Position numbers and translations under genes: made by a program. Below, one piece after another: positions 1 to 64,000 of a stretch of 64,000 nt of DNA. The stretch covers positions 490,814 to 554,813 of the forward strand of contig JAIXUD010000009.1 of NCBI GenBank assembly GCA_027483645.1, read 5' to 3'. The notes beneath the pieces are model-generated. The model did no database searches, had not been told where the DNA came from, and saw only the letters and a program-made list of their open reading frames with translations. Every line of letters begins with the position of its first letter. Position 1 is the first letter of the stretch. This DNA comes from Sphingobacteriales bacterium (GTDB lineage Bacteria; Bacteroidota; Bacteroidia; Chitinophagales; CAIOSU01).

Positions 1-191
1 TTATAGAGGCAATAAGAACTTATGGGCTGAAGCTTATAGCAGAAACTGAATCGGACCATCCAATAAAATAAACTAATCAGCTAGGATTGGCGAGCTGCGA
101 CAAATAGCCTCTTATACCCTACGGTGATGATAAGGCATGATGGCGTTTCTTAGGCGATGAGGCTTAAGGCAGCGGAGGAACCATCGACCAT

Positions 192-1139
192 TCAATTGGA
201 GCTAACCTTACCTACCCCTTTCTTAGTTTGTTTTACTTTTTTTATGCTGCCGTCGGGTTCATAGTAAAGTTTATCTACGCATACCGAGCGGCGGTACCAG
301 CGTTTCAATAGCCCCAAGCGCATCGCCCACGGATGCTTTTTGAAAAACAATGCGGAATTGTGATAGAAGATATACCACTCCTCGTGGTACTGTACTATGC
401 TGTGGTGGTTGTTGCCGCTGCTCACCTTGCCCAGCATCACGCCTTGATACTGGAACGGGCCATAGGGGCTATCACTGGTAGCATACAATATTTTTCGGTT
501 GCCTGAGTAGCTCAGGTAGTATTTGCCGTTATATTTATGTATCCAAGCGGCTTCAAAAAAATCCTTGGCACCGTCAATTATCCGCACAGTATCGCTAAAC
601 GAAACCATGTCGTCGTTCAGTTTTACAATGTTCACATGGTTTTGCCCGAAGACAAGATAGGGGGTGCCATCATCATCCATAAATATGGTCGGGTCAATGA
701 GGCCGTTGGTAGCCACTACCCCCGGTGTTTCGCGGCTAATGAGGGGCTTGCCCAACGCGTCGGTAAAGGGGCCCGTGGGCTTATCGGCAACTGCCACGCC
801 TATATAGTCCTTATCCGTAGGGAAGTAGAAGTAGTACTTGCCGTTGTGGTATTGGCAATCGGGTGCCCATGCCCATTTGGTGGCCCAAGTAATACTATCC
901 AAGCAGAGTGCCACGCCATGATCGGTCCAGTTCACCATATCGGTAGTGCTCAGCACATGCCAATCATCCATAGTAAACCATCGCGCGTCATCCCTGTCGT
1001 GCGAGGGATATATGTAAAGTGTATCCTTAAAAACATGTGCCGATGGGTCGGCAGTGTAGATGTGGGTAACAATAGGGTTTTGGCCAAAGCAATATAGCGG
1101 CAGCAGAAAGTAGATAATTATAATAACAATGCCTTTCAT
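192..1139 (-). CDS. Secreted glycoside hydrolase, GH43-like five-bladed propeller
   Basis: Probable secreted glycosidase acting on arabinose- or xylose-containing polysaccharide. The N-terminus is a hydrophobic signal peptide ending near CFGQ. The three acidic residues of the GH43 fold are recognisable (numbered from a TTG codon three residues upstream): a general-base Asp in TADPSAHVF (about residue 34), an Asp in LIDPTIF (about 152) and the acid Glu in FFEAAW (about 199). Length (about 315) fits a single-domain GH43. I chose the ATG at 1139; the TTG at 1148 is possible but leaves the signal peptide less compact. No SusC/SusD pair is adjacent, so it is not in an obvious polysaccharide utilisation locus. 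Substrate is not deducible from sequence alone. Confidence 0.82.
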   Translation of the reverse strand: MKGIVIIIIYFLLPLYCFGQNPIVTHIYTADPSAHVFKDTLYIYPSHDRDDARWFTMDDWHVLSTTDMVNWTDHGVALCLDSITWATKWAWAPDCQYHNGKYYFYFPTDKDYIGVAVADKPTGPFTDALGKPLISRETPGVVATNGLIDPTIFMDDDGTPYLVFGQNHVNIVKLNDDMVSFSDTVRIIDGAKDFFEAAWIHKYNGKYYLSYSGNRKILYATSDSPYGPFQYQGVMLGKVSSGNNHHSIVQYHEEWYIFYHNSALFFKKHPWAMRLGLLKRWYRRSVCVDKLYYEPDGSIKKVKQTKKGVGKVSSN

Positions 1140-1211
1140 TGCCAGCAATGGTTAAATAAAAATGGGCAAACAACTAACCAATCAACCGATTAACTAATAA
1201 CCAATTAACAG

Positions 1212-2396
1212 TTAAACAGCTTGCCCACGCGCTTTCAGAAACTGGCGCTTGTACTGCTTATCGTCCACTATCATTTTGCTGATGATTTCGTGCATTACTT
1301 CGGTGGTGCCGGCGCCGATGGTCATCAAGCGGGTATCGCGCCAGGCACGGGCAAGGCCGTAGTCTTCATGGTAGCCCCAGCCGCCATGTATCTGTATGGC
1401 ATCGTGTATTACTTTTAGGCTCTCTTCGCTCACGAAGGCTTTGGCCATGGTGATGGTTTGGATGGCCTCGGGGCCTTTCTCCAAGAACTCCTCCACCGCA
1501 CGGAAGGCAAACGAGCGGCAAGCCTCAACGGTTATGGCCATTTGTGCCATTTTGTGGCGCAACACTTGGAATTTGCCAATCTGGCGGCCAAATGCTTCAC
1601 GCTCTTTGCTGTACTGTATCGCTTTGCCCAGCGCCCATTCGGCGGCATAAGTGCCCATTACGGCAGCTATTAAGCGCTCCTCTTGTATGTTGTTCATTAG
1701 GTAGTAGAACCCAAAGTCTTTCTCGCCTAACAGATTTTCTTTAGGAACTACACAATTTTCAAAATACAACTGCCCAGTATCGCTAGTATGCATACCAAGC
1801 TTGTTATGCACCGGCACTGCCGAAAAGCCTGGGGTGTTGGTATCAAAAATCAGCAGGCTTAGGTTGTGGCCAGGGCCAGTGCGGGTTACCAATACTATAA
1901 AGTCGGCCATGGTGCCGTTGGTAATCCACATTTTAGAGCCATTTACCACAAAATGGTCGCCCATATCATCGGCTTTGGTAATGATGCCACCCACGTCGCT
2001 ACCGGCACCTGGCTCGGTAATGCCTAGTGCGGCTACTTTCTTGCCTTCTAGTGCAGGGCGTAGGTATTTTTCTTTCTGTTCCGGTGTGCCGATGGCATTA
2101 ATAAGGGGCAAGGGCAAATAGGTGTGTGCGTACAACGACATGGCTAAACCGCCCAAGTTAGTGTAAGCCAGCTCAGATGCTATTACTACCGCGGCCCACA
2201 AATCCAATCCGCTGCCGCCCACTTCGGTGGGGAAACTTACCCCAAAAAAGCCTTGCTCGCCCATCTTCTCAAATACATGGCGCGGGCAGTGGTGGTTTTT
2301 CTCCCACTCCTCAGCGTAAGGCAACATTTCCACTTCAACAAACTTACGGAACGACTGGCGGAGCAGCTCATGCTCCTCGGTAAACGGATTGGTCAT
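1212..2396 (-). CDS. Acyl-CoA dehydrogenase (long-chain/isovaleryl type)
   Basis: FAD-dependent dehydrogenase that introduces the alpha-beta double bond into an acyl-CoA and passes electrons to ETF. At 394 residues it has the full family length. Visible motifs are ITEPGAGSDVGG and WITNG (FAD/substrate region), REAFGRQIGKFQ, and IHGGWGYHEDYGLARAWRDTR near the C-terminus. The usual YEGT catalytic Glu is replaced by GAGT (IGAGTTEVM), whereas an ERL motif (QEERLI, about residue 240) sits on the helix that carries the base in isovaleryl- and long-chain enzymes. This suggests that subclass rather than short/medium-chain enzymes. It is separated from the GH43 gene by about 70 bases of AT-rich spacer. 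The exact acyl chain is inference. Confidence 0.92.
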   Translation of the reverse strand: MTNPFTEEHELLRQSFRKFVEVEMLPYAEEWEKNHHCPRHVFEKMGEQGFFGVSFPTEVGGSGLDLWAAVVIASELAYTNLGGLAMSLYAHTYLPLPLINAIGTPEQKEKYLRPALEGKKVAALGITEPGAGSDVGGIITKADDMGDHFVVNGSKMWITNGTMADFIVLVTRTGPGHNLSLLIFDTNTPGFSAVPVHNKLGMHTSDTGQLYFENCVVPKENLLGEKDFGFYYLMNNIQEERLIAAVMGTYAAEWALGKAIQYSKEREAFGRQIGKFQVLRHKMAQMAITVEACRSFAFRAVEEFLEKGPEAIQTITMAKAFVSEESLKVIHDAIQIHGGWGYHEDYGLARAWRDTRLMTIGAGTTEVMHEIISKMIVDDKQYKRQFLKARGQAV

Positions 2397-2534
2397 TTGG
2401 AATCTCTTTTATCTAGGTAAGTAACTAAGCATGAAGTTAACTATTCATAGTCAATAATAAAATAGCAACCTTTGGTACCGAAACATTTACTATTTTTAAG
2501 AGTGATATATTTCTGCCAAGTAAAAACCATAGTA

Positions 2535-4025
2535 ATGAGATTTTGTGCCATTGCCCTTTTCGGCCTTATTACCCTAACTACTTACGCCCAACAGCGGGGC
2601 GACATATTGAGCTACACCTTGGTGCAAACCCTTACTGCCGATAGCTTTGATGCCGAAGTGGAGGCATATACGGGTTTCCCCGGCGAGGTGCTGGGTTTGG
2701 AATATGACTTTAATGTTTACGAAGTACAGTACTACACTTTAGATTACCGGCCGGATAGCCTAACCATTGCTACAGGCTTGGTTACCTTACCAATTGCTTA
2801 CCCATGCGCATCGGGTATTTTCACCTTTGGGCATGGCTTCTGCCTGAAAGACCAAGATGCACCCTCCAACCCAAGCAGCATTTATGGTATGATTATCAAA
2901 GGCGTAGCAAGTAATGGCTTTGTAGGGGTAGCACCTGATTATATACATCTAGGTTCCAACGCATCGCCAGGTTTTCAGGCATTTATGAATGCTAAAACTG
3001 AGGCAACCTCGACGATAGATTTGATAAGGGCTGCTAAGACTATCTGCCAAAATGAGGGGGTAAGCTTTACCGATCAGCTTTTCCTCACGGGCTATTCGCA
3101 GGGCGGGCACTCTTCTTTTGCCACCGCTAGAGAAATACAACTGTACCATGCCGGCGAGTTTACTGTTACCGCAGTTTGCCCCGGTGGCGGCACCTTTGAT
3201 CTTGCCGGGGTTGCTGCAGACAGCCTTCTATCAAACACCCGAAAAACACCCGAGCCCCACGCAATGTGCATGATAGTGCGCTCGTACAGCGAGGTATATC
3301 GCGATAGCCTATTTAATCTGGGCCTACCCAACGACCCAGTGCTGGCATTTGACTCCATTTTTAAATCCCCGTACGATTCACTGCTTTTGAAAATATTGGA
3401 TAGAAACGACCCTTTTGCTGCTGTCAACTTACTTGATTCTATACCCATAAGGATGGTAACGGATACTTTCCGCAACCAACTTCAAAACGACCCTAACCAT
3501 TATTTCCGCACCTTACTGAGCTACAACAGCCTGTATGACTGGACCCCGCAAATGCCCGTAAACTTTGTGCACAGCCCAGTGGATATTGAAAACCCCATGA
3601 GCAACGTACAGCGAGTAATGCAACTGTTTGAGGATAGCGGCGCTACCGATATACAGCTATCCATCATCCCTGGTAACCTTTCACATGTGTCGGCGGGCCT
3701 ACCGTATGTATTGTTTGCCATAGAGTATATGCGAACTAAACGGGTAGATTGCCTTACCGGAATTGAACAGACCGATGCGCTGGCCCTTGATTGGGAAGTA
3801 TACCCCAACCCTGCGGCAAATGAGCTAAACATCCGTTGGCAAAAAACAGCCTTATCGGTTGAGGTTAATCTATACACTGCATCAGGAGAAGTGATTGCAA
3901 ATACCATTGCTCCAAACACAGTGCAGGCTAAAACTATACCATTAACAGCATTGCCAGCGGGCAACTACGTGGTGGAAGTAAAGGCAGGAGCAAACAGCTA
4001 TTATAAGGTAGTGGTAAAACTATAA
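2535..4025 (+). CDS. T9SS-sorted secreted alpha/beta hydrolase (lipase-like)
   Basis: Secreted hydrolase. I start it at the ATG at 2535 because it opens directly into a signal peptide (MRFCAIALFGLITLTTYAQ); an ATG 63 bases upstream would put 21 extra residues in front. The core contains the serine-hydrolase nucleophile elbow GYSQGGHS, preceded by an oxyanion-region segment (FGHGFCLKD) and followed by late Asp and His candidates (VHSPVDIENP, NLSHVSAG), resembling secretory lipases/esterases. The last about 75 residues form a type A T9SS sorting domain (YPNPAANELNI ... LPAGNYVVEVK ... YYKVVVKL), so it is exported through the T9SS and anchored or released at the surface. The 3' end overlaps the convergent sulfotransferase gene by 6 bases. 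The substrate is unknown. Confidence 0.85.
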   Translation: MRFCAIALFGLITLTTYAQQRGDILSYTLVQTLTADSFDAEVEAYTGFPGEVLGLEYDFNVYEVQYYTLDYRPDSLTIATGLVTLPIAYPCASGIFTFGHGFCLKDQDAPSNPSSIYGMIIKGVASNGFVGVAPDYIHLGSNASPGFQAFMNAKTEATSTIDLIRAAKTICQNEGVSFTDQLFLTGYSQGGHSSFATAREIQLYHAGEFTVTAVCPGGGTFDLAGVAADSLLSNTRKTPEPHAMCMIVRSYSEVYRDSLFNLGLPNDPVLAFDSIFKSPYDSLLLKILDRNDPFAAVNLLDSIPIRMVTDTFRNQLQNDPNHYFRTLLSYNSLYDWTPQMPVNFVHSPVDIENPMSNVQRVMQLFEDSGATDIQLSIIPGNLSHVSAGLPYVLFAIEYMRTKRVDCLTGIEQTDALALDWEVYPNPAANELNIRWQKTALSVEVNLYTASGEVIANTIAPNTVQAKTIPLTALPAGNYVVEVKAGANSYYKVVVKL

Positions 4026-5162
4026 CGTCACTTTAGCAACCACTTCAATATCTTCGGGCACGAGGTATTGGTATTGGTCCATCGCAAATTGCAGGTGGCT
4101 CATTACCTTTTCTATCTTCTCTTCCGAAATTTGATGTTTGTTTACCGCAAAGCGCTTTTGCGAATCGATGTATTTGGCGAAGCGTTCTTTACTTTGCTCA
4201 AAGTTTGGTAAGCCAAGCTGGGCATATATTTGCTCCATGTTTCGCAGCGGCTGGTCTTCAAAGTCTTCGTACCGTATCTCAATTAAATTGCCCGCCGGTA
4301 TCAAAGCCTTTTCCTCCTCAAACTTATGCATCATCCGCTTATATACATATAGTATATTGTCTTCCATCTCTAGGTCGCTTATCTTTTGGAAACGAAGCGG
4401 CGGAATGGTTTTGGTAAAGAAGTTGAAAGTAGAAAGGAATACCGTAACAGGGTTGCGGTGTATATGCACAAATTTGGCATTTGGGAATAGCTCTAGCAAT
4501 AGCTTTATGCGCCCGGTGTGTGGTGGGTTTTTAGAAAGGAATCGGGTTGAGGGCTGTTGGTTGAGCAACGTTTTCTTTACAAACAGCTTATAGTCGTTTT
4601 TCCAACAGGCACGTTCGGCATCTGTAAGGCCTTCTTGGCAAATAGCCTTATCGCAATATTGGCGGGTATGCTTGGGGAAGTACCAGAAATTGTAAAACGA
4701 ATTTGGGTTAATGTTACCCAAAGCAAACTCCTCTTCTTGAGGAAAATCGGCATTGAGCGCTACTCCATCGGCTGGGCGTTTTGCTGGCATTTTTGCGTTC
4801 ATTAAGGAACGAAAAAGCCAGCGGCTGCTGAGCAACTGGTTAGGGAAAACGCTTTGGTATGTGGTTACATAAGCCATATCCAAATCTTGGCTCATTAAGT
4901 TGTGCAAGTAGGTAGTACCGCTGCGCCAGTGGCCAAGTATAAAAACCGGTTCGTTGGTTATCTCGGTGTCGCGCACGGCTTTGCCGTACTTCCAGTTCTC
5001 TACCCACCTAAACGGCTCGGCCATTATGGAAACCCCCATAGCCTTTATAAACCGCCAGCGGTACCCCTCATCAACCTTTACATGCTTTGTTATCTCTAGG
5101 AAATTGGGGAAAGCACTACCAGAGATAGTGGAAACCGCAACATCAAACTTCTTTACTGCCAT
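4020..5162 (-). CDS. Sulfotransferase family protein
   Basis: Likely transfers sulfate from PAPS to a small-molecule, lipid or glycan acceptor in the cytoplasm. The 5'-phosphosulfate loop is GHWRSGTTYLH (residues about 77-87) and the 3'-phosphate-binding motif is FVHIHRNPVTVFLST (about residues 230-245), both typical of the Sulfotransfer_3-like group. It has no signal peptide or membrane segment; 380 residues is the normal length. It is a single gene converging on the lipase-like gene with a 6-base overlap and no intervening terminator. The acceptor cannot be told; sulfonolipids are known in Bacteroidota but nothing here ties this gene to them. Confidence 0.85.
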   Translation of the reverse strand: MAVKKFDVAVSTISGSAFPNFLEITKHVKVDEGYRWRFIKAMGVSIMAEPFRWVENWKYGKAVRDTEITNEPVFILGHWRSGTTYLHNLMSQDLDMAYVTTYQSVFPNQLLSSRWLFRSLMNAKMPAKRPADGVALNADFPQEEEFALGNINPNSFYNFWYFPKHTRQYCDKAICQEGLTDAERACWKNDYKLFVKKTLLNQQPSTRFLSKNPPHTGRIKLLLELFPNAKFVHIHRNPVTVFLSTFNFFTKTIPPLRFQKISDLEMEDNILYVYKRMMHKFEEEKALIPAGNLIEIRYEDFEDQPLRNMEQIYAQLGLPNFEQSKERFAKYIDSQKRFAVNKHQISEEKIEKVMSHLQFAMDQYQYLVPEDIEVVAKVTL

Positions 5163-5312
5163 TAGTATTCAATCTACAGGGTGCGAAATTACGGATAACA
5201 GCCGAATTTGATAATGTGCCAGTTAAGTAAATATTTGGGTTTCCGAGAAGTAGCCTGTTGTCACAATTTTGTCATAAAAAATAATTTGGCAGTTTCCGAA
5301 ACTATCGTGCTA

Positions 5313-5320
5313 TAACTTTG
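5313..5320 (+). promoter_or_regulatory. Possible -7 promoter element (TAACTTTG)
   Basis: TAACTTTG matches the Bacteroidota -7 consensus TAnnTTTG and lies 25 bases before the GTG of the 7-TM gene. A TTTG at 5285-5288 is the only -33 candidate, at a spacing of 24, which is longer than usual. Confidence 0.4.
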
Positions 5321-5345
5321 TCAATTATACTAAAAGCTTCATAGC

Positions 5346-6089
5346 GTGCAACAGCTTATTCACTACATCCCCATTGCCTCTACTATTGTTTCTTTTGCTT
5401 TTACTTTCATACTCTTCCGCCATTGGTGGAGCCGTAAAAGCAGCCTATACCTATTTTGGTGGATGTTTGGCGTACTGGTTTATGGCCTAGGCACTATGGC
5501 CGAAAGCATTAACACTCTTTTTGGCTGGGGCGAAGCAAACTTTAAATTTTGGTTTATTGTAGGTGCCCTTATGGGCGGTGCCCCGTTGGCACAAGGCACT
5601 GTGTATTTGCTCGCAAACCGCAAGGTGGCGCACCTACTTACGGTACTGCTAGTGGCAGCTACCGCGGCAGCTTCTTATTATGTTATCCTCTCCCCAATAA
5701 ACTGGGATGTGGTTACACATCGCCTAACTGGCGATGCTTTGGTTTATAAAGACTTCATCCGTAGCAACTTTTCTCGCAACCTAAACCTATATGCGGTGGT
5801 TTTCCTTATTGGCGGCGCCATGTACTCTGCAGTTAAGTATAGTAGTAGCAATGAAGGGTATGCCCGTATGTTGGGCAACATTTATATCGCCATTGGCGCC
5901 ATTTTGCCAGGCTTTGGTGGGTATATGACGCGGCTAGGCCATGTGGAGGTATTGTATGTTACCGAGCTTATTGGTATTCTGTTTATAGTATGGGGCTACT
6001 ATACCATTAAAAACGACCGCGGCCCAAGTATGCACAAAGCGCAAGCCGAGGCCGAGGCCCTTGCGCTGGCAAATAAGCAGCCAAGCTAA
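5346..6089 (+). CDS. Seven-TM integral membrane protein, unknown function
   Basis: I do not recognise the family. The 247 residues contain about seven hydrophobic helices with short loops (first helix IPIASTIVSFAFTFILF; last ELIGILFIVWGYYTI) and a short charged cytoplasmic tail ending in an Ala/Glu-rich stretch. There is no enzymatic motif. The start is GTG at 5346; the next in-frame ATG lies inside the second helix, so GTG is preferred. A promoter-like TAACTTTG lies just upstream. The stop overlaps the convergent WbqC-like gene by 4 bases. It could be a sensor-like membrane domain standing alone, but that is speculation. Confidence 0.7.
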   Translation: MQQLIHYIPIASTIVSFAFTFILFRHWWSRKSSLYLFWWMFGVLVYGLGTMAESINTLFGWGEANFKFWFIVGALMGGAPLAQGTVYLLANRKVAHLLTVLLVAATAAASYYVILSPINWDVVTHRLTGDALVYKDFIRSNFSRNLNLYAVVFLIGGAMYSAVKYSSSNEGYARMLGNIYIAIGAILPGFGGYMTRLGHVEVLYVTELIGILFIVWGYYTIKNDRGPSMHKAQAEAEALALANKQPS

Positions 6090-6727
6090 AGTTTGCCCAT
6101 CTGCTTAAGGACGTTGCCAGCATTAGGCCCTTCGTTGAAAAGCAAATCCCAAGCAGAAAGGTTTGGTAAAAACCCGTGCCGATCTTGAAACACTTGGTAG
6201 TACGGTACATTTCGCACTAGCTCGGCGGCTTTGTTCTTTTCTGTGTTGGGGTGTAGTTGGCCACGCACATCCAGCCAATCTGGTGGGGCAGGGTTATAAT
6301 AGTCCTCCGTAAGGTTTACTTCGGGCTTTATGCCTAGCAGCCGCCAAGTGGTTTGCATCACCTTTATATTAAACCCAAACAGCAGCTCGCCCGGTGCTTG
6401 GTACAGTGGCTTTAGCTCATGCTCATAAAACTCAAAGTATGGCGAGCGCCCGTAGGCTGCCACTATGGCGCTCCAGTGCAGTTTGGGCCAGGGCTGTGCA
6501 TAGCTCATCCGCACCTCCCCTATAGGGCAGCGCAGCCCCCTACCCTCTTCTATAGGTATGGTAAGGCGCTCCAAACCATTGGGGCCCGCAATGTGCGCGC
6601 GGTTTCTATAAGTTGCTTTTTGGAAGTTTTCGCACACCTCTATATATATAGGTGTATGCGCCTGCACCAGCGCGTGGAAACTGAGGGGGCCTATATAAGG
6701 CAATTCGGTAAGTAAGGGGGTGCTCAT
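6086..6727 (-). CDS. WbqC-like family protein
   Basis: Cytoplasmic protein of the WbqC-like family, often found with polysaccharide or O-antigen genes; the biochemical role is not settled. Hallmarks are the N-terminal LPYIGPLSFHALVQAH segment, a central KATYRNRAHIAGPNG motif, and the C-terminal YYQVFQDRHGFLPNLSAWDLLFNEGPNA. I start at 6727 (MSTPLLTELPYIG); an ATG at 6748 is possible and would overlap the stop of the upstream Lrp gene by 8 bases. It is probably co-transcribed with that regulator. Complete, about 213 residues. Confidence 0.8.
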   Translation of the reverse strand: MSTPLLTELPYIGPLSFHALVQAHTPIYIEVCENFQKATYRNRAHIAGPNGLERLTIPIEEGRGLRCPIGEVRMSYAQPWPKLHWSAIVAAYGRSPYFEFYEHELKPLYQAPGELLFGFNIKVMQTTWRLLGIKPEVNLTEDYYNPAPPDWLDVRGQLHPNTEKNKAAELVRNVPYYQVFQDRHGFLPNLSAWDLLFNEGPNAGNVLKQMGKL

Positions 6728-6740
6728 GCTGGTGCAAAGT

Positions 6741-7220
6741 TCAATCATTCTGCTTTAACAACAGCAATGGCCGGTTGATGCTCTCCTCTAACGATATGAG
6801 CGTCTCCGTGCGGTTGATGCCCTCAATGTATTGCAGCTTGTCGTGCAGTACCTGTTTCAAGTGGTTGGTATCGCGGCACAGCATTTTTACGAACATGCTG
6901 TAGGTACCCGTGGTATAGTTGCAGCCTACCACTTCGGGTATATCCTTCAGGGCAAGCACCACGCTATCGTACATGCTGCTTTTATTGAGGAATATGCCGA
7001 TGAAGGCAGTAAGCCCATAGCCCAATCGCTCGGGGTCAATATTTACTTGGCTACCTTTTATAATGCCTAGGTCCATCAGTTTTTTTACACGCACATGCAC
7101 GGTGCCGCCCGAAACGAACACTTTCTTGGCGATTTCCGTATACGGCATCTGTGCATCGTTCATTAATATAGAGAGTATCTCCATATCAAGCTTATCAATT
7201 TCCAAATTTAGCGCCACCAT
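6741..7220 (-). CDS. Lrp/AsnC family transcriptional regulator
   Basis: DNA-binding regulator of amino-acid-related genes. The N-terminal winged helix-turn-helix is visible (LDMEILSILMNDAQMPYTEIAKKVFVSGGTVHVRVKKL, residues about 12-50), followed by the RAM/AsnC ligand-binding domain (GYGLTAFIGIFL through IEGINRTETLISLEES). At 159 residues it has standard length. It runs directly into the WbqC-like gene, suggesting co-transcription. About 85 bases upstream, on the opposite strand, begins the promoter of the tRNA-like RNA unit, so a divergent regulatory region is shared. Effector amino acid unknown. Confidence 0.92.
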   Translation of the reverse strand: MVALNLEIDKLDMEILSILMNDAQMPYTEIAKKVFVSGGTVHVRVKKLMDLGIIKGSQVNIDPERLGYGLTAFIGIFLNKSSMYDSVVLALKDIPEVVGCNYTTGTYSMFVKMLCRDTNHLKQVLHDKLQYIEGINRTETLISLEESINRPLLLLKQND

Positions 7221-7303
7221 AGCAGTTTGATTTTATCATTATCATTACAAAATAGCCATTTTAATAAAACTTTTGTAAACTTAATTAAAATAGCAACAAA
7301 ATA

Positions 7304-7334
7304 TTGCAACGAAAGGTATAAAGTAGTAAATTTG
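7304..7334 (+). promoter_or_regulatory. Promoter of the tRNA-like RNA unit
   Basis: TTG at 7304-7306, a 20-base spacer, then TAAATTTG at 7327-7334: an exact fit to the Bacteroidota -33/-7 pattern. The predicted start of transcription is close to 7341, where the inverted repeat begins. Confidence 0.6.
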
Positions 7335-7340
7335 TCATCA

Positions 7341-7417
7341 GTTAGTTAATCGGTTTATCTGTTGATCAGTTAATCACGTAAAAATTACCAATCAACTGAT
7401 AAACCAATCAACTAAAT
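7341..7417. repeat. Imperfect inverted repeat built of iterated words
   Basis: The left arm (7341-7369) reads TTAGTTAATCGGTTTATC... and the right arm (about 7388-7417) is its reverse complement with about five mismatches in 29 positions. Each arm is itself an iteration of GTT(A/G)AT(C/T)-type words. It lies between the promoter and the tRNA-like RNA, so it would form the 5' stem of that transcript. The same word family (AACCAATCAAC) recurs near 1160-1205 and 28910-28930. Confidence 0.65.
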
Positions 7418-7424
7418 ACAATAT

Positions 7425-7552
7425 TGTTGGGTGATGAAACAGGCAGACGTGCCCTCCCGTCCCGAGGGTGAGGAGCTTGGGACAAATCCCTGGAGCGCTC
7501 AAGCGCAACGGAGACTAACCACCTCTTGAAGGTTCGAATCCTTCCCCAACAG
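7425..7552 (+). ncRNA. tRNA-like RNA with aberrant anticodon and very long variable region
   Basis: The ends fold like a tRNA. A 7-bp acceptor stem pairs TGTTGGG (7425-7431) perfectly with CCCAACA (7545-7551), and the T arm is GAAGG-TTCGAAT-CCTTC, with a consensus T loop. The D arm (ATG-AAACAGGCAGA-CGT) closely resembles that of class II tRNA-Leu. The middle does not fit: the would-be anticodon arm is CCCTC-CCGTCCC-GAGGG with C instead of U at position 33 and GTC in the anticodon position. The variable region is about 59 nt and holds two small hairpins (GGGA-CAAA-TCCC and GCGC-TCAA-GCGC). It has its own promoter and terminator. It may be a specialised tRNA-like RNA or a decayed tRNA-Leu; it is not tmRNA, SRP RNA or an obvious tRNA-Sec. 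Confidence 0.55.
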
Positions 7553-7573
7553 CATAGCGGGTTTCATTAATGG

Positions 7574-7610
7574 CAGAATGCCTGGCTTCATAGCTGGGCA
7601 TTCTGTTTTT
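7574..7610 (+). terminator. Intrinsic terminator after the tRNA-like RNA
   Basis: A 9-bp stem CAGAATGCC / GGCATTCTG (7574-7582 with 7597-7605) is followed by TTTTT. The interior can extend with GCT/AGC around a TCAT loop. Confidence 0.8.
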
Positions 7611-8299
7611 ATGGTTTTCCTAAGCAATCCATCAGCTTTTACCGCCAGTTTTGCGAACTTTCAATAAATACTTAAACTATTGAAAACATTAAGAAGCAAT
7701 ACTTTATGCCGATAACCTACCCCTTTCCCAAAAAAAACATGGCATCCATAAATATTTTTTTGCCACTTTTATGAACCTCGCCCATGGGTAAAATGCTGCA
7801 ACAGCATACTTCATTGCTATATTTTAACATACTACACAACCTTACCCTTTGGCTAATAGATAAAAAAGGGTTGACAACTTGTAGGAATATACCTAATTTA
7901 ATTGCGGATTGAAACCTGAATTCTTTAATTGCCTACGATGTTGCCCGTCCCTGCGGCTTTAAGCTAGGGTTAAGCAAGCAACATTTAATTGCAAATAATG
8001 AGATGGTGGGTTGATAATTCGGATTTGAAGATAAATATTGTGTATTAAAGTGGCCAAACGGCAACAATTATCTTTTTATAGCGTAACAGCAGCAAAAAAG
8101 GTAATTTAACCAAATTTCGAGTGTTCACTTTTACGCACAACTTATCCACAAATTACATTATTTTGGACACAGCCCTTGACAATTTGCATTTAAGTTTATA
8201 AATTGAGCCTTATTATTAAATTACCTGCATTCTGATTACCAACAACTTGAACAAAAGGAACCAAAAAGTTGAGAATACAGGTGCCACAAAACAATTATT
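7611..8299. other. Gene-free AT-rich region upstream of the giant adhesin
   Basis: About 690 bases without a convincing reading frame. It presumably carries the adhesin promoter and 5' leader, but I find no clean TTG-N20-TAnnTTTG pair. A single perfect DnaA box (TTATCCACA) is at 8152-8160; no second box or dnaA-associated gene is visible. Confidence 0.6.
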
Positions 8300-11200
8300 A
8301 TGAGAAACGTTAACTTACTCTCGGTTGCAACCACTGCCCCCCCATCGTGGCCGAAAAAATTAACACAAACGGGTAACTTTTACTCGTTAGCTGCAGGACT
8401 CATGTTCCTGCTTTTGTTGTTTGCGGCACCCAATTATGTAAATGCCCAGGGTTGTACTACTGCCTGGCCGGGTACCACAGTCAATAGCAGTCCGGCAAAC
8501 TTGAATAATCCAGCGATTACGCCAACTTATTCGAGTTCTCAAAATATTGGGCCCGGTAACTTCTTTTATTTTAACGCTTACAATGGTCTATCTTATGAGT
8601 TCTTCAACTGTAACTCAGGTAACTGGGATACCGATGTACTCATTTATAGAAACGACAATGGCGGCTATCTAGCAGGCCACGATGGTTTTAGCACTTGTGG
8701 ATGGCGCTCTAGCAACAACCTGTGGACATCTGGTTACACAGGTCAGGTTAGGGTTGTTATGCCTTTGTATGCAAACTGTGCCGCTAGCTACGGATGGAAC
8801 AACACCCTTACCTCAACGGTAATGCAAGTGCGCGAAACTGCGGTACCTGCCCCCCCAACACCAACAAGCGATGGAAATACTTGCGGCAACGTAACCATTA
8901 GCCGTGCCGCCCCGCCAACAGGCTATACCTACTACTGGCAGACCAGTGCTTCTGGCGCAGTTGCTAGCAACTCAAACCCAACCTATACTTTCACCGCCAA
9001 CGGTTCAAACACTGTTTGGCTTCGCACTCTAAGTGCCTCTGGTAACTGGAGTGGAACCTTATCTTCTATTACTGTAAACGTTAACGCAGTACCAGCAGCA
9101 ACTTCGGTTGGTATTACTAGCGGCACAAGCGGCCAATGTGGCGGTAGTATCACGCTAACTGCTTCGGGCGGCGCAGGCGGTACGCTTAGCTGGTCGGGTA
9201 CAACGAGTAATGGTGGTATAATTAATACTACCAACCCTCAAGTGGTAAATGCTACTGGCACCAATACCTATTATTTTAGGTCTGTTAATAATGGTTGCTC
9301 TGGTGCTGAAGGCGCTGCAACAGTAACCATTAACCCAGTACCGGCAGCTACAACTGTTGCAGTTACCAGCGGCACTTCTGGCCAATGCGGTGGCAATATC
9401 CAATTAACTGCTTCTGGTGGTGCAGGTGGCACGCTTAGCTGGTCGGGTTCAACCAGTAATGGTTCCATTATTAATACCCTTAACCCTCAAACCGTAAGTG
9501 CCACTGGCACCAATACCTATTATTTCCGTTCAGTAAGTGGTGCAGGTTGCTCAGGTCCTCAAGGCAGCGCAACCGTAACCATTAATGCTATACCTGCTGC
9601 TACAACTGTTGCCGTTACCAGCGGTACCTCTGGCCAATGCGGTGGCAGTATCAACTTAACTGCTTCTGGTGGTGCAGGTGGTACGCTTAGCTGGTCGGGT
9701 TCAACCAGTGGTGGCCCTATTATTAATACTACCAACCCTCAAACCGTAAGCGCTACTGGCACCAATACCTATTATTTCCGTTCAGTAAGTGCTGCTGGTT
9801 GTGCAGGTGCTGAAGGCAGCTCAACCGTTGTGATTAACCCTGTACCTGCGGCTACAACCGTTGCCATTAGTAGCGGCGCATCTGGCCAATGTGGTGGCAC
9901 CATACAGCTTACCGCATCAGGCGGTAGTGGTGGTACCATACAGTGGTTGGGCAACGTAAGCGGTGGTCCATCCATCAATGCACTTAATCCTCAAACAGTA
10001 AACACTTCTGATACCTATTATTTCCGCTCAGTAAGCGGTGCTGGTTGCGCAGGTCCTCAAGGCAGCCAAGCGGTAGTTATCAATATTGTACCTACCGTAG
10101 CGGGTACTACCACCGGCGCAGGTACTTATTGTACCAATGGCACCGTGCCAATTAGTGCAAGCGGTGGCACTGGTACTATCTACTTCCAAGGTACTAACTC
10201 AAACTTGGCAACTGCAACAAGCACTGGATTGGGCGGCGGTTCGCAAAACGTAAGCAGTAGCGGAACCTACTACTTCCGTAACCAAAGTGCCCAAGGTTGT
10301 TGGAGTGCTACTATGGCTTCTGTAACCGTAACTATTAATTCGGTTCCAGCTGCAGTAACGGTAACCAATGCTTCAGGTAATGCTTTCGGCTGTAATGGCA
10401 CAGCTACCCTAAATGCATCTGGTGGTGCTGGTGGTACTATTTACTGGCAAAATATCACATCCAATGGTACAAGCACTGCAACCCCTTCTGCTTCACAAGT
10501 AGTAACAAGCGATAATACTTATTATTTCCGTTCTATATCAGGTGCTGGTTGCCCTGGTCCCCAAGGCAGCTTTACGGTAGACGTAGTGCCTGCTGTTAAC
10601 CTTTCAAACGGTGCAGGTACTACCCAATCAACTTGCGGTGCTAGCAATGGTACAGCATGTGTAACTGCTACAGGTGGTACAGGTTCGTTTACTTACGCTT
10701 GGGCCGGCGGCGGCAGTAGCGCTTGTAAGGCTAGCGTGCCTTCTGGTAGCTACCAAGTAACCGTAACCACTACTGGTGGTAGCGGTTGTAATGCGGTAAC
10801 CAGCATCAACGTAACCGATGCAGGTAGCCCAACAGCTACTACTAATGCTCAAACCAACGTTTCTTGCTTCGGTGGCAACAATGGTAGCTATAGGATAAAT
10901 GTAAGCGGCGGTACCCCACCATACGACCTAGTATGGTCTAACGGAGATCTTAATTTCGGCGTAGCTGCAGGCTTGCACAGCACCAGTACTGGCTTATCTC
11001 AAGGGTTGATTTCTGTTGATGTAACAGATGCCAACGGATGTAGCTCTTCTGCTTCTACAACCATTACGCAGCCTACCCAGCTGACCGTTTCAGTAGGCTC
11101 GGTTACCAACGTACTTTGTAATGGTGCCAGCACTGGTGCCATCAACATTAATGTTGGCGGTGGCACAGGTACTAAAACCTATGCTTGGACAAGTGGCCAA

Positions 11201-14200
11201 ACTACAGAAGATATTACTGGCCGAGCTGCTGGTACCTATGGTGTAACCGTAACCGATGCAAACAGTTGTGTTGCGTCTTCAACCGGCATAGCCATTACCC
11301 AGCCTGCAGTAATTGCACCTACTAGCACTGTAACCAATGTATTGTGCTTTGGTGGCAACAATGGTGCCATTGACTTGAGTGTAACTGGTGGTGTAAGCCC
11401 TTATGGTTATGCTTGGAGCAATACCGCAACTAGCCAGGACGTATCTAGCTTAAATAGCGGTGCTTACTCAGTAGTAATTACTGACGCTAACAGTTGTACC
11501 GTTTCTCATGCTAGAACAATTACCCAACCAGCATCTGGTGTTTCTATCGCGGTTACCAACGTAACCAACGTATCTTGCTTCGGTGGTAGCAATGGCGCCG
11601 TAACCATAGCAGGTTCAGGCGGTACTGCTGGCTACACCTACGCAATCAATGCAGGTGCATTCGGCCCTACAGCAACCTTCTCTGGCCTAGCTGCTGGCTC
11701 TTATACCTTCAGGGTGCGCGACGCAAACCTTTGCGAAAACTCAGTACCAGTAACTGTTAGCCAGCCTGCTGCAACACTTATACCTACCATTACTTCCATT
11801 ACCACAATTACCTGTAATGGAGCTTCAACCGGTGCGGTTGACCTAAGTGTAGCAGGTGGTACTCCAAACTACAGTTATGTATGGTCAAACGGTGCTACTT
11901 CGCAAGACTTAAGTAACGTAGTAGCCGGAACATACACGGTAACCATTACCGATTTCAACAGTTGTACTGCAAGTATTTCGGCTAACGTAACCCAAGTTGG
12001 AGCCCTATCGGCAACAGCTTCGGTAACCAATGTAACTTCTTGCCAAGGCTTTAGCAATGGCGCTGTAACCTTTACCCCAGCAGGAGGTAGTGGTTTGTAT
12101 GCCTACTCCATTAACGGTGGTGTTACTTACCAAACATCTGCTACCTTTACAGGCTTAGCTGCTGGTACTTATAGCCCATTCATCAGGGATAATAGCGTAC
12201 CAACTTGTGCCGTTGCATTGGCTCCGTTTACCGTTACCCAACCGGCTTCATTACCTGCTCCAACGTTGCCTGGTGGCTCCACTTATAACTCTTGCGGTTT
12301 GCTAGTAGTAAACGTGAACCCACAAGGCGGCGCTACACAGGCTATATTGCACAATGCCGTACCAGGTGTTGGTACCGCAATAGATACCAACACGGCATTC
12401 TTATTCAATAATTTGACTGCTGGTAACTATACTTTCTATACTACCTCTTACAACCCCACCACACAATGCCAAGGTACTGCGTTTACTAGCTTTACCGTAG
12501 CAGTGGTTAACCCAGTATTAGTTGCTGGTAGCGTAACCAATGTTACTTGCTTCGGTGCGCAGAACGGTGCAGTAAATATTACCCCAAGCGGTGGTACAGG
12601 TACCTATACCTACAACTGGGCACACGGACCAACCACCCAAGATTTGGTGAACGTTGGCGGTGCTGCTTACAACGTGGTGGTAACAGATGCCCAAGGATGT
12701 TTTAACATCGGTTCATTCCGAGTGGTTGAATTTGCACCGGTTAACGCTAGCATCAATGTTAGCTCAATCAATGGATACGTTGTAAGGTGCTTCGGTGACT
12801 CTACTGCTCAACTTTCAGTAGCCGCAACTGGTGGTAACGGAACATACACTTACCTTTGGAATGATGGCAGCACACAAGCTACTAGGAATGATGCCTACCA
12901 AGGAAACTTTAGAGTAACTGTTACTGATGGACAAGGTTGTGCCATTGTTAAATCGACCAATCTTTTCCAACCACCAGTATTGGCCTTAAGTTTGCAAACA
13001 TCATACTTCTGTAGTGGTGGTGGCTATTCTTCAGCAACGGTACAAGTTACCCCAGCTGGCGGCCAAGCACCATATCAGTATAGCTTAAACCAAACAGCTT
13101 TCCGCCAATCAAGCAACACGTTTAGCAATTTGGCAAATGGTTCAACCAACACGTTCTATATATTTGACGCTAACGGTTGTCAAAAACAGGCAACAACTAC
13201 TATAGCCTTCCCTGCCCCGGGCTCTGCGGTTGGTTCATGCGACTTTATTTATGTAGCACCAGCAAGTGAAGGTGGCGACGTAAATAACGCAGGTACCCCT
13301 GATTGCCCTACCACTTTGGCACAAGCCATGGCTTTGGTATCTCCAACCAGGAATTACATTAGGTTGTTGGGCGGTGCGTCACAATACACCTATTCTACCC
13401 CAGTTGATTTAGTAAGTAACGTGACTGTAGAAGGTGGCTATACCAGAACAGGTAGTGGCGCATGGGTGAAAAATACTTCTACCCCTACTATCCTCAACTT
13501 TGTAAATGCTTATACGAACCCTGCCGCTGGTGTGGGCCATTATGCTGGCTTTATTTCAAGTGGCAGAAGCAACTGGACCTTACAGGATCTGACCGTGAAC
13601 GTACAGCAATCTGGTGCAGTAGGCACACAAGATGGCAACGGACGATCAGTTTATGGCTTGCTCATTAACTCCAGCTCGTTCAGTTACACCCTTAATAATA
13701 TCATCATCAACACAGGCAATGCCAGCAATGGTGCCAACGGTACAGTAGCATCTGATGGCCAAAACGGTGTAAACGGCGCTGCTGGCTCAGCCGGTCAGTT
13801 TATTCAAGATAATACGGGTGGTGCTGGTCCGTTCCCTGCATGTTGCGGTGGCGGTACTGGCGGTACTGGCGGCAATGGTGGTGGTACCGGTGGTACTGGC
13901 ACAGCCGACCCAGGTGCAATCACCAATGGCAATGCAAGTTCTTGCGTTCCTTATGGTAGCCCAAGCCAACGTGGCGGCGGCGGTGGCGGCTCAGGCGGTC
14001 ACGGCGGCTCTACTAGCAACGTTACCGTACAAACTACGCCTTCAGCCGGTCGTGGTGGCGGCGGTGGCCTAGTATCAGGTACATGTGGCCACAATGCCGC
14101 AAGTCCAGCAGTTCCTGTTAATACTTCAACCGGATTCATTTACTACTTCTACAGCCAACCACAACCAGCACCAGTACCAAGCGGTGTTAATGGTATCAAT

Positions 14201-17200
14201 GGCTCAAACGGTTCCAATGCCTCATTGAGCTACACCCCAGGCGCAAGGCCTAACATTGCTGCACTAGGTCAGTACTTTGTACCTGGCAAAGGAGCTAACG
14301 GTGGTAGTGGCTTTGGTGGCGCTGGCGGCTCTGGCGGCGGCGGTACCGGTGCGGTAATAGTAGATGGCCGTAGCGGTTCACCATCATTCCTTAACATAGT
14401 TCGCGGCTCAGGCGGCGGTGCTGGTGGTAGCGGAGCTGAAGGTGGCCAAGGCGGCGAAGGCGCAGGTGGCGGCGGTTCAGCATTCGGTGTATATGTATCA
14501 TCAAATTCTTTGGGTGGCGCATCGCTTACAGGCGTAATCGTTAACTCTGTTGGTACAGGCGGTATTGGCGGTACAGGCTCAGCAGGCGGCAACGGCGGTA
14601 CTGGTGGCTTTGGCGGCCAAGGCGGCCCTGCAATGTCTGATGCTCAATTGGGTATCGTTCTTACTAGCCCTGCCGGCAACGGTGGCTTAGGTGGTAATGG
14701 TGGAGCCGGTGGCCGTGGCCAAGATGGCGACAATGGCACTGCATCAGCAATTTACTATGGCGGTGCAGCAGCTCCTGCACAAACCCCAGTTGGTAGCAAC
14801 GGTACAGTTACTGTTAGTACCATCAAAGCTTGTACTAACTCAGTTATCCCAATAACCAAAACAAGCAATGATAACTGGACGATTACTGGTGGTAACTTCG
14901 TAAATAACATTACCAATACCACCTCTTCTTTCAATGCTTCTTCCGATACTGCTTCAATCTGGTATAACTCGGTAGGTAATAAAAACATAAGCGTTGGTGC
15001 GGTGAGCTACCCATCTTTCATAAAAGTAACTGGAACAAGGCCACTACCTGTAATCAGCAGTGCTCCTTATGGTTCTGTATGTCAAGGAAGCACTATCAAC
15101 CTTACTACAAGCACAACTGGTTTGGAATATCGTTGGACAGTTTCTAATGTAGATTCTCCGTCAGTAACATTGGTTACTTTCGCAGGACCAACCATTAATA
15201 ACGTGTTGGTTGATGTTGCAGGTACCTTTATCATCAAACTTGATATTCGTGAAGAGTGCTGCGGATGGTCAATTCCAGTTTATGCTAGCGTAACTGTTAC
15301 ACCACTACCTGTAACAATGCCTACCATCAATGGTGCTGCTACAGTATGTGCTGGCCAATCGGTTACCTACAGTGCCCCGCAAACATTGTATGCTGCGGCT
15401 AACGTAAACACTACTACCGGTTACAAGTGGGTAGTACCAGCCGGTGCAACTATCACTAGTGCTGGTGGTGCAAACGGATTTATCTCTGGCGGTAACATCA
15501 ACCTTACCGTAACTTTCGGTACCAACAGTGGTGATATAACTCTTACCCCATCAAATGCTTGTGGCAATGGTGCCGTAACAACTAAAGCCATTACTGTAGC
15601 TCCTACGCCAGTAATAACTGGTATATCAGGCACCAATGCTATGTGCTCTAGCGCATCACAGGTGTTAACCCCTGTGGTAACTGGTGGTACAGGTTACACT
15701 TACCTATGGTCAACTGGTGCTACTACTTCATCAATTACGGTGAACCCCGTGGTAAACACCACTTATACCGTAACAGTAACTAATAACCCAGGTACTTGTT
15801 TTGATGTGGAAAGTAAAGCCATCACAGTATCTACAACTCCAGCAGTTGCAGGTGCAATTACTGGTTTGTCAACCGCTTTCTATGGCCAATCAGGCGTTAG
15901 TTATTCAATAGCCCCAGTTGCTAATGCAACATCTTACAACTGGACGGTTCCATCTGGTGCTAGCATCACATCTGGCCAAGGTACTACAAGTATTGTGGTA
16001 AACTTCGGTACTGCCACTTCTGGCAACGTATCGGTTACTCCTGTAAATGGTACTTGTAGCCCAGCTGCCACCAATAGGTTCGTTACTATATCTGCCGCTC
16101 CATTAGTGTGGACAGGTAATACCAACGACGAATGGTTTGTAACAAGCAACTGGAGTACTAACACTGTTCCTATCGCAACAAGCAACATCCGTATACCGGG
16201 TGGTCGTCCTAATTACCCAACTCAATACTCTGGTGCTCCAGTAGGTAACGAAATGGTAATTGAATCTGGTGCTACAGTGTCTTTGGAATTTGGCAGCGAC
16301 ATGGACTTGAACAGTAACCTGATTGTTCTAAGTGGTGCTACACTTCAATTCCCAGCACTTGCGGGCAGCACCACCACCTTGAGGGTAGCTGGTAATGTAC
16401 AATTGAATGGAACTGTAGTAGCAGGTACTGGCAAATTGTTACTTGATGGAACAACCGCTGCTCAGACTATATCTGGAACAGCAACCATACATCATTTGGA
16501 GCTCAACAACAATAATGGTGCATCAATCACTAGCGGCATGATTTCGGTTCGCGGTGGCTTAAACCTTGATGGTGGTGTGTTAACTACCAACGACCGCTTG
16601 ACCATCAAATCGGATGCTGCTGGTACTGGTTGGGTTGATAACTTCAGCGCCGGTATGAACGGTAGCATCAGTGGTGATATCATTATGCAGCGTTTCTTCC
16701 CTGCAAGTGCCAATGCAACTGCTTTCCATTACATCAGTTCGCCTGTAAATAACGGATTGGTAGTAGCTAACCTTACTGAGCTTGCTCTGTATGGCCCAGA
16801 TGGCGGACAGGTAATACCGCAATCTACCTGCGACCCGAATAACATAGCAAGCAATTCACCTTACGGTAACCTGTTTGAGTACAGGGAGAATGCAAGCTTC
16901 TTGTTTGGTTGTAACCAATCAGGCTGGCACGTACGCTCAGGCGGTGTGCTTACCAACGGTCGTGGCTATGCTGGTATCATCCGTCGTGCTTCTGACTTCA
17001 CTTTGGATATCAAAGGCACTGCCAACACAGGTAACATTCAATACAACAACTTGGCAAACAGTGGCCCAATTGGTGATGGATGGCACATTGTGAGTAACCC
17101 GTATCCTTCTCCAATTGAATGGATCGCCCCTGCAGGTTTTGTAGGTGCTGCACACTTCTTCCAATCAAGCGGATCATATACTGGTAGTTACCAGCCACAA

Positions 17201-18541
17201 TTGTCAGGTACAGGATACCAGATTGCTGCAATGCAAGGTTTCTTCATCCAGAACACTAGTGGCACCCCAGCTAACTTTGTAATGAACCAAAGCAACCGTA
17301 GAACTGGCGACCCAGCCTTCCAACGTCAAGCAAACTGGTATGACCATATCTTGAACGTAGAACTTGCTGGTAACAACTATGCCGATAAAACTACTGTTTA
17401 CTTCGGTGCCGATTGCAGCGACAACTGGGATGATATGTATGATGCCCAGAAGAAAGAAAGCCGTGTAGGACAGCCTACGTTATATACCCGCATAGCCAAC
17501 TATCCTAAGTTGGTAGGTATTAACGGGTTGCCAACCAACAACAGCCGAGTGGTTTCAGTACCTATGGGCATGCTGGCCGGTGCAAATGGCACCTTCACCT
17601 TTACCTTTACTGATATGAGCACCTTCGCTCCATCTGCACTTATCTACTTGGAAGACCTGAAAACCGGCACTATCCAAAACGTACGTGTAAATGATACATA
17701 CACCTTTACAGCTACCATAAGTGATGACCCTGAGCGCTTCATCATCCACTTCTACCCTCCAGCAACTATTGCTGCGGTTGAAGGCGATTGCGAAGGTAAG
17801 AACGGTGCAATTAACGTAGATTTAGGCGTATTTAACGTAGGTGGTTCTATCTTAACTTGGGATAGCTATGAGTTGAAAGATGCTGCTGGAATTGTGGTAG
17901 CTACTAGCACTAATGTAAACGGTGCGATTACTACTGCAAACTTGAACGCTGGTACCTATACCTTGAATTTGAACATCCAAGGTTACCTGACTAGTGAGAC
18001 AGTTACCATTACTGCTCCAGCTCCGGTTGATGCCGCTTATGCTCCTGGCTTCAGTACTGCTTATACCCAAGCGATACTTGAATTCATGAATAACTCGGTG
18101 AACGCTACTAATTATACTTGGACCTTTGGCGATGGCGCATCATCTACCTTGGCTAGCCCAACCCACATATACAGTGCCCCAGGCTTGTATGATGTGACTT
18201 TGGTTGCCAACAGTGATGATTGCTCTGATACTTACAGCACCAAAGTAGAAGTACTAGAAGTAGCAGTAGGTTTGCCTGGCGATATCAAGAATCCATTGGT
18301 TACTATTACTGGCTACCAAGACGTGGTATCAATTGGGTTCTTGAACCTGAACGATCCTACTGTACAAATCGACATCTTCGACCTAAGCGGCCGTATGATT
18401 ATCGAAACATTGACCTTGGAAACCAGCCAAAACAATCACCAAATCAAGTTGAACGCTATACCTAGCGGCTACTATTTCGTGAGGGTGTCTGGCGCTAATA
18501 CTTACCAAGATCAGAAGATTTTCTTGACTTCTGAGAACTAA
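8300..18541 (+). CDS. Giant T9SS-secreted adhesin with Ig-like and SprB-type repeats (3413 aa)
   Basis: Very large surface protein, probably a filamentous adhesin. In order: an extended signal sequence of about 50 residues (hydrophobic core AAGLMFLLLLFAAP); a Cys-containing N-terminal beta domain; six tandem Ig-like repeats of 82-85 residues (starting at 9089, 9338, 9590, 9842, 10088 and 10343); about ten SprB-type repeats (pattern NVxCFGGxNG ... GGTxPYxYxWSNG ... VTDANGC; about residues 766-1640). Next come a beta-helix-like segment (VTVEGGYTRTG), a Gly-rich region (residues about 1806-2164), more Ig/PKD-like modules, a TWTFGDG PKD domain (about 3260-3320) and a C-terminal type A T9SS sorting domain (DIFDLSGRM ... 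IPSGYYFVRV). It is followed immediately by a strong terminator, so it is monocistronic. The PorP/SprF protein near 33 kb is a plausible partner class; which one serves it is not known. Confidence 0.93.
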   Translation: MRNVNLLSVATTAPPSWPKKLTQTGNFYSLAAGLMFLLLLFAAPNYVNAQGCTTAWPGTTVNSSPANLNNPAITPTYSSSQNIGPGNFFYFNAYNGLSYEFFNCNSGNWDTDVLIYRNDNGGYLAGHDGFSTCGWRSSNNLWTSGYTGQVRVVMPLYANCAASYGWNNTLTSTVMQVRETAVPAPPTPTSDGNTCGNVTISRAAPPTGYTYYWQTSASGAVASNSNPTYTFTANGSNTVWLRTLSASGNWSGTLSSITVNVNAVPAATSVGITSGTSGQCGGSITLTASGGAGGTLSWSGTTSNGGIINTTNPQVVNATGTNTYYFRSVNNGCSGAEGAATVTINPVPAATTVAVTSGTSGQCGGNIQLTASGGAGGTLSWSGSTSNGSIINTLNPQTVSATGTNTYYFRSVSGAGCSGPQGSATVTINAIPAATTVAVTSGTSGQCGGSINLTASGGAGGTLSWSGSTSGGPIINTTNPQTVSATGTNTYYFRSVSAAGCAGAEGSSTVVINPVPAATTVAISSGASGQCGGTIQLTASGGSGGTIQWLGNVSGGPSINALNPQTVNTSDTYYFRSVSGAGCAGPQGSQAVVINIVPTVAGTTTGAGTYCTNGTVPISASGGTGTIYFQGTNSNLATATSTGLGGGSQNVSSSGTYYFRNQSAQGCWSATMASVTVTINSVPAAVTVTNASGNAFGCNGTATLNASGGAGGTIYWQNITSNGTSTATPSASQVVTSDNTYYFRSISGAGCPGPQGSFTVDVVPAVNLSNGAGTTQSTCGASNGTACVTATGGTGSFTYAWAGGGSSACKASVPSGSYQVTVTTTGGSGCNAVTSINVTDAGSPTATTNAQTNVSCFGGNNGSYRINVSGGTPPYDLVWSNGDLNFGVAAGLHSTSTGLSQGLISVDVTDANGCSSSASTTITQPTQLTVSVGSVTNVLCNGASTGAININVGGGTGTKTYAWTSGQTTEDITGRAAGTYGVTVTDANSCVASSTGIAITQPAVIAPTSTVTNVLCFGGNNGAIDLSVTGGVSPYGYAWSNTATSQDVSSLNSGAYSVVITDANSCTVSHARTITQPASGVSIAVTNVTNVSCFGGSNGAVTIAGSGGTAGYTYAINAGAFGPTATFSGLAAGSYTFRVRDANLCENSVPVTVSQPAATLIPTITSITTITCNGASTGAVDLSVAGGTPNYSYVWSNGATSQDLSNVVAGTYTVTITDFNSCTASISANVTQVGALSATASVTNVTSCQGFSNGAVTFTPAGGSGLYAYSINGGVTYQTSATFTGLAAGTYSPFIRDNSVPTCAVALAPFTVTQPASLPAPTLPGGSTYNSCGLLVVNVNPQGGATQAILHNAVPGVGTAIDTNTAFLFNNLTAGNYTFYTTSYNPTTQCQGTAFTSFTVAVVNPVLVAGSVTNVTCFGAQNGAVNITPSGGTGTYTYNWAHGPTTQDLVNVGGAAYNVVVTDAQGCFNIGSFRVVEFAPVNASINVSSINGYVVRCFGDSTAQLSVAATGGNGTYTYLWNDGSTQATRNDAYQGNFRVTVTDGQGCAIVKSTNLFQPPVLALSLQTSYFCSGGGYSSATVQVTPAGGQAPYQYSLNQTAFRQSSNTFSNLANGSTNTFYIFDANGCQKQATTTIAFPAPGSAVGSCDFIYVAPASEGGDVNNAGTPDCPTTLAQAMALVSPTRNYIRLLGGASQYTYSTPVDLVSNVTVEGGYTRTGSGAWVKNTSTPTILNFVNAYTNPAAGVGHYAGFISSGRSNWTLQDLTVNVQQSGAVGTQDGNGRSVYGLLINSSSFSYTLNNIIINTGNASNGANGTVASDGQNGVNGAAGSAGQFIQDNTGGAGPFPACCGGGTGGTGGNGGGTGGTGTADPGAITNGNASSCVPYGSPSQRGGGGGGSGGHGGSTSNVTVQTTPSAGRGGGGGLVSGTCGHNAASPAVPVNTSTGFIYYFYSQPQPAPVPSGVNGINGSNGSNASLSYTPGARPNIAALGQYFVPGKGANGGSGFGGAGGSGGGGTGAVIVDGRSGSPSFLNIVRGSGGGAGGSGAEGGQGGEGAGGGGSAFGVYVSSNSLGGASLTGVIVNSVGTGGIGGTGSAGGNGGTGGFGGQGGPAMSDAQLGIVLTSPAGNGGLGGNGGAGGRGQDGDNGTASAIYYGGAAAPAQTPVGSNGTVTVSTIKACTNSVIPITKTSNDNWTITGGNFVNNITNTTSSFNASSDTASIWYNSVGNKNISVGAVSYPSFIKVTGTRPLPVISSAPYGSVCQGSTINLTTSTTGLEYRWTVSNVDSPSVTLVTFAGPTINNVLVDVAGTFIIKLDIREECCGWSIPVYASVTVTPLPVTMPTINGAATVCAGQSVTYSAPQTLYAAANVNTTTGYKWVVPAGATITSAGGANGFISGGNINLTVTFGTNSGDITLTPSNACGNGAVTTKAITVAPTPVITGISGTNAMCSSASQVLTPVVTGGTGYTYLWSTGATTSSITVNPVVNTTYTVTVTNNPGTCFDVESKAITVSTTPAVAGAITGLSTAFYGQSGVSYSIAPVANATSYNWTVPSGASITSGQGTTSIVVNFGTATSGNVSVTPVNGTCSPAATNRFVTISAAPLVWTGNTNDEWFVTSNWSTNTVPIATSNIRIPGGRPNYPTQYSGAPVGNEMVIESGATVSLEFGSDMDLNSNLIVLSGATLQFPALAGSTTTLRVAGNVQLNGTVVAGTGKLLLDGTTAAQTISGTATIHHLELNNNNGASITSGMISVRGGLNLDGGVLTTNDRLTIKSDAAGTGWVDNFSAGMNGSISGDIIMQRFFPASANATAFHYISSPVNNGLVVANLTELALYGPDGGQVIPQSTCDPNNIASNSPYGNLFEYRENASFLFGCNQSGWHVRSGGVLTNGRGYAGIIRRASDFTLDIKGTANTGNIQYNNLANSGPIGDGWHIVSNPYPSPIEWIAPAGFVGAAHFFQSSGSYTGSYQPQLSGTGYQIAAMQGFFIQNTSGTPANFVMNQSNRRTGDPAFQRQANWYDHILNVELAGNNYADKTTVYFGADCSDNWDDMYDAQKKESRVGQPTLYTRIANYPKLVGINGLPTNNSRVVSVPMGMLAGANGTFTFTFTDMSTFAPSALIYLEDLKTGTIQNVRVNDTYTFTATISDDPERFIIHFYPPATIAAVEGDCEGKNGAINVDLGVFNVGGSILTWDSYELKDAAGIVVATSTNVNGAITTANLNAGTYTLNLNIQGYLTSETVTITAPAPVDAAYAPGFSTAYTQAILEFMNNSVNATNYTWTFGDGASSTLASPTHIYSAPGLYDVTLVANSDDCSDTYSTKVEVLEVAVGLPGDIKNPLVTITGYQDVVSIGFLNLNDPTVQIDIFDLSGRMIIETLTLETSQNNHQIKLNAIPSGYYFVRVSGANTYQDQKIFLTSEN
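9089..10595 (+). repeat. Six tandem approx. 250-bp repeats inside the adhesin
   Basis: Units begin at 9089, 9338, 9590, 9842, 10088 and 10343 (periods 249, 252, 252, 246 and 255). Units 2 and 3 share long stretches of identical DNA, for example around CTATTATTTCCGTTCAGTAA, while the last two are diverged. This is consistent with recent duplication or gene conversion in the middle of the array. Confidence 0.85.
10840..13200 (+). repeat. Array of SprB-type repeats inside the adhesin
   Basis: About ten units of 75-85 codons, each opening with a Cys motif (NVSCFGG, NVLCNGA, NVLCFGG, NVSCFGG, ITCNGA, NVTSCQG, NVTCFGA, VRCFGDS, FCSGGGY) and most ending VTDxxxC. DNA identity between units is much lower than in the upstream array, so these are older duplications. 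Confidence 0.8.
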
Positions 18542-18573
18542 TTGTGAATCATTAATTATCCCTGAGTAGTATT

Positions 18574-18610
18574 CCGGGAGGCGTTGTGGCAGCGCCTCCC
18601 GGTTTTTTTT
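18574..18610 (+). terminator. Intrinsic terminator of the adhesin gene
   Basis: A perfect 10-bp stem CCGGGAGGCG / CGCCTCCCGG (18574-18583 with 18593-18602), a 9-base loop and eight T residues. Confidence 0.95.
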
Positions 18611-18628
18611 AGGGGTAACCCAACATTA

Positions 18629-18660
18629 TTTGGAAATTGGGAATAACACCCTTTACTTTG
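18629..18660 (+). promoter_or_regulatory. his operon promoter
   Basis: TTTG at 18629-18632, a 20-base spacer, then TTACTTTG at 18653-18660 (7 of 8 to TAnnTTTG). Transcription would start only a few bases before the leader-peptide ATG at 18669, so the leader ORF would have almost no 5' untranslated region. Confidence 0.55.
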
Positions 18661-18668
18661 AGGTACCA

Positions 18669-18719
18669 ATGAAAACAGCCAGCTATACCCATACCCATCA
18701 TCTGCAATTGGCAGGCTAA
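18669..18719 (+). CDS. hisL: His operon leader peptide (MKTASYTHTHHLQLAG)
   Basis: A 16-codon ORF reading MKTASYTHTHHLQLAG and then TAA. Three of four codons at 18690-18701 lie in a T-H-T-H-H run, giving His codons placed to sense His-tRNA charging. Its last codons (TTG GCA GGC, 18708-18716) are themselves the antiterminator arm. It lies 18 bases after the strong adhesin terminator region's promoter and 93 bases before hisG. Recognition as hisL rests on composition and the downstream attenuator structure, not on sequence similarity to the enterobacterial leader. Confidence 0.8.
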   Translation: MKTASYTHTHHLQLAG

Positions 18720-18790
18720 TGGATTTTGGGTTAACGTAAAATATTAACTTATAAAACCAGCAGGCCTGCCAACTTTGGCGGGCCTTTTTT
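18708..18790 (+). promoter_or_regulatory. his transcription attenuator (antiterminator and terminator)
   Basis: Terminator: AGGCCTGCC (18762-18770) pairs with GGCGGGCCT (18777-18785) over a 6-base loop, followed by six T residues (18785-18790). Antiterminator: TTGGCAGGC (18708-18716) is perfectly complementary over 9 bases to GCCTGCCAA (18764-18772), which overlaps the terminator's 5' arm, so the two structures exclude each other. A ribosome stalled at the His codons leaves 18708-18716 free and permits read-through into hisG. A ribosome reaching the TAA at 18717 covers it and allows termination. Confidence 0.85.
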
Positions 18791-18812
18791 GTTACCACAA
18801 AAAACATAAACC

Positions 18813-19664
18813 ATGCTGAGGATTGCGGTTCAGAAATCAGGTAGATTGCAGGAAAAAAGCCTAACCCTGCTCAATGAGTGCGGCCTTGGAATAGATACAG
18901 GCAAAAGCGAGCTAAAAGCGCTGGCTAGAAATTTCCCGGCAGAAATACTTTTCTTGAGAGATGATGATATACCACAGTACGTGGAAGACGGCGTTGCCGA
19001 CCTTGGCATCTTGGGCGAGAATGTAGTGCTAGAAAAAAAGAAGCAACTTACCATTATCGAAAAACTGGGCTTTGCTAAATGCCGTCTATCCATAGCCGTA
19101 CCCAAGGGCGTTGATTATACCAGCGTGCAATGGCTGGAAGGCAAAAAGATTGCCACATCATACAGCCGCATAGTACAAGACTTCTTGACCAAGCACGGGG
19201 TAAATGCTGAGATACACGAAATTAGCGGCTCCGTTGAAATAGCACCTGGCATAGGCCTTGCAGATGCTATATGCGATATTGTGAGCACCGGTGGTACCCT
19301 ACTGAGCAATGGCTTGAAGGAAGTGGAAGCAGTGATAAAGTCTGAAGCAGTGCTGGTGGCCAACAACAACCTATCGGCAGATAAGCAGGCATTGATTGAT
19401 AAACTGATGTTCCGAATAAAAGCGGTGAATAAGGCAGGTACCAACAAGTATATACTGTTGAATGCACCAAATGATAGGCTAGAACAAATCATCAATGTAC
19501 TGCCTGGTATGAAAAGCCCTACCATAATGCCACTGGCCATGGAAGGGTGGAGCTCAATACATTCGGTATTGGCGGAGGAAGATTTTTGGGATATTATACA
19601 CCAACTGAAAGCGAACGGTGCCCAAGGCATATTAGTGATACCGATAGAGAAGATGATTCTTTGA
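18813..19664 (+). CDS. hisG: ATP phosphoribosyltransferase, long form
   Basis: First step of histidine synthesis: condenses ATP with PRPP to phosphoribosyl-ATP in the cytoplasm. The start MLRIAVQKSGRLQEKSL and the block DGVADLGILGENVV are characteristic. The PRPP-binding region is DAICDIVSTGGTLLSNGL (about residues 151-168). At 283 residues it carries the C-terminal ACT-like regulatory domain of the long, HisZ-independent form (LNAPNDRLEQIINVLPGMKSPTIMPLA), so His feedback inhibition is expected. It follows a transcription attenuator with a His-rich leader peptide and precedes hisD by 99 bases. Confidence 0.97.
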   Translation: MLRIAVQKSGRLQEKSLTLLNECGLGIDTGKSELKALARNFPAEILFLRDDDIPQYVEDGVADLGILGENVVLEKKKQLTIIEKLGFAKCRLSIAVPKGVDYTSVQWLEGKKIATSYSRIVQDFLTKHGVNAEIHEISGSVEIAPGIGLADAICDIVSTGGTLLSNGLKEVEAVIKSEAVLVANNNLSADKQALIDKLMFRIKAVNKAGTNKYILLNAPNDRLEQIINVLPGMKSPTIMPLAMEGWSSIHSVLAEEDFWDIIHQLKANGAQGILVIPIEKMIL

Positions 19665-19668
19665 TTTT

Positions 19669-19703
19669 GGACCATGGACAATGGACGATGGACCATGGAC
19701 CGT
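19669..19703. repeat. Iterated word array in the hisG-hisD gap
   Basis: Repeated near-copies of ATGGAC(C/A/G) words (GGACCATGGACAATGGACGATGGACC...). It sits inside an otherwise continuous operon and has no stem followed by a T-run, so it need not stop transcription. Confidence 0.6.
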
Positions 19704-19763
19704 GACGAAAAAAACTGTCAAATTTATTATAACTGATAACCCGCAACCGTAACTTTACACCTC

Positions 19764-21053
19764 ATGCCACAAGAAATACCTATCCACCACTACCCTACCA
19801 AAGAGCAATGGCCAAGCCTGCTGCGCCGGCCAGCGCTGGACCATACCGCGCTGCTGGATGTAGTGAGGCCGATAATGCAAGCGGTAAAACTGGAAGGTGA
19901 CGTTGCTGTGCTGCGCTTTACGGAGCAGTTTGACCATGCTAAACTGGCCTACCTACAAGTGGACGCCCGCGAGATACTGGATGCTGAATGGCAAATAAGC
20001 GAGGAGTTGAAAGATGCCATATATCAAGCGGCACAAAACATTGATAAATACCACCGCAGCCAGTTGCACATTGAACAAGCAGTGGATACCATGCCTGGGG
20101 TAAGATGTTGGCGCAAAAGCCTCCCAATTGAGCGGGTAGGCCTGTATATACCCGGCGGTACTGCTCCCCTATTCAGTACGGTGTTGATGCTGGGTATACC
20201 AGCACGCATTGCTGGTTGCGAAAATGTGGTACTATGCACCCCGCCTGATAGCGATGGTACAATACACCCAGCAATACTATTTGCCGCTCAAGTAGCGGGC
20301 ATTAGGCACATATACAAGGCTGGAGGGGCACAAGCCATAGCAGCTATGACGTACGGCACGCAGGAGATACCCAAAGTAGATAAGATTTTCGGGCCGGGCA
20401 ACCAATATGTAACTGCTGCTAAACAAATGGCTCAACTGGAAGGCGTGGCCATAGATATGCCGGCAGGACCATCGGAAGTGCTGGTGATTGCCGACGAAAA
20501 CGCGCCTGCAGCATTTGTAGCTGCCGACTTGCTAAGCCAAGCCGAGCATGGCCCCGATAGCCAAGTGGTACTAGTAACCTGGAGCGAGCCCTTGATACAA
20601 GCTGTACAAATGGAAGTGGCCAACCAAATAGCAGCCTTGCCGCGCAAAGATGTGGCCAAACAGGCTTTACTTAACAGTAAAATCTTTTTGGTAAAAGATG
20701 CCGATGAGGCCATTGACCTGAGTAATGCTTATGCCCCTGAACACTTGATATTGGCAATAGAAAAGCCAGAAACCCTAGCCGAAAAGGTACGCCATGCAGG
20801 CTCCGTTTTCTTGGGCTACTACACGCCCGAATCGGCGGGAGATTATGCAAGCGGCACCAACCACACCCTGCCTACCAATGGCTTTGCCCGCAGTTACAGC
20901 GGGGTATCGGTGGATAGTTTTGTGAAGAAGGTTACCTTCCAACAAATAACCCAAGAAGGCCTTGAAAACCTCGGCCCAATAGTGGAAACCATGGCCACTG
21001 CCGAGCACTTGGATGCGCATGCTTATGCGGTAAAGGTAAGGCGAATTGGTTAG
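19764..21053 (+). CDS. hisD: Histidinol dehydrogenase
   Basis: Zinc-dependent enzyme catalysing the last two oxidations, L-histidinol to L-histidine with two NAD+. The 429 residues cover the full family. Visible blocks: IERVGLYIPGGTAPLFSTVLM (about 128-148), FGPGNQYVTAAK (about 212-223), MPAGPSEVLVIAD (232-244), the metal-site segment LLSQAEHGPDSQ, and the C-terminal SAGDYASGTNHTLPTNGFAR. It follows hisG in the same orientation with a 99-base gap and no terminator, so it is read from the same attenuated promoter. No hisC or hisB follows; the rest of the pathway must be elsewhere. Confidence 0.97.
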   Translation: MPQEIPIHHYPTKEQWPSLLRRPALDHTALLDVVRPIMQAVKLEGDVAVLRFTEQFDHAKLAYLQVDAREILDAEWQISEELKDAIYQAAQNIDKYHRSQLHIEQAVDTMPGVRCWRKSLPIERVGLYIPGGTAPLFSTVLMLGIPARIAGCENVVLCTPPDSDGTIHPAILFAAQVAGIRHIYKAGGAQAIAAMTYGTQEIPKVDKIFGPGNQYVTAAKQMAQLEGVAIDMPAGPSEVLVIADENAPAAFVAADLLSQAEHGPDSQVVLVTWSEPLIQAVQMEVANQIAALPRKDVAKQALLNSKIFLVKDADEAIDLSNAYAPEHLILAIEKPETLAEKVRHAGSVFLGYYTPESAGDYASGTNHTLPTNGFARSYSGVSVDSFVKKVTFQQITQEGLENLGPIVETMATAEHLDAHAYAVKVRRIG

Positions 21054-21152
21054 AACAAACCCTCACCTACCCTACCGCACTATCAGCAACGGGTTAAACG
21101 GATTACCCAAAAACTGCCTGAAAGCCAACTTCGCCAGAAAACCGTTTGTGTT

Positions 21153-21200
21153 TTAACCACGGAGAACACTGTAAATAGGCACGGAATACACGGAATTAAA
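21153..21200. repeat. Iterated CACGGA/ACAC word array
   Basis: Near-repeats of CACGGA(G/A)(A/T)ACAC between hisD and the tRNA-Leu gene. The remaining bases between 21054 and 21210 hold nothing I recognise. Confidence 0.5.
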
Positions 21201-21210
21201 CAAAACAAAA

Positions 21211-21238
21211 AAGCCTCACTGCTTTCACAGTGAGGCTT
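21211..21238 (-). terminator. Intrinsic terminator downstream of tRNA-Leu
   Basis: A perfect 11-bp stem AAGCCTCACTG / CAGTGAGGCTT (21211-21221 with 21228-21238). On the minus strand it is followed by a T-rich run (complement of AAAACAAAAAA); on the plus strand only three T residues follow, so weak termination of the hisGD transcript is also possible. Confidence 0.8.
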
Positions 21239-21248
21239 TCCTTAGATG

Positions 21249-21332
21249 TACCCGGAGTCGGAATCGAACCGACACGACCGCAAAGTCACAGGATTTTGAA
21301 TCCAGCGCGTCTACCAGTTCCGCCATCCGGGC
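21249..21332 (-). tRNA. tRNA-Leu(CAA)
   Basis: The minus strand begins GCCCGGATGGCGGAACTGG, with a class II D arm, an anticodon loop TTCAAAA (anticodon CAA), a long variable arm, and a T arm GTCGG-TTCGATT-CCGAC closed by TCCGGGT. CCA is not encoded. It has its own promoter and terminator. Confidence 0.95.
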
Positions 21333-21388
21333 ATCTTCCCAATCTTGGTTTTTTGCGAAACCACCCGCTCTGACGCTGAACGGGACGA

Positions 21389-21419
21389 CAAAAGTAATCC
21401 AAAACTTAGAACTTACAAA
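21389..21419 (-). promoter_or_regulatory. Promoter of tRNA-Leu
   Basis: On the minus strand TTTG (complement of 21416-21419), a 19-base spacer and TACTTTTG (complement of 21389-21396): an exact match to the Bacteroidota consensus, about 55 bases before the mature tRNA 5' end. Confidence 0.65.
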
Positions 21420-21433
21420 TACTAGGCTCTAAA

Positions 21434-22237
21434 TTATTCTTGCTTAATGCTGTGGCTTGGCGCAACTGCATCATTTCCAATGGTAGAATTGTGTGGCAAC
21501 TGGCCTTTTATGTAATCGGAGATTACCGGAAACTTCTCTTTGATGATCAAATCGAGGTTATTATTGTTACTGGGCAAATTCACAATCGCCACATCGCCAG
21601 CAAGTTGCTTACCAGTGTAATCGAATATGGAGAAGTGTATCAAAACCTCGCGCTGGAACACATTGTTGGCCCTATCCAAGCAATGCTCAAAGTTGGTAAC
21701 CAGATTGAATTGATTTACAAACAGAAACACCTCGGTACCATATTTATCATGCAAATACTCTAGCATGGCCGGGTTGTGAATCTTCACGTTCATGTAGTTG
21801 CGGGCCTCAATCTCGTTGCTCGATTTGGTGCCCGTGCCTTTACCTTGCCCTTTATTACTCGTGTTTTTCTTGAAAGCACCGCCCTTTGGCTCAGGGTCTT
21901 CGCCAGTTATTGATGAAGATGCCATGCTCTTGTCAGAGAAATAACTAATGCTTTTGTAAATGGCGTACAAGTCTTTGGATACATCGGCAGTAGTATCGGT
22001 AAGCATGGTTTTGGTGCCGTAGGCGCTCATTACCCGCGCATTGAGGTTCATGTTAAGCCCATAGCGGAACTGCTGCCGTACTTCCTTCACGTTCATTTTA
22101 TTGAAATCCGCCAACGACTGGTCGGCATCACAGAAGTACATGTCGGGGTCGAAAGGGATAATCATCACCTTAGGTCCTTGTGCCATTGCGATGGCCGTCC
22201 AAATCAATCCCACAAACAATAGCGACAGCTTTTTCAT
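21434..22237 (-). CDS. Secreted protein of unknown function, partner of rseP
   Basis: I do not recognise the family. It has a clear signal peptide (MKKLSLLFVGLIWTAIAMAQ) and a mature part beginning GPKVMIIPFDPDMYFCDAD. Residues about 120-150 form a low-complexity Lys/Gly/Ser/Thr linker (SNKGQGKGTGTKSSNE), and the C-terminal half is a compact domain with EVFLFVNQFNLVTNFEHC and IHFSIFDYTGKQLAGD. The opening VMIIPFDP resembles outer-membrane lipoprotein-like or periplasmic stress proteins only in a general way. It is encoded 15 bases after rseP in the same direction, suggesting an envelope role. Confidence 0.75.
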   Translation of the reverse strand: MKKLSLLFVGLIWTAIAMAQGPKVMIIPFDPDMYFCDADQSLADFNKMNVKEVRQQFRYGLNMNLNARVMSAYGTKTMLTDTTADVSKDLYAIYKSISYFSDKSMASSSITGEDPEPKGGAFKKNTSNKGQGKGTGTKSSNEIEARNYMNVKIHNPAMLEYLHDKYGTEVFLFVNQFNLVTNFEHCLDRANNVFQREVLIHFSIFDYTGKQLAGDVAIVNLPSNNNNLDLIIKEKFPVISDYIKGQLPHNSTIGNDAVAPSHSIKQE

Positions 22238-22252
22238 ACAGGGGTGGTGTTT

Positions 22253-23584
22253 TTATATGCCGAACATTTTTAGAATATCGTTTCCAAATGCAAATACCAT
22301 TAATCCCATCAAAATGATGATGCCCACCTTTTGGGCACGCTCCATAAACGCCTCGCTCACAGGCTTGCCCTGTATTACCTCCACAATAATAAACATTACG
22401 TGGCCTCCATCAAGCGCTGGTATGGGTAGGAAGTTCATAAAAGCCAGGATGAAGGAAATAAGGCCAGTCAATTTCCAGAAACGGCCCCAATCCCAATTTG
22501 GACCATAAATTTTGGCTATGCCCAGCGGGCTGGATATTTCCCTAACACTTACTTGGCCGGTAAACAGCATCAAAAAGCCTTTGCCTTGATAATAGATGGT
22601 TTCTAGTCCAAACAACGTACCGAAGCGCATGGCAGTACCAAGCGTGTAAGGGATGGTATCATAATCCTCGGGCACCTTGGCGGTAACGCCCAGCATAGGG
22701 GTCTTCAACCTACTGATGCGACCTTCCTGTATCTGCCCGTTCCGCTCAATTTGTATGGTTACGGAGCTATCAATATTGTCGAACAAATTACTGCGCAGAT
22801 CGCCAAATACTGCCACGTTGTTACCATTAATGGCTACTATTTTATCACCCGCTTCTAAGTGTAGCCTGGCCGCATAGGTGGAATCCTTCTCATCATAGGT
22901 ATTATAGATGCTATCCACAGCGAAAAGAAAGTTCTCGTAGCTTATAAACAGCCCGTTCGACTCTTTGAATTGCTGAAACAAATCATCAGGCATCTGTACT
23001 TTTACCATCTGGCCTTCCCGCTCCACAGTAAGCTCAGCGCCAAACATGATGCGCTGCGATTGCAAATCGGCATCCCTTTCAATACTATCGCCGTTAATCA
23101 ACACTATCTTATCGCCCGTGCGCAAGCCCTGTTTCTGGGCCAATTCGTAAGCATAAATGCCGTCTTTTACTGAGCTAGGGTCAACGTACACTTTATTGAA
23201 GTACAGGAAGTAGAAGGTGAATATGATAACCCCGAAAATGAGGTTCATGATGATACCGCCCATCATCACAATTAAGCGCTGCCAAGCTGGTTTGGTACGG
23301 AACTCCCATGGTTGTGGTTCGGCGGCTAGGTCGCTGGCATCTTGGCTTTCGTCAATCATGCCGGCAATTTTCACATAGCCCCCAAGCGGGAACCAACCGA
23401 TGCCGTACTCTGTATCGCCAATCTTTTTACTGAACAGCTTGATGCCGTTGAAATCGAAAAACACATAAAACTTCTCAACCTTTATGCCGAAGGCTCGGGC
23501 GGCAAGGAAGTGGCCCAGCTCGTGTACAAATACCAGCAGGCCCAAACCCAACAATAACTGCCCCGCCATTACTAATGTTTCCAT
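22253..23584 (-). CDS. rseP: RIP zinc metalloprotease, site-2 protease
   Basis: Intramembrane protease that cleaves membrane-anchored anti-sigma factors during envelope stress. The catalytic HExxH is at residues 21-25 (HELGHFLAAR) in the first membrane helix, and the third zinc ligand is in the C-terminal LDGGH motif (NFLPIPALDGGHVMF, about residue 390). Between them lie membrane segments and two PDZ-like domains (ENGDS-type loops such as GDKIVLINGDSI and GDKIVAINGNNV). At 443 residues it matches the usual size. TACTTTTG at 23617-23624 on the minus strand is a fitting -7 element. It is followed after 15 bases by a secreted protein gene. Confidence 0.95.
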   Translation of the reverse strand: METLVMAGQLLLGLGLLVFVHELGHFLAARAFGIKVEKFYVFFDFNGIKLFSKKIGDTEYGIGWFPLGGYVKIAGMIDESQDASDLAAEPQPWEFRTKPAWQRLIVMMGGIIMNLIFGVIIFTFYFLYFNKVYVDPSSVKDGIYAYELAQKQGLRTGDKIVLINGDSIERDADLQSQRIMFGAELTVEREGQMVKVQMPDDLFQQFKESNGLFISYENFLFAVDSIYNTYDEKDSTYAARLHLEAGDKIVAINGNNVAVFGDLRSNLFDNIDSSVTIQIERNGQIQEGRISRLKTPMLGVTAKVPEDYDTIPYTLGTAMRFGTLFGLETIYYQGKGFLMLFTGQVSVREISSPLGIAKIYGPNWDWGRFWKLTGLISFILAFMNFLPIPALDGGHVMFIIVEVIQGKPVSEAFMERAQKVGIIILMGLMVFAFGNDILKMFGI

Positions 23585-23648
23585 ACTATTTGTTAGTGTT
23601 ATACTATATTAATCTGCAAAAGTACGCCTTTTGTTAGACTCCTTTTTG

Positions 23649-23680
23649 ATGTACAATGTACGATGTACAAAGTACGATGT
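23649..23680. repeat. Iterated GTAC(A/G)ATGTAC word array
   Basis: Near-repeats of GATGTAC/AATGTAC in the rseP upstream region (GATGTACAATGTACGATG...). Confidence 0.55.
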
Positions 23681-23717
23681 GTTTATGCTTCAATGTAATT
23701 GATAGTGTTATGTTTTT

Positions 23718-23814
23718 AACCACTAAGAACACAAAGGAAGGTCACAAAGAACACAAAGCCCGCAATTTGTACCTAGTGTACTTAGTGCCTTTTTTCTTAG
23801 TGCACTTAGTGTTT
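23718..23814. repeat. Long imperfect inverted repeat of iterated words
   Basis: The left arm (23718-23758) iterates CACTAAGAACACAAAGG-like words; the right arm (23772-23814) iterates the complement (TAGTGTACTTAGTGCC...CTTAGTG). It lies between rseP and the GH3-family gene and could fold as a long stem. Confidence 0.6.
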
Positions 23815-23833
23815 AAATTCGCAACTCCCAATT

Positions 23834-25333
23834 TTAAAATTTTGAATTTTGAATTTTTAATTCATCAGCTAAAGCCCTATCATTACTCAACCTCGGCACT
23901 TTGTTTTGCCCGCCCAGTTTGCCCTGGCTCTTCATGTATTCAATAAATGCCCCCTTTTGCAACGGGGTTATTTTTAGCGGCTGCAATACGCTGCCGGTTA
24001 TCAAATCCTTATAGTAAATGTTGAGGGCCTGCATTTGTTGATCGAGTAGCTGCCCGAGATATTGGATATCCGCTGGCTCCTGCTCAAACTCCACCAGCCA
24101 CTCGTGGTAAGGAAGCTCCGCGCCCGCATCTACCATTGGCGCTACTGTGTATTCCGTAATCCTCGCACCCGCTTGCTGGGCGGCGTGCAGCATGGCCTGC
24201 TCCACCTCCTCCCCTATTACGTGCTCACCGAAAGCCGAAATGTAGTGCTTAATGCGCCCCGATACCACAATGCGGTATGGTTGGGTGCTCACAAACTTCA
24301 CCGTATCGCCAATGCTGTAGCCCCACAGGCCAGCATTGCTGCTGATAATGAGGGCATAGTTAACGCCAAGCTGCACATCCTTTAAGCTCAGGCGGGTGGG
24401 GTTATCGTTGAAATACTCATTGGCGGGCACAAACTCAAAGAATATGCCAGAATTCACGTTCAGCAACAGACCCTGTTCAGTCTGCGTATCTTGGTAGGCA
24501 ATAAACCCCTCCGAGGCTGGGTACGTCTCCACCGAGGGCAAGCGCTTGCCAATGCTCTGTTCTAGCTTCGCGCGGTAAGGCTCATAGTTCACCCCGCCAT
24601 ACACAAACACCTGGAAGTTGGGGAAGATGTCTTTTATCTGCTTACCGGTTTTAGCCGAAAGCCTATCGAAATACATCTGCACCCACGGCGGTATGCCGCT
24701 AATCATGGTGAGGTCTTCGCCTAGGGTTTCATCCACTATCCTGTCCAGCTTGGCCTCCCAATCGTCCATACAGTTGGTTTCCCAGCTCGGCACTTGGTTG
24801 CCCTTTAGGTAGGCCGGTATTTCGTGGTTCACAATGCCCGATAGCCTGCCCGTCTTTATCCCGTCCACGGTGGCCAGCTCGGGGCTGCCCGAAAGGAAGA
24901 TGAGGCGGCCATCCATAATGTTGTACCGGCCCGTTTCGGCCATAAAAAGCATCACGGCTGTTTGCGCGCTATAAAAGTGGTTGCCCACGCTATCTTTGGT
25001 AATAGGGATGTACTTGGTGCCGCTGGTAGTGCCGCTGGTTTTGGCCAGATACTTCGGCTTGCCCGGCCAGGTAACGTCCGCCTCCCCGTGCTTGATGCGC
25101 TCAAAGTACGGCTTCAGTTGCTCATAGTCGCTAATGGGCACGCGCTGCTTGAAGTCTTCGTAGGTGCGGATGCTCACAAAATCATGGCCCTTGCCGAAAG
25201 CGGTGTGCTGGGCCTTTTTTATTATCTGCTGAAATATCGCCTCTTGGCTCTCAATAGGCCGCGCGCTCCACTGCCGCACCTTGCGGGCGATATAGTTGGC
25301 GTATGGACGTATCAAGAAAGACTTTATTCCCAC
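23834..25333 (-). CDS. GH3-family acyl-acid adenylating/amidating protein
   Basis: Member of the GH3 (auxin-responsive promoter) superfamily, related to plant acyl-acid amido synthetases; bacterial substrates are mostly unknown. The AMP-forming signature is LAKTSGTTSGTKYIPIT (about residues 107-123), followed by VETYPASEGFIAYQD and the YSIGDTVKF motif that contacts the adenylate. The 499 residues are close to full length. The start is GTG at 25333; there is no nearby ATG. The last residues (LKIQNSKF) are encoded by an AATTCAAAATT word array that runs past the stop, so the natural C-terminus has been shaped by a spacer repeat. Confidence 0.88.
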   Translation of the reverse strand: MGIKSFLIRPYANYIARKVRQWSARPIESQEAIFQQIIKKAQHTAFGKGHDFVSIRTYEDFKQRVPISDYEQLKPYFERIKHGEADVTWPGKPKYLAKTSGTTSGTKYIPITKDSVGNHFYSAQTAVMLFMAETGRYNIMDGRLIFLSGSPELATVDGIKTGRLSGIVNHEIPAYLKGNQVPSWETNCMDDWEAKLDRIVDETLGEDLTMISGIPPWVQMYFDRLSAKTGKQIKDIFPNFQVFVYGGVNYEPYRAKLEQSIGKRLPSVETYPASEGFIAYQDTQTEQGLLLNVNSGIFFEFVPANEYFNDNPTRLSLKDVQLGVNYALIISSNAGLWGYSIGDTVKFVSTQPYRIVVSGRIKHYISAFGEHVIGEEVEQAMLHAAQQAGARITEYTVAPMVDAGAELPYHEWLVEFEQEPADIQYLGQLLDQQMQALNIYYKDLITGSVLQPLKITPLQKGAFIEYMKSQGKLGGQNKVPRLSNDRALADELKIQNSKF

Positions 25334-25480
25334 GCGGTGCTTCTAAATGTGCTAGTGTGCAAATGTGCTAATGTATTAATTGTAAATATAGCGCATAGCG
25401 CGGATGCAGGTGGTGGGGTTTATGCACGGGGGCGTTGTGGGAAAAGTGGCGATTGGGATGGCAAAGCCATACTGGAGGTC

Positions 25481-25507
25481 CTCTGCGGAAGTGGAACTTC
25501 CTCAGAG
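25481..25507. other. Hairpin downstream of the KAP NTPase gene
   Basis: CTCTG-c-GGAAGT, a GGA loop, ACTTCC-t-CAGAG: 11 paired bases with one mismatch, 18 bases past the KAP stop. There is no T-run on either side, so it may act in RNA stability rather than as an intrinsic terminator. Confidence 0.45.
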
Positions 25508-25524
25508 TGGCGGTAGTTTTAATT

Positions 25525-28116
25525 CTATTCTTCTTCGTCTAATTTGTTTTTATCTGTCAAAACAATGAAGGTATAATCTGCATAATTTTTATAACCATCC
25601 TCTTTCATAGCATCTAACAATCCCTCCAAATCAATTACAGCAGGATATTCTTCCTTTGAAATAGTATTAATATACTCGCGAAAACCCTCGTGATTTTCAA
25701 ACAATTTTACAAGTTCGGGTGAAATTGCATATTTGTATCTGCCGTTTCTAGGTATAAGATCAGTAGCAATTGCACTTTCAATAAAGCCACTAATGTCTTT
25801 TTTGTTAATAAATTCCTTTAACAATAAAACGGCATCAGGATTGTGTACCTTTTTAACGGTATTACTATTTGGACCGATAGGCTCCCTTTCAATTAGGTTG
25901 GTATAATGAAATACATGCCATACAGAACGATTGAGCTTATCTGAATCATCTAGAGTATTCTTAAAATAGCGGATTCGCAATAAGTTTATTTCTTCAACAG
26001 AGAGAATAAATGACGTATAACTAATTTGTTCATAAATAAGAAATAAAAATTCTATTTCAAATAGATAGGGAGCAGGGGCATTCTCAAATAAGTTAAAGAC
26101 AAAATTCTTATACTCAGTTTGTCCACTCGCAAAAAACCGATTGACAACTGATTTTTTTAGCAACAATTTATTAAGCAAACGTTGGCCATCAATCCTACCG
26201 TGCATCTTATTATTAGTTTCTTCTAGTTGACGGCCTAATGCAAATAATGCCTTAATATTTTTTCTATATTCGGCACCCGTTTTAATGTCCTCCACATCAA
26301 TATCTGTTAATTTTAATACAACTGCAGCTAGTTTTCCTTGGTTGCTCCAATTATCAATTTGTTTTAAAAATTTTGCACCCGAAAGATTATAAAATTTGAT
26401 AAATTCTATATGTGACAAATCATGTGTAGCCAATCTCTTTGTAAAATATTTATTATAGTTATTAGGCCAAATTATAGAAAGCTTATTGTAACTCCTTAAA
26501 TCGGAATTATTATGAACATTAAATAGTGACTGCAGCAAATTTACTACTGTATCAATTTCATTTTTTGGTACTAAAACATCCTGAAAATTTGCTTCCAAAA
26601 CGGTTTTTATAAGCAACTCTTCGCTTTTTTCAGAACTCTTCCTCAAAGTATAAGCATGTTGTCTGTCCCTTTTATTGGTATATTGTTCAAGATACTTTGA
26701 TGGGTCCTGTTGGAATCTATGATACACTAAGGGATATTTCATCCTAAGGATCTCAATTTCTAAGAAGTCTTTAAAATATACCTCACCTCTTAACTTTTCA
26801 TAAGACATAACTATAGAGTTGAAAAGACGTTTAGCGTCACGCAAGGTTTTTATTGTTGTCAAAAGGAAAGCCGCATCAGTATAATTGAATGTGGTACCGC
26901 TGCCGTGTAAAGCTATTTTAACCTCATTGTAATCTACCTTTAATTTATTCACAAAGTTCGTTTCTAGATATTTTTTAATCTCGTTTTCTTCGATTGGAGG
27001 AACGGAAAATTCCATTAAAAATATTTTCTCTAAATATTTACCCGAGTTCATAAAACCTGAACTTTCCAGCGCATTTACTATATACGCTTTATCATAGGCT
27101 ACAAGGAAAACAAAATGATTAAAGCTAGCCGAATTCTTTATTAATTGAATTACACTAGATATTTGTTGTGGATCTAACCTATCTATATCATCAACACTGA
27201 TTACTATTTTTTTACCTATTTTTTTTAGACTATCATTAATTTGATTAGTTTTAGTATAAATATTTTCATCAAACTTAAGTAAAGACTTTATAGTTTTTCC
27301 AAGGTGTATGGAAGTATCATCTATAAGGCTTGAACCATGCTCCTTAAGGAGACTTGGTAAGGTTTGGCTATGAGGCTTGACTGCTGTAGCGATTGAATCA
27401 AATAAATCACCTATAAGGTCATTTTTTGAAAAGTTGGACCAAGGCAGATAATCAACCTTAATGTACTCCTTCTCTGGTAGATAATAATTGACCAACCTTA
27501 GCAATGAAGTCTTTCCAACCCCCCATTCCCCTTGGATTCCTAATATAGTTGATTGTGGAGTATGGATACTTTTTATTGAGTCAGCAATTACTTCCGCGAT
27601 TTCTTTGCGCGATAAAAGATCTTCCTCCAATTCATCAATTGGCTCATCAAGAAGGAGGAGTTCGTCACCATACTTTTTAATAAATCTATTTTGTATGAAA
27701 CCCTTAAATTGAAGAATGGTGCCAAAAACAATGGGCACAATTAATACATCTAAATAGTAGAAAGAGCTTAGTATGGGAATACTAAATTCATATAGTATAA
27801 ACGAATCACCATACCTATAAATGCATAGATAAATTACCGATATAGTTGCGTATAAGAGGTATACGTGGTTGCTTGCCACATATGTTCTAAATAATTTCGG
27901 GAAGTACCAACAGTAAATTAAAAGACCAAAAAACATGACGATTATGTCAGTAACAATACTAGACTCTATGTATTGAAATACTGGCAATACAACAGTTTTC
28001 GCAATAACCTTATCTACAACATCTCTCACTAATACAAAGGCCAAAATAAAAATCACGAATGGTAGAGAGTTTTTGACAAATTTTGTTAGTTCCTTATTAT
28101 TATTTGATTTGGACAT
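25525..28116 (-). CDS. Membrane-anchored KAP family P-loop NTPase
   Basis: Large NTPase of the KAP class (STAND-related P-loop ATPases, some phage- or plasmid-associated). Four to five hydrophobic helices come first (LPFVIFILAFVLV, ... VYLLYATISVIYLCIY, ... LDVLIVPIVFGTIL). The Walker A loop is ILGIQGEWGVGKTSLL (about residues 192-207) and the Walker B is KIVISVDDIDRLDP, with a long helical C-terminal part. I start at 28116 (MSKSNNNKEL); an in-frame start at 28158 is less likely. The gene is strikingly AT-rich against its neighbours and stands alone between a spacer and a repeat-rich gene-free stretch, suggesting acquisition by transfer. Function is unknown; defence is a guess. Confidence 0.85.
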   Translation of the reverse strand: MSKSNNNKELTKFVKNSLPFVIFILAFVLVRDVVDKVIAKTVVLPVFQYIESSIVTDIIVMFFGLLIYCWYFPKLFRTYVASNHVYLLYATISVIYLCIYRYGDSFILYEFSIPILSSFYYLDVLIVPIVFGTILQFKGFIQNRFIKKYGDELLLLDEPIDELEEDLLSRKEIAEVIADSIKSIHTPQSTILGIQGEWGVGKTSLLRLVNYYLPEKEYIKVDYLPWSNFSKNDLIGDLFDSIATAVKPHSQTLPSLLKEHGSSLIDDTSIHLGKTIKSLLKFDENIYTKTNQINDSLKKIGKKIVISVDDIDRLDPQQISSVIQLIKNSASFNHFVFLVAYDKAYIVNALESSGFMNSGKYLEKIFLMEFSVPPIEENEIKKYLETNFVNKLKVDYNEVKIALHGSGTTFNYTDAAFLLTTIKTLRDAKRLFNSIVMSYEKLRGEVYFKDFLEIEILRMKYPLVYHRFQQDPSKYLEQYTNKRDRQHAYTLRKSSEKSEELLIKTVLEANFQDVLVPKNEIDTVVNLLQSLFNVHNNSDLRSYNKLSIIWPNNYNKYFTKRLATHDLSHIEFIKFYNLSGAKFLKQIDNWSNQGKLAAVVLKLTDIDVEDIKTGAEYRKNIKALFALGRQLEETNNKMHGRIDGQRLLNKLLLKKSVVNRFFASGQTEYKNFVFNLFENAPAPYLFEIEFLFLIYEQISYTSFILSVEEINLLRIRYFKNTLDDSDKLNRSVWHVFHYTNLIEREPIGPNSNTVKKVHNPDAVLLLKEFINKKDISGFIESAIATDLIPRNGRYKYAISPELVKLFENHEGFREYINTISKEEYPAVIDLEGLLDAMKEDGYKNYADYTFIVLTDKNKLDEEE

Positions 28117-28490
28117 GCTTAAATGAACATAAATTAAAGATTCAACTAAGGTAAGCAATTTTGACCGTCTCCCTCATCTACTGTAAGCATCCGCTCGTGA
28201 TTTTTGATGCCCGTCAGTATTCACTGGCGCACATATCATTTTTAATGCCCAGCAGAAGAATGGACTTGCAAAACGGCAAAGGCTTCTCCAAATAATTCAA
28301 TAGTATCACATCCATGCTGGGGGCTCCTCCCTTCCATTCGTCAGAACAGGCTCCCGAAACTCGGAATGGCAATTGTAAAAAATGCAATACCTTAACTATC
28401 AATGCATTAAGCACACTGCCTAATTCATAAGAATAAGATAATCAACCACATACATCTTCCGCACTTCACCATCCATAAACACCTCACAAC

Positions 28491-28524
28491 CCGCACCAAA
28501 TCTCACTTCTTGGACGACATAACC
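28491..28524 (-). repeat. Dispersed repeat, copy 1 (diverged)
   Basis: CACCAAATCTCACTTCTTGG then ACGACATAACC: the 30-base dispersed sequence with a few changes. Read on the minus strand it would encode GYVVQEVRFGAGC. Confidence 0.6.
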
Positions 28525-28617
28525 TATAACCGGGAGCTTCACCACCCAAGTATTCGGATGGCTCGCAGCCATCTGACCACTTCCAACGAATTAATCAAAA
28601 GTCAACCCTACAACCCC

Positions 28618-28648
28618 CATCAAATCTCACTTCGTGGACGACAAAACC
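28618..28648 (-). repeat. Dispersed repeat, copy 2
   Basis: CATCAAATCTCACTTCGTGG followed by ACGACAAAACC; identical over 31 bases to copy 3. The core contains a short palindrome, TCGT-GG-ACGA. Confidence 0.75.
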
Positions 28649-28812
28649 CGTGGTAGGTGGGCACCGCTCTTCGCAGCAGGGGATTACTGCGAAAAGCAGT
28701 GAGAAAAGTAGCCGCGGGCCATTGAAGGGCATCGCAAACCGCAACACCTGGTAGGCCCTCGCAATGACGGGTGGGTTGAGAGGCAAATCAACCAAAACCA
28801 ACCCACAATTCG

Positions 28813-28843
28813 CATCAAATCTCACTTCGTGGACGACAAAACC
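28813..28843 (-). repeat. Dispersed repeat, copy 3
   Basis: Identical over 31 bases to the copy at 28618-28648, in the same orientation, 195 bases away. Confidence 0.75.
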
Positions 28844-28928
28844 TTGGCAATAGCAGTATGATCGCAATAAAAACCACTCAACCCACGCCCAAAAGCGTGG
28901 CAAGCTAATTAACCAATTAACCAATCAA

Positions 28929-30698
28929 CTACAACTTACTAAACGGCAACGCCTTTACCCAGCCATCGCCTTGTAGGAATACGAGGTACATGCCCGCGCT
29001 TAGGTGGCTGATGGGCAGGGTGACAACCGATTGACCTTGCACGCTTTTCTTTAGAGTGCTTACTTGGCTCAAGCGCTTATAGGAGTGGAACTCAATAATG
29101 CTGATGCTCACCACCTCATTGCCAGGCACGGTAATGTCGATATTGATGGCATTGTCGGCCGGGTTGGGGTATAGCTTGGCCAGTGGCTCGATGCCAGTAA
29201 GCGCATTCCCTACCGAAACCGGGTTATAGGTTTGCCCATCGCGTTTCCAGTGGTTCACGCCATTGTATACTACCAGTTGTTTGCCAAGGGTTTCGGTATT
29301 GGCTATTTGGAAGATATCACTCCACATGATGCTGGCGGTAGTGCTGTCTTCGCCAATATCCAACACGCCATATCCATGCTCGGTAAACTCATTATACAAG
29401 TGATGCGGGTTGCCTTGGTAGCTCAGGTCATATAAGATGCTGAGCAGTGCATTTGGCAGGCCCAATTCGTCAAAATTACCACGTGTAAGGCTGGTAGGGC
29501 AAAACTCCACACCCAGCGCGCCATCACCAGTATTGCCATCGTACACGCTACCGTTAGTAGGGTCTTTTGATAAATCGCAAGCAACTGACAAGTGCGAGTC
29601 GCCGCTGATAACGATAACATTCTCAATGTTGTTATCCTCAATTACATCCAGCACCAGCTCTCGCTCTGCGGTAAAACCATCCCAAGTACCTTGGTTGAAA
29701 CTGCTCGGGAAGGCACCTGTAACGCCCCAGTAGCTAAACATCTTTTGGGTACCAACAATCTTCCACTTAGCTGTGGACTGCTGCAAAGCGTCCAAAAACC
29801 ATGTCTGTTGCTCCGTGCCCAATACACTAAACTCACCTGGCGATACCTCATCAACGTCGCGCCATATCATAATGTCGAGCATCAATATATCCACTAAATC
29901 GCCATAGTTGGCGGTGCGGTAAAATCTTTTCGGCTCTTGGGTATTCACCACACGGCTCGGTGTCCATTCAAAAAAAGCTTGGGTAGTGGTATCGCGGTTT
30001 CCAGCAATATCGTGGTTATCCCACATGTGCATAAACGGGTGCGTTTGACGGGCCAGGCGCAAATCAGGGTCGTGCATATAGTAACGGTGCCTTTCGCGCC
30101 ATTCGGCTAAGCTGGTAGGTTTTAGGGCATAGGGGGCGGGCACTCGCACCTCTTCAGCTTCGTCGATAAAATCGTAGATATAGTCCCCAAGGTGAATCAC
30201 CAGATTAAGGTCACTGCGTTCGGCAATGCGGCGGTATCCGTTGAAATAACCAGAGAACACACTGGTACATGAGGTCACGGCAAACTTAAGATTCGAGACA
30301 TCGCCAACCGGGGCGGTAAGCGTGCGTCCTATTAAAGAGGTGTTGCCCTGCCCATCGCGAAAACGGTAGTAGTAACGAGTATTAGCCGTAAGCCCAGCGG
30401 CATCAACTTTCACTGTCCAGTCGGTTGTGGAGTCGGTAGTTACCGTCCCAGAAGTTGATAGGGTAGTAAAATTGCTATCCAAAGCCATTTCCCAAGTAAG
30501 GGTAACTGCGGGGTCGCTGTAATTGGCGGGGGTATAATGCGTCCAAATAATTACCTTATCGGCCAACGGATCGCCAGATGCCACCCCATAATAGAACGGC
30601 GCATGTACAGAATCGGCATACATATTACCGGGCAAAACCCATTGAGCATGTACAGTAAAGCCAGCAAACAAGCAGAGGAGTAAGAGCAGGTTTTTCAT
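28929..30698 (-). CDS. PhoD-family alkaline phosphatase/phosphodiesterase with T9SS sorting domain
   Basis: Secreted metallophosphatase of the PhoD type, releasing phosphate from phosphomono- or diesters outside the cell. The signal peptide is MKNLLLLLCLFAGFTVHAQ, which decides the start at 30698 (an upstream in-frame codon at 30731 would bury it). An N-terminal Fn3-like domain (VASGDPLADKVIIWTHY) precedes the metallophosphoesterase core: VTSCTSVF, VIHLGDYIYDF, MWDNHDIAGN and VISGDSHLSVA supply the metal ligands. The C-terminus is a type A T9SS sorting domain (LYPNPADNAINID ... HLSAGMYLVFLQ). It is bordered downstream by AATTAACCAATTAACC words. Confidence 0.88.
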   Translation of the reverse strand: MKNLLLLLCLFAGFTVHAQWVLPGNMYADSVHAPFYYGVASGDPLADKVIIWTHYTPANYSDPAVTLTWEMALDSNFTTLSTSGTVTTDSTTDWTVKVDAAGLTANTRYYYRFRDGQGNTSLIGRTLTAPVGDVSNLKFAVTSCTSVFSGYFNGYRRIAERSDLNLVIHLGDYIYDFIDEAEEVRVPAPYALKPTSLAEWRERHRYYMHDPDLRLARQTHPFMHMWDNHDIAGNRDTTTQAFFEWTPSRVVNTQEPKRFYRTANYGDLVDILMLDIMIWRDVDEVSPGEFSVLGTEQQTWFLDALQQSTAKWKIVGTQKMFSYWGVTGAFPSSFNQGTWDGFTAERELVLDVIEDNNIENVIVISGDSHLSVACDLSKDPTNGSVYDGNTGDGALGVEFCPTSLTRGNFDELGLPNALLSILYDLSYQGNPHHLYNEFTEHGYGVLDIGEDSTTASIMWSDIFQIANTETLGKQLVVYNGVNHWKRDGQTYNPVSVGNALTGIEPLAKLYPNPADNAINIDITVPGNEVVSISIIEFHSYKRLSQVSTLKKSVQGQSVVTLPISHLSAGMYLVFLQGDGWVKALPFSKL

Positions 30699-31051
30699 GA
30701 AATAAAGGTAATGTGTTTCTATTGTTGCCACAAGCCTTTAACTGGCGTAGCACAATACTTCACATTATGGTAATATTGGTAACTTTCGTTTACCAAGACT
30801 ACCTGCATTACAAACCTCATTAATTGCTTAATGCTCAATAAACCACAACCCACAGCAATTGAATAGATATGCCTAAAATTCTGGAAACCCAGCTGGAGCA
30901 AGATGAGCAATTGAAAGTGCTGCACAAGGTTGAAAGAAAAAGAACGTCATAAACTCCAATGGGTAGGCACAGGCGCGATAAATGATAAAAGTTGTGCATT
31001 TTTGCAATGCGGGTAAGATAATGTGGGCTTGGGCAAACCAACACCATACAA
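30699..31051. other. Intergenic region without recognisable content
   Basis: About 350 bases between divergent genes. Minus-strand open frames here are short and overlap each other; I see no promoter pair or hairpin that convinces me. Confidence 0.5.
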
Positions 31052-31408
31052 GTGAGCGAGCATATCTTTTTTTACCTCGGGCTTTCTTTCATCCTTATGC
31101 ACGAAATGGATGCCATAAGATGTAAGGAGTGGAGGATATTTCCAGGTCTTTCTCTGCTTAATGATAAGTGGGGCTACCTCATCTTTCTATTCTCTCACAT
31201 ACCCTTGTTCTTCTTTATCCTGTTTGGCCTTTCAGGGCAGCATAAGGAGCAATGGATATTTGGCCTAGATGTTTTCTTTATCGTGCACGTGTTCCTCCAC
31301 TTGCTATTTCTGCTGCACAAGAAAAATGAGTTTAAAGATTGGATTTCATGGACAATTATCATAGCGGCTGGATTCTTTGGGATGATGGATTTATTGTACT
31401 CGAATTAG
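31052..31408 (+). CDS. Small four-TM membrane protein (DUF6713-like)
   Basis: A 118-residue integral membrane protein with about four helices. The conserved-looking FILMHEMDAIRCKEWRIFPGLSLL segment near the N-terminus carries His, Glu, Asp, Arg and Cys and identifies it to me as DUF6713-like; a second His pair lies in VFFIVHVFLHLLFLLH. The start is GTG at 31052; the next ATG would remove the first helix. No operon partner. The function is unknown; the clustered polar residues in a membrane context could bind a metal or cofactor, but this is inference. Confidence 0.72.
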   Translation: MSEHIFFYLGLSFILMHEMDAIRCKEWRIFPGLSLLNDKWGYLIFLFSHIPLFFFILFGLSGQHKEQWIFGLDVFFIVHVFLHLLFLLHKKNEFKDWISWTIIIAAGFFGMMDLLYSN

Positions 31409-31613
31409 AAATCAGCAACAGGTAAGTTTGCCTTAAAACTTTGAATGAGTCAACGTATCATCAACTTACATGACCTTATCCCCCATTTCCGTGTTCAAAA
31501 ATAAAAAACCGTCCACAGCACCCCTACAATCCTCACCACACCTCAATTTTTGATTTTTTATCTTTAATTTTGAATCGAAAATGCCCTTCGCTAAAAGATT
31601 GTGCTAAATAGAG

Positions 31614-31644
31614 TTGTAATTTTTATGAAAGCACTGTATCTTTG
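31614..31644 (+). promoter_or_regulatory. rplU-rpmA promoter
   Basis: TTG at 31614-31616, a 20-base spacer and TATCTTTG at 31637-31644: an exact fit to the Bacteroidota consensus. The start of transcription is expected near 31651, about 25 bases before rplU. Confidence 0.7.
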
Positions 31645-31676
31645 CAGTCCATTTAATATTCTCAATTTAAGGAACG

Positions 31677-31985
31677 ATGTACGCAATCGTAGAAATAGCA
31701 GGACAACAATTTAAGGTAAAGGGCGGACAGAGCATTTTTGTTCACCGCTTGGAAGGTAACGTAGGCGATAAGCTGGAGTTTGGCAACGTATTGTTGACTG
31801 ACGACAACGGCACCGTAAACGTGGGCACCCCATTCATCTCTGGCTTGAAAGTGGTTACTACCATCGAAGAGCACTTGAAAGGTGACAAAGTGATCGTTTT
31901 CAAGAAGAAACGCCGCAAGGGTTACAAATTGAAAAAAGGCCACCGCCAGTATCTTACCAAAATCAAAGTTGATAACATTGCTTAA
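31677..31985 (+). CDS. rplU: 50S ribosomal protein L21
   Basis: Structural protein of the large subunit, contacting 23S rRNA. The 102 residues are standard. It begins MYAIVEIAGQQFKVKGGQ, has the basic KVIVFKKKRRKGYKLKKGHRQ segment of the rRNA-binding loop, and ends LTKIKVDNIA. It is the first gene of the conserved rplU-rpmA pair, with a 46-base gap that holds a strong hairpin. It is preceded by a consensus promoter. Confidence 0.98.
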   Translation: MYAIVEIAGQQFKVKGGQSIFVHRLEGNVGDKLEFGNVLLTDDNGTVNVGTPFISGLKVVTTIEEHLKGDKVIVFKKKRRKGYKLKKGHRQYLTKIKVDNIA

Positions 31986-31988
31986 TCC

Positions 31989-32010
31989 CGATGCGCGGGT
32001 CCGCGCATCG
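31989..32010 (+). promoter_or_regulatory. Hairpin between rplU and rpmA
   Basis: A perfect CGATGCGCG / CGCGCATCG stem around GGTC, immediately after the rplU stop and without a T-run. It may modulate relative expression or processing of the two ribosomal-protein cistrons. Confidence 0.65.
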
Positions 32011-32031
32011 CAATTATAAAAAAAACAGACA

Positions 32032-32517
32032 ATGGCACACAAGAAAGGCGCCGGTAGTTCGAATAACGGACGCGAATCGCATAGCAAACGCTTGGGCGTT
32101 AAAATTTATGGTGGTCAAGGTGCCATCGCTGGTAATATCATCATCCGTCAGCGCGGTACCAAATACCACCCTGGCGACGGCGTGGGCCTTGGTAAAGATC
32201 ATACCATTTATGCATTGGTTGACGGTGTGGTAACTTTTACCCGCAAGAAAAACGACAAATCAGTAGTACACGTTTTGCCATTTGTTGACGAAACCGTTGC
32301 TCCTGCCGAAGTTGCCAAAGCCGCTAAGAAAGCTGCTGCCCCAAAAGCAGAAGTAGCTGAAAAAGCCCCTAAAGCTGCCAAAGCCGAAGAAGCTAAAGCT
32401 GAGGTAATTGAAGCTGCCGCTACTCAAGTGGAGGAAGCTGAAGTTGCCAACGAAGAAGTAGCTGAGGAAAATACCGAAGCTACTGAGCAGAACAACGAGA
32501 ACGAAGAAGAAGCTTAA
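32032..32517 (+). CDS. rpmA: 50S ribosomal protein L27 with long acidic C-terminal extension
   Basis: Large-subunit protein whose N-terminus reaches towards the peptidyl-transferase centre. The core is normal: [46 protein letters not shown] and VVHVLP, about 85 residues. Another 75 or so residues follow, consisting almost entirely of Ala, Glu, Lys, Val and Asn ([19 protein letters not shown] ... ENNENEEEA-like). Typical L27 lacks this tail. The extension is in frame with no sign of frameshift and ends before a good terminator. Confidence 0.96.
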
Positions 32518-32550
32518 GGTTACCAAACCCCAAGATTCTCCAACCATACC

Positions 32551-32583
32551 AAGCCGTTATGCGAAAGCATAGCGGCTTTTTTT
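32551..32583 (+). terminator. Intrinsic terminator of rplU-rpmA
   Basis: AAGCCGTTATGC / GCATAGCGGCTT (one G-T wobble) around a GAAA tetraloop, followed by a run of seven T residues. Confidence 0.9.
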
Positions 32584-32646
32584 GTTTGCTGTTGCACAAC
32601 CAAAGGACCTATGGTTTAATAACCAAATTAGTGCTAATTTGGCTTT

Positions 32647-33609
32647 ATGAGGATGTTGATTGTTGGCTTGTTATTGTACGCTGTTGCTGCGCGAGCCGGC
32701 GACTACCCTTTCTACTTTTACCTTACCCAGCACACGCAAAACCAGCTATTGTACAACCCTGCTTATGCTGGCACTACGGATAAGCTCAACTTGCACCTGC
32801 ACAGTATGACTGGGCTGTATAAGGTAACAGGTACCAGGGCGGCGGTAACCCCACTCAACGCGGGCTATCTGGCATTTGATAGGCCTTGCACCGCCATCAG
32901 GGGTGCATGGGGTGCCTATGTGCTGTTTGATGCGCCAGAAACCGCTGGCAGATACTACACCCTAAGCGCCGGCGGCAATTATGCCTACCGCTGGCAGATA
33001 AACGAAGACCACAGGCTGCAATTTGGCGCTGGCATTAACTACCGCCGCTGGTATGCCGACCAAATAAGCACCACACAACCCAACGACCCAATATTCACGG
33101 GCCGCGTAAGCACCAATCACCTTGATTTTAGCCTAGGTACTTGGTACCAATTTAAAAAACTAAACGCTGGCATCTCGCTCACGCACTTTGGCAACTTCCA
33201 CATGGCGGGTATCGGGGGCGACTTTATAGGTCGCTATGACCCGGTGTTTAACTTCTATGCCAGCTACGACCTCAATCTAATAGATAAGCTAAACTTTGAG
33301 CCTTACCTGTACTTTGCCACTGCCGACAAAAATGCCGGCTCAATTAACAATTGGAGCAACACTAGACAGTTTTCAATTGGGTTTATGGCAGACTTCAACA
33401 AAGCAGTTTTCGCGGGATTTGGCTACTCGCACGACCGTATATTAAGCCCCACGCTCGGTTTCCAGCTTAAAAAGATGATACGGTTTCAGGGTACTTATAA
33501 TTACGTTACCAACCAGCAGAGCAACTTCTTGCGCTACCACAACTTCGAGATAAGCCTAACTGTGCAACTGCCGCATAGGGTAAAGGAGAAGGGGAAGAGG
33601 GAAAAGTAG
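32647..33609 (+). CDS. PorP/SprF family type IX secretion outer-membrane protein
   Basis: Outer-membrane beta-barrel of the PorP/SprF family; such proteins work with the T9SS and anchor or deliver large surface proteins such as SprB. After a signal peptide (MRMLIVGLLLYAVAARA) comes the family hallmark QNQLLYNPAYAGTTDKLNLHL, then alternating amphipathic strands with RAAVTPLNAGYLAFD, GYSHDRILSPTLGFQL and a C-terminal strand ISLTVQL. The 320 residues are typical. It stands alone, with no large adhesin next to it; the giant adhesin starting at 8300 is a possible partner only by class. A purine-rich tandem repeat begins at its stop. Confidence 0.9.
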   Translation: MRMLIVGLLLYAVAARAGDYPFYFYLTQHTQNQLLYNPAYAGTTDKLNLHLHSMTGLYKVTGTRAAVTPLNAGYLAFDRPCTAIRGAWGAYVLFDAPETAGRYYTLSAGGNYAYRWQINEDHRLQFGAGINYRRWYADQISTTQPNDPIFTGRVSTNHLDFSLGTWYQFKKLNAGISLTHFGNFHMAGIGGDFIGRYDPVFNFYASYDLNLIDKLNFEPYLYFATADKNAGSINNWSNTRQFSIGFMADFNKAVFAGFGYSHDRILSPTLGFQLKKMIRFQGTYNYVTNQQSNFLRYHNFEISLTVQLPHRVKEKGKREK

Positions 33610-33695
33610 AAAGAGAAACGGTGCGAGAAGAAAGAGGTGAAAGAGAAACGGAGCGAGAGAAAGAGGTGAAAGAGAAACGGTGCAAGAGAAAGAGC
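33610..33695 (+). repeat. Purine-rich tandem repeat, three units
   Basis: Three units of about 29 bases (33610, 33640, 33669) beginning AAAGAGAAACGG(T/A)GC(G/A)AGA, directly after the PorP/SprF stop. It has no spacers or palindromic repeat like a CRISPR. Confidence 0.75.
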
Positions 33696-33703
33696 AAAAT
33701 AAA

Positions 33704-34441
33704 TCACCCATTCCATATCTTCCAACTGGCCTCTGCCTGCAGTTGCAGCATCTCTAGCCCATTTTTGATTGCCGCGCCCTGTGCAGCACCCTTCTTTAAG
33801 AATAAGGTCTCGGCGGGGTTGTAGGTTAAGTCGTACAGCAAGTGCTGGTCGGTAATATATTGATATGGAATATCGGGCGCTTCATCAATCCTTGGCGCCA
33901 TACCCAATGGCGTGGTGTTTATGATAAGGGTGTGTGCTTGTAGCACCTCCTCGGTAATATCGGCATAGCCCAACTGCCCCTGCTCCGGTGTACGCGAAAC
34001 ATATTGCGCATTAATGCCCATTTGGGTCAAAGCAAACACCACCGCTTTCGAAGAGCCGCCAGTGCCTAGCACCAACGCCTGGGTGTGCTGGGGCTCTAGC
34101 AGTTTCTTTATCGAATCCCAAAAACCAATATAATCGGTATTGAAGCCCTTGGTTTTTCCGTTCACGAAGTAGATGGTATTTACCGCCCGTATCATCAGTG
34201 CCGAAAAGTCGATATCATCCAAAAAAGGTATGATGGCTTGTTTGTAAGGTATGGTTACATTTAGCCCTTTCAAGTCTGGATGCCAATCGCGCAACTGCGG
34301 GAAGTTGCCGATACTCTCCATTTCGAAATTCTCATAAGTGGCATTGGTAATACCTTCAACTTCAAACTTACTTTCAAAATATCCCTTCGAAAACGAATGC
34401 CCTAGAGGGTAACCAATAAGTCCGAAACGTTTGATTTTCAT
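33704..34441 (-). CDS. aroE: Shikimate dehydrogenase
   Basis: NADPH-dependent reduction of 3-dehydroshikimate to shikimate in aromatic amino-acid synthesis. Substrate-binding N-terminal block GLIGYPLGHSFSKGYF, catalytic Lys in NVTIPYKQAI, catalytic Asp in GFNTDYIGF, and the nucleotide loop VLGTGGSSKAVVFAL. The C-terminal QGAAIKNGLEML closes the active site. At 246 residues it is slightly shorter than most AroE but has all key residues. I start at 34441 (MKIKRFGLIGYP); an in-frame start 18 bases upstream is possible. It is monocistronic and converges on the PorP/SprF gene. Confidence 0.93.
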   Translation of the reverse strand: MKIKRFGLIGYPLGHSFSKGYFESKFEVEGITNATYENFEMESIGNFPQLRDWHPDLKGLNVTIPYKQAIIPFLDDIDFSALMIRAVNTIYFVNGKTKGFNTDYIGFWDSIKKLLEPQHTQALVLGTGGSSKAVVFALTQMGINAQYVSRTPEQGQLGYADITEEVLQAHTLIINTTPLGMAPRIDEAPDIPYQYITDQHLLYDLTYNPAETLFLKKGAAQGAAIKNGLEMLQLQAEASWKIWNG

Positions 34442-34564
34442 TGGTCTATTTACTATCACTTACTACCGGAATTCGTTTCAATATTACAATAACTTGACGA
34501 ATAGCCAAATACTTTTTTAAGACAAATAAATGCGATTATTGTTTCTACAAGTTGACAAAAAGAA

Positions 34565-34586
34565 AAGGCACCCAAATGGATGCCTT
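34565..34586 (-). terminator. Terminator of the TPR gene
   Basis: AAGGCA-c-CC / GG-a-TGCCTT stem (one mismatch) around AAAT, read on the minus strand into TTTTCTTTTT. Confidence 0.7.
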
Positions 34587-34628
34587 CTCTTTATACAAAA
34601 TCTAATTCCTAGGTTCTAATAACTAAGC

Positions 34629-36041
34629 TCACTTACGATACTGCTCAATCAAGTTAGCAACCGTATCGTCATGCTCCATGTATGGGGTTATTTCCCACAT
34701 CAGGTCATGGCTTTCGAAGTCTTGCAATAGGGCGCGCTCCAAGTTCACCAACGATTCATTGCGGTTACCTATTTGGTAATAATAGGCCGCTTTCATGTAG
34801 AAGAAATTCGCGTTGCCTTCAAAAAGCAAAATGGCCTTTTCTAGCACGTTCAGGGCTTCGCGGTATTCCGATGCTTCAAAGTAAGCGCGGCTTAGCATTT
34901 CCCAGTTTTCTTCTACCTCACCTTCCATCTCCACCGCGCGGCGGAAGAACTCGATGCTTTTGTCAAACTGGTCGATATTGTAAAACACAAAGCCGAGTGA
35001 TACCACATAGTCTGCATTACCTTTCTCCAAACGGTAAGCTCGCTCATAGGCAGTAATGGCAGCGTCAAAGCGCTCCTCTTCCTCGTAGCAGTAGCCTATT
35101 TTATGAAAAGCATCGGCAAAATAAGGATCGAGGTTAGTGGCCTTGCGGTAATAGTAGCGGGCACGGTTGTAATTCTTCATGCGCTCAAAGCACTCACCTA
35201 AGCTGTAATAAAGCTCTTTGTAAGGCTTGCTGATAACTGAGGCGCGCAAAAGGTATTCTGCGGCCTCTTCGTACTTCTCCATACGGAAAAGCACTTCACC
35301 ACAATCTTTATAAGCGTATTCGTAATCTTCGTTAATGGCTATTACGAACTCGAAAGCTTCTACAGCCTTTTCGTACAAGTCGAGTCCTGCATAACCGTGT
35401 GCCAGGTTAAACCAAGCTAGGTAAGAGTACGGGTGCTCGTCAATAAAAGCTTTGTGGAATTTGATGCTCTGCTCAAACTTCTCGGTAAACTCCACACAAA
35501 ACCAAAGGCGGTTCAGGGCTTCTTCGTTCTCCGGGTCTAGTTCCAGGGCACGTACTAGGCAATCAAATACCTCGTCGTACTTTTCCCACTCTTCGTATAC
35601 ATCGGCAAGCTCTAGGTAAAGGTCCGATCGCTCGTCTTTATCGGCAATCTCCATGGCGGCTTGAATGGTATTCAACGCCTTGTTGTATTTGCCCTGCCAA
35701 GTAAATATGTCGCAACGCAATAGGTGGATGGATATATCGCTGCTATCCATGGCCTCGGCCTTATCAAGCAAAACCATAGCCTCATCCAAATCTTTCAATT
35801 CGAATAGCAAGTGCGCTTTCTTAACCAAAAAAAGCGAAGCATAGGGATGCTGCTCCAAGGCGCGGTTCACCGCATCCATGGCACGTTTGGTATCTCCCTT
35901 TTCTTCGTAGTACTCGATAAGTTGATCAAAAGACGCTTCTTCAAAAAAGAAGCTGGAATCATCTTTTACCATCTGTTCGTAATGCTCGATTAGTTCGGCG
36001 ACATCCTCACGTTCGTATTCCTCAAATTCCCTTTCGTACAT
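34629..36041 (-). CDS. Tetratricopeptide-repeat protein
   Basis: A soluble, highly acidic TPR protein of 470 residues, made of about eleven consecutive repeats from about residue 40 to the end (e.g. PYASLFLVKKAHLLFELKDL, ADAFHKIGYCYEEEERFDAA, ADYVVSLGFVFYNIDQFD). There is no signal peptide or membrane segment, so it is probably a cytoplasmic scaffold for protein interactions. The N-terminus is unusually rich in Glu and Tyr (MYEREFEEYEREDVAELIEHYE). It has its own consensus promoter and terminator, so it is monocistronic. The partner is unknown. Confidence 0.88.
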   Translation of the reverse strand: MYEREFEEYEREDVAELIEHYEQMVKDDSSFFFEEASFDQLIEYYEEKGDTKRAMDAVNRALEQHPYASLFLVKKAHLLFELKDLDEAMVLLDKAEAMDSSDISIHLLRCDIFTWQGKYNKALNTIQAAMEIADKDERSDLYLELADVYEEWEKYDEVFDCLVRALELDPENEEALNRLWFCVEFTEKFEQSIKFHKAFIDEHPYSYLAWFNLAHGYAGLDLYEKAVEAFEFVIAINEDYEYAYKDCGEVLFRMEKYEEAAEYLLRASVISKPYKELYYSLGECFERMKNYNRARYYYRKATNLDPYFADAFHKIGYCYEEEERFDAAITAYERAYRLEKGNADYVVSLGFVFYNIDQFDKSIEFFRRAVEMEGEVEENWEMLSRAYFEASEYREALNVLEKAILLFEGNANFFYMKAAYYYQIGNRNESLVNLERALLQDFESHDLMWEITPYMEHDDTVANLIEQYRK

Positions 36042-36064
36042 AGGCGGACAGTTTGGAGGTTATG

Positions 36065-36095
36065 CAAAGGTACTCGCGTTCAAGTTATAAAGCAA
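36065..36095 (-). promoter_or_regulatory. Promoter of the TPR gene
   Basis: On the minus strand TTG (complement of 36093-36095), a 20-base spacer, and TACCTTTG (complement of 36065-36072), about 24 bases before the start codon at 36041. Confidence 0.7.
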
Positions 36096-36102
36096 TTTTT
36101 TG

Positions 36103-36220
36103 TTAGGAAGTAGGTACTAGAAAGTAGGAGTTAGATTGTTATAACAATATTATGAGCACATCGCACTCCGAACTTTCTAACTCCTGTTTTCTAATTCCTA
36201 TTTACTACTTTCTAATTCCT
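36103..36220. repeat. Inverted repeat of iterated AGAAAGTAGGAGTTAG-like words
   Basis: The left side (36103-36134) iterates AGTAGG(T/A) words; the right side (36173-36220) iterates the complement (CTAACTCCTGTTTTCTAATT...). AGAAAGTAGGAGTTAG on the left is matched by the complement of CTAACTCCTGTTTTCT on the right with two mismatches. Confidence 0.6.
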
Positions 36221-36266
36221 CTTTAAAAACTAACTTAGCCCCTGCTAACCCATTATTATCAGCAAT

Positions 36267-39200
36267 ATGGTCAATCTGGACACGCTAGTCAAGTTTTTTT
36301 GCACATTGGTAACTGTTATTCTGTGCTTTACGTTAACATCAGCCCAAAACCAACCCTATTTCCAGCAGCAAGTTGATTACAATATAGAGGTCATCCTTGA
36401 TGATAACAAGCATGAGCTACAAGGAGTTATCAATATCAGTTATGTTAACAACTCCCCAGATACGCTCCAGTACTTGTATTTCCACCTTTGGCCGAACGCT
36501 TATAAAAATATCCACACTGCGTTTGCAAAACAGCAGGTGCAAAATGGCGATACCGAATTTTACTTTAGCAAAAAGGAGGACCGTGGCTATATTGATGGGC
36601 TCGATTTTATTGTGAACAACCTGCCAGCAACGTTTATACCCGATAGCTTACATGTTGACTATGGCATGCTAAAGCTGAACAACCCGCTTATGCCGGGAGG
36701 TAAGCTAAGCATAAAGACCCCGTTCAAGGTAAAAATCCCCAAATCGTTCAACCGATTGGGGCATGTTGAACAAAGCTACCAGATAACGCAATGGTACCCC
36801 AAGCCAGCAGTATATGACAAAGATGGCTGGCACCCGATGCCATATCTCAGCCAAGGTGAGTTCTACAGCGAGTTCGGTACTTTTGATGTGAAGATTACCC
36901 TACCGGCCAATTACGTAGTGGGTGCCTCGGGCGATTTGCAAACCACAAGCGAGGCTAAGTGGCTTGATTCGCTGGCGAGCGGCAGTCTTAAAGCTTGGCA
37001 GGGCGATACCTTCCCCAAATCTTCAACCCAAACCAAAACCTTGCACTACCGCTTAGAGAACTCGCATGACTTCGCTTGGTTTGCCGATAAGCGATTTAAG
37101 GTTAAGAAAGACTATGCGGTTTTAGGTAATGGAGACTCAGTGACCTGTTGGGCCATGTACACCAGCAAAAAACAAGCTTGGCCCAATGGGGCTACCTATA
37201 CAGCTAGGGCTATTGAGCACTACAGCAAATACCTAGGCAACTACCCCTTCAATATCGCCACTTCGGTGGAAGGCGCGCTTAGCGCGGGCGCAGGCATGGA
37301 GTATCCTACCATTACCATCATCGGTTCGCCCGCTACTAAGGAGATGTTAGAGAACATCATTGTGCACGAGGTTGGCCACTTCTGGCTTTATGGCATCCTC
37401 GGCAGCAACGAGCGCCGCTACCCCTGGATGGATGAGGGCATCAACTCGTTTTATGAAGATTTGTATTATAAGGTAAACTTCCCCGACCGTAAGTTTGTGA
37501 ATGCGGATGTGCTTAGAAAGATGTTTGATTTGGATTGGGCCGATCGCGGATACCAAAATCAGTTTCTCTATCTATATAGTGCTACCCAAAACAAAGACCA
37601 AGCACTGGGCCTACACAGTGAGGAGTTTACCAGTACTAACTACGGCGCCGTAGTATATGCCAAGGGCGCCAAAGCAACGGCCTATCTGCGCAGCTACCTG
37701 GGCGATAGTATTTTCGATGCAGCAATGCACCGCTATTTTGAGGAATGGAAGAACAAGCACCCGCAACCCGAAGACCTTCGCCAAGTATTGGAAAGCAGTA
37801 CGGGCAAGGATTTAAGCTGGTTTTTTGATGGCTTGGTGAATACCGATGCCCGCTTGGATTACGCCATCACCAAAGCCCGCAAGCACCCCGATTATGAGCA
37901 ATTTTATGAGATACACATAAGCAATAAGGGTGGTTTAAGCGCCCCCTACCCTATTTCGGCATTGGATAGCAAGGATAATGTGGTGCGAACGATATGGTAT
38001 AATGGGACTGCTAATGATACAACAGTGCTCTTCCCTATGGGCGAGTACGAAAGCTTCCGCATTGATGCGGCTATGGATTTGCCAGAGTACAACCGCGCTA
38101 ACGATACTTACCGCACCCATGGCTTGATGCGCAAAACCGAGCCGGTGCGTTTCCAGTTCTTGGGCTCGTTGGATAATCCTTACAAAAACCAACTTTACAT
38201 AGCCCCCGCCATAGCTTGGAACAACTACGACAAAACGATGGTAGGTTTGGTGCTTTACAACCATACACTACCGTTCCAGAAGTTTGAGTACGAGCTGGTG
38301 CCGATGATAGGTACTGCCAGCGTAAACTTTACGGGCACGGGCCGCGTAGCCTATAACTGGTTGCCAAGGGATAGTAAAATACGCATGATAACCCTCTCTG
38401 CAGGGGCACAGCGTTTCTCGCACCTGTTGCAACCCGAAACCCTTACTTGGAGCCGCTTGATGCCTAACCTTAGGATAGCATTTAAGCCAAAAACACCACG
38501 CAATGTAAACAGCTTTGCTGTCAACTTAAGGAGTGTAAATATTTGGCAAGAGTACCTATTTAGCAACGAGGTAAAGAAGAGCCGCTACTATGTAAACGAG
38601 GCCAAGGCTGAGTTTAACCACCGCAGCACACTCAATCCGTTTGGTATCGAGGTGGGTTTGCAGCAGGCCAACACCTTTGCCGTCGCCTTTACCGAGGCCA
38701 AGTTTAAGATACATTATATGAAGGCGAAGGAGAGCGTTACCTTCCGCTTTTATGCTGGCGGATTCCTGTTCCACAGCAAGGATGCCAGCGATATTGCCCC
38801 GCCAAACCCAGTATTACAGCTAAGCGGCGGTACGGGCACGGGCAGCGACAAGCTCACCATGTTCCAGCGCGACTATATGTTCGACCATTATTACCTGGAT
38901 AGGAACGGCCTGGATCCCGTGTTTGCCCACCAAGTTGCTATTAAAGACGGTGGTTTCCGCTCGCGCACCATAGTGGGCAATACCGATAAATTCCTTACCA
39001 GCCTTACCATGGATGTAACCGCCCCGAGCAAGATACCGCTGAAACTTTTTGGTGGTGTAGGGGGTTTCATTGACGGAAGCAACGATTTCAAATTTGTTGC
39101 CGAACTTGGGCTTGCGGTGGTGATAATACCAGATATTTTTGAGGTGAATTTCCCGTTGATAACAACGGATAACATTAAGCTAAACCAAGAAACTGGCCTC

Positions 39201-39293
39201 GGGCTTGATAAGTTTTACCAAAAAATTACCTTTACTTTGAACATCCGCCAAATGGACCCGCTAGCCCTATTGCGGAACATGAAACTGTTTTAA
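36267..39293 (+). CDS. M1-family (gluzincin) zinc metallopeptidase, secreted
   Basis: Exported aminopeptidase-like protein of 1008 residues. A signal peptide (FFCTLVTVILCFTLTSAQ) precedes an M1-type N-terminal saddle domain. The catalytic block has the exopeptidase-like motif SAGAGMEYPT followed by the zinc motif VHEVGH, and a third zinc ligand Glu exactly 18 residues on (PWMDEGINSFYE). The C-terminal 350 or so residues, beyond the usual M1 domains, look beta-rich (repeated amphipathic strands such as FRFYAGGFLFHS and GGFIDGSNDFKFVAELGLAV) and may form an outer-membrane or surface barrel-like domain; this is inference. It is followed after 22 bases by the ALDH7-family gene. Confidence 0.88.
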   Translation: MVNLDTLVKFFCTLVTVILCFTLTSAQNQPYFQQQVDYNIEVILDDNKHELQGVINISYVNNSPDTLQYLYFHLWPNAYKNIHTAFAKQQVQNGDTEFYFSKKEDRGYIDGLDFIVNNLPATFIPDSLHVDYGMLKLNNPLMPGGKLSIKTPFKVKIPKSFNRLGHVEQSYQITQWYPKPAVYDKDGWHPMPYLSQGEFYSEFGTFDVKITLPANYVVGASGDLQTTSEAKWLDSLASGSLKAWQGDTFPKSSTQTKTLHYRLENSHDFAWFADKRFKVKKDYAVLGNGDSVTCWAMYTSKKQAWPNGATYTARAIEHYSKYLGNYPFNIATSVEGALSAGAGMEYPTITIIGSPATKEMLENIIVHEVGHFWLYGILGSNERRYPWMDEGINSFYEDLYYKVNFPDRKFVNADVLRKMFDLDWADRGYQNQFLYLYSATQNKDQALGLHSEEFTSTNYGAVVYAKGAKATAYLRSYLGDSIFDAAMHRYFEEWKNKHPQPEDLRQVLESSTGKDLSWFFDGLVNTDARLDYAITKARKHPDYEQFYEIHISNKGGLSAPYPISALDSKDNVVRTIWYNGTANDTTVLFPMGEYESFRIDAAMDLPEYNRANDTYRTHGLMRKTEPVRFQFLGSLDNPYKNQLYIAPAIAWNNYDKTMVGLVLYNHTLPFQKFEYELVPMIGTASVNFTGTGRVAYNWLPRDSKIRMITLSAGAQRFSHLLQPETLTWSRLMPNLRIAFKPKTPRNVNSFAVNLRSVNIWQEYLFSNEVKKSRYYVNEAKAEFNHRSTLNPFGIEVGLQQANTFAVAFTEAKFKIHYMKAKESVTFRFYAGGFLFHSKDASDIAPPNPVLQLSGGTGTGSDKLTMFQRDYMFDHYYLDRNGLDPVFAHQVAIKDGGFRSRTIVGNTDKFLTSLTMDVTAPSKIPLKLFGGVGGFIDGSNDFKFVAELGLAVVIIPDIFEVNFPLITTDNIKLNQETGLGLDKFYQKITFTLNIRQMDPLALLRNMKLF

Positions 39294-39315
39294 TACCCAC
39301 AAAAAACGCATACCC

Positions 39316-40866
39316 ATGGAAACTACCAGTACCCGCAACGATTTAGCATTTTTGAAAGCCCTAGGCTTAAACGAATATAACGCTGGCGCCAGCACCGGTA
39401 CCCAATGGCTTGATCACGGCACCGAGCTGATTGAGAGCTACAGCCCTGTAGATGGGCAGTTGATAGGCAGCGTATATGCAGCCACCAAAGAGAACTACGA
39501 AACCATTATAGCCACCGCCGAGGAATCGTTCCGCGTGTGGCGCACTTGGCCGGCACCTAAGCGCGGCGAGGTGGTGCGCCAGATAGGCGATGCCCTGCGC
39601 ACATACAAAGAGCCATTGGGCAAACTGGTGAGCTACGAAATGGGCAAGAGCCTGCAAGAAGGTTATGGCGAAGTGCAGGAAATGATTGACATCTGCGATT
39701 TTGCGGTGGGCCTTTCGCGCCAGTTGCACGGGTTGACCATGCACAGCGAGCGCCCTAAACACCGCATGTATGAGCAGTACCATCCACTAGGGTTGGTAGG
39801 CGTTATCTCGGCTTTCAACTTCCCGGTGGCCGTATGGTCGTGGAACACTGCTCTGGCTTGGGTTTGTGGCGATGTATGCCTCTGGAAGCCATCGGAGAAA
39901 ACCCCGTTGTGCGCCATTGCCTGCCAAAACATTATTAGTGAGGTTTTCCGCCAGAACGATGTGCCCGAGGGCGTATCGGGATTAATTATTGCTGGCCGCG
40001 AGGCTGGCGAGTGGATGAGCAACGATGGACGCATTCCGCTGGTATCAGCTACCGGTAGCACCCGTATGGGCAAAGCCGTGGGTGCCGCAATCGGTGCCCG
40101 CCTAGGACGTGCCTTGCTAGAGCTGGGCGGTAACAATGCCATCATCATCACCCCAAATGCGGACTTGGACATGAGCATCATCGGTGCGGTATTTGGCGCC
40201 GTGGGTACTGCCGGTCAGCGTTGCACCAGCACCCGTCGTCTCATCATCCACGACAGTGTATATGAAGAAGTGAAAAACCGCCTGGTGAAAGCCTATGGGC
40301 AGTTACGCATTGGTGACCCATTGGACCAACACAACCACGTGGGCCCACTGATTGATAAAGATGCGGTAAAAAGTTACCTACATGCCTTAGAGCAAGTAAC
40401 CGCACAAGGCGGCACCTTTGCCGTGGAAGGCGGTGTTGTGGAAGGCGAAAAATACGCCTCTGGTTGCTACGTGAAGCCTGCCATTGCCGAAGTGGAAAAC
40501 CATTTCGAGATTGTGCAGCACGAAACCTTCGCACCGATCTTATACCTTATTAAATACCACAAATTTGAAGAAGCGATAGCCTACCAAAACGGCGTGGTGC
40601 AAGGCCTTTCTTCAGCCATTATGACCACCAACCTGCGCGAAGCGGAACGTTTCCTTTCTGCCGAAGGTAGCGATTGTGGCATAGCCAACGTAAACATCGG
40701 TACCAGCGGTGCAGAGATAGGAGGTGCCTTTGGTGGCGAAAAAGAAACTGGCGGTGGCCGCGAATCCGGCTCGGATGCTTGGAAGGTGTACATGCGCCGC
40801 CAAACCAACACCATCAACTACAGCAACACGCTGCCATTGGCGCAAGGGATTAAGTTTGATTTGTAG
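39316..40866 (+). CDS. ALDH7-family aldehyde dehydrogenase (aminoadipate semialdehyde type)
   Basis: NAD-dependent oxidation of an aldehyde, most likely L-aminoadipate semialdehyde in lysine breakdown. The sequence follows the antiquitin/ALDH7 pattern closely: NFPVAVWSWNTALAWVCGD (about residues 170-188), FGAVGTAGQRCTSTRR with the catalytic Cys, LELGGNNAI with the active-site Glu, and the C-terminal signature GTSGAEIGGAFGGEKETGGG then RESGSDAWK and LPLAQGIKF. The 516 residues are full length. It lies 22 bases downstream of the M1 peptidase gene, perhaps as an operon, and ends before a strong terminator. A lysine-degradation role is inferred from family, not from neighbours. Confidence 0.93.
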   Translation: METTSTRNDLAFLKALGLNEYNAGASTGTQWLDHGTELIESYSPVDGQLIGSVYAATKENYETIIATAEESFRVWRTWPAPKRGEVVRQIGDALRTYKEPLGKLVSYEMGKSLQEGYGEVQEMIDICDFAVGLSRQLHGLTMHSERPKHRMYEQYHPLGLVGVISAFNFPVAVWSWNTALAWVCGDVCLWKPSEKTPLCAIACQNIISEVFRQNDVPEGVSGLIIAGREAGEWMSNDGRIPLVSATGSTRMGKAVGAAIGARLGRALLELGGNNAIIITPNADLDMSIIGAVFGAVGTAGQRCTSTRRLIIHDSVYEEVKNRLVKAYGQLRIGDPLDQHNHVGPLIDKDAVKSYLHALEQVTAQGGTFAVEGGVVEGEKYASGCYVKPAIAEVENHFEIVQHETFAPILYLIKYHKFEEAIAYQNGVVQGLSSAIMTTNLREAERFLSAEGSDCGIANVNIGTSGAEIGGAFGGEKETGGGRESGSDAWKVYMRRQTNTINYSNTLPLAQGIKFDL

Positions 40867-40872
40867 GGTTTA

Positions 40873-40905
40873 GACTTGGGACACAAGACGCAAGACACAA
40901 GACTT
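40873..40905. repeat. Iterated ACACAAGAC word array
   Basis: Near-repeats of GACACAAGACGCAAGACACA after the ALDH stop. The reverse complement of the same words occurs at 47626-47659. Confidence 0.6.
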
Positions 40906-40920
40906 GCTTCAAAATAGTAA

Positions 40921-40954
40921 AAAAGCCGAGTAGCAGGGATGTTGCTCGGCTTTT
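40921..40954 (+). terminator. Terminator of the M1-ALDH7 unit
   Basis: AAAAGCCGAG / CTCGGCTTTT, a 10-bp stem around a 14-base loop; the 3' arm itself ends in TTTT. It is symmetrical enough to work in both directions. Confidence 0.75.
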
Positions 40955-40990
40955 GTGCATTCAATTTGTAACGCTATAAGTCTAGATAAT

Positions 40991-41014
40991 TATCACTTCG
41001 TGGGCGACAAAACC
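40991..41014 (-). repeat. Dispersed repeat, copy 4 (partial)
   Basis: TATCACTTCGTGGGCGACAA then AACC: 22 of 24 matches to the end of the repeat copies at 28618 and 28813, 12 kb away. Confidence 0.55.
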
Positions 41015-41058
41015 CACTTCATGAAGCAAACCGTGGTGTATTGTCCGTAGTCTGTGGT

Positions 41059-41961
41059 CTAACTTTGCTTTTTATAAACCCCCACCACGGTATGCCCAGG
41101 TATGGAACCAGCCATGCGCTTGATGCCGAACTGAGTGATGGGGTAAAGCGCGGCAGAGAGTACTTTGTTGAACTTGCTGTAAACGCCGCGGGTGGTGAGT
41201 ATTTGGTTGTAGTATTTATAGTGGTAGTCTTGCAGCGGCTCGTAAGATAGCGAGGTTAGCTTGATAGGGAAGATATCGGTAAGGCCAGTGAGGGAGTTTT
41301 GGTCCCACAACCCCATGTGGTGGGGCGGCATGTTCATAATATCGAACGTGTGGTGCTTGATAAAGGATTCATTGTTGGGTACGCTGATGATAAGCGAGCC
41401 GTTGGGTTTCAGCAACTTGATGCAGGCATCCAAAAACGACCTCACATCGCTGATGTGCTCCAATACTTGAAAGCAGCACACCACATCGTACTGCCCTGGC
41501 TTTTCCTCGGCGAAGGCTTGTACGGTTTTCAAGTGGACTTTTACGCCGCCTTTGGCAGCCGCGGCTACTGAATCTGGATTCAGCTCTAAACCCTCCCCGG
41601 TTACACCATCCTGCGCCAAGCGTATCAAAAATGAACCATGGCCACAGCCCACTTCCAGTACATTATCCGTCTTGCGGATGAACTTGCTGCTTACATGGTC
41701 GTGTTCCCATTTCCAAGGGTTGTAGTACCAAGGGAAGGCTTGCAAATCTTGGTAAAACTGCCCGTCGCCGTCCACATTAAAGGGGTAAAAGAAGCGGTAA
41801 TGCGTTTGGGGGCATTCGTAAACTTGCACTTCGCTAAGGCCTTTGAAGAACCGGCTCACGTCCATACGCAAGCGCTTTTTGTACTCGGTAACGATCCTAT
41901 CCGTGGGGATACTCTTTATCAATACCGATTCAACGCCTTTTACCAGTGGACTCTCTATCAT
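41059..41961 (-). CDS. Class I SAM-dependent methyltransferase
   Basis: Transfers a methyl group from S-adenosylmethionine, probably to a glycan or lipid-linked sugar given the neighbours. The SAM-binding motif I is VLEVGCGHGSFLIRLAQDG (about residues 110-128), motif II GLELNPDS, and motif IV/V CFQVLEHISDVRSFLDACIKLLKPNGSL. I prefer the start at 41961 (MIESPLVKGVES); the reading frame stays open to 42039, where it would overlap the end of the flippase gene by 22 bases. It follows that gene in the same direction. The substrate is not deducible. Confidence 0.85.
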   Translation of the reverse strand: MIESPLVKGVESVLIKSIPTDRIVTEYKKRLRMDVSRFFKGLSEVQVYECPQTHYRFFYPFNVDGDGQFYQDLQAFPWYYNPWKWEHDHVSSKFIRKTDNVLEVGCGHGSFLIRLAQDGVTGEGLELNPDSVAAAAKGGVKVHLKTVQAFAEEKPGQYDVVCCFQVLEHISDVRSFLDACIKLLKPNGSLIISVPNNESFIKHHTFDIMNMPPHHMGLWDQNSLTGLTDIFPIKLTSLSYEPLQDYHYKYYNQILTTRGVYSKFNKVLSAALYPITQFGIKRMAGSIPGHTVVGVYKKQS

Positions 41962-42017
41962 AGCCCTGCAAAGATATTCTATATAAGGCGTATTTCCGTT
42001 TTTAGAAGGATGAGGAG

Positions 42018-43514
42018 TTATCTCTTTCGCTTGGCCCATTTTTGGGCAACGGCAAGTGCTTCGCTGGCCAGACCGTTCAAATCGGGCGAGAACTTGAAGC
42101 CATAAGCCACCGATAGATAAACCGCTACAATAATGCTGGAGCGGATAAACGACTGCAGAAAGAGGTTATCAGGCATGGGGAGGTAATGAATAACCGCAAA
42201 GATGGCCGCAGCCGTCAATAGCGCCCATAGCATTTTTGGCGAGAAGGGCAGCAAGCGATACTTCCAATAAGCCAGAATCACATTGATAGTATTGAACACA
42301 AATACCGCAATTGCCGTGGCCATAGCAGCACCCAAAATGCCATAAATAGGTATCAGCAAATAGTTCATAGAAATAGTAAGCACCAGCAACAGCAACCCCG
42401 TGAACATGGTAAACCGGTAGTGCTTGGAGTAGATAATGATATCGCCGCTAAGGCCAGTTGACATATCGTACAGGCGCAATATGCCTATGGTAAACACCAC
42501 ACCCGCCCCTTCTCTATATATTTCAGGCATAAAGAAGTACAGCAAATCGAGGTTGAACCAAAGTAACAGGAACAGCACTAAGCCAATAATATACTCATTG
42601 AGCGCTACCTTTTTGTACAGGTGGTCAATCTCTTCCCTGTTATCCTTATTGAGCGCAGTAGCCAGTAGGGGTATGGTAACCCGGTGCAGGTAGCGCTGCG
42701 GCAACTGGATAACGGTAACAAAGTACAACGCCGTGGCATATATCGCTACGTTGGCTAGGCTATCCAGCATCCCTATCATCAAGGCATCCAGCTCATTTAC
42801 CAATTGCCAAACGGTAGTGCCGAATATGGTAACCAGCCCGTAAAAGGCCATATCCTTCATTACGGAAGTCTCTACATAATCCTTCTTGGGTATGGTGAGG
42901 CCGTTGTCAAGGTAGAGTACATAGGCACCAAGTATCGCAAATGCCGTAACATAGGCGAACAAAAAGAGCCACATAAACCCTTCAAAATCCACCACCTGCA
43001 AGTAGAGCAGCACCAAGGATAGCAGGATAAAGAGCCGGATGTAAAGCTCCCGCAATATGGTGGGCACTACAATGCGTAACCTGGCACGAGAGTAGGCCTC
43101 CAATAAATTGAAGATGAGTATAGAGCCCGCCAAGGGTATTGCGAGGAAGAAAAAGCTTTCAATAAGCGCACTGCGCTCTTGGAACTTATCGATGATTTCT
43201 TCCCTGAAAATGAACGTAGCCGTAATGATGGCGAGGAAGACGAAGATTACCCGTTTGAAATACCATACGTACATCCCTTTGCTATCGCCATGCCTATCTA
43301 CAATGTATGATAGGTAGCGGCTTTGCATATTGCTGGTACCAAACTCAGAGAACTGCGCCAAGATAAAGGCGATGGATAGCACTACGCGGGTGATGCCAAA
43401 CTCATCAGGGTCGGTAAGGCGGGGGAAGAGCAACAGCGTATTGATGGCACCCAGTAGAAAACCGGCGTACGATGCAATGCTGCTCTTAATACTTTGCCTA
43501 ATTACAATACCCAT
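42018..43514 (-). CDS. Polysaccharide flippase (MATE/Wzx-like)
   Basis: Integral membrane protein with about 12-14 helices that would flip a lipid-linked oligosaccharide to the periplasmic side. It opens with IRQSIKSSIASYAGFLLGAINTLLLFPR, typical of the polysaccharide-export branch of the MOP superfamily; further blocks are LFSTAIYYVTVIQLPQRYLHRV-like strands around residue 270 and a C-terminal helix pair before the basic tail WAKRKR. The 498 residues are full length. It is divergent from a glycosyltransferase and followed by a methyltransferase, which supports a surface-glycan role. Confidence 0.88.
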   Translation of the reverse strand: MGIVIRQSIKSSIASYAGFLLGAINTLLLFPRLTDPDEFGITRVVLSIAFILAQFSEFGTSNMQSRYLSYIVDRHGDSKGMYVWYFKRVIFVFLAIITATFIFREEIIDKFQERSALIESFFFLAIPLAGSILIFNLLEAYSRARLRIVVPTILRELYIRLFILLSLVLLYLQVVDFEGFMWLFLFAYVTAFAILGAYVLYLDNGLTIPKKDYVETSVMKDMAFYGLVTIFGTTVWQLVNELDALMIGMLDSLANVAIYATALYFVTVIQLPQRYLHRVTIPLLATALNKDNREEIDHLYKKVALNEYIIGLVLFLLLWFNLDLLYFFMPEIYREGAGVVFTIGILRLYDMSTGLSGDIIIYSKHYRFTMFTGLLLLVLTISMNYLLIPIYGILGAAMATAIAVFVFNTINVILAYWKYRLLPFSPKMLWALLTAAAIFAVIHYLPMPDNLFLQSFIRSSIIVAVYLSVAYGFKFSPDLNGLASEALAVAQKWAKRKR

Positions 43515-43603
43515 AATGCTGTGCTGGGCAAAGCTAATACTTCTATAGTTGCGAAAATATTCATTGCGAAATTACCCATGAGTACTTTATCGTTGCCTAT
43601 GCC

Positions 43604-43611
43604 TAAATTTG
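43604..43611 (+). promoter_or_regulatory. Possible -7 element of the glycosyltransferase gene
   Basis: TAAATTTG, an exact match to TAnnTTTG, 26-38 bases before the two TTG start candidates. No good -33 TTG is present at the right distance. Confidence 0.4.
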
Positions 43612-43636
43612 CCAAGACTAAAGCACCAGCACCTAA

Positions 43637-44917
43637 TTGAAAAGCACCTTGAAAATAGTATCCCTCAGCACTTCCGACAAAAATGGAGGGGCCGCCATCT
43701 CGGCGTTCCGGGTGCATCAAGCTTTATGGCACAACCATATCGATTCGCACATGGTGGTGCAAGACCCACGCTCCGACGACCCTCGTGTGCACAGCATCGT
43801 TAATGGATATGTCGATCAAAAACTTGCACTGGCCCGTTACGCTTGGGAGAAATTGACCTTCCTGCCATACGAGCGCGACAAGAGTATTCGCTTTGCCTTT
43901 TCAATGTCCAATACTGCCGCTTCGCTATCGAAACATCCTTTGGTACTAGAAGCTGACATTATCCACTTCAATTGGATGCACCAGGGTTTGATGTCGATTG
44001 ATGAAATGGGCAAGATATTCCAGCTGGGCAAACCCGTGGTATGGCTATTGCACGACATGTGGGCGTTTACAGGTGGCTGCCACTATGCGGGCGAAAGCAG
44101 AGGATTTGAAAGAGAATGCGGCAATTGCCAACAGTACCTCAAAAATCCTGGCCCGAACGACCTATCACATAGAATATGGCTCAAAAAGCAACAGACCTAT
44201 GCAAATGCACCGCTTACCATTGTGGCATCAAGCAAGTGGTTGGCTGGCGAGGCGCGTAAGAGCAGCCTGTTCAAGGATTTTAATGTCTACGATATCCCCA
44301 CTCCTATCAATCACGAAGAATTCTATCCAGAAGATAAAGCGACGGCCAAGAAGCGCTTTGGACTAAACCCCGATAAGCAATACCTATTGTTTGGCGCAAT
44401 GAGCTTGGGCGATGAGCGCAAAGGTTTCAAATACCTAAAAGAAGCCGTAAACCAACTAGTATTGGCTGGAAAGCTGGATACCGACAAGGTAGAATTGGTA
44501 ATATTTGGTAAAGACCGCCCAGAGGCACGTGAGGGTATTCCTTTAAAGGTTAACTTCCTCGGCCAGTTATCGAAAACTGAGGATTTACGAGCCGCTTACA
44601 ATTGCGCCGACATCTTTGTATTGCCATCGTTAGAAGACAACCTGCCTAATACCATTATCGAGGCCATCTCTTGTGGGGTACCTTCAGTAGCGTTTGACTG
44701 TACAGGCGTACCTGAGATAGTTACCCATAAGGAAACAGGCTATCTCGCTCTATTCAAATCATCGGAGGGCATAGCAGCAGGCATACAATGGGTGCTAAAC
44801 CACCCCGACCCTATAGCGCTTGGCAATGAAGCCCGCCGGCAATCGCTAAGCAAGTTTTCGGGCAAGGTTATTAGCGAGGCTTACGCTAAACTTTACAACC
44901 AATTACTTGGCAGGTGA
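43637..44917 (+). CDS. Glycosyltransferase, GT4 type
   Basis: Cytoplasmic retaining glycosyltransferase with a GT-B fold, probably adding a sugar to a surface glycan. N-terminal Rossmann block KIVSLSTSDKNGGAAISAFRVHQAL; C-terminal donor-binding block AADIFVLPSLEDNLPNTIIEAISCGVPSVAFDCTGVPEIV (the second Glu of this E-x7-E region contacts the sugar nucleotide). No ATG is available: an in-frame stop lies immediately upstream of a TTG at 43637, and another TTG 12 bases on, giving MKIVSLSTSDKNGG, fits the family better. It is divergent from the flippase and overlaps the convergent YfhO gene by 15 bases. Confidence 0.9.
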   Translation: MKSTLKIVSLSTSDKNGGAAISAFRVHQALWHNHIDSHMVVQDPRSDDPRVHSIVNGYVDQKLALARYAWEKLTFLPYERDKSIRFAFSMSNTAASLSKHPLVLEADIIHFNWMHQGLMSIDEMGKIFQLGKPVVWLLHDMWAFTGGCHYAGESRGFERECGNCQQYLKNPGPNDLSHRIWLKKQQTYANAPLTIVASSKWLAGEARKSSLFKDFNVYDIPTPINHEEFYPEDKATAKKRFGLNPDKQYLLFGAMSLGDERKGFKYLKEAVNQLVLAGKLDTDKVELVIFGKDRPEAREGIPLKVNFLGQLSKTEDLRAAYNCADIFVLPSLEDNLPNTIIEAISCGVPSVAFDCTGVPEIVTHKETGYLALFKSSEGIAAGIQWVLNHPDPIALGNEARRQSLSKFSGKVISEAYAKLYNQLLGR

Positions 44918-47446
44918 TTTAGGCTTTGGTTGTTGTGGCGCTACTGTTTGGGCTTGTGGCTCGTCCGTACCTTTTTTAAGGCGCATATAGATAAATCCAC
45001 CCAACCCAACCAACAGCAATGAGGAGCATACTAATGCTACAATGCCGCCAGTTTTAGCATACGCTGGCTCAAACTTGAACTCGATAGTGTGCTCACCAGC
45101 AGGTACCACCAATGCGCGCAGCACATAGTTGGCGCGCAGGTGCTCCACTGGCTTTCCATCGATAAACGCCTTCCAGCTTTCACCATCAGGGTAGTAGATT
45201 TCCGAGAATACCACCAGCTCTTTATTGGCGCTCTTATAGCTGTATTTCAACTGGTCGGGCTTGTACTCGGTAAGGGTGACGGTGCCATTTGGGTCTGGTG
45301 AAGGGGTGAACCCAGCCAATTGCTCTTTAAAGCTATTGCGCACCAGTGCAGTAGTGCGGGTATCAATGTTCGATAGGCCGAATAGCTCTTCATCGGCAGT
45401 GTTGGCAGTGAGTACCGTTTTAGCAAACCAAGCATTGCCCGCAGCATATGGGTTGCGCACCACTTCATTGGCCTTTTTACCCAATATAAAGTAGCGGGTG
45501 TTCAGCATGTTCAGTACCGATAGGTTTTCTGGCACCGCCCCTTTTTGCAAGCCAGCCTGCAAGCTGCCCATATCTTTCATAATCTGGTTCTCGATTAACT
45601 CTTGGTAGGTACGCAACTTAGCGGCATGGTAGCCACCAACCGACTTGTGCCAGTAAGATGGGCTGGCATTGGTAAATGGCGAGCCGCCGGCAAAATTCAA
45701 TACCCGGTAGCTGATGTCCTTATCTTGCAACACAGCCCTATCCGCTTCGGTAGGGATAAACATGTTATCATATTCTACCTTCGAAACGAAGTCGGAATCG
45801 TTAAGGTAGCGCTTGCTTACCTGCCATCCATCAACCACCACCAACAGGCCTAGTCCTATTACTAAGTATTGGCGTTTTAGTTTCTCAGTGAGCAAGGCCC
45901 AGATAAGGCCCGCGGAGGCAGCTACAAAGAACAAGGAACGGAGCGCATCAGTGGTTAGCATGCTTTTGCGGTCGGCCAGTTTGGTAGCAAGGTCGATATA
46001 ACCTTCGCCTCCATCTTTATTACCGCTAAAATCAAAGAACATACCACTTCCCAATCCAAACACGAGCAATATACCACCTACAATACCTGCGGCAACTGTT
46101 AATTGCTTAATGGCTTGCTTCTTGTCCTTCGTATCCCAAATCTCTTTCAATCCCCAAAAACCCACCAACACGAATATGAGGTTGGTAATGGTTAATATCA
46201 TCGATGGGGTGCGAAACTTGTTATACATCGGCACATTGTCAAACACCCAATAGTTAAGAGTCTCAAAATTTTTACCCCAAGAGAGCATCATGGTAAGCAA
46301 GGCAATACCCAGTAAAATCCATTTAACGGGATGCTTAATGACTACCATACCCAGCACAAACAAGAAGCATACAATAGCGCCAAAATAGATAGGGCCTGAA
46401 GTAAATGGTTGGTCGCCCCAATAGAGTTCGCTACCTGCAATCTGGTTAGCTACTTTCTCCGCTTCTGGTTTTGGATAGCCGTTTTGCATCAATAGCGCCG
46501 TCATCTTCTTATGCGATTCAGTACCCGTATAGTTACCACCGCTGCCACCACCTTTGTAGTTAGGTATCAATATGGTCATGGTTTCATCAATACCTTGGCT
46601 CCAGCTAAAGGCGTACTCTTTGGTAAGGCTACCTTCTTTATTTTCAACATTTGCTTGCGAAAGCTCGGATTTACCGCCACGGATGGTCGCGTGTGAGTAG
46701 TCGTAAGTGCCCCAAATCTGCACCGTATTGCTGCCTACGGCAAGCAAAGTAGCCACTACCAATATGCCGGTAGCTTTGGCTACGTTGGGCAAATCCTTTT
46801 TAACAAGTCCATAAATAACATAGAAAGCACCTAGCAAGCCACCAGCGATAAGGGTGTAGTAGGTTATCTGTATGTGGTTACTACGCAGTTGTAACGCCAA
46901 GAAGAAGCCTAACAATAAAGCCCCCGCAACCCATTTGCCTCGGTAAGCCAATATAATACCACCTAATACAGGCGCCATAAAAGCCATGGCGAGCACTTTG
47001 TTTAAGTGGCCAGCCTCAATACTCACCAAGTTAAACGAACCAAAAGCGAACCCCACTGCACCAATGGCACTTAGCCACACGTTTTTGGTAAGTGGATAGA
47101 GCAGTAGATACACGCCTACCATCAAATAAAACAGTAGGCTGGTCTCATTTACAAACAAATCGGAAACGAACACCATGATTTTGCCGATTAAGTTCATCGG
47201 GTAATCAAGCCAAATCTGTATAGATGGCATACCGCTGAACATGGAGTTGGTCCACAGCGTTTGCTCACCGGTATTTTTTACATACTCGGTTATCTCATGT
47301 TGCTGGCCCATGGCCTGGGTATAATCGTGCTGTGCGAGCACTTTGCCCTGCAACAGCGGCAGCAGGTACACGTAGCTTAAAGCAACAAAAATAAGTACGG
47401 CGATAAGATGCGGGAGGACGTTGGCTTTCCAGTCGATATTTTTCAT
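44903..47446 (-). CDS. YfhO family membrane protein
   Basis: Large integral membrane protein of the YfhO family, GT-C-like proteins implicated in modifying envelope polymers with sugars from lipid carriers. About a dozen membrane helices fill residues 10-530 (e.g. VLPHLIAVLIFVALSYVYLLPLL; LIAGGLLGAFYVIYGLV), the acidic QHDYTQAMGQQHEI loop near residue 40 sits where GT-C enzymes carry catalytic acids, and a beta-rich periplasmic domain (YKPDQLKYSYKSANKELVVFSEIYYPDGESW) precedes the final helix. The 847 residues match the family. It belongs spatially to the surface-glycan group. Confidence 0.85.
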   Translation of the reverse strand: MKNIDWKANVLPHLIAVLIFVALSYVYLLPLLQGKVLAQHDYTQAMGQQHEITEYVKNTGEQTLWTNSMFSGMPSIQIWLDYPMNLIGKIMVFVSDLFVNETSLLFYLMVGVYLLLYPLTKNVWLSAIGAVGFAFGSFNLVSIEAGHLNKVLAMAFMAPVLGGIILAYRGKWVAGALLLGFFLALQLRSNHIQITYYTLIAGGLLGAFYVIYGLVKKDLPNVAKATGILVVATLLAVGSNTVQIWGTYDYSHATIRGGKSELSQANVENKEGSLTKEYAFSWSQGIDETMTILIPNYKGGGSGGNYTGTESHKKMTALLMQNGYPKPEAEKVANQIAGSELYWGDQPFTSGPIYFGAIVCFLFVLGMVVIKHPVKWILLGIALLTMMLSWGKNFETLNYWVFDNVPMYNKFRTPSMILTITNLIFVLVGFWGLKEIWDTKDKKQAIKQLTVAAGIVGGILLVFGLGSGMFFDFSGNKDGGEGYIDLATKLADRKSMLTTDALRSLFFVAASAGLIWALLTEKLKRQYLVIGLGLLVVVDGWQVSKRYLNDSDFVSKVEYDNMFIPTEADRAVLQDKDISYRVLNFAGGSPFTNASPSYWHKSVGGYHAAKLRTYQELIENQIMKDMGSLQAGLQKGAVPENLSVLNMLNTRYFILGKKANEVVRNPYAAGNAWFAKTVLTANTADEELFGLSNIDTRTTALVRNSFKEQLAGFTPSPDPNGTVTLTEYKPDQLKYSYKSANKELVVFSEIYYPDGESWKAFIDGKPVEHLRANYVLRALVVPAGEHTIEFKFEPAYAKTGGIVALVCSSLLLVGLGGFIYMRLKKGTDEPQAQTVAPQQPKPKSPAK

Positions 47447-47483
47447 CAGGTATTCCTTTTTTGAAGGCGGAAATAAAAGTAAG

Positions 47484-47530
47484 GATTAATGATTAATGTA
47501 CCAATGTACTGATGTACCAATGTATCAATT
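47484..47530. repeat. Iterated ATGTACC/ATGTACT word array
   Basis: Near-repeats of AATGTACCAATGTACTGATG between the YfhO start and the threonine dehydrogenase gene. An open frame running through it is not used (see the dehydrogenase entry). Confidence 0.55.
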
Positions 47531-47645
47531 GGGATTTGAAAATCTGAAAATGTACCAATTGAAAATGCTTTCATACCATTTTCATTTCCCCCTAGCAAGA
47601 CAAATTACCACATCTTCAAATTGCGCAAGTCTTGTGTCTTGTGTA

Positions 47646-47675
47646 TTGCGTCTTGTGCCTAAATCCTTACCTTTG
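47646..47675 (+). promoter_or_regulatory. Promoter of threonine dehydrogenase
   Basis: TTG at 47646-47648, a 19-base spacer and TACCTTTG at 47668-47675: exact consensus. The -33 element lies inside an ACACAAGAC-type word array (47626-47659). Transcription from about 47682 requires the start codon at 47697, not the upstream in-frame ATG. Confidence 0.65.
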
Positions 47676-47696
47676 CCCCCGAAACCGCTAAAGTGT

Positions 47697-48641
47697 ATGG
47701 GAACCCGTGAGACCGTTTTGGTACTCGGCGCCAATGGACAGATTGGTACTGAGCTTGTAACAGCATTGCGCGCCAAGTATGGCAACGAAAATATAGTAGC
47801 ATCCGACATTAGGGAGGCTGCCCAAAGTGATGGCCCCTTCGAGATACTGGACATTATGAATGCCGCGGCTGCCACCGAGGTAATCAAAAAATACAACGTA
47901 ACGCAGATTTACCATCTAGCCGCCATACTTTCCGCCACTGGTGAAAAAAACCCTAGATTGGCTTGGCAAGTAAATATGGATGGCCTGTTGAACATCTTAG
48001 AAGCGAGCGCAGAGTTGGGTGTAAAGAAGGTATTTTGGCCGAGTTCTATTGCGGTATTTGGCAAGAACAGCCCCAAACGCCTTACCCCCCAATACACCAT
48101 TACCGACCCCGATACCATTTATGGCATAAGCAAACTTGCCGGCGAACGCTGGTGCCAATACTATTACCGCACTCGCGGTTTGGATGTGCGCAGCATTCGT
48201 TACCCAGGGCTTATAAGCTATGCAAGTAAACCAGGCGGCGGCACTACCGACTATGCCGTAGAGATATTTCATGAGGCGCTTAAGCAAGGCAAATACACCA
48301 GCTTTATTAAAGAGAGCCAACTGCTGCCCATGATGTATATGCCTGATGCAATAAGGGCCACCATCGATTTGATGGAGGCTGATGCCGATAAACTACGCAT
48401 CCGTTCTAGCTACAACATACACAGCCTTTCATTTTCGCCAGCGATGATTGCTGCGGCGATACAAATGCACTTGCCTGATTTCACTATAGATTATGCCGTA
48501 GATTTTAGGCAAAAGATTGCTGAGAGTTGGCCAGCCAGCCTGGAAGACAGCTACGCCCGGGTAGACTGGGGCTGGAAACCCTTATACGACCTTGCCGCTA
48601 CCGTAAAGGATATGCTGGAGAATGTGGGCAAGAAAATATAA
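47697..48641 (+). CDS. tdh: L-threonine 3-dehydrogenase, SDR type
   Basis: NAD-dependent oxidation of threonine to 2-amino-3-ketobutyrate; this is the short-chain, UDP-galactose-epimerase-like form found in Bacteroidota. Rossmann loop VLVLGANGQIGTEL at the N-terminus, catalytic Ser in WPSSIAVFG, catalytic pair YGISK, and the hallmark IRYPGLISYASKPGGGTTDY. The frame is open back to 47496, but the ATG at 47697 matches the family N-terminus (MGTRETVLVLGANG) and lies 22 bases after a consensus promoter. No kbl (2-amino-3-ketobutyrate ligase) is adjacent. About 314 residues, complete. Confidence 0.9.
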   Translation: MGTRETVLVLGANGQIGTELVTALRAKYGNENIVASDIREAAQSDGPFEILDIMNAAAATEVIKKYNVTQIYHLAAILSATGEKNPRLAWQVNMDGLLNILEASAELGVKKVFWPSSIAVFGKNSPKRLTPQYTITDPDTIYGISKLAGERWCQYYYRTRGLDVRSIRYPGLISYASKPGGGTTDYAVEIFHEALKQGKYTSFIKESQLLPMMYMPDAIRATIDLMEADADKLRIRSSYNIHSLSFSPAMIAAAIQMHLPDFTIDYAVDFRQKIAESWPASLEDSYARVDWGWKPLYDLAATVKDMLENVGKKI

Positions 48642-48694
48642 TCAATACCCCATCACCTTATGTAGTTTATAGGTACAGTTGACAGTCCTATAGA

Positions 48695-49798
48695 CTAAAA
48701 CTTGTAAGCATAAGTAAGAAGGAATAGATAATTCGCGAAGGCGGCATCGCCGTGGCGCTCAATACCGGTATTTGCTTGGGTTTCCTTGTCCGTAAGGCTT
48801 TGTAAGCGATTACGGAATACCGCTACCGGAATATTCACATTCACTTCGTGCTTTTTCTTAAAGCGATAAGCCACACCAGGTTCAACTGATACTGCATAAC
48901 CTGGCCTGCGGAAACCTTCGCTTTTTCCAAGAGCATCCCTTACAGGAACGCCTTCTATGCGAGCACCCAAAGTTATGTTAAGCGGATTGTTGGCAATAGG
49001 GTAAAAACTCACACCAGCGCGAGCCATAAACTGGTCGGGAATAGTCATAATTGCCTCATTGGCCAATAATGGACTTAAAGAGTCGCGATAGGTACGCACA
49101 CCGTTAGTGTTCATTGGGTTAAACAGATAGAAGCCATTTGCGTAGGCATACAATCTATGCGCTATGTGGGTATACGCTTGGACTTCAACATTAAAGCCCC
49201 AACCACCATCTCCGGGCTGTATCGACTGATCCACGGGGCGCTCTTGTGGACCATTAACGGTATAAAAAATATCGGTGGTTTCCTCATTGCCAGTAGGTAT
49301 TTTTATACCTCCACCAATTGAAAGATTGCGTTTCATAGACTTCTGCGGATCGAACAACCAATAGGTAGCAGTTAGGCGCATATCGCCGATGCCATAGGCC
49401 GTAGAACTGAACCGGCCCTTCCTATCATGTTCATAAAGCGATGAGCGAAATGAATAAACTAATGGCACGGTAGCATTAAGTACCAGCTTGCGGTTTACTG
49501 CATAGCTCAAGGTAATATCCAACGACGAGGTTTTATTGATTACTTCAGTGTGCTGCTCCAAACGCTCCTCTTGATAGTCGGTACCTTTATAATGCTTAAA
49601 TGAGTGGAGATACCTATATCCTAACGTAAGCTGAAAATGCTTGGGTTGCAACATGCTGCTACTATCAGTAGTAGTACACATACCCATATGGCGAACTGCT
49701 ACGCAGCCTTGCGCATAGGTATCGATGCTCGCAGTTATTGCAAATAGCATGATTACTACAGCCAAAAATGTTGTTTTGGTAGGTACCGATTTGCTCAT
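48695..49798 (-). CDS. Outer-membrane beta-barrel protein, unknown
   Basis: I do not recognise a named family. A signal peptide (FLAVVIMLFAITASIDTYAQ) precedes a mature protein of alternating amphipathic strands (FQLTLGYRYLHSF, SLDITLSYAVNRKLVLNATVPLVYSF, GIGDMRLTATYW, LSIGGGIKIPTGN) ending in the aromatic-terminated strand FANYLFLLTYAYKF, typical of outer-membrane insertion. A Cys pair (GCVAVRHMGMC) is found just after the signal peptide. I start at the ATG at 49798; a GTG two codons upstream is also in frame. No neighbour gives a clue to cargo. Confidence 0.75.
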   Translation of the reverse strand: MSKSVPTKTTFLAVVIMLFAITASIDTYAQGCVAVRHMGMCTTTDSSSMLQPKHFQLTLGYRYLHSFKHYKGTDYQEERLEQHTEVINKTSSLDITLSYAVNRKLVLNATVPLVYSFRSSLYEHDRKGRFSSTAYGIGDMRLTATYWLFDPQKSMKRNLSIGGGIKIPTGNEETTDIFYTVNGPQERPVDQSIQPGDGGWGFNVEVQAYTHIAHRLYAYANGFYLFNPMNTNGVRTYRDSLSPLLANEAIMTIPDQFMARAGVSFYPIANNPLNITLGARIEGVPVRDALGKSEGFRRPGYAVSVEPGVAYRFKKKHEVNVNIPVAVFRNRLQSLTDKETQANTGIERHGDAAFANYLFLLTYAYKF

Positions 49799-49888
49799 AC
49801 TCACAGTTTAATAAGTTAGTGTTGCTCGAATTTAACGAAATTAATTACATACGGTACAAAAAACCAGTATCCATAACAAAAAATTGTG

Positions 49889-50632
49889 CTAAACCTTCAC
49901 CAACCGCTGCCTTACCGCCTCATATAGCACCATACCTGCAGCTACCGATACGTTCAACGATTCTGTGGCGCCGAGCATAGGTATTTTGAAGCTATCGTTG
50001 GCCAAGCTGGCTAGTTTACCGCTTACACCCTCCCCTTCTGAACCCATAATTATGGCAGTGGGTATACTGAAGTCTACTTCGTGCAGGTGCTTTTCGGCAT
50101 CCATTTCACTTACAAGTATTTGCAGGCCGTTTAGCGTTAGCAAATCTACGGCATCTTCCAGCCTGTTCACCTTGCACACGGGGATGATGTTGAGCGCTCC
50201 TGCTGAGGCTTTAATCGCATCCGCGTGTATCAATGCACCACCGGTGGCAGGTACTACAATAGCCGAGGCACCGCAGCACTCCGCAGTGCGGGCTATGGCG
50301 CCAAAATTTCGCACATCGGTTACCCTATCCAACAACAAAAACAGCGGTACTTTATTCAAGTCATAGCTCTGCATCAGGATATCCTGCAAGTCATAGTATG
50401 ATATCAGCGTACCGAAGCCAATCATCCCTTGATGGTTGTTTCGGGTTACTTTATTCAGCTTTTGATGGGGCACATACTGCACCGGTATGCCGGCATGGCG
50501 CGCCAAGGCGCCCACCTCCTTCATCTCCGCATTCGAGGTACCGTTTTGCATCAGTATCTTTTCAAAAGGCTTACCGGCCTTCAATGCCTCTATCAATGGG
50601 TGCTTACCGTATATTAAATTCTCTTCTTTCAT
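49889..50632 (-). CDS. rlmB: 23S rRNA 2'-O-methyltransferase, SpoU/TrmH family
   Basis: Methylates a ribose 2'-OH in 23S rRNA (G2251 in E. coli numbering) using SAM through the trefoil-knot SPOUT fold. An N-terminal substrate-binding domain (NLIYGKHPLIEAL) precedes the catalytic motifs: motif 1 LLLDRVTDVRNFGAIARTAE with the conserved Asn and Arg, motif 2 IIMGSEGEGVS and motif 3 IPMLGATESLNVSVAAGMVLYE that form the knot. The 247 residues are normal. Assignment to RlmB rather than another SpoU member is by overall resemblance. Confidence 0.9.
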   Translation of the reverse strand: MKEENLIYGKHPLIEALKAGKPFEKILMQNGTSNAEMKEVGALARHAGIPVQYVPHQKLNKVTRNNHQGMIGFGTLISYYDLQDILMQSYDLNKVPLFLLLDRVTDVRNFGAIARTAECCGASAIVVPATGGALIHADAIKASAGALNIIPVCKVNRLEDAVDLLTLNGLQILVSEMDAEKHLHEVDFSIPTAIIMGSEGEGVSGKLASLANDSFKIPMLGATESLNVSVAAGMVLYEAVRQRLVKV

Positions 50633-50662
50633 TGAAGGCTGTATTGAATACGCTCTAAAGTA

Positions 50663-50688
50663 AAAAGCCCTCCCAAAGTGGGAGGGCC
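50663..50688 (-). terminator. Terminator of the DUF2723 gene
   Basis: On the minus strand a GCCCTCCCA / TGGGAGGGC stem (complement of 50668-50688) around CTT, followed by TTTTT (complement of 50663-50667), just after the stop at 50705. Confidence 0.85.
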
Positions 50689-50704
50689 TTGTTTTGTTTT
50701 TCTC

Positions 50705-53700
50705 TTAAAATGCTCCCATTCCTTGTAGCTTCGTCAGCTCCGCATTCACCTCGTCAACCATTACCTGGTCTTGGTTCTGAGTAGCGATGCGCCTCAACTC
50801 CGATATGATAGCGATGGATTGGCGCATATCGTTTTCATGGTTTGGCTCAAAGTCTTTTATATCCTGCAAGTATGTGTATTCGGCCATGGTGTGGGCCAAT
50901 AAGCCACGCATTAGCAACTGAGCCTTTTCAGTAGCGCCAGCCCTGTAATAAATATCTGGGTACCGCAGCATAAATACGTTGTATGGCACGGTTTCCTTTG
51001 GCATTACGCGAAGGCTCTCGTCCAATACTTTTATCGCCTCCGCTTTCTTGCCACTAGTAAGCATCTCCTCTGCCAACCTACCAAAGTTACTACGCAGGTT
51101 CATGGTCATACGCAAGATATTCTCATCCAAGTATATCCATTCTGGCACTTCAACGGTCAACTTAGTACCTGCTGCAACCGCATCGCTAGTAAGGTTATTT
51201 GCTTGTTTCAGCTCAGCAGGGGTCTTATTGAATTGCAAACCAATACTCACCAGCGTTTCGCCTTCTTTCGTAGTGTAAGTAATGGTCTTTTTGCGCTCAA
51301 TGCCTCCCCAACGGAATTCATCCATGGCGGTTTTAAACATCCTATCCTGAGCAATGTAGCCGTTACCATCGTTGGCGGTTTCAATTGGCACAATACGGTA
51401 AGCCAATCCTTCTAATTGGAAGTATTTCTCTAGACCTAAGTATGAATCAGGGCTAACTGATACGGCAAAGTAAATAGGGCGCTCCCAAAGATTAGATGCA
51501 ACGATGTCCAAGGTTACCAAGTCGTTTTTGAGCAAATTGTTTTTGTTTGCATCCATGCTCCAACGCAGTTGGTCTACTATGCGGTCGTAATATTCAGCTG
51601 GTACAATGTTGTTTGCTTTAATCTTCTCCTTATCCACCGGCATAAAGAAGTTTTTCACCGGGAAAACTTCCACCATCTCGCCACCTTGTGTTCCGCGCTT
51701 GTTGGCATCGTTGGCAATGTAAGCAATCACATCACTAAGGGGATAATAAGCACTTTGGTTGAACTTACCAGAATCATAAAAGCGCACCACATCACGAGTA
51801 TTGCCACGGTATTTTTCAGGTGTAAGCGATAGCTTCACGGCCGGTGCCTCGTTCATCTTGTAATTCAGCTGCTGCACGTACCAGTCTACCCCTAGCAAGC
51901 TAAGGTTTACTACCCTAATGTCAGGCCTTATATTCTCTACTTCTTGGGCATACCACAGTGGGTATGTATCGTTGTCCCCTTGGGTAAATATGATAGCGTT
52001 CGGTGCACACGATTCTAGGTAGTTTATCGCAAAATCTCTTGCGGTATAGCGACCAGAGCGATCGTGGTCATCCCAGTTCTCTGATACCAATACCAGTGGT
52101 ACCGAAAGGCTCACTACAAAAGCTAAGCCCAGTGATAGGGTATTTTTCAGCTTGGCATTTTCCAAAGCTTTGTAAAGGGCCAGCATACCGAAGCCAATCC
52201 ACAAACAGAACGTAACAAAGGAGCCAACCAGCGTATAGTCACGCTCACGAGGCTCAAATGGCGGCGAGTTGAGGTATACCACTTGCAACACGCCCGTAAA
52301 CAGGAACAATACCAAAATAATGGTGAAACCCTTCCAGTCGCGCTTGGCATGATAGAACATTCCCACAAGCCCAAGTATAAATGGCAACAGGAAGTACTTG
52401 TTCATGCCGGCATTCTCCTTACGCCACTCAGGCATATTGTCTGTAGGGCCAATAATTATTTCATCGATGAAATTGATACCAGTAATAAATTTGCCTTCGT
52501 TGTTATCAAACCTGCCTTGTATGTCGTTCTGCCTGCCAGAGAAGTTCCACATAAAGTAGCGTAGGTACATTACCCCAACTTGATAGTTCAAGAAGAAGCT
52601 AATGTTGTCGCGCTGCGAAACCAAATCCTTCACGGTATATTCGCCGCCCGATGTTTGGGCAAACTGTTGCGCTTGGGCCAATGCCTGCTGCCAACCAATA
52701 CCGTCGCTAGAGAATTTTCTAATAGCATTGCCAGACCTATCAACCACCGCAAAATCGGGGTTAAGCATCGCACGGTAGGCTTGTACGTGGCGGTCGTCGT
52801 TCCAAGATCCCATACGGGGGAAGAACATCTTATCCGACTTACTAAAAGCGTAATCTACTTTTTTGCCGATGATCTCATATTTTACCTTACCATTAGCATC
52901 AGGCAATGGGAAGTAGCGGTTGCCATTATCTACAATTTCATTAGGGTAGGCGGTATAGTTAGGGCCATAAACCAATGCACGGCTGCCATATTGCTCACGG
53001 TTTAGGTAAGACTCTAGCATGAACACGTTATCGGGGTTATTCATGTTGATGGGTGTATCGGCACCTGCGCGTATCACTACAATTACGTAGGTGGAGAAGC
53101 CAATCATGGTCATCAAAAAGCATAACACACCTACATGTATTTTAGAACGACTTAGTGTCATCCCCAGCAACCTTACGGGTGCCAAAAGGCTTCCACGGGT
53201 AGCATACAAAGCATATGCAATTAACCCAAACAAGATGAGCACGAACAAACCAAAACCGGTACCAACACCCAAGCCGAAGCTGTTTACGGTGAGCAGCTCC
53301 ATTTTAGCAATGATAGAGATAAGGCCGCTTACAATACCTTTGAAGAAGAATCCGAGGATAACGAAACCAACTGCTAGTGCAATTGTGATGCCCAATGGCC
53401 TTGGGTTTTGAAACTTCTTGAAGTAGTAAATCAATGCCATAGATGGGATGGCCAAGAAGCTAAGCAAATGGACACCGCTGGAAACGCCCAAAAGGAAGAA
53501 GGTTAAAACCAACCACTTATCGGCAGTTTCTTCAGGTGCGTTCTCCCATTTCAACATGGTCCAGAATACGAGCATCATAAAGAACAACGACATAGCGTAC
53601 ACCTCGCCCTCTACTGCCGAAAACCAAATGGTATCGGTAAAGGTACAAGCCAAGCCGCCAATAACGCCAGTTGCAATAATCAAGGCTGTCTGAAAGCCAG

Positions 53701-54037
53701 TTGGCTCGCTCACACCAGCCACAATTTTACGGGCAAAGTGCGTGGTAATCCAAAACAGGAACAGTACTGAAAAAGCACTGGTTAGACCCGAAAGGAAGTT
53801 CACCGTCCAAGCTATCCAATTTGGGTCATCGTTAGCAAACATGGTAAAGAGCCTGCCCAACAATAGAAACGTAGGAGCGCCCGGCGGGTGCACCACTTGA
53901 AGCCTATATGCACCGGAGATAAACTCACCACAATCCCAAAAACTGGTTGTGGATTCTAACGTGAGCGTGTACGTAACTAAAGCGACCAAAAAGACTAGCC
54001 AGCCTGCAATATCGTTCGCCAGTTTAAATTGTTTCAT
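50705..54037 (-). CDS. DUF2723 family membrane protein with C-terminal LysM-like and repeat domains
   Basis: Large polytopic membrane protein related to GT-C / protein O-mannosyltransferase-like enzymes; in Bacteroidota this family is abundant but its acceptor is not firmly known. The N-terminal signature is TLTLESTTSFWDCGEFISGAY then RLQVVHPPGAP (about residues 27-57), followed by some 14 helices to about residue 690 and a long periplasmic part. Within it, KTITYTTKEGETLVSIG then LQFNKTPAELKQANNL (about residues 940-975) looks like a LysM module, followed by a helical, TPR-like tail. I start at 54037 (MKQFKLANDIAG); the frame is open to 54088. It lies downstream of a GT39-type gene on the same strand. 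Confidence 0.87.
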   Translation of the reverse strand: MKQFKLANDIAGWLVFLVALVTYTLTLESTTSFWDCGEFISGAYRLQVVHPPGAPTFLLLGRLFTMFANDDPNWIAWTVNFLSGLTSAFSVLFLFWITTHFARKIVAGVSEPTGFQTALIIATGVIGGLACTFTDTIWFSAVEGEVYAMSLFFMMLVFWTMLKWENAPEETADKWLVLTFFLLGVSSGVHLLSFLAIPSMALIYYFKKFQNPRPLGITIALAVGFVILGFFFKGIVSGLISIIAKMELLTVNSFGLGVGTGFGLFVLILFGLIAYALYATRGSLLAPVRLLGMTLSRSKIHVGVLCFLMTMIGFSTYVIVVIRAGADTPINMNNPDNVFMLESYLNREQYGSRALVYGPNYTAYPNEIVDNGNRYFPLPDANGKVKYEIIGKKVDYAFSKSDKMFFPRMGSWNDDRHVQAYRAMLNPDFAVVDRSGNAIRKFSSDGIGWQQALAQAQQFAQTSGGEYTVKDLVSQRDNISFFLNYQVGVMYLRYFMWNFSGRQNDIQGRFDNNEGKFITGINFIDEIIIGPTDNMPEWRKENAGMNKYFLLPFILGLVGMFYHAKRDWKGFTIILVLFLFTGVLQVVYLNSPPFEPRERDYTLVGSFVTFCLWIGFGMLALYKALENAKLKNTLSLGLAFVVSLSVPLVLVSENWDDHDRSGRYTARDFAINYLESCAPNAIIFTQGDNDTYPLWYAQEVENIRPDIRVVNLSLLGVDWYVQQLNYKMNEAPAVKLSLTPEKYRGNTRDVVRFYDSGKFNQSAYYPLSDVIAYIANDANKRGTQGGEMVEVFPVKNFFMPVDKEKIKANNIVPAEYYDRIVDQLRWSMDANKNNLLKNDLVTLDIVASNLWERPIYFAVSVSPDSYLGLEKYFQLEGLAYRIVPIETANDGNGYIAQDRMFKTAMDEFRWGGIERKKTITYTTKEGETLVSIGLQFNKTPAELKQANNLTSDAVAAGTKLTVEVPEWIYLDENILRMTMNLRSNFGRLAEEMLTSGKKAEAIKVLDESLRVMPKETVPYNVFMLRYPDIYYRAGATEKAQLLMRGLLAHTMAEYTYLQDIKDFEPNHENDMRQSIAIISELRRIATQNQDQVMVDEVNAELTKLQGMGAF

Positions 54038-54060
54038 GAATGTGGTTTTATCAGAGCCCC

Positions 54061-54068
54061 CAAAATTA
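54061..54068 (-). promoter_or_regulatory. Possible -7 element for the DUF2723 gene
   Basis: TAATTTTG on the minus strand, an exact TAnnTTTG match 23 bases before the start at 54037. The nearest TTG (complement of 54086-54088) is at 17 bases, slightly short. Confidence 0.4.
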
Positions 54069-54143
54069 ATAAAATAGGACGTAACCAATGCGATGGTTTG
54101 CGAATAGTGTAGATATTAGCAAATATTAACGCCAAAGTGCTCC

Positions 54144-56120
54144 CTATTTGCGGTTGTTCATGCTATTTATTTGATTGCGAATTGCCACCCCCTCTTGGTG
54201 CTGCGGATTGAGTTGCAGTGAGTAGTCCACCATTTCGATGCCCTCTTTTACCTTGCCTACATTCAGGTAGCATAAGCCCAAGCCGGAGTATAATTCTTCG
54301 TTTTTCTTTTGGGTGGATAGTGCTTTCTCAAAGTAAGGTATAGCCTCGGCAAATTTTCCTACCTGCAACAACTGCCTTGCTTGGTAGTCGCTCATATCGG
54401 TGCGTTTCAGTACGGCAACAATGGGCACTCCACCAGCTTCAACGGTATACACGGTGCCATCGGGTGGCCATAGGCCATTTTGTAGCTGGTAGGGGTTCAC
54501 GTATTCTGAGTAGAAAATGGCATAATCCCATTCGGCATTGGTGCGGCCATGGAAGCGCTGGTATTGCAGCGCCACATTCTCCGCTTTGGTAGTAAGGTAT
54601 ACTTGGGCAGGATATACACAGTCGCTGGCAACTTTAATCGGTCGGCCAGCGCTGCCAATCTTCTCTTGCTCCAGCAGCCAAGTGGATGCCTCTTTTACCC
54701 CAATCATATAATAATCGGTAACATATTGGCCATAAGCTCCTTTAATACCGCCTACTAGCGGGTTGAAGTAAACGTATTGGTAGGCCCAGTTGGTAGCCAT
54801 CCAAATAATAGATGATAAGCTAAGCACCACAAATAGGCCACCTACTACATACTTGGCCATGGCCTTATGCCACATGCGCAATACGTACTCAAAGCCAGCC
54901 GCGGCCACTATTACCAGCGCTGGGTATACAAATAATATGTGTCTCCAACCGTTGTAAACATTGGTATTGTTGTAACTCAAATATGCTAGTGGAAACAACG
55001 CCGTAAACAAAAGCAGGGCCCACAGGCCGATGTTTGTTTTGTTTCTGTTAAGTAGCAGCATTATCACACCGCCCAACAAGCCTACCAAAAAGGTAAGTGG
55101 CGCCGTCATGTAGATAAATTTAGTGAGGTAGTAGCTTGGCAAATCTTTTGAGCTTACCACCTGCCCTTCGAAGAGCTGATTGATAAATACGGGGAACTCC
55201 GACTGCTCTTTAAGCACCGCCAAGGGGTTGCCAAGCGGGTCAATCAAACCATACGGCCACAGCAACAAACCAATAAAGTAACCACCCACGCCAGCCACCA
55301 GCGCCTTAGCTACTGCTTTGCCCAAGTTGGCCATCGTAAAGCCGTTCTCCTTTTTGATAAACTGAAAGTAGCCCCAAAACAGCACGCAAAACATTGTGAA
55401 GTAAAAGAACAAGAGCAACGCCCCTACCCTAACATTGAGCGCTAGCGCCATGCCCAGCATCACCCCAATAGCGTTCTTCCAGCTTGGTGTTGGGAAGGCT
55501 TTCAAGAAACGGATGATGTAATAGGTAGCAATTACGTAGCCCATCGCGAAGGGAATATCCTTACTGTTCATCATGCCTTGGCCAATGAAGCTGGGCGACA
55601 CCAGCAGTATGGCTACCGTAAATACGGCTGCCCGCCAACCAAGGAGCTCCTTAGCAATGAGGCCCGCAAACAACAAGCAGATTGCAGTAAAAAGGCCGAG
55701 CAGAAAGTGCCGCACATCAAAAAAGCCGGTATCCATATCAGTATGTATGCCTACCAGCTTGGCCGCCGCCATGGAAGTGAACTCAAAGAGGCCGCCATAG
55801 TTCATCAAGTTGCTCTCTTGCGGCACCATATCAATGTTGTATTGTTGGGTAACCAACTCTTGGCCGCCTTGCTTATAAACGGGCAATACCTCGTCTTTAG
55901 TTAAAAACACCCGCCTATCCTCACCGAAGCTGGTATAAAAAGGGATGATGTATTTGGCTATAAACACTTGAAATCGCTCGTCGCCATTGATGCCGGTTTG
56001 TATACTCAATATCGGTAGCAATATGCCCACCGCTATTATAAGGCCGAAAAACACCTTTTTAAACAAATCATCTTTCGTATCGATTACCATTAACGGCGGT
56101 GTGGCTTTGGTAGTGGCCAT
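54144..56120 (-). CDS. GT39-type (ArnT/PMT-like) glycosyltransferase with TPR tail
   Basis: Integral membrane GT-C glycosyltransferase likely using a lipid-phosphate sugar donor. The catalytic acidic motif of GT-C enzymes is in the first periplasmic loop (TGINGDERFQVF, about residues 43-54). About a dozen helices follow, including FLLGLFTAICLLFAGLIAKELL and VLFWGYFQFI, and a periplasmic part with YGWRHILFVYP-like context. The last about 80 residues (KFAEAIPYFEKALSTQKKNE ... LGLCYLNVGKVKEGIEMV) are TPRs. The 658 residues are complete. It is upstream of a DUF2723 gene of the same mechanistic class. Sugar and acceptor are unknown. Confidence 0.85.
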   Translation of the reverse strand: MATTKATPPLMVIDTKDDLFKKVFFGLIIAVGILLPILSIQTGINGDERFQVFIAKYIIPFYTSFGEDRRVFLTKDEVLPVYKQGGQELVTQQYNIDMVPQESNLMNYGGLFEFTSMAAAKLVGIHTDMDTGFFDVRHFLLGLFTAICLLFAGLIAKELLGWRAAVFTVAILLVSPSFIGQGMMNSKDIPFAMGYVIATYYIIRFLKAFPTPSWKNAIGVMLGMALALNVRVGALLLFFYFTMFCVLFWGYFQFIKKENGFTMANLGKAVAKALVAGVGGYFIGLLLWPYGLIDPLGNPLAVLKEQSEFPVFINQLFEGQVVSSKDLPSYYLTKFIYMTAPLTFLVGLLGGVIMLLLNRNKTNIGLWALLLFTALFPLAYLSYNNTNVYNGWRHILFVYPALVIVAAAGFEYVLRMWHKAMAKYVVGGLFVVLSLSSIIWMATNWAYQYVYFNPLVGGIKGAYGQYVTDYYMIGVKEASTWLLEQEKIGSAGRPIKVASDCVYPAQVYLTTKAENVALQYQRFHGRTNAEWDYAIFYSEYVNPYQLQNGLWPPDGTVYTVEAGGVPIVAVLKRTDMSDYQARQLLQVGKFAEAIPYFEKALSTQKKNEELYSGLGLCYLNVGKVKEGIEMVDYSLQLNPQHQEGVAIRNQINSMNNRK

Positions 56121-56254
56121 AGGGAGCGTGGTTTTGCGGGAGGGAAATTACGAAAAATGGCTTGTAACCTATTGATTAATATTGCAGGAAATATTTTTTC
56201 CGGAAAATTGAAATAAATTGTGGAAACCCTTTTCCGTTTTTTGAAGTAATTATA

Positions 56255-56262
56255 TACCTTTG
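56255..56262 (+). promoter_or_regulatory. -7 promoter element of tRNA-Gln
   Basis: TACCTTTG, an exact match to TAnnTTTG, 18 bases before the mature tRNA 5' end. No TTG lies at 19-21 bases upstream. Confidence 0.5.
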
Positions 56263-56279
56263 CAACTGCTACCAAGCAT

Positions 56280-56352
56280 TGGTCTATGGTGTAATTGGTA
56301 ACACGTCTGTTTTTGGTACAGAAGAGTCTAGGTTCGAGACCTAGTGGACCAA
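56280..56352 (+). tRNA. tRNA-Gln(TTG)
   Basis: Acceptor TGGTCTA / TGGACCA (one G-T wobble), anticodon arm TCTGT-TTTTGGT-ACAGA with anticodon TTG, T arm CTAGG-TTCGAGA-CCTAG. CCA is not fully encoded. It is followed by a terminator. Confidence 0.95.
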
Positions 56353-56356
56353 CAGA

Positions 56357-56386
56357 AGGCCCCGCAGCAATGTGGGGCCTTTTTGT
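56357..56386 (+). terminator. Terminator of tRNA-Gln
   Basis: A 10-bp stem AGGCCCCGCA / TGTGGGGCCT around a GCAA tetraloop, followed by TTTTGTTTTTT. Confidence 0.9.
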
Positions 56387-56419
56387 TTTTTCTTAAATTC
56401 GTCATTTCAATCCGCTCCC

Positions 56420-56818
56420 ATGCGCAAAATAGAACATCTTGGCATCGCCGTAAAAGACCTTACCGCCAGCAACGAGCTTTTCAGCAAGCTGCTTAACGTA
56501 TTACCCTACAAAACCGAATCGGTGGAGAGCGAAGGGGTAAACACTTCCTTTTTTCAGGTGGGCGAAACCAAGATTGAATTGCTGGAAGCCAGTAATGCCG
56601 ATAGCGCAATAGCCAAGTTTATCGAGAAACGCGGCGAAGGCATTCACCACATTGCCTTTGATGTGGCCGATATACATGCCGAGGTAGCGCGCCTAAAAGC
56701 TGAAGGCTTCACCGTACTAAACGAAACCCCCAAACCGGGCGCCGACAACAAGCTGGTGGTATTTCTCCATCCAAAAAGCACCAACGGTGTGCTAATTGAA
56801 CTTTGCCAAGAAAAATAA
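56420..56818 (+). CDS. mce: Methylmalonyl-CoA epimerase
   Basis: Interconverts (R)- and (S)-methylmalonyl-CoA in propionate or succinate metabolism. It is a small VOC (vicinal oxygen chelate) fold protein: metal ligand His in KIEHLGIAV, a second ligand His in GIHHIAFDV, and Glu in VLIELCQE near the C-terminus. About 132 residues, standard. I start at 56420 (MRKIEHLGIAVKD), since the frame's upstream ATG lies within the tRNA-Gln terminator. It is monocistronic, ending on a two-way terminator that overlaps its stop. Confidence 0.93.
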   Translation: MRKIEHLGIAVKDLTASNELFSKLLNVLPYKTESVESEGVNTSFFQVGETKIELLEASNADSAIAKFIEKRGEGIHHIAFDVADIHAEVARLKAEGFTVLNETPKPGADNKLVVFLHPKSTNGVLIELCQEK

Positions 56819-56850
56819 AGGCCGCCCCCTCTAAAGGGAACGGCCTTCTT
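56818..56850. terminator. Bidirectional terminator after mce
   Basis: AAGGCCG / CGGCCTT outer stem with an inner CCC / GGG stem; the 5' arm overlaps the mce stop codon. The convergent esterase gene ends 60 bases downstream. Confidence 0.6.
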
Positions 56851-56878
56851 ATAACTGTGTATTTATTGGTGTAGCAGA

Positions 56879-58429
56879 TTAATTAACTAACAAACGCTTG
56901 CTGATTTGCTCGCCTGTGTTTACGGTAATGGTAACAATATAGCTGCCGCTACTTAAGTCTACCAATGACATGCGGTGATACTGTGGATTTGCTACATTGC
57001 TATCGCTCAATATCAACCTACCGGTAAGGTCGTAAACCTCCACCTTATCAATGCTAAATGCCAATCCATCCAAAGATAAGTTAAGCTCGGTTGTGGTAGG
57101 GTTTGGATAAACATTCAGCAACGAATTGATTACATCAACTGTTGAAATGCCTACAGTAGGTGCATCAGAAGGGTCAACAGTTTCTACTGCAGTTGAGTCA
57201 ACATTTTTAAATGCCTCCAAAGCACGTGGAACGAAGTAATTCATAACAGTGTCGATGTAGTTCAAAGCCTTAGGCTTGGTAGCGAATGGATTGGCCCTTG
57301 AGCCAAAGCCAGAATTGCCAACTGTTGCAGTGTCAATATTTGGATTATTAGGATCGTACCAAGACCATGGCTCGTAACCGTTCTCTCTAGCAGCGCCTGG
57401 GAATGGGAACAAACCTTCGAAACTAGTACGGCCTTCTGCCACTTGGGTGTAAGAATCAGTAAACGGAACAGTTGGTACCAGTTTATCTTGCAAGCCCAGC
57501 CTATTAGCCGCGCTGCTTATAGAGAAACTACCGCTCACTTCTACCACTGCTTGTTGTGTAGAAGAAACAATAACAACCGCGGTGCCGTATGGGGTAAGTG
57601 GGTCATTCTCGCCATGGAAAGAAACAATAGGAGCTTCACCGGCTTCAATCCAAGTAGTATCGCCAGTAGCGCCGCCCATGTTCAACACCACTTGCGGTGC
57701 CGAAGAGTAACCTATATTGCTTACAGAGTTAAAACCAACACGACCGCCTTCGCCATAAAAACCGCCAGTAACGGATTGGTCTACGAACGAATTGCCGTTT
57801 CCATCCAAAAATTTCAACAAATTCAACTCAGTTGTTTTGTTCAGCGAGTTTACGGCCAATGCAACATAACCACCAGAGTTGGTACCACCAACAATTACAC
57901 GATATGGATCAATTTTGTAGATATTGGTGGTTGCAGCATCTTTACGGAAGTAGCGTATAGCCGACCGCGCATCTTGCTGTGCACGGTAAACCGCATTGAT
58001 GATGGTTTTAGCACGTTCTACGTCGCTACTGCCAAATGGGTTCCAGCCGATGCGGTAGGTAAGTGCAACCGCCACAAAACCACGCTTGGCAAACTGTGTG
58101 CAAATTTCAACAACAGAACTATCACGGTTATCACCGAAAGGCAATGTGTTCAAGCCTTTAGGCAAGAAACTACCAGGGTGCATGAATATTACTACCGGGC
58201 GGGCACCATCAAAATATGTACCGCCAGTGGTATCATCAGCTGGCTCATAAACGTCCATCTGCAAATCTTGCAAAGCAGGTGAACCAGAAAGGAAAGAATA
58301 GTTTTGAGCATAAGTGACATCTAATGTAATGTCGACATCAGTGAAAACCTCATCAAGGTAACGGCTTTGCGCCGCAACACTGCCAACCGTGAACAGTGCT
58401 AATAGAAGTGTAAAAATGTTACGTTGCAT
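56879..58429 (-). CDS. T9SS-sorted alpha/beta hydrolase-like protein with altered nucleophile elbow
   Basis: Secreted protein of the carboxylesterase/BD-FAE-like group. The signal peptide is MQRNIFTLLLALFTVGSVAAQ; the oxyanion-loop region RPVVIFMHPGSF matches the HGG-type strand of esterases. Where esterases read G-x-S-A-G-G, this reads GGTNSGGYVA, so an Asn replaces the nucleophile Ser by alignment and a Ser sits one residue on. The enzyme may be inactive or use the shifted Ser. The final about 90 residues are a type A T9SS sorting domain (YPNPTTTELNLSL ... LSSGSYIVTI). A C-terminal His/Asp pair is plausible (SFHGENDPLTPYG) but normal. Confidence 0.82.
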   Translation of the reverse strand: MQRNIFTLLLALFTVGSVAAQSRYLDEVFTDVDITLDVTYAQNYSFLSGSPALQDLQMDVYEPADDTTGGTYFDGARPVVIFMHPGSFLPKGLNTLPFGDNRDSSVVEICTQFAKRGFVAVALTYRIGWNPFGSSDVERAKTIINAVYRAQQDARSAIRYFRKDAATTNIYKIDPYRVIVGGTNSGGYVALAVNSLNKTTELNLLKFLDGNGNSFVDQSVTGGFYGEGGRVGFNSVSNIGYSSAPQVVLNMGGATGDTTWIEAGEAPIVSFHGENDPLTPYGTAVVIVSSTQQAVVEVSGSFSISSAANRLGLQDKLVPTVPFTDSYTQVAEGRTSFEGLFPFPGAARENGYEPWSWYDPNNPNIDTATVGNSGFGSRANPFATKPKALNYIDTVMNYFVPRALEAFKNVDSTAVETVDPSDAPTVGISTVDVINSLLNVYPNPTTTELNLSLDGLAFSIDKVEVYDLTGRLILSDSNVANPQYHRMSLVDLSSGSYIVTITVNTGEQISKRLLVN

Positions 58430-58515
58430 AATAGGGGGTTTTTGGTTTTTATTATAGTATAATCATAAATATAGCGTTATTCTTGCAATAATAGGATGCT
58501 CAATAATTCAACTTT

Positions 58516-61371
58516 TTAAATTTTATCAAACTCAAACAAGATGGATACATAGGCCAATCTGCCTATGCGCGGGCCACCATAAGTTTGAAATTGCTTGTTA
58601 TTGGTAAGGTTTGTAGCACCTAGCTTAAAGGTAGTATACCATTTAGGAACCTTGTAATTTATCTGCGCATCTAGCATATAATAGGATGGCACATACCCCG
58701 TAAACTGAGGTGAGCCTTCAAACTCAAAACCTTGCACCCATTTGTAATTGATGTTAAAGCCCCAGTTTTTAATGGTGGCATTGCCTATCTTTAATACTAT
58801 ATCGCGGCCTGATATACCCACATTAAACTTATGCTCAGGGGTATTGAAGGCGGGAATGATGGGGTCATCAGATCCTCTTCTATCTAGTTTATTCCAGCTG
58901 TAGTTTCCAGTAAGGGCATAATACTTTCCAAAACCATAGGTAACGGCTAGTGAGAAACCCTGCGTGGTAACCATATCGCGCGAGTTGGCGGAAACGCGAT
59001 ACCCATCAAAATTTTGCAATAGACCAGTGTTATCGTCAAAATCGGTTGTTACTCCAATTTGGTAGCCCAAGAAATCGGTATACCAACTAAAATAATAGCT
59101 ACCGTCAACATAAACTCTTTTGCTGATAGTGCCGCGATATCCAAACTCTATAGATCTCACCTTTTCTGGCCGCACCGCCTCAATGTTGCTGTAGCTTAAA
59201 GTATCACGGTTGAGCGTCTCGTAATAATCATACAATGACTCGGTAGTTGCCAATGAATCGAATCCATCCAAGTTACCTACGAGCAAAGCTCGACCCACAT
59301 TATAATATAGGTATTGGTCTTGTAGGGTTGGGTTTCTAATCGCTGAAGAAAATGATAAACGCAATGCGTTATCACCTTTTACCTTATATACGATTGATGC
59401 TGCGGGGGAAACCAAAACCTTAAAGTTTTGATTTTTATCTACCCGTGCCGTACCGGTAAGTATCAATTTATTCTCCAACAATCGCTTCTCTAGCCCTAAG
59501 TAAGTTCCAACTTCCCAGTTAGTAATTACTGTGCCAGCGGTATCGCTAAATATGGTACCCTCAGAGTTGGGCTGATAGTAGCGGAAACTTCCGCCCAAGG
59601 TTATATCTAGCCACCATGGAGTAAACTTATATTCGCCCTGTACATGGGTTAGTGCCGATTTATCAAAAAACCTAGAGCCCCCTTCCAAAAAGGTATTCCT
59701 GGATACAATTTCGTTGAACATGGAATCGAAACGCTCGGTGCCTGGTTCGAAATAGGCATTGGTGCCATTAGCGCTATCCACAATCTCGCGCACCATATTG
59801 TGCCATTTTATTAAAGAGTCAGAATATTGTTGCATTACTGCGTTGCTCAAGGCAATCATCGAGTCTCTAGTTTCACCAAACCAGAGTTGGGTGTACGCGG
59901 GATTGTTAGGGTCGGGGTAGCCAGGCAAATTGCGCACCAATGGTACTATCCTGCTATTATATTCAGTTTGGTAAGCTGTATACCAGCTATCATTGGAACG
60001 AGCGGCATCCTGCAACAAAAGCGCCGTAAATACGGCATCGTATGAGTCGCCCGCATTTTCGCGGGTATGGTATGCCCTAAAAAACCATTTGTTCTCCTCC
60101 CGAATTTCCGCCTTCATCTGGTGGAACATAAAACCCTTAAGACTGTAGCGGTTGTCGCCTTGGTATACTGTAGTACCAGTGCCAAAATTATAGGTAAAGA
60201 TGGTTTCAATCTTAGGGTTTAGCATAAAATGCAAAGCCGTACCAGCCTTAACGTTTTTGGTGTTATAATCTACCAGGTCGCTTTCATTGTAACCAGTTCT
60301 GTAGGGTAAGCCCAAACCAGGGAAAGTACGTTCAGTGTATATTCTATCCTCAGGGTCGAGCGATACGGCAAAGAGCCTTTCATCACCGTATACATTTACA
60401 GCATCGTAACCACCAAAATTACTAACCCCCGTCTGTGATTGCTCTGTTGGGTCAAGGCTGTTGGCCACCCAATCGTCTGCACGCAAATACGAGAAGTTAA
60501 CTTTAAACGCAAAAAGGTCATTGCCTTTATTGTTTTTAAAAGCCTTGGCATAGCGTACCGCACCTTCAAACATATTACGCTCGCCACCTTTCACCAAAAC
60601 ACTTAGCCCGCGATGGAAGAAAGGGCTTTTGGTTTGCATATTAATAACACCGTTAAATGCATTTGGGCCAAACAAGGCAGAGCTAGCACCTACTACCAAA
60701 TCAACCTTCTGTATGTCCAATTCACTAGAGCCCACAAAGTTGCCCAGTGAGAAGTTTAATCCAGGTGCTTGGTTATCAGCCCCATCCACTAATTGAAGTG
60801 AGCGTACAGGACGAGTGCTATTAAAGCCACGAGTATTAACTACTACAAAACCGAAAGAAGCCGTGGTAACATCAACACCTTTCAAGGCTCCTAAACCATT
60901 ATAAAAGCTGGAAGAAGGTGTTTCTTTGATTGCTGCCAAATTCATTGATTCAACGGTAAGCTCCTCCTCCAGCTGCTTTTCGGAGATACGGCCTGCTGAT
61001 ACTTCCACCCCCGCCACTTGTACCGCGTTGCCCACCAGCAATACATTTATGGGCCTTGATACGTTTTCGGTAGTTACTACCACCTGCTGGGAAATGTAGC
61101 CTAGGTAAGATATCTCCAAGGTTATTGGCAGCGGTGTGCCCAGCAAATCAATCTCGAACTTACCATCAAAATCGGTAGTAATGCCTAGGGTAGTGCCCTT
61201 TACTAAAATAGCCACAGCGTAAACGGGCTGTTTACTTTCAGAGTCAATAATGGTGCCCTTTATTACTTGTGCCTGTGTAACGGTGGCAGTAAGCAAAATC
61301 AACGTAAAGGCAATAAAAAATAATCCAAACTTAGAGTAGCGGGTATAAGTTTCTATCATAAGAGGCCACAT
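58516..61371 (-). CDS. TonB-dependent receptor with carboxypeptidase-like N-terminal domain
   Basis: Outer-membrane active transporter energised by TonB. After a signal sequence (FGLFFIAFTLILLTATVTQAQ) comes a CarboxypepD_reg-like Ig domain (KGTIIDSESKQPVYAVAILVKG, about residues 35-115), a plug (TPSSSFYNGLGALKGVDVTTASFGF, GPNAFNGVINMQT, about 130-250) and a 22-strand barrel ending in RLAYVSILFEFDKI. The 951 residues and the absence of a SusD gene suggest a substrate other than large glycans, such as a siderophore or peptide. Start at 61371 or the ATG at 61359 (MIETYTRYSK). The 3' side is bounded by about 80 AT-rich bases. Confidence 0.9.
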   Translation of the reverse strand: MWPLMIETYTRYSKFGLFFIAFTLILLTATVTQAQVIKGTIIDSESKQPVYAVAILVKGTTLGITTDFDGKFEIDLLGTPLPITLEISYLGYISQQVVVTTENVSRPINVLLVGNAVQVAGVEVSAGRISEKQLEEELTVESMNLAAIKETPSSSFYNGLGALKGVDVTTASFGFVVVNTRGFNSTRPVRSLQLVDGADNQAPGLNFSLGNFVGSSELDIQKVDLVVGASSALFGPNAFNGVINMQTKSPFFHRGLSVLVKGGERNMFEGAVRYAKAFKNNKGNDLFAFKVNFSYLRADDWVANSLDPTEQSQTGVSNFGGYDAVNVYGDERLFAVSLDPEDRIYTERTFPGLGLPYRTGYNESDLVDYNTKNVKAGTALHFMLNPKIETIFTYNFGTGTTVYQGDNRYSLKGFMFHQMKAEIREENKWFFRAYHTRENAGDSYDAVFTALLLQDAARSNDSWYTAYQTEYNSRIVPLVRNLPGYPDPNNPAYTQLWFGETRDSMIALSNAVMQQYSDSLIKWHNMVREIVDSANGTNAYFEPGTERFDSMFNEIVSRNTFLEGGSRFFDKSALTHVQGEYKFTPWWLDITLGGSFRYYQPNSEGTIFSDTAGTVITNWEVGTYLGLEKRLLENKLILTGTARVDKNQNFKVLVSPAASIVYKVKGDNALRLSFSSAIRNPTLQDQYLYYNVGRALLVGNLDGFDSLATTESLYDYYETLNRDTLSYSNIEAVRPEKVRSIEFGYRGTISKRVYVDGSYYFSWYTDFLGYQIGVTTDFDDNTGLLQNFDGYRVSANSRDMVTTQGFSLAVTYGFGKYYALTGNYSWNKLDRRGSDDPIIPAFNTPEHKFNVGISGRDIVLKIGNATIKNWGFNINYKWVQGFEFEGSPQFTGYVPSYYMLDAQINYKVPKWYTTFKLGATNLTNNKQFQTYGGPRIGRLAYVSILFEFDKI

Positions 61372-61598
61372 TAGTTAGCGGGTCATCAAACATGGTTTGG
61401 TAAAGAACGCAAGTTTTCATTTAATAAAAAAATAACAGCGAGGCGAAATTGTTTTAACAAAACCCAACGCTACTACTCTTGTACATAAAACCACCATGGT
61501 AACTCTATGTATTTTTACCCGAGCAAAACTAGTGGCAGGTGCACTACAATTTGCAGTGTTTGCCTTATATTTACCCACTGCATAAAACTACCTTGATT

Positions 61599-62852
61599 GT
61601 GAAGCTATTACTAAGCATCTGCTCCCTTATAATATTAGGTTTCAATACTCTATCGGCACAAGACAACCCTGAAACGATTAGCGCAAAGCTGAACCCCCTA
61701 TTGGTACAATTGAACGACTATGTAACAACTGCGCCGCTTGAGGATAAATATGAGCGGGTAAAGCAAGTACAGTTTTGGCTTGATGCGCTAGATGCTTACG
61801 CGAGCCTTGGCACCTTAAACCTTAACGATGATGTAGCAAAATTGGATGAGACCGAATTAGTGCTGCTAAACGAATTAACCACAGGTATTGCTACTATTAC
61901 CAGTGGCAAACAAGACGACCCCGCAGCCGCTACCCAAGCCATAAAAGCCAAAATGCCCGCGGTAAAAAACCAGTTTCAGGTTGACAATAGCCTACCTTAC
62001 ACCTATTATGCTGGGCAAAATAGCAGTGTAACACTATCCTTTAAAGGGCAATTCCCGCTTTTACTAAAAGATACCAACGAGGTATACCTTACTAACGGAA
62101 CCTTTAAAATAGGATACTCCCACGCCACCGATACCACCATCACGTTTCAGTTTTCCAGTGAGCAGTTGGGGCTAACCAACGCATCACCTATGTCAGTTAA
62201 CCGGTTAGAGATGCATTTGGTAGGGCAAGTAGGCAAAAAAGTGAATAAGAAGAAGCAGTTCATATCAGTATATCACCTACAGGCCATCGCCTTACCTACT
62301 TCCCCTGGTAAGTTGACCATAACCCGCAACAGCAAATCGAGCAACACCGAAAAGCAAACCAAACGTACCCGCACCTTTTTGCTGAACGGCAGCAAGGGCA
62401 ACCTAGTGGAAAAGCAGTGCATACCCAACCACGATGGTTGGAGCCTAATTCCCGAATCGGTAGACCTAGTGGTAGAATCATCAGGCGGACAGAAAAACAG
62501 GGATTGGGCGTATCGTAAAACCAACACGGGTGGCAAAACATGCTTCACTACCGAGGTGTTTTTCAACAGTTCGGGCCCCAGCGGCAAGCTAGAGTACCAC
62601 TTGAAATATGACATACAACGCAGCACTAAAGCCGAGCAAACCGAAACCAGCGAAGTGGCCCTTTCTTGGGGAGAGAACAAACAATTGGATTTCGAACTGC
62701 CGATAATTAGCGTGGTTTATACCAATTTTTTAGGCGAAACCGTGAGGGTTGATGGCACCAGTTTTCAATCGCCATGGTTGCAACTGGAATTGAGGGGGCA
62801 GAACATTGCGGTAAAAACGCCCAACATTACAAGCCAAACCATTATTCCCTGA
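61599..62852 (+). CDS. Secreted protein of unknown function, upstream of the propeller sensor
   Basis: I do not recognise the family. The start is likely GTG at 61599 because it opens straight into a signal peptide (VKLLLSICSLIILGFNTLSAQ); the frame is open to 61539. The mature protein has a helical N-terminal part (SAKLNPLLVQLNDYVTTAP ... EDKYERVKQVQFWLDALDAY), a beta-rich middle (YYAGQNSSVTLSFKGQFPLLL) and a C-terminal beta domain containing two Cys (EKQCIPNHDGW, GKTCFTTEVF). It is 17 bases from the following sensor gene in the same direction, suggesting co-expression. Confidence 0.7.
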   Translation: MKLLLSICSLIILGFNTLSAQDNPETISAKLNPLLVQLNDYVTTAPLEDKYERVKQVQFWLDALDAYASLGTLNLNDDVAKLDETELVLLNELTTGIATITSGKQDDPAAATQAIKAKMPAVKNQFQVDNSLPYTYYAGQNSSVTLSFKGQFPLLLKDTNEVYLTNGTFKIGYSHATDTTITFQFSSEQLGLTNASPMSVNRLEMHLVGQVGKKVNKKKQFISVYHLQAIALPTSPGKLTITRNSKSSNTEKQTKRTRTFLLNGSKGNLVEKQCIPNHDGWSLIPESVDLVVESSGGQKNRDWAYRKTNTGGKTCFTTEVFFNSSGPSGKLEYHLKYDIQRSTKAEQTETSEVALSWGENKQLDFELPIISVVYTNFLGETVRVDGTSFQSPWLQLELRGQNIAVKTPNITSQTIIP

Positions 62853-62869
62853 AGAAGATACTGCAATAA

Positions 62870-64000
62870 ATGATAAACACTATTCGTATTTGTTTACTCC
62901 TATTGGTAGCGATGCTACCGGCGGTAAAGGCTATTGGCCAAAATGCCAAAGAAATAGCCTACCCCATAATGCGTGTGTATGCCGATAAGGAATATAAGGG
63001 CAGCAAACGCAATTATGCCATAGCTAGCGACAACCGTGGGCTGATGTACTTTGGCAACGAGAGCGGCATTATGGAATTTGACGGCACCCGTTGGCGCATC
63101 ATTACTGTTCCGCCTGGTGCCATTGTGCGTGCCCTTACGGCAGATGCCAACGGCCGCATATATGCTGGCCTTGACGGCGACTTTGGGTACTTAAAGCCCG
63201 ACTCAACGGGTAGCTTGGAGTATACATCGCTAGCCGCTGGCTTGGCGGGCGATGGCTCATTGGGTAGTTTCCTCAATGTGTTTACCAATGCCAATGCTAC
63301 CTATTTCGTTTCCCTTAATAAGCTATTTGTATATAGCAATGGCAAAGTAACCGAAACGGTGCTGCCTGCCCCGCTGTTGCGCAACCCCGCTTTTTATATC
63401 AACAGCCAACTGTACCTATCCTTAACCGATATGGGCCTAAATGTGCTGGAGGGAAATGGTTTTAACAATGTATTTGGCGAAAAATATAACGCCTGGGCCA
63501 ACGAAGGCATACAGGCAGTAGTGCCATTTGGCGATAAAAAGCTCCTAATTGCTCGCAAATTTGACGGCCTAATGTTGTGGAATGGCAGTGAACTGCAACC
63601 ATTCCCTACCCAAGTAGACAATTACCTAAAAGAAAACCTCATTTCGGGCGGCATGGCCCTGCCCGATGGCAACATAGCCATTACTACCCTGCGTGGTGGC
63701 TTGGTTATTATTAATGCCAGCGGAAAGGTGAGCAATATTTTGAACCGTGAAAGTGGCTTGCCAGACAATACCATTAATTCCGCTTATTTAGATGGGCAAA
63801 AAGGGCTGTGGCTAGCTACCGATAATGGATTGGTAAGGGTTTCGCTCTACTCATCAGTTTATCTATTTAATGAGCGCTCTGGGCTACAGGGCAATGTAAA
63901 TAGCATCGTTCGGCACAATGGCACCTTATATGTATCTACTACGCAAGGCATCTATCACCTAAAGGATGTAAGCAGCACCGAGCTTAGTAAGAGTTATTTT
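62870..64000 (+). CDS. Sensor with two-component-regulator propeller repeats, 3' end outside window
   Basis: An open frame from ATG at 62870 continuing off the window (377 codons seen). It begins with a signal peptide (MINTIRICLLLLVAMLPAVKA) and then repeating propeller blades: NRGLMYFGNESGIMEFDGTR, LTADANGRIYAGLDGDFGYL and ESGLPDNTIN then SAYLDGQKGLWLATDNGLVR, typical of Reg_prop domains. Proteins with this N-terminus usually continue into a Y_Y_Y domain and either a histidine kinase or a LuxR/AraC-type regulator; which one is unknown here. It follows the secreted-protein gene by 17 bases. Confidence 0.82.
   Translation, partial: MINTIRICLLLLVAMLPAVKAIGQNAKEIAYPIMRVYADKEYKGSKRNYAIASDNRGLMYFGNESGIMEFDGTRWRIITVPPGAIVRALTADANGRIYAGLDGDFGYLKPDSTGSLEYTSLAAGLAGDGSLGSFLNVFTNANATYFVSLNKLFVYSNGKVTETVLPAPLLRNPAFYINSQLYLSLTDMGLNVLEGNGFNNVFGEKYNAWANEGIQAVVPFGDKKLLIARKFDGLMLWNGSELQPFPTQVDNYLKENLISGGMALPDGNIAITTLRGGLVIINASGKVSNILNRESGLPDNTINSAYLDGQKGLWLATDNGLVRVSLYSSVYLFNERSGLQGNVNSIVRHNGTLYVSTTQGIYHLKDVSSTELSKSYF

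Follow-up and report, generated by a model that had tools for sequence, protein, structure and literature searches.

A tRNA-like RNA family of Bacteroidota that combines aspartate identity elements with an amidation signal, a candidate carrier for asparagine synthesis

We describe a tRNA-like RNA, represented by positions 7425-7552 of the window (the whole stretch of 64,000 nucleotides of DNA that was analysed), which belongs to a new RNA family built on a tRNA chassis and absent from Rfam. This apparently non-decoding RNA is probably a carrier for asparagine synthesis, which would be charged by AspRS and amidated by GatCAB, a chemistry that is deduced here for the RNA and is in itself known. 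Comparison of sequences gives strong evidence that the RNA has a role in asparagine supply, and this evidence comes from the identity elements of the RNA, from the AsnC-like regulator encoded beside it, and from its co-occurrence with GatB.

The transcription unit and its RNA

The sequence holds a small transcription unit (7304-7610), composed of a promoter of the Bacteroidota type, a leader with an inverted repeat, the tRNA-like RNA and a terminator, with a regulator gene diverging from it:

6741-7220, minus strand: asnC-like regulator gene (Lrp/AsnC family), divergent from the RNA
7304-7334, plus strand: promoter, with TTG at 7304-7306 and TAAATTTG at 7327-7334
7341-7417, no strand assigned: inverted repeat in the leader, 77 nt, near-perfect and AT-rich, between promoter and RNA
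7425-7552, plus strand: tRNA-like RNA, positions 1 to 73, delimited by homology and covariation, with C74 at 7553
7425-7431, plus strand: 5' side of the acceptor stem, TGTTGGG, pairing with CCCAACA at 7545-7551 (U1 is 7425, G2 is 7426)
7434-7450, plus strand: D arm, tRNA-Leu-like, with a covarying stem (7434-7436/7448-7450) and G18G19 at 7442-7443
7452-7468, plus strand: anticodon arm, with loop CCGUCCC at 7457-7463 (C33 at 7458, GUC at 7459-7461, C37 at 7462, C38 at 7463)
7470-7525, plus strand: variable-arm domain, in which helices 4 and 5 covary and the loop letters are conserved
7528-7544, plus strand: T arm, with loop UUCGAAU, mostly invariant or covarying
7552-7553, plus strand: discriminator G73 and C74, present in 63/63 matches
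7572-7607, plus strand: intrinsic terminator, a 16-bp stem and a T run (1 found, 1.7 expected in region shuffles)

The signals around the RNA recur in its homologues. Of 115 homologous loci, 37 have the motif TTG-N17-21-TANNTTTG in the 150 nt upstream of the RNA, against 1.0 expected from simple base shuffling, and 76 have its -7 part alone (13.1 expected, from the same shuffling). By a simple rule used with no shuffled control, a terminator-like structure lies 3' of 81 of 87 homologues. In the 64-kb window, the motif of the leader repeat is matched with up to three mismatches only by the two arms at 7341-7417, with 0 matches expected by chance, and by eye no long leader inverted repeat was seen in other families; it might be an AsnC operator or a genus-specific repeat. 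The first long frame past the unit is a single repeat-rich ORF of 3413 aa (8300-18541). The whole unit is unusually stable in terms of folding energy (z -4.10), which we attribute to the leader repeat and the terminator, whereas the tRNA-like part alone is not (z -1.27). The case for the tRNA-like RNA is therefore one of comparison, not of folding energy.

The region 7425-7552 forms an intact type-II tRNA-like RNA, in which the acceptor, D and T arms are all intact. The cloverleaf features of a canonical elongator tRNA, namely a 7-bp acceptor, a T loop of the form UUCRANU and G18G19, are all present, and CCA is not encoded in the gene. The variable arm starts with a 4-bp stem (7470-7473/7522-7525), followed by a 4-nt bulge (7474-7477), a 3-bp stem (7478-7480/7519-7521) and an internal loop (GACAAA, 7481-7486, facing CUAA, 7515-7518), which encloses a variable hairpin. 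Across the family the internal loop is conserved as GAYAAA/CUAA, all three pairs of the 3-bp stem change on both sides, and the terminal hairpin is free in sequence and length. We presume a likeness between this internal loop and the UAA/GAN motif, which makes tertiary contacts.

Much of this anatomy had been recognised in a sequence-only reading of the same stretch, and the promoter at 7304-7334 (both TTG and TAAATTTG), the inverted repeat at 7341-7417, the perfect acceptor, the Leu-like D arm, the intact T arm and the loop without U33 (C33, at 7458) are all borne out by the sequence, as is the terminator, now placed at 7572-7607. The covarying model replaces the two extra free hairpins of that reading by the stem, bulge, stem, internal loop and single variable hairpin described above. 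The anticodon that it called non-canonical is the ordinary Asp triplet, GUC (7459-7461), and the oddity lies in C33 and C37. Of the three interpretations that it had offered, the evidence favours the tRNA mimic, a regulatory RNA stays as a rival, and conservation together with covariation across the phylum rules out an early-stage pseudogene.

Standard tools do not recognise the RNA. ARAGORN made no call for the tRNA-like part and found no tmRNA in the window, and it called no gene in 24 loci of the family. No Rfam 15 family matched the tRNA-like RNA at the gathering score, and searches with E up to 10 returned no tRNA (RF00005) match, the sole overlap on the same strand being a microRNA model that ends at 7426. 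A known RNA family was thereby ruled out, as no Rfam match covers the interval. These checks had been suggested by the sequence-only reading, together with a search for homologues of conserved and covarying structure, and such homologues exist. With blastn, 19 of 60 genomes gave a match, the window's own included and some in part only. In 21 aligned full-length copies, 99.6% of the combinations at the 27 pairs are standard, and 15 of the 27 pairs have changed on both sides, a number reached by 0 of 500 shuffles; when the partners are slid out of register, standard pairs fall to 46.6-58.2%. RNAalifold, which was not told the structure, predicts the same helices plus one pair. With 61 distinct sequences, in an alignment fitted to the model, 99.2% of the pairs are standard and 19 have changed on both sides. 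Chance, or a pseudogene or decaying tRNA, was ruled out by the blastn homologues and this covariation.

A covariance model (E < 1e-20) detects the RNA in 40 of 395 genomes of the phylum, distributed as 17/19 in the window's order, 20/79 in other orders of the class and 3/297 outside the class, the last from one family; weaker hits, judged by their length and place, appear to be ordinary tRNAs. When named genomes were scanned with a pattern, at least 120 stretches were found, and among the 80 matches listed are Chitinophaga, Cyclobacterium, Dyadobacter, Spirosoma, Algoriphagus, Niabella, Saprospiraceae and an Ignavibacteriales MAG. These 80 loci contain 102 model matches, and the loci fetched earlier contain 64, some copies being present in two loci. 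Tandem copies occur, with five in Phaeodactylibacter xiamenensis, and plasmid records gave no match to the window copy. Two divergent forms were observed. Genome G126 (L207:1038-1114) carries a relative of 77 nt with a short variable region, no variable-arm domain and the loop CUAUCUC (AUC for GUC), possibly a re-purposed or decaying copy; no AsnC match was found in its 2.1-kb locus. In G017 (L018:1501-1638) only the 3' half is recognisable, and the 5' half is unrelated sequence. We found no earlier report of the RNA in a literature search that had subscription journals mostly, and one survey of 224 candidate RNAs, outside its scope; a word search of the main text of two bacterial-RNA surveys returned neither 'tRNA-like' nor 'asnC'.

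Identity elements of the RNA

The position counts given here are based on 63 matches (60 distinct) from searches that do not fix these positions, although the copies were still found by overall similarity; copies selected by the pattern were not used, because the pattern fixes GUC and C38, and the 77-nt relative at L207 was left out. U1, G2, U35, C36, C38, C71, A72 and G73 are present in 63/63 matches, so that the pairs U1-A72 and G2-C71 are invariant, and the same is true of C74. G34 is present in 62/63, position 37 is a pyrimidine in 63/63 and never a purine, and the anticodon loop of the family can be written as NNGUCYC. U33 and a purine at position 37 mark decoding-competent anticodon loops. 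Here U33 is found in 46/63 matches and a purine 37 in 0/63, which places the RNA outside the decoding tRNAs.

The sections of PMC9976931 that deal with these determinants give G73, G34, U35, C36 and C38 as the strong Asp determinants, a set that is complete in the RNA. They also state that U1-A72 confers amidation of Asp-tRNA-Asn, that G1-C72 prevents amidation in tRNA-Asp, and that the G1-C72 pair of tRNA-Asp is important for E. coli AspRS. G1-C72 is not found in the RNA, where U1-A72, the signal of a GatCAB substrate, occupies its place in 63/63 matches. To judge from these positions, the RNA would have a hybrid identity, with the full set of Asp determinants and the amidation signal for GatCAB. 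It does not have U36 and A37 of the Asn set, nor G3-C70, U34, G36, A37 and U38 of the Gln set. Against an Asp identity stand the replacement of G1-C72 by U1-A72 and position 10, which is mostly A in the RNA and G in true tRNA-Asp.

Set beside tRNA-Asp(GUC), the RNA has G34, U35, C36, C38, G73 and G2-C71 in common with it, and differs in having U1-A72 instead of G1-C72, a pyrimidine at 37, a variable position 33, a type-II Leu-like core and a variable-arm domain of 56 nt. With the type-II tRNAs (tRNA-Leu and tRNA-Ser) it shares a long variable arm and with tRNA-Leu the D arm, whereas its G73, its GUC triplet and the bulge and internal loop of its variable arm set it apart, as does its going uncalled by ARAGORN and by the tRNA model of Rfam. 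With tmRNA it shares a tRNA-like end joined to an added domain, and it differs by its complete and covarying anticodon arm; an mRNA-like tag frame and a missing anticodon arm would define a tmRNA, and none was called in the window. The genome also has a genuine tRNA-Asp, with G1-C72 and A37, so the RNA is not needed for decoding, and a replacement of the decoding tRNA-Asp was ruled out on this basis. The native tRNA-Asn of the genome has U1-A72, so this observation does not separate a route on the RNA from one on tRNA-Asn charged by a non-discriminating AspRS. In genome G000, contig C21 (26675-27867; L186, L188, L194 and L205) contains a compact cluster of tRNA genes (Pro, Asp, Arg-ACG, Gln and Gly-ACC) with a phage-like look, which holds the second tRNA-Asp of the genome.

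Genomic neighbourhood and co-occurrence with GatB

The gene divergent from the RNA had been called lrp in the sequence-only reading. The best NCBIfam model for its protein is AsnC (NF008384), at 170.7 bits against 61.1 for Lrp, and its best PDB match is E. coli AsnC (2cg4, E 1.2e-34); the AsnC score is below the curated cut-off of 227, so the neighbour can be called AsnC-like, not certified AsnC. Of the 105 cellular loci that include 800 bp or more of upstream sequence, 74 have a divergent AsnC-like gene within 600 bp, at a distance of 129-376 bp from the RNA (median 163), and the other 31 contain none. The AsnC model matches all 44 proteins scanned, namely 43 of the 73 that were located plus the one from the window; all 44 also match LrpA, more weakly at best (6e-54 for AsnC and 9e-28 for LrpA), the ranking of the two being known for the window protein only. 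In 24 further loci an AsnC match was found in 16, including all three of a distant family, f68 (L208, L209 and L210), and none in 8. When neighbouring genes were clustered, using 79 of the 80 listed loci, the AsnC-like gene was present in 50/79 and the next clusters in 9/79. A recurrent neighbouring transferase was considered and rejected, as none occurs at a comparable frequency. Beyond asnC, genes that by eye look like SufB and SufC were seen in L111 and other loci (clusters of 9 and 6 of 79).

This arrangement is similar to that of E. coli asnC and asnA, which are divergent with 151 bp between them, close to the median of 163 bp found here, and a passage of PMC4482635 reports that E. coli AsnC activates asnA and that Asn abolishes the activation. 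The difference is that an RNA gene stands where the gene of asparagine synthetase A would be; by analogy, the RNA appears to hold the place of asnA beside an AsnC-type regulator.

Copies are also carried by viruses. The RNA pattern is present in 102 stretches of viral contigs, and 79 of the 80 viral loci searched (L261-L340) carry the RNA at E < 1e-20. Ten proteins from eight of these viral loci were scanned, and three of them, from two loci, are phage portals or terminases. After dropping two truncated loci (L271 and L316), 74 of 78 viral loci keep U1, G2, U3, A70, C71, A72, G73 and C74, and 38 of 78 have one or more tRNA calls nearby, one of the 38 resting on an uncertain ARAGORN call. An AsnC-like protein match was found in none of the 78, which indicates that the RNA also travels without the regulator, as a tRNA-like supply item, and the viral copies are possibly an auxiliary metabolic RNA. 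Named phage records gave no match to two viral copies used as queries.

The presence of U1-A72 led us to predict a link to GatCAB before GatB was searched. In the following, RNA+ and RNA- denote genomes with and without a detected tRNA-like RNA. From the 395 genomes we selected 80, namely 35 of the 40 RNA+ genomes (E < 1e-20; G204, G306, G416, G432 and G444 were left out), the ambiguous G126, 20 RNA- genomes of the class, including ones of the window's order, and 24 of the 294 RNA- genomes outside the class. GatB was found over cut-off in 35/35 RNA+ genomes, and so was AsnRS, with GlnRS in 29/35 and both synthetases in 29; in most RNA+ genomes, GatCAB is thus left without an evident job in translation. 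Among the 20 RNA- genomes of the class, 19 are without GatB, all 19 having AsnRS and GlnRS, and the exception (G096) has GatB and no GlnRS. This link, the set of GUC, C38, G73 and U1-A72, and the AsnC-like nature of the neighbour are what the sequence-only reading had missed.

The distribution of asparagine synthetase has to be read with GatB in mind. E. coli-type AsnB (NF006949) is over cut-off in 0/35 RNA+ against 15/20 RNA- genomes of the class; the match in G086 crosses two stop codons. Across the 80 genomes, also outside the class, this AsnB is present in 18 genomes and missing from all 57 that have GatB, with the RNA or without; its absence thus goes with GatB and is not specific to the RNA. 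In addition, AsnB-like paralogues over the TIGR01536 cut-off are present in 31/35 RNA+ genomes and may make Asn. Among the 24 RNA- genomes outside the class, 20 have GatB over cut-off and seven (G071, G087, G094, G186, G201, G232 and G320) have GatB, AsnRS and GlnRS together, which means that this set does not by itself demand the RNA; GatB is perhaps kept there for the tRNA-Asn route.

A sample of 149 genomes of the order, overlapping the phylum sample, was scored with E-value limits of 1e-50 for GatB (111 of the 114 above its curated cut-off) and 1e-60 for GlnRS (84 of 85). GatB is present in 66/69 RNA+ genomes; the three without it are assemblies of 350-530 contigs, one of which (G493) is rated 99% complete. 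The 85 genomes with GlnRS comprise 48 with both the RNA and GatB, 2 with the RNA only, 10 with GatB only and 25 with neither, the Fisher test and the family counts for this association ignoring phylogeny. Both are lost jointly within families: f18 has 13 genomes with both and 5 or more with neither, f21 has 14 with both, at least 2 with neither and 1 with GatB only, and f23 of the first sample has 5 with both and 3 with neither. Of the RNA- genomes of the order with GatB, 38/48 are without GlnRS, and there GatCAB may serve tRNA-Gln. The other ten have GatB and GlnRS without the RNA, as judged by the model, and a piecewise search of one of this kind, G515, revealed no RNA in 0.617 of about 5.1 Mb. 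NF006949 is found in 2/149 genomes, whatever the RNA, which leaves 23 genomes with GlnRS that have neither the RNA, nor GatB, nor this AsnB as a source of Asn. In G283, contigs C10 and C19 have two full-length AsnRS-like genes, and the RNA, GatB and an AsnB over cut-off were not found there.

A carrier for asparagine synthesis and its alternatives

In the mechanism that we consider probable, the RNA would be matured like a tRNA and loaded with Asp by AspRS, and U1-A72, taking the place of the G1-C72 of true tRNA-Asp, would let GatCAB turn the RNA-bound Asp into Asn. An RNA with a GUC anticodon that carried Asn would put Asn at Asp codons and so has to be excluded from the ribosome, which the loop without U33 and with a pyrimidine at 37 and the bulky variable arm are predicted to achieve. 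The Asn would then be released from the RNA to feed AsnRS and metabolism, and the AsnC-like protein may sense Asn and regulate the RNA in the way that AsnC regulates asnA in E. coli.

The nearest known pathway is the synthesis of Asn on tRNA-Asn by AspRS and GatCAB, described in parts of PMC4206432 for Deinococcus, Thermus and Bdellovibrio, the AspRS of the last being non-discriminating. The same parts place Bacteroidetes among the genera that have AsnRS, GlnRS and GatCAB and no Asn synthetase, and that possibly make Asn on tRNA-Asn. The predicted enzymes, the U1-A72 signal and the presence of GatCAB beside AsnRS and GlnRS are common to that pathway and to the one proposed here, whereas the carrier proposed here is a separate RNA that has C38 and the Asp triplet GUC, for which a discriminating AspRS would suffice. 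As this RNA is seemingly non-decoding, the Asn has to be released instead of being used directly.

The closeness of the two routes gives the leading alternative, which we regard as unlikely and still deserving of some weight. The RNA would bind AspRS and GatCAB (or AsnC) but not act productively as a carrier, and would serve, for example, as a regulatory sensor of Asp/Asn charging or as a scaffold for an Asn transamidosome acting on tRNA-Asn that is charged by a non-discriminating AspRS. The non-discriminating AspRS of Bdellovibrio and the set of AsnRS, GlnRS and GatCAB without an Asn synthetase in Bacteroidetes, as given in those parts of PMC4206432, are consistent with it, and so are the U1-A72 of the native tRNA-Asn and the seven RNA- genomes outside the class that keep GatB beside AsnRS and GlnRS, as a tRNA-Asn route allows. 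The conserved variable-arm domain could, in addition, be a protein-binding site. However, invariance extends over the charging determinants, the acceptor end and G73-C74, which is more than binding alone seems to need. A weak argument in the same direction is that, at two positions that we presume to decide tRNA specificity, the AspRS of G192 agrees with E. coli AspRS and differs from the Asp/Asn enzyme of P. aeruginosa; the alignment to solved structures covers this one RNA+ genome, other RNA+ genomes vary at the first position, and as a marker of discriminating versus non-discriminating AspRS these residues are only suggestive.

Non-ribosomal uses of aminoacyl-tRNA are known, and the exclusion of the RNA from decoding would also fit a donor role, in which the RNA, charged with Asp or Asn, would supply a transferase for a peptide, a lipid or an envelope component. 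We think this improbable, given that no transferase recurs nearby at a comparable frequency (the AsnC-like gene is in 50/79 loci and the next clusters in 9/79) and that the association with GatB and AsnC speaks for free Asn. More doubtful still, and in our view very improbable, is a decoy or spare substrate, against anticodon nucleases or for phages: it accords with the RNA being in 79/80 viral loci, 38/78 with a tRNA call nearby, but leaves the linkage to asnC, the invariant acceptor determinants and the co-occurrence with GatB in cells unexplained. An unusual decoding tRNA-Asp or a decaying tRNA-Leu, which the GUC triplet and the Leu-like D arm might evoke, is scarcely credible, since the genome has true tRNA-Asp and tRNA-Leu genes, a purine never occurs at position 37, position 33 varies, and the covariation excludes decay.

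The carrier reading can be extended to the proposal that a dedicated RNA cofactor, of hybrid identity, barred from the ribosome, standing in the place of asnA and carried by phages, has taken over asparagine synthesis in much of Bacteroidota, which would explain the presence of GatCAB beside AsnRS and GlnRS without an E. coli-type AsnB; for this wider statement, we hold the case for and the case against to be evenly poised. To our knowledge, known tRNA-dependent amino-acid synthesis uses decoding tRNAs. If the carrier reading is true, a tRNA would have acquired a new role, and living metabolism would contain an RNA cofactor, in the form of a non-decoding tRNA-like RNA retained for biosynthesis alone. 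For part of Bacteroidota, this would also suggest an answer to a question left open in the relevant part of PMC4206432, namely what GatCAB does in genomes where it is found beside AsnRS, GlnRS and often an Asn synthetase.
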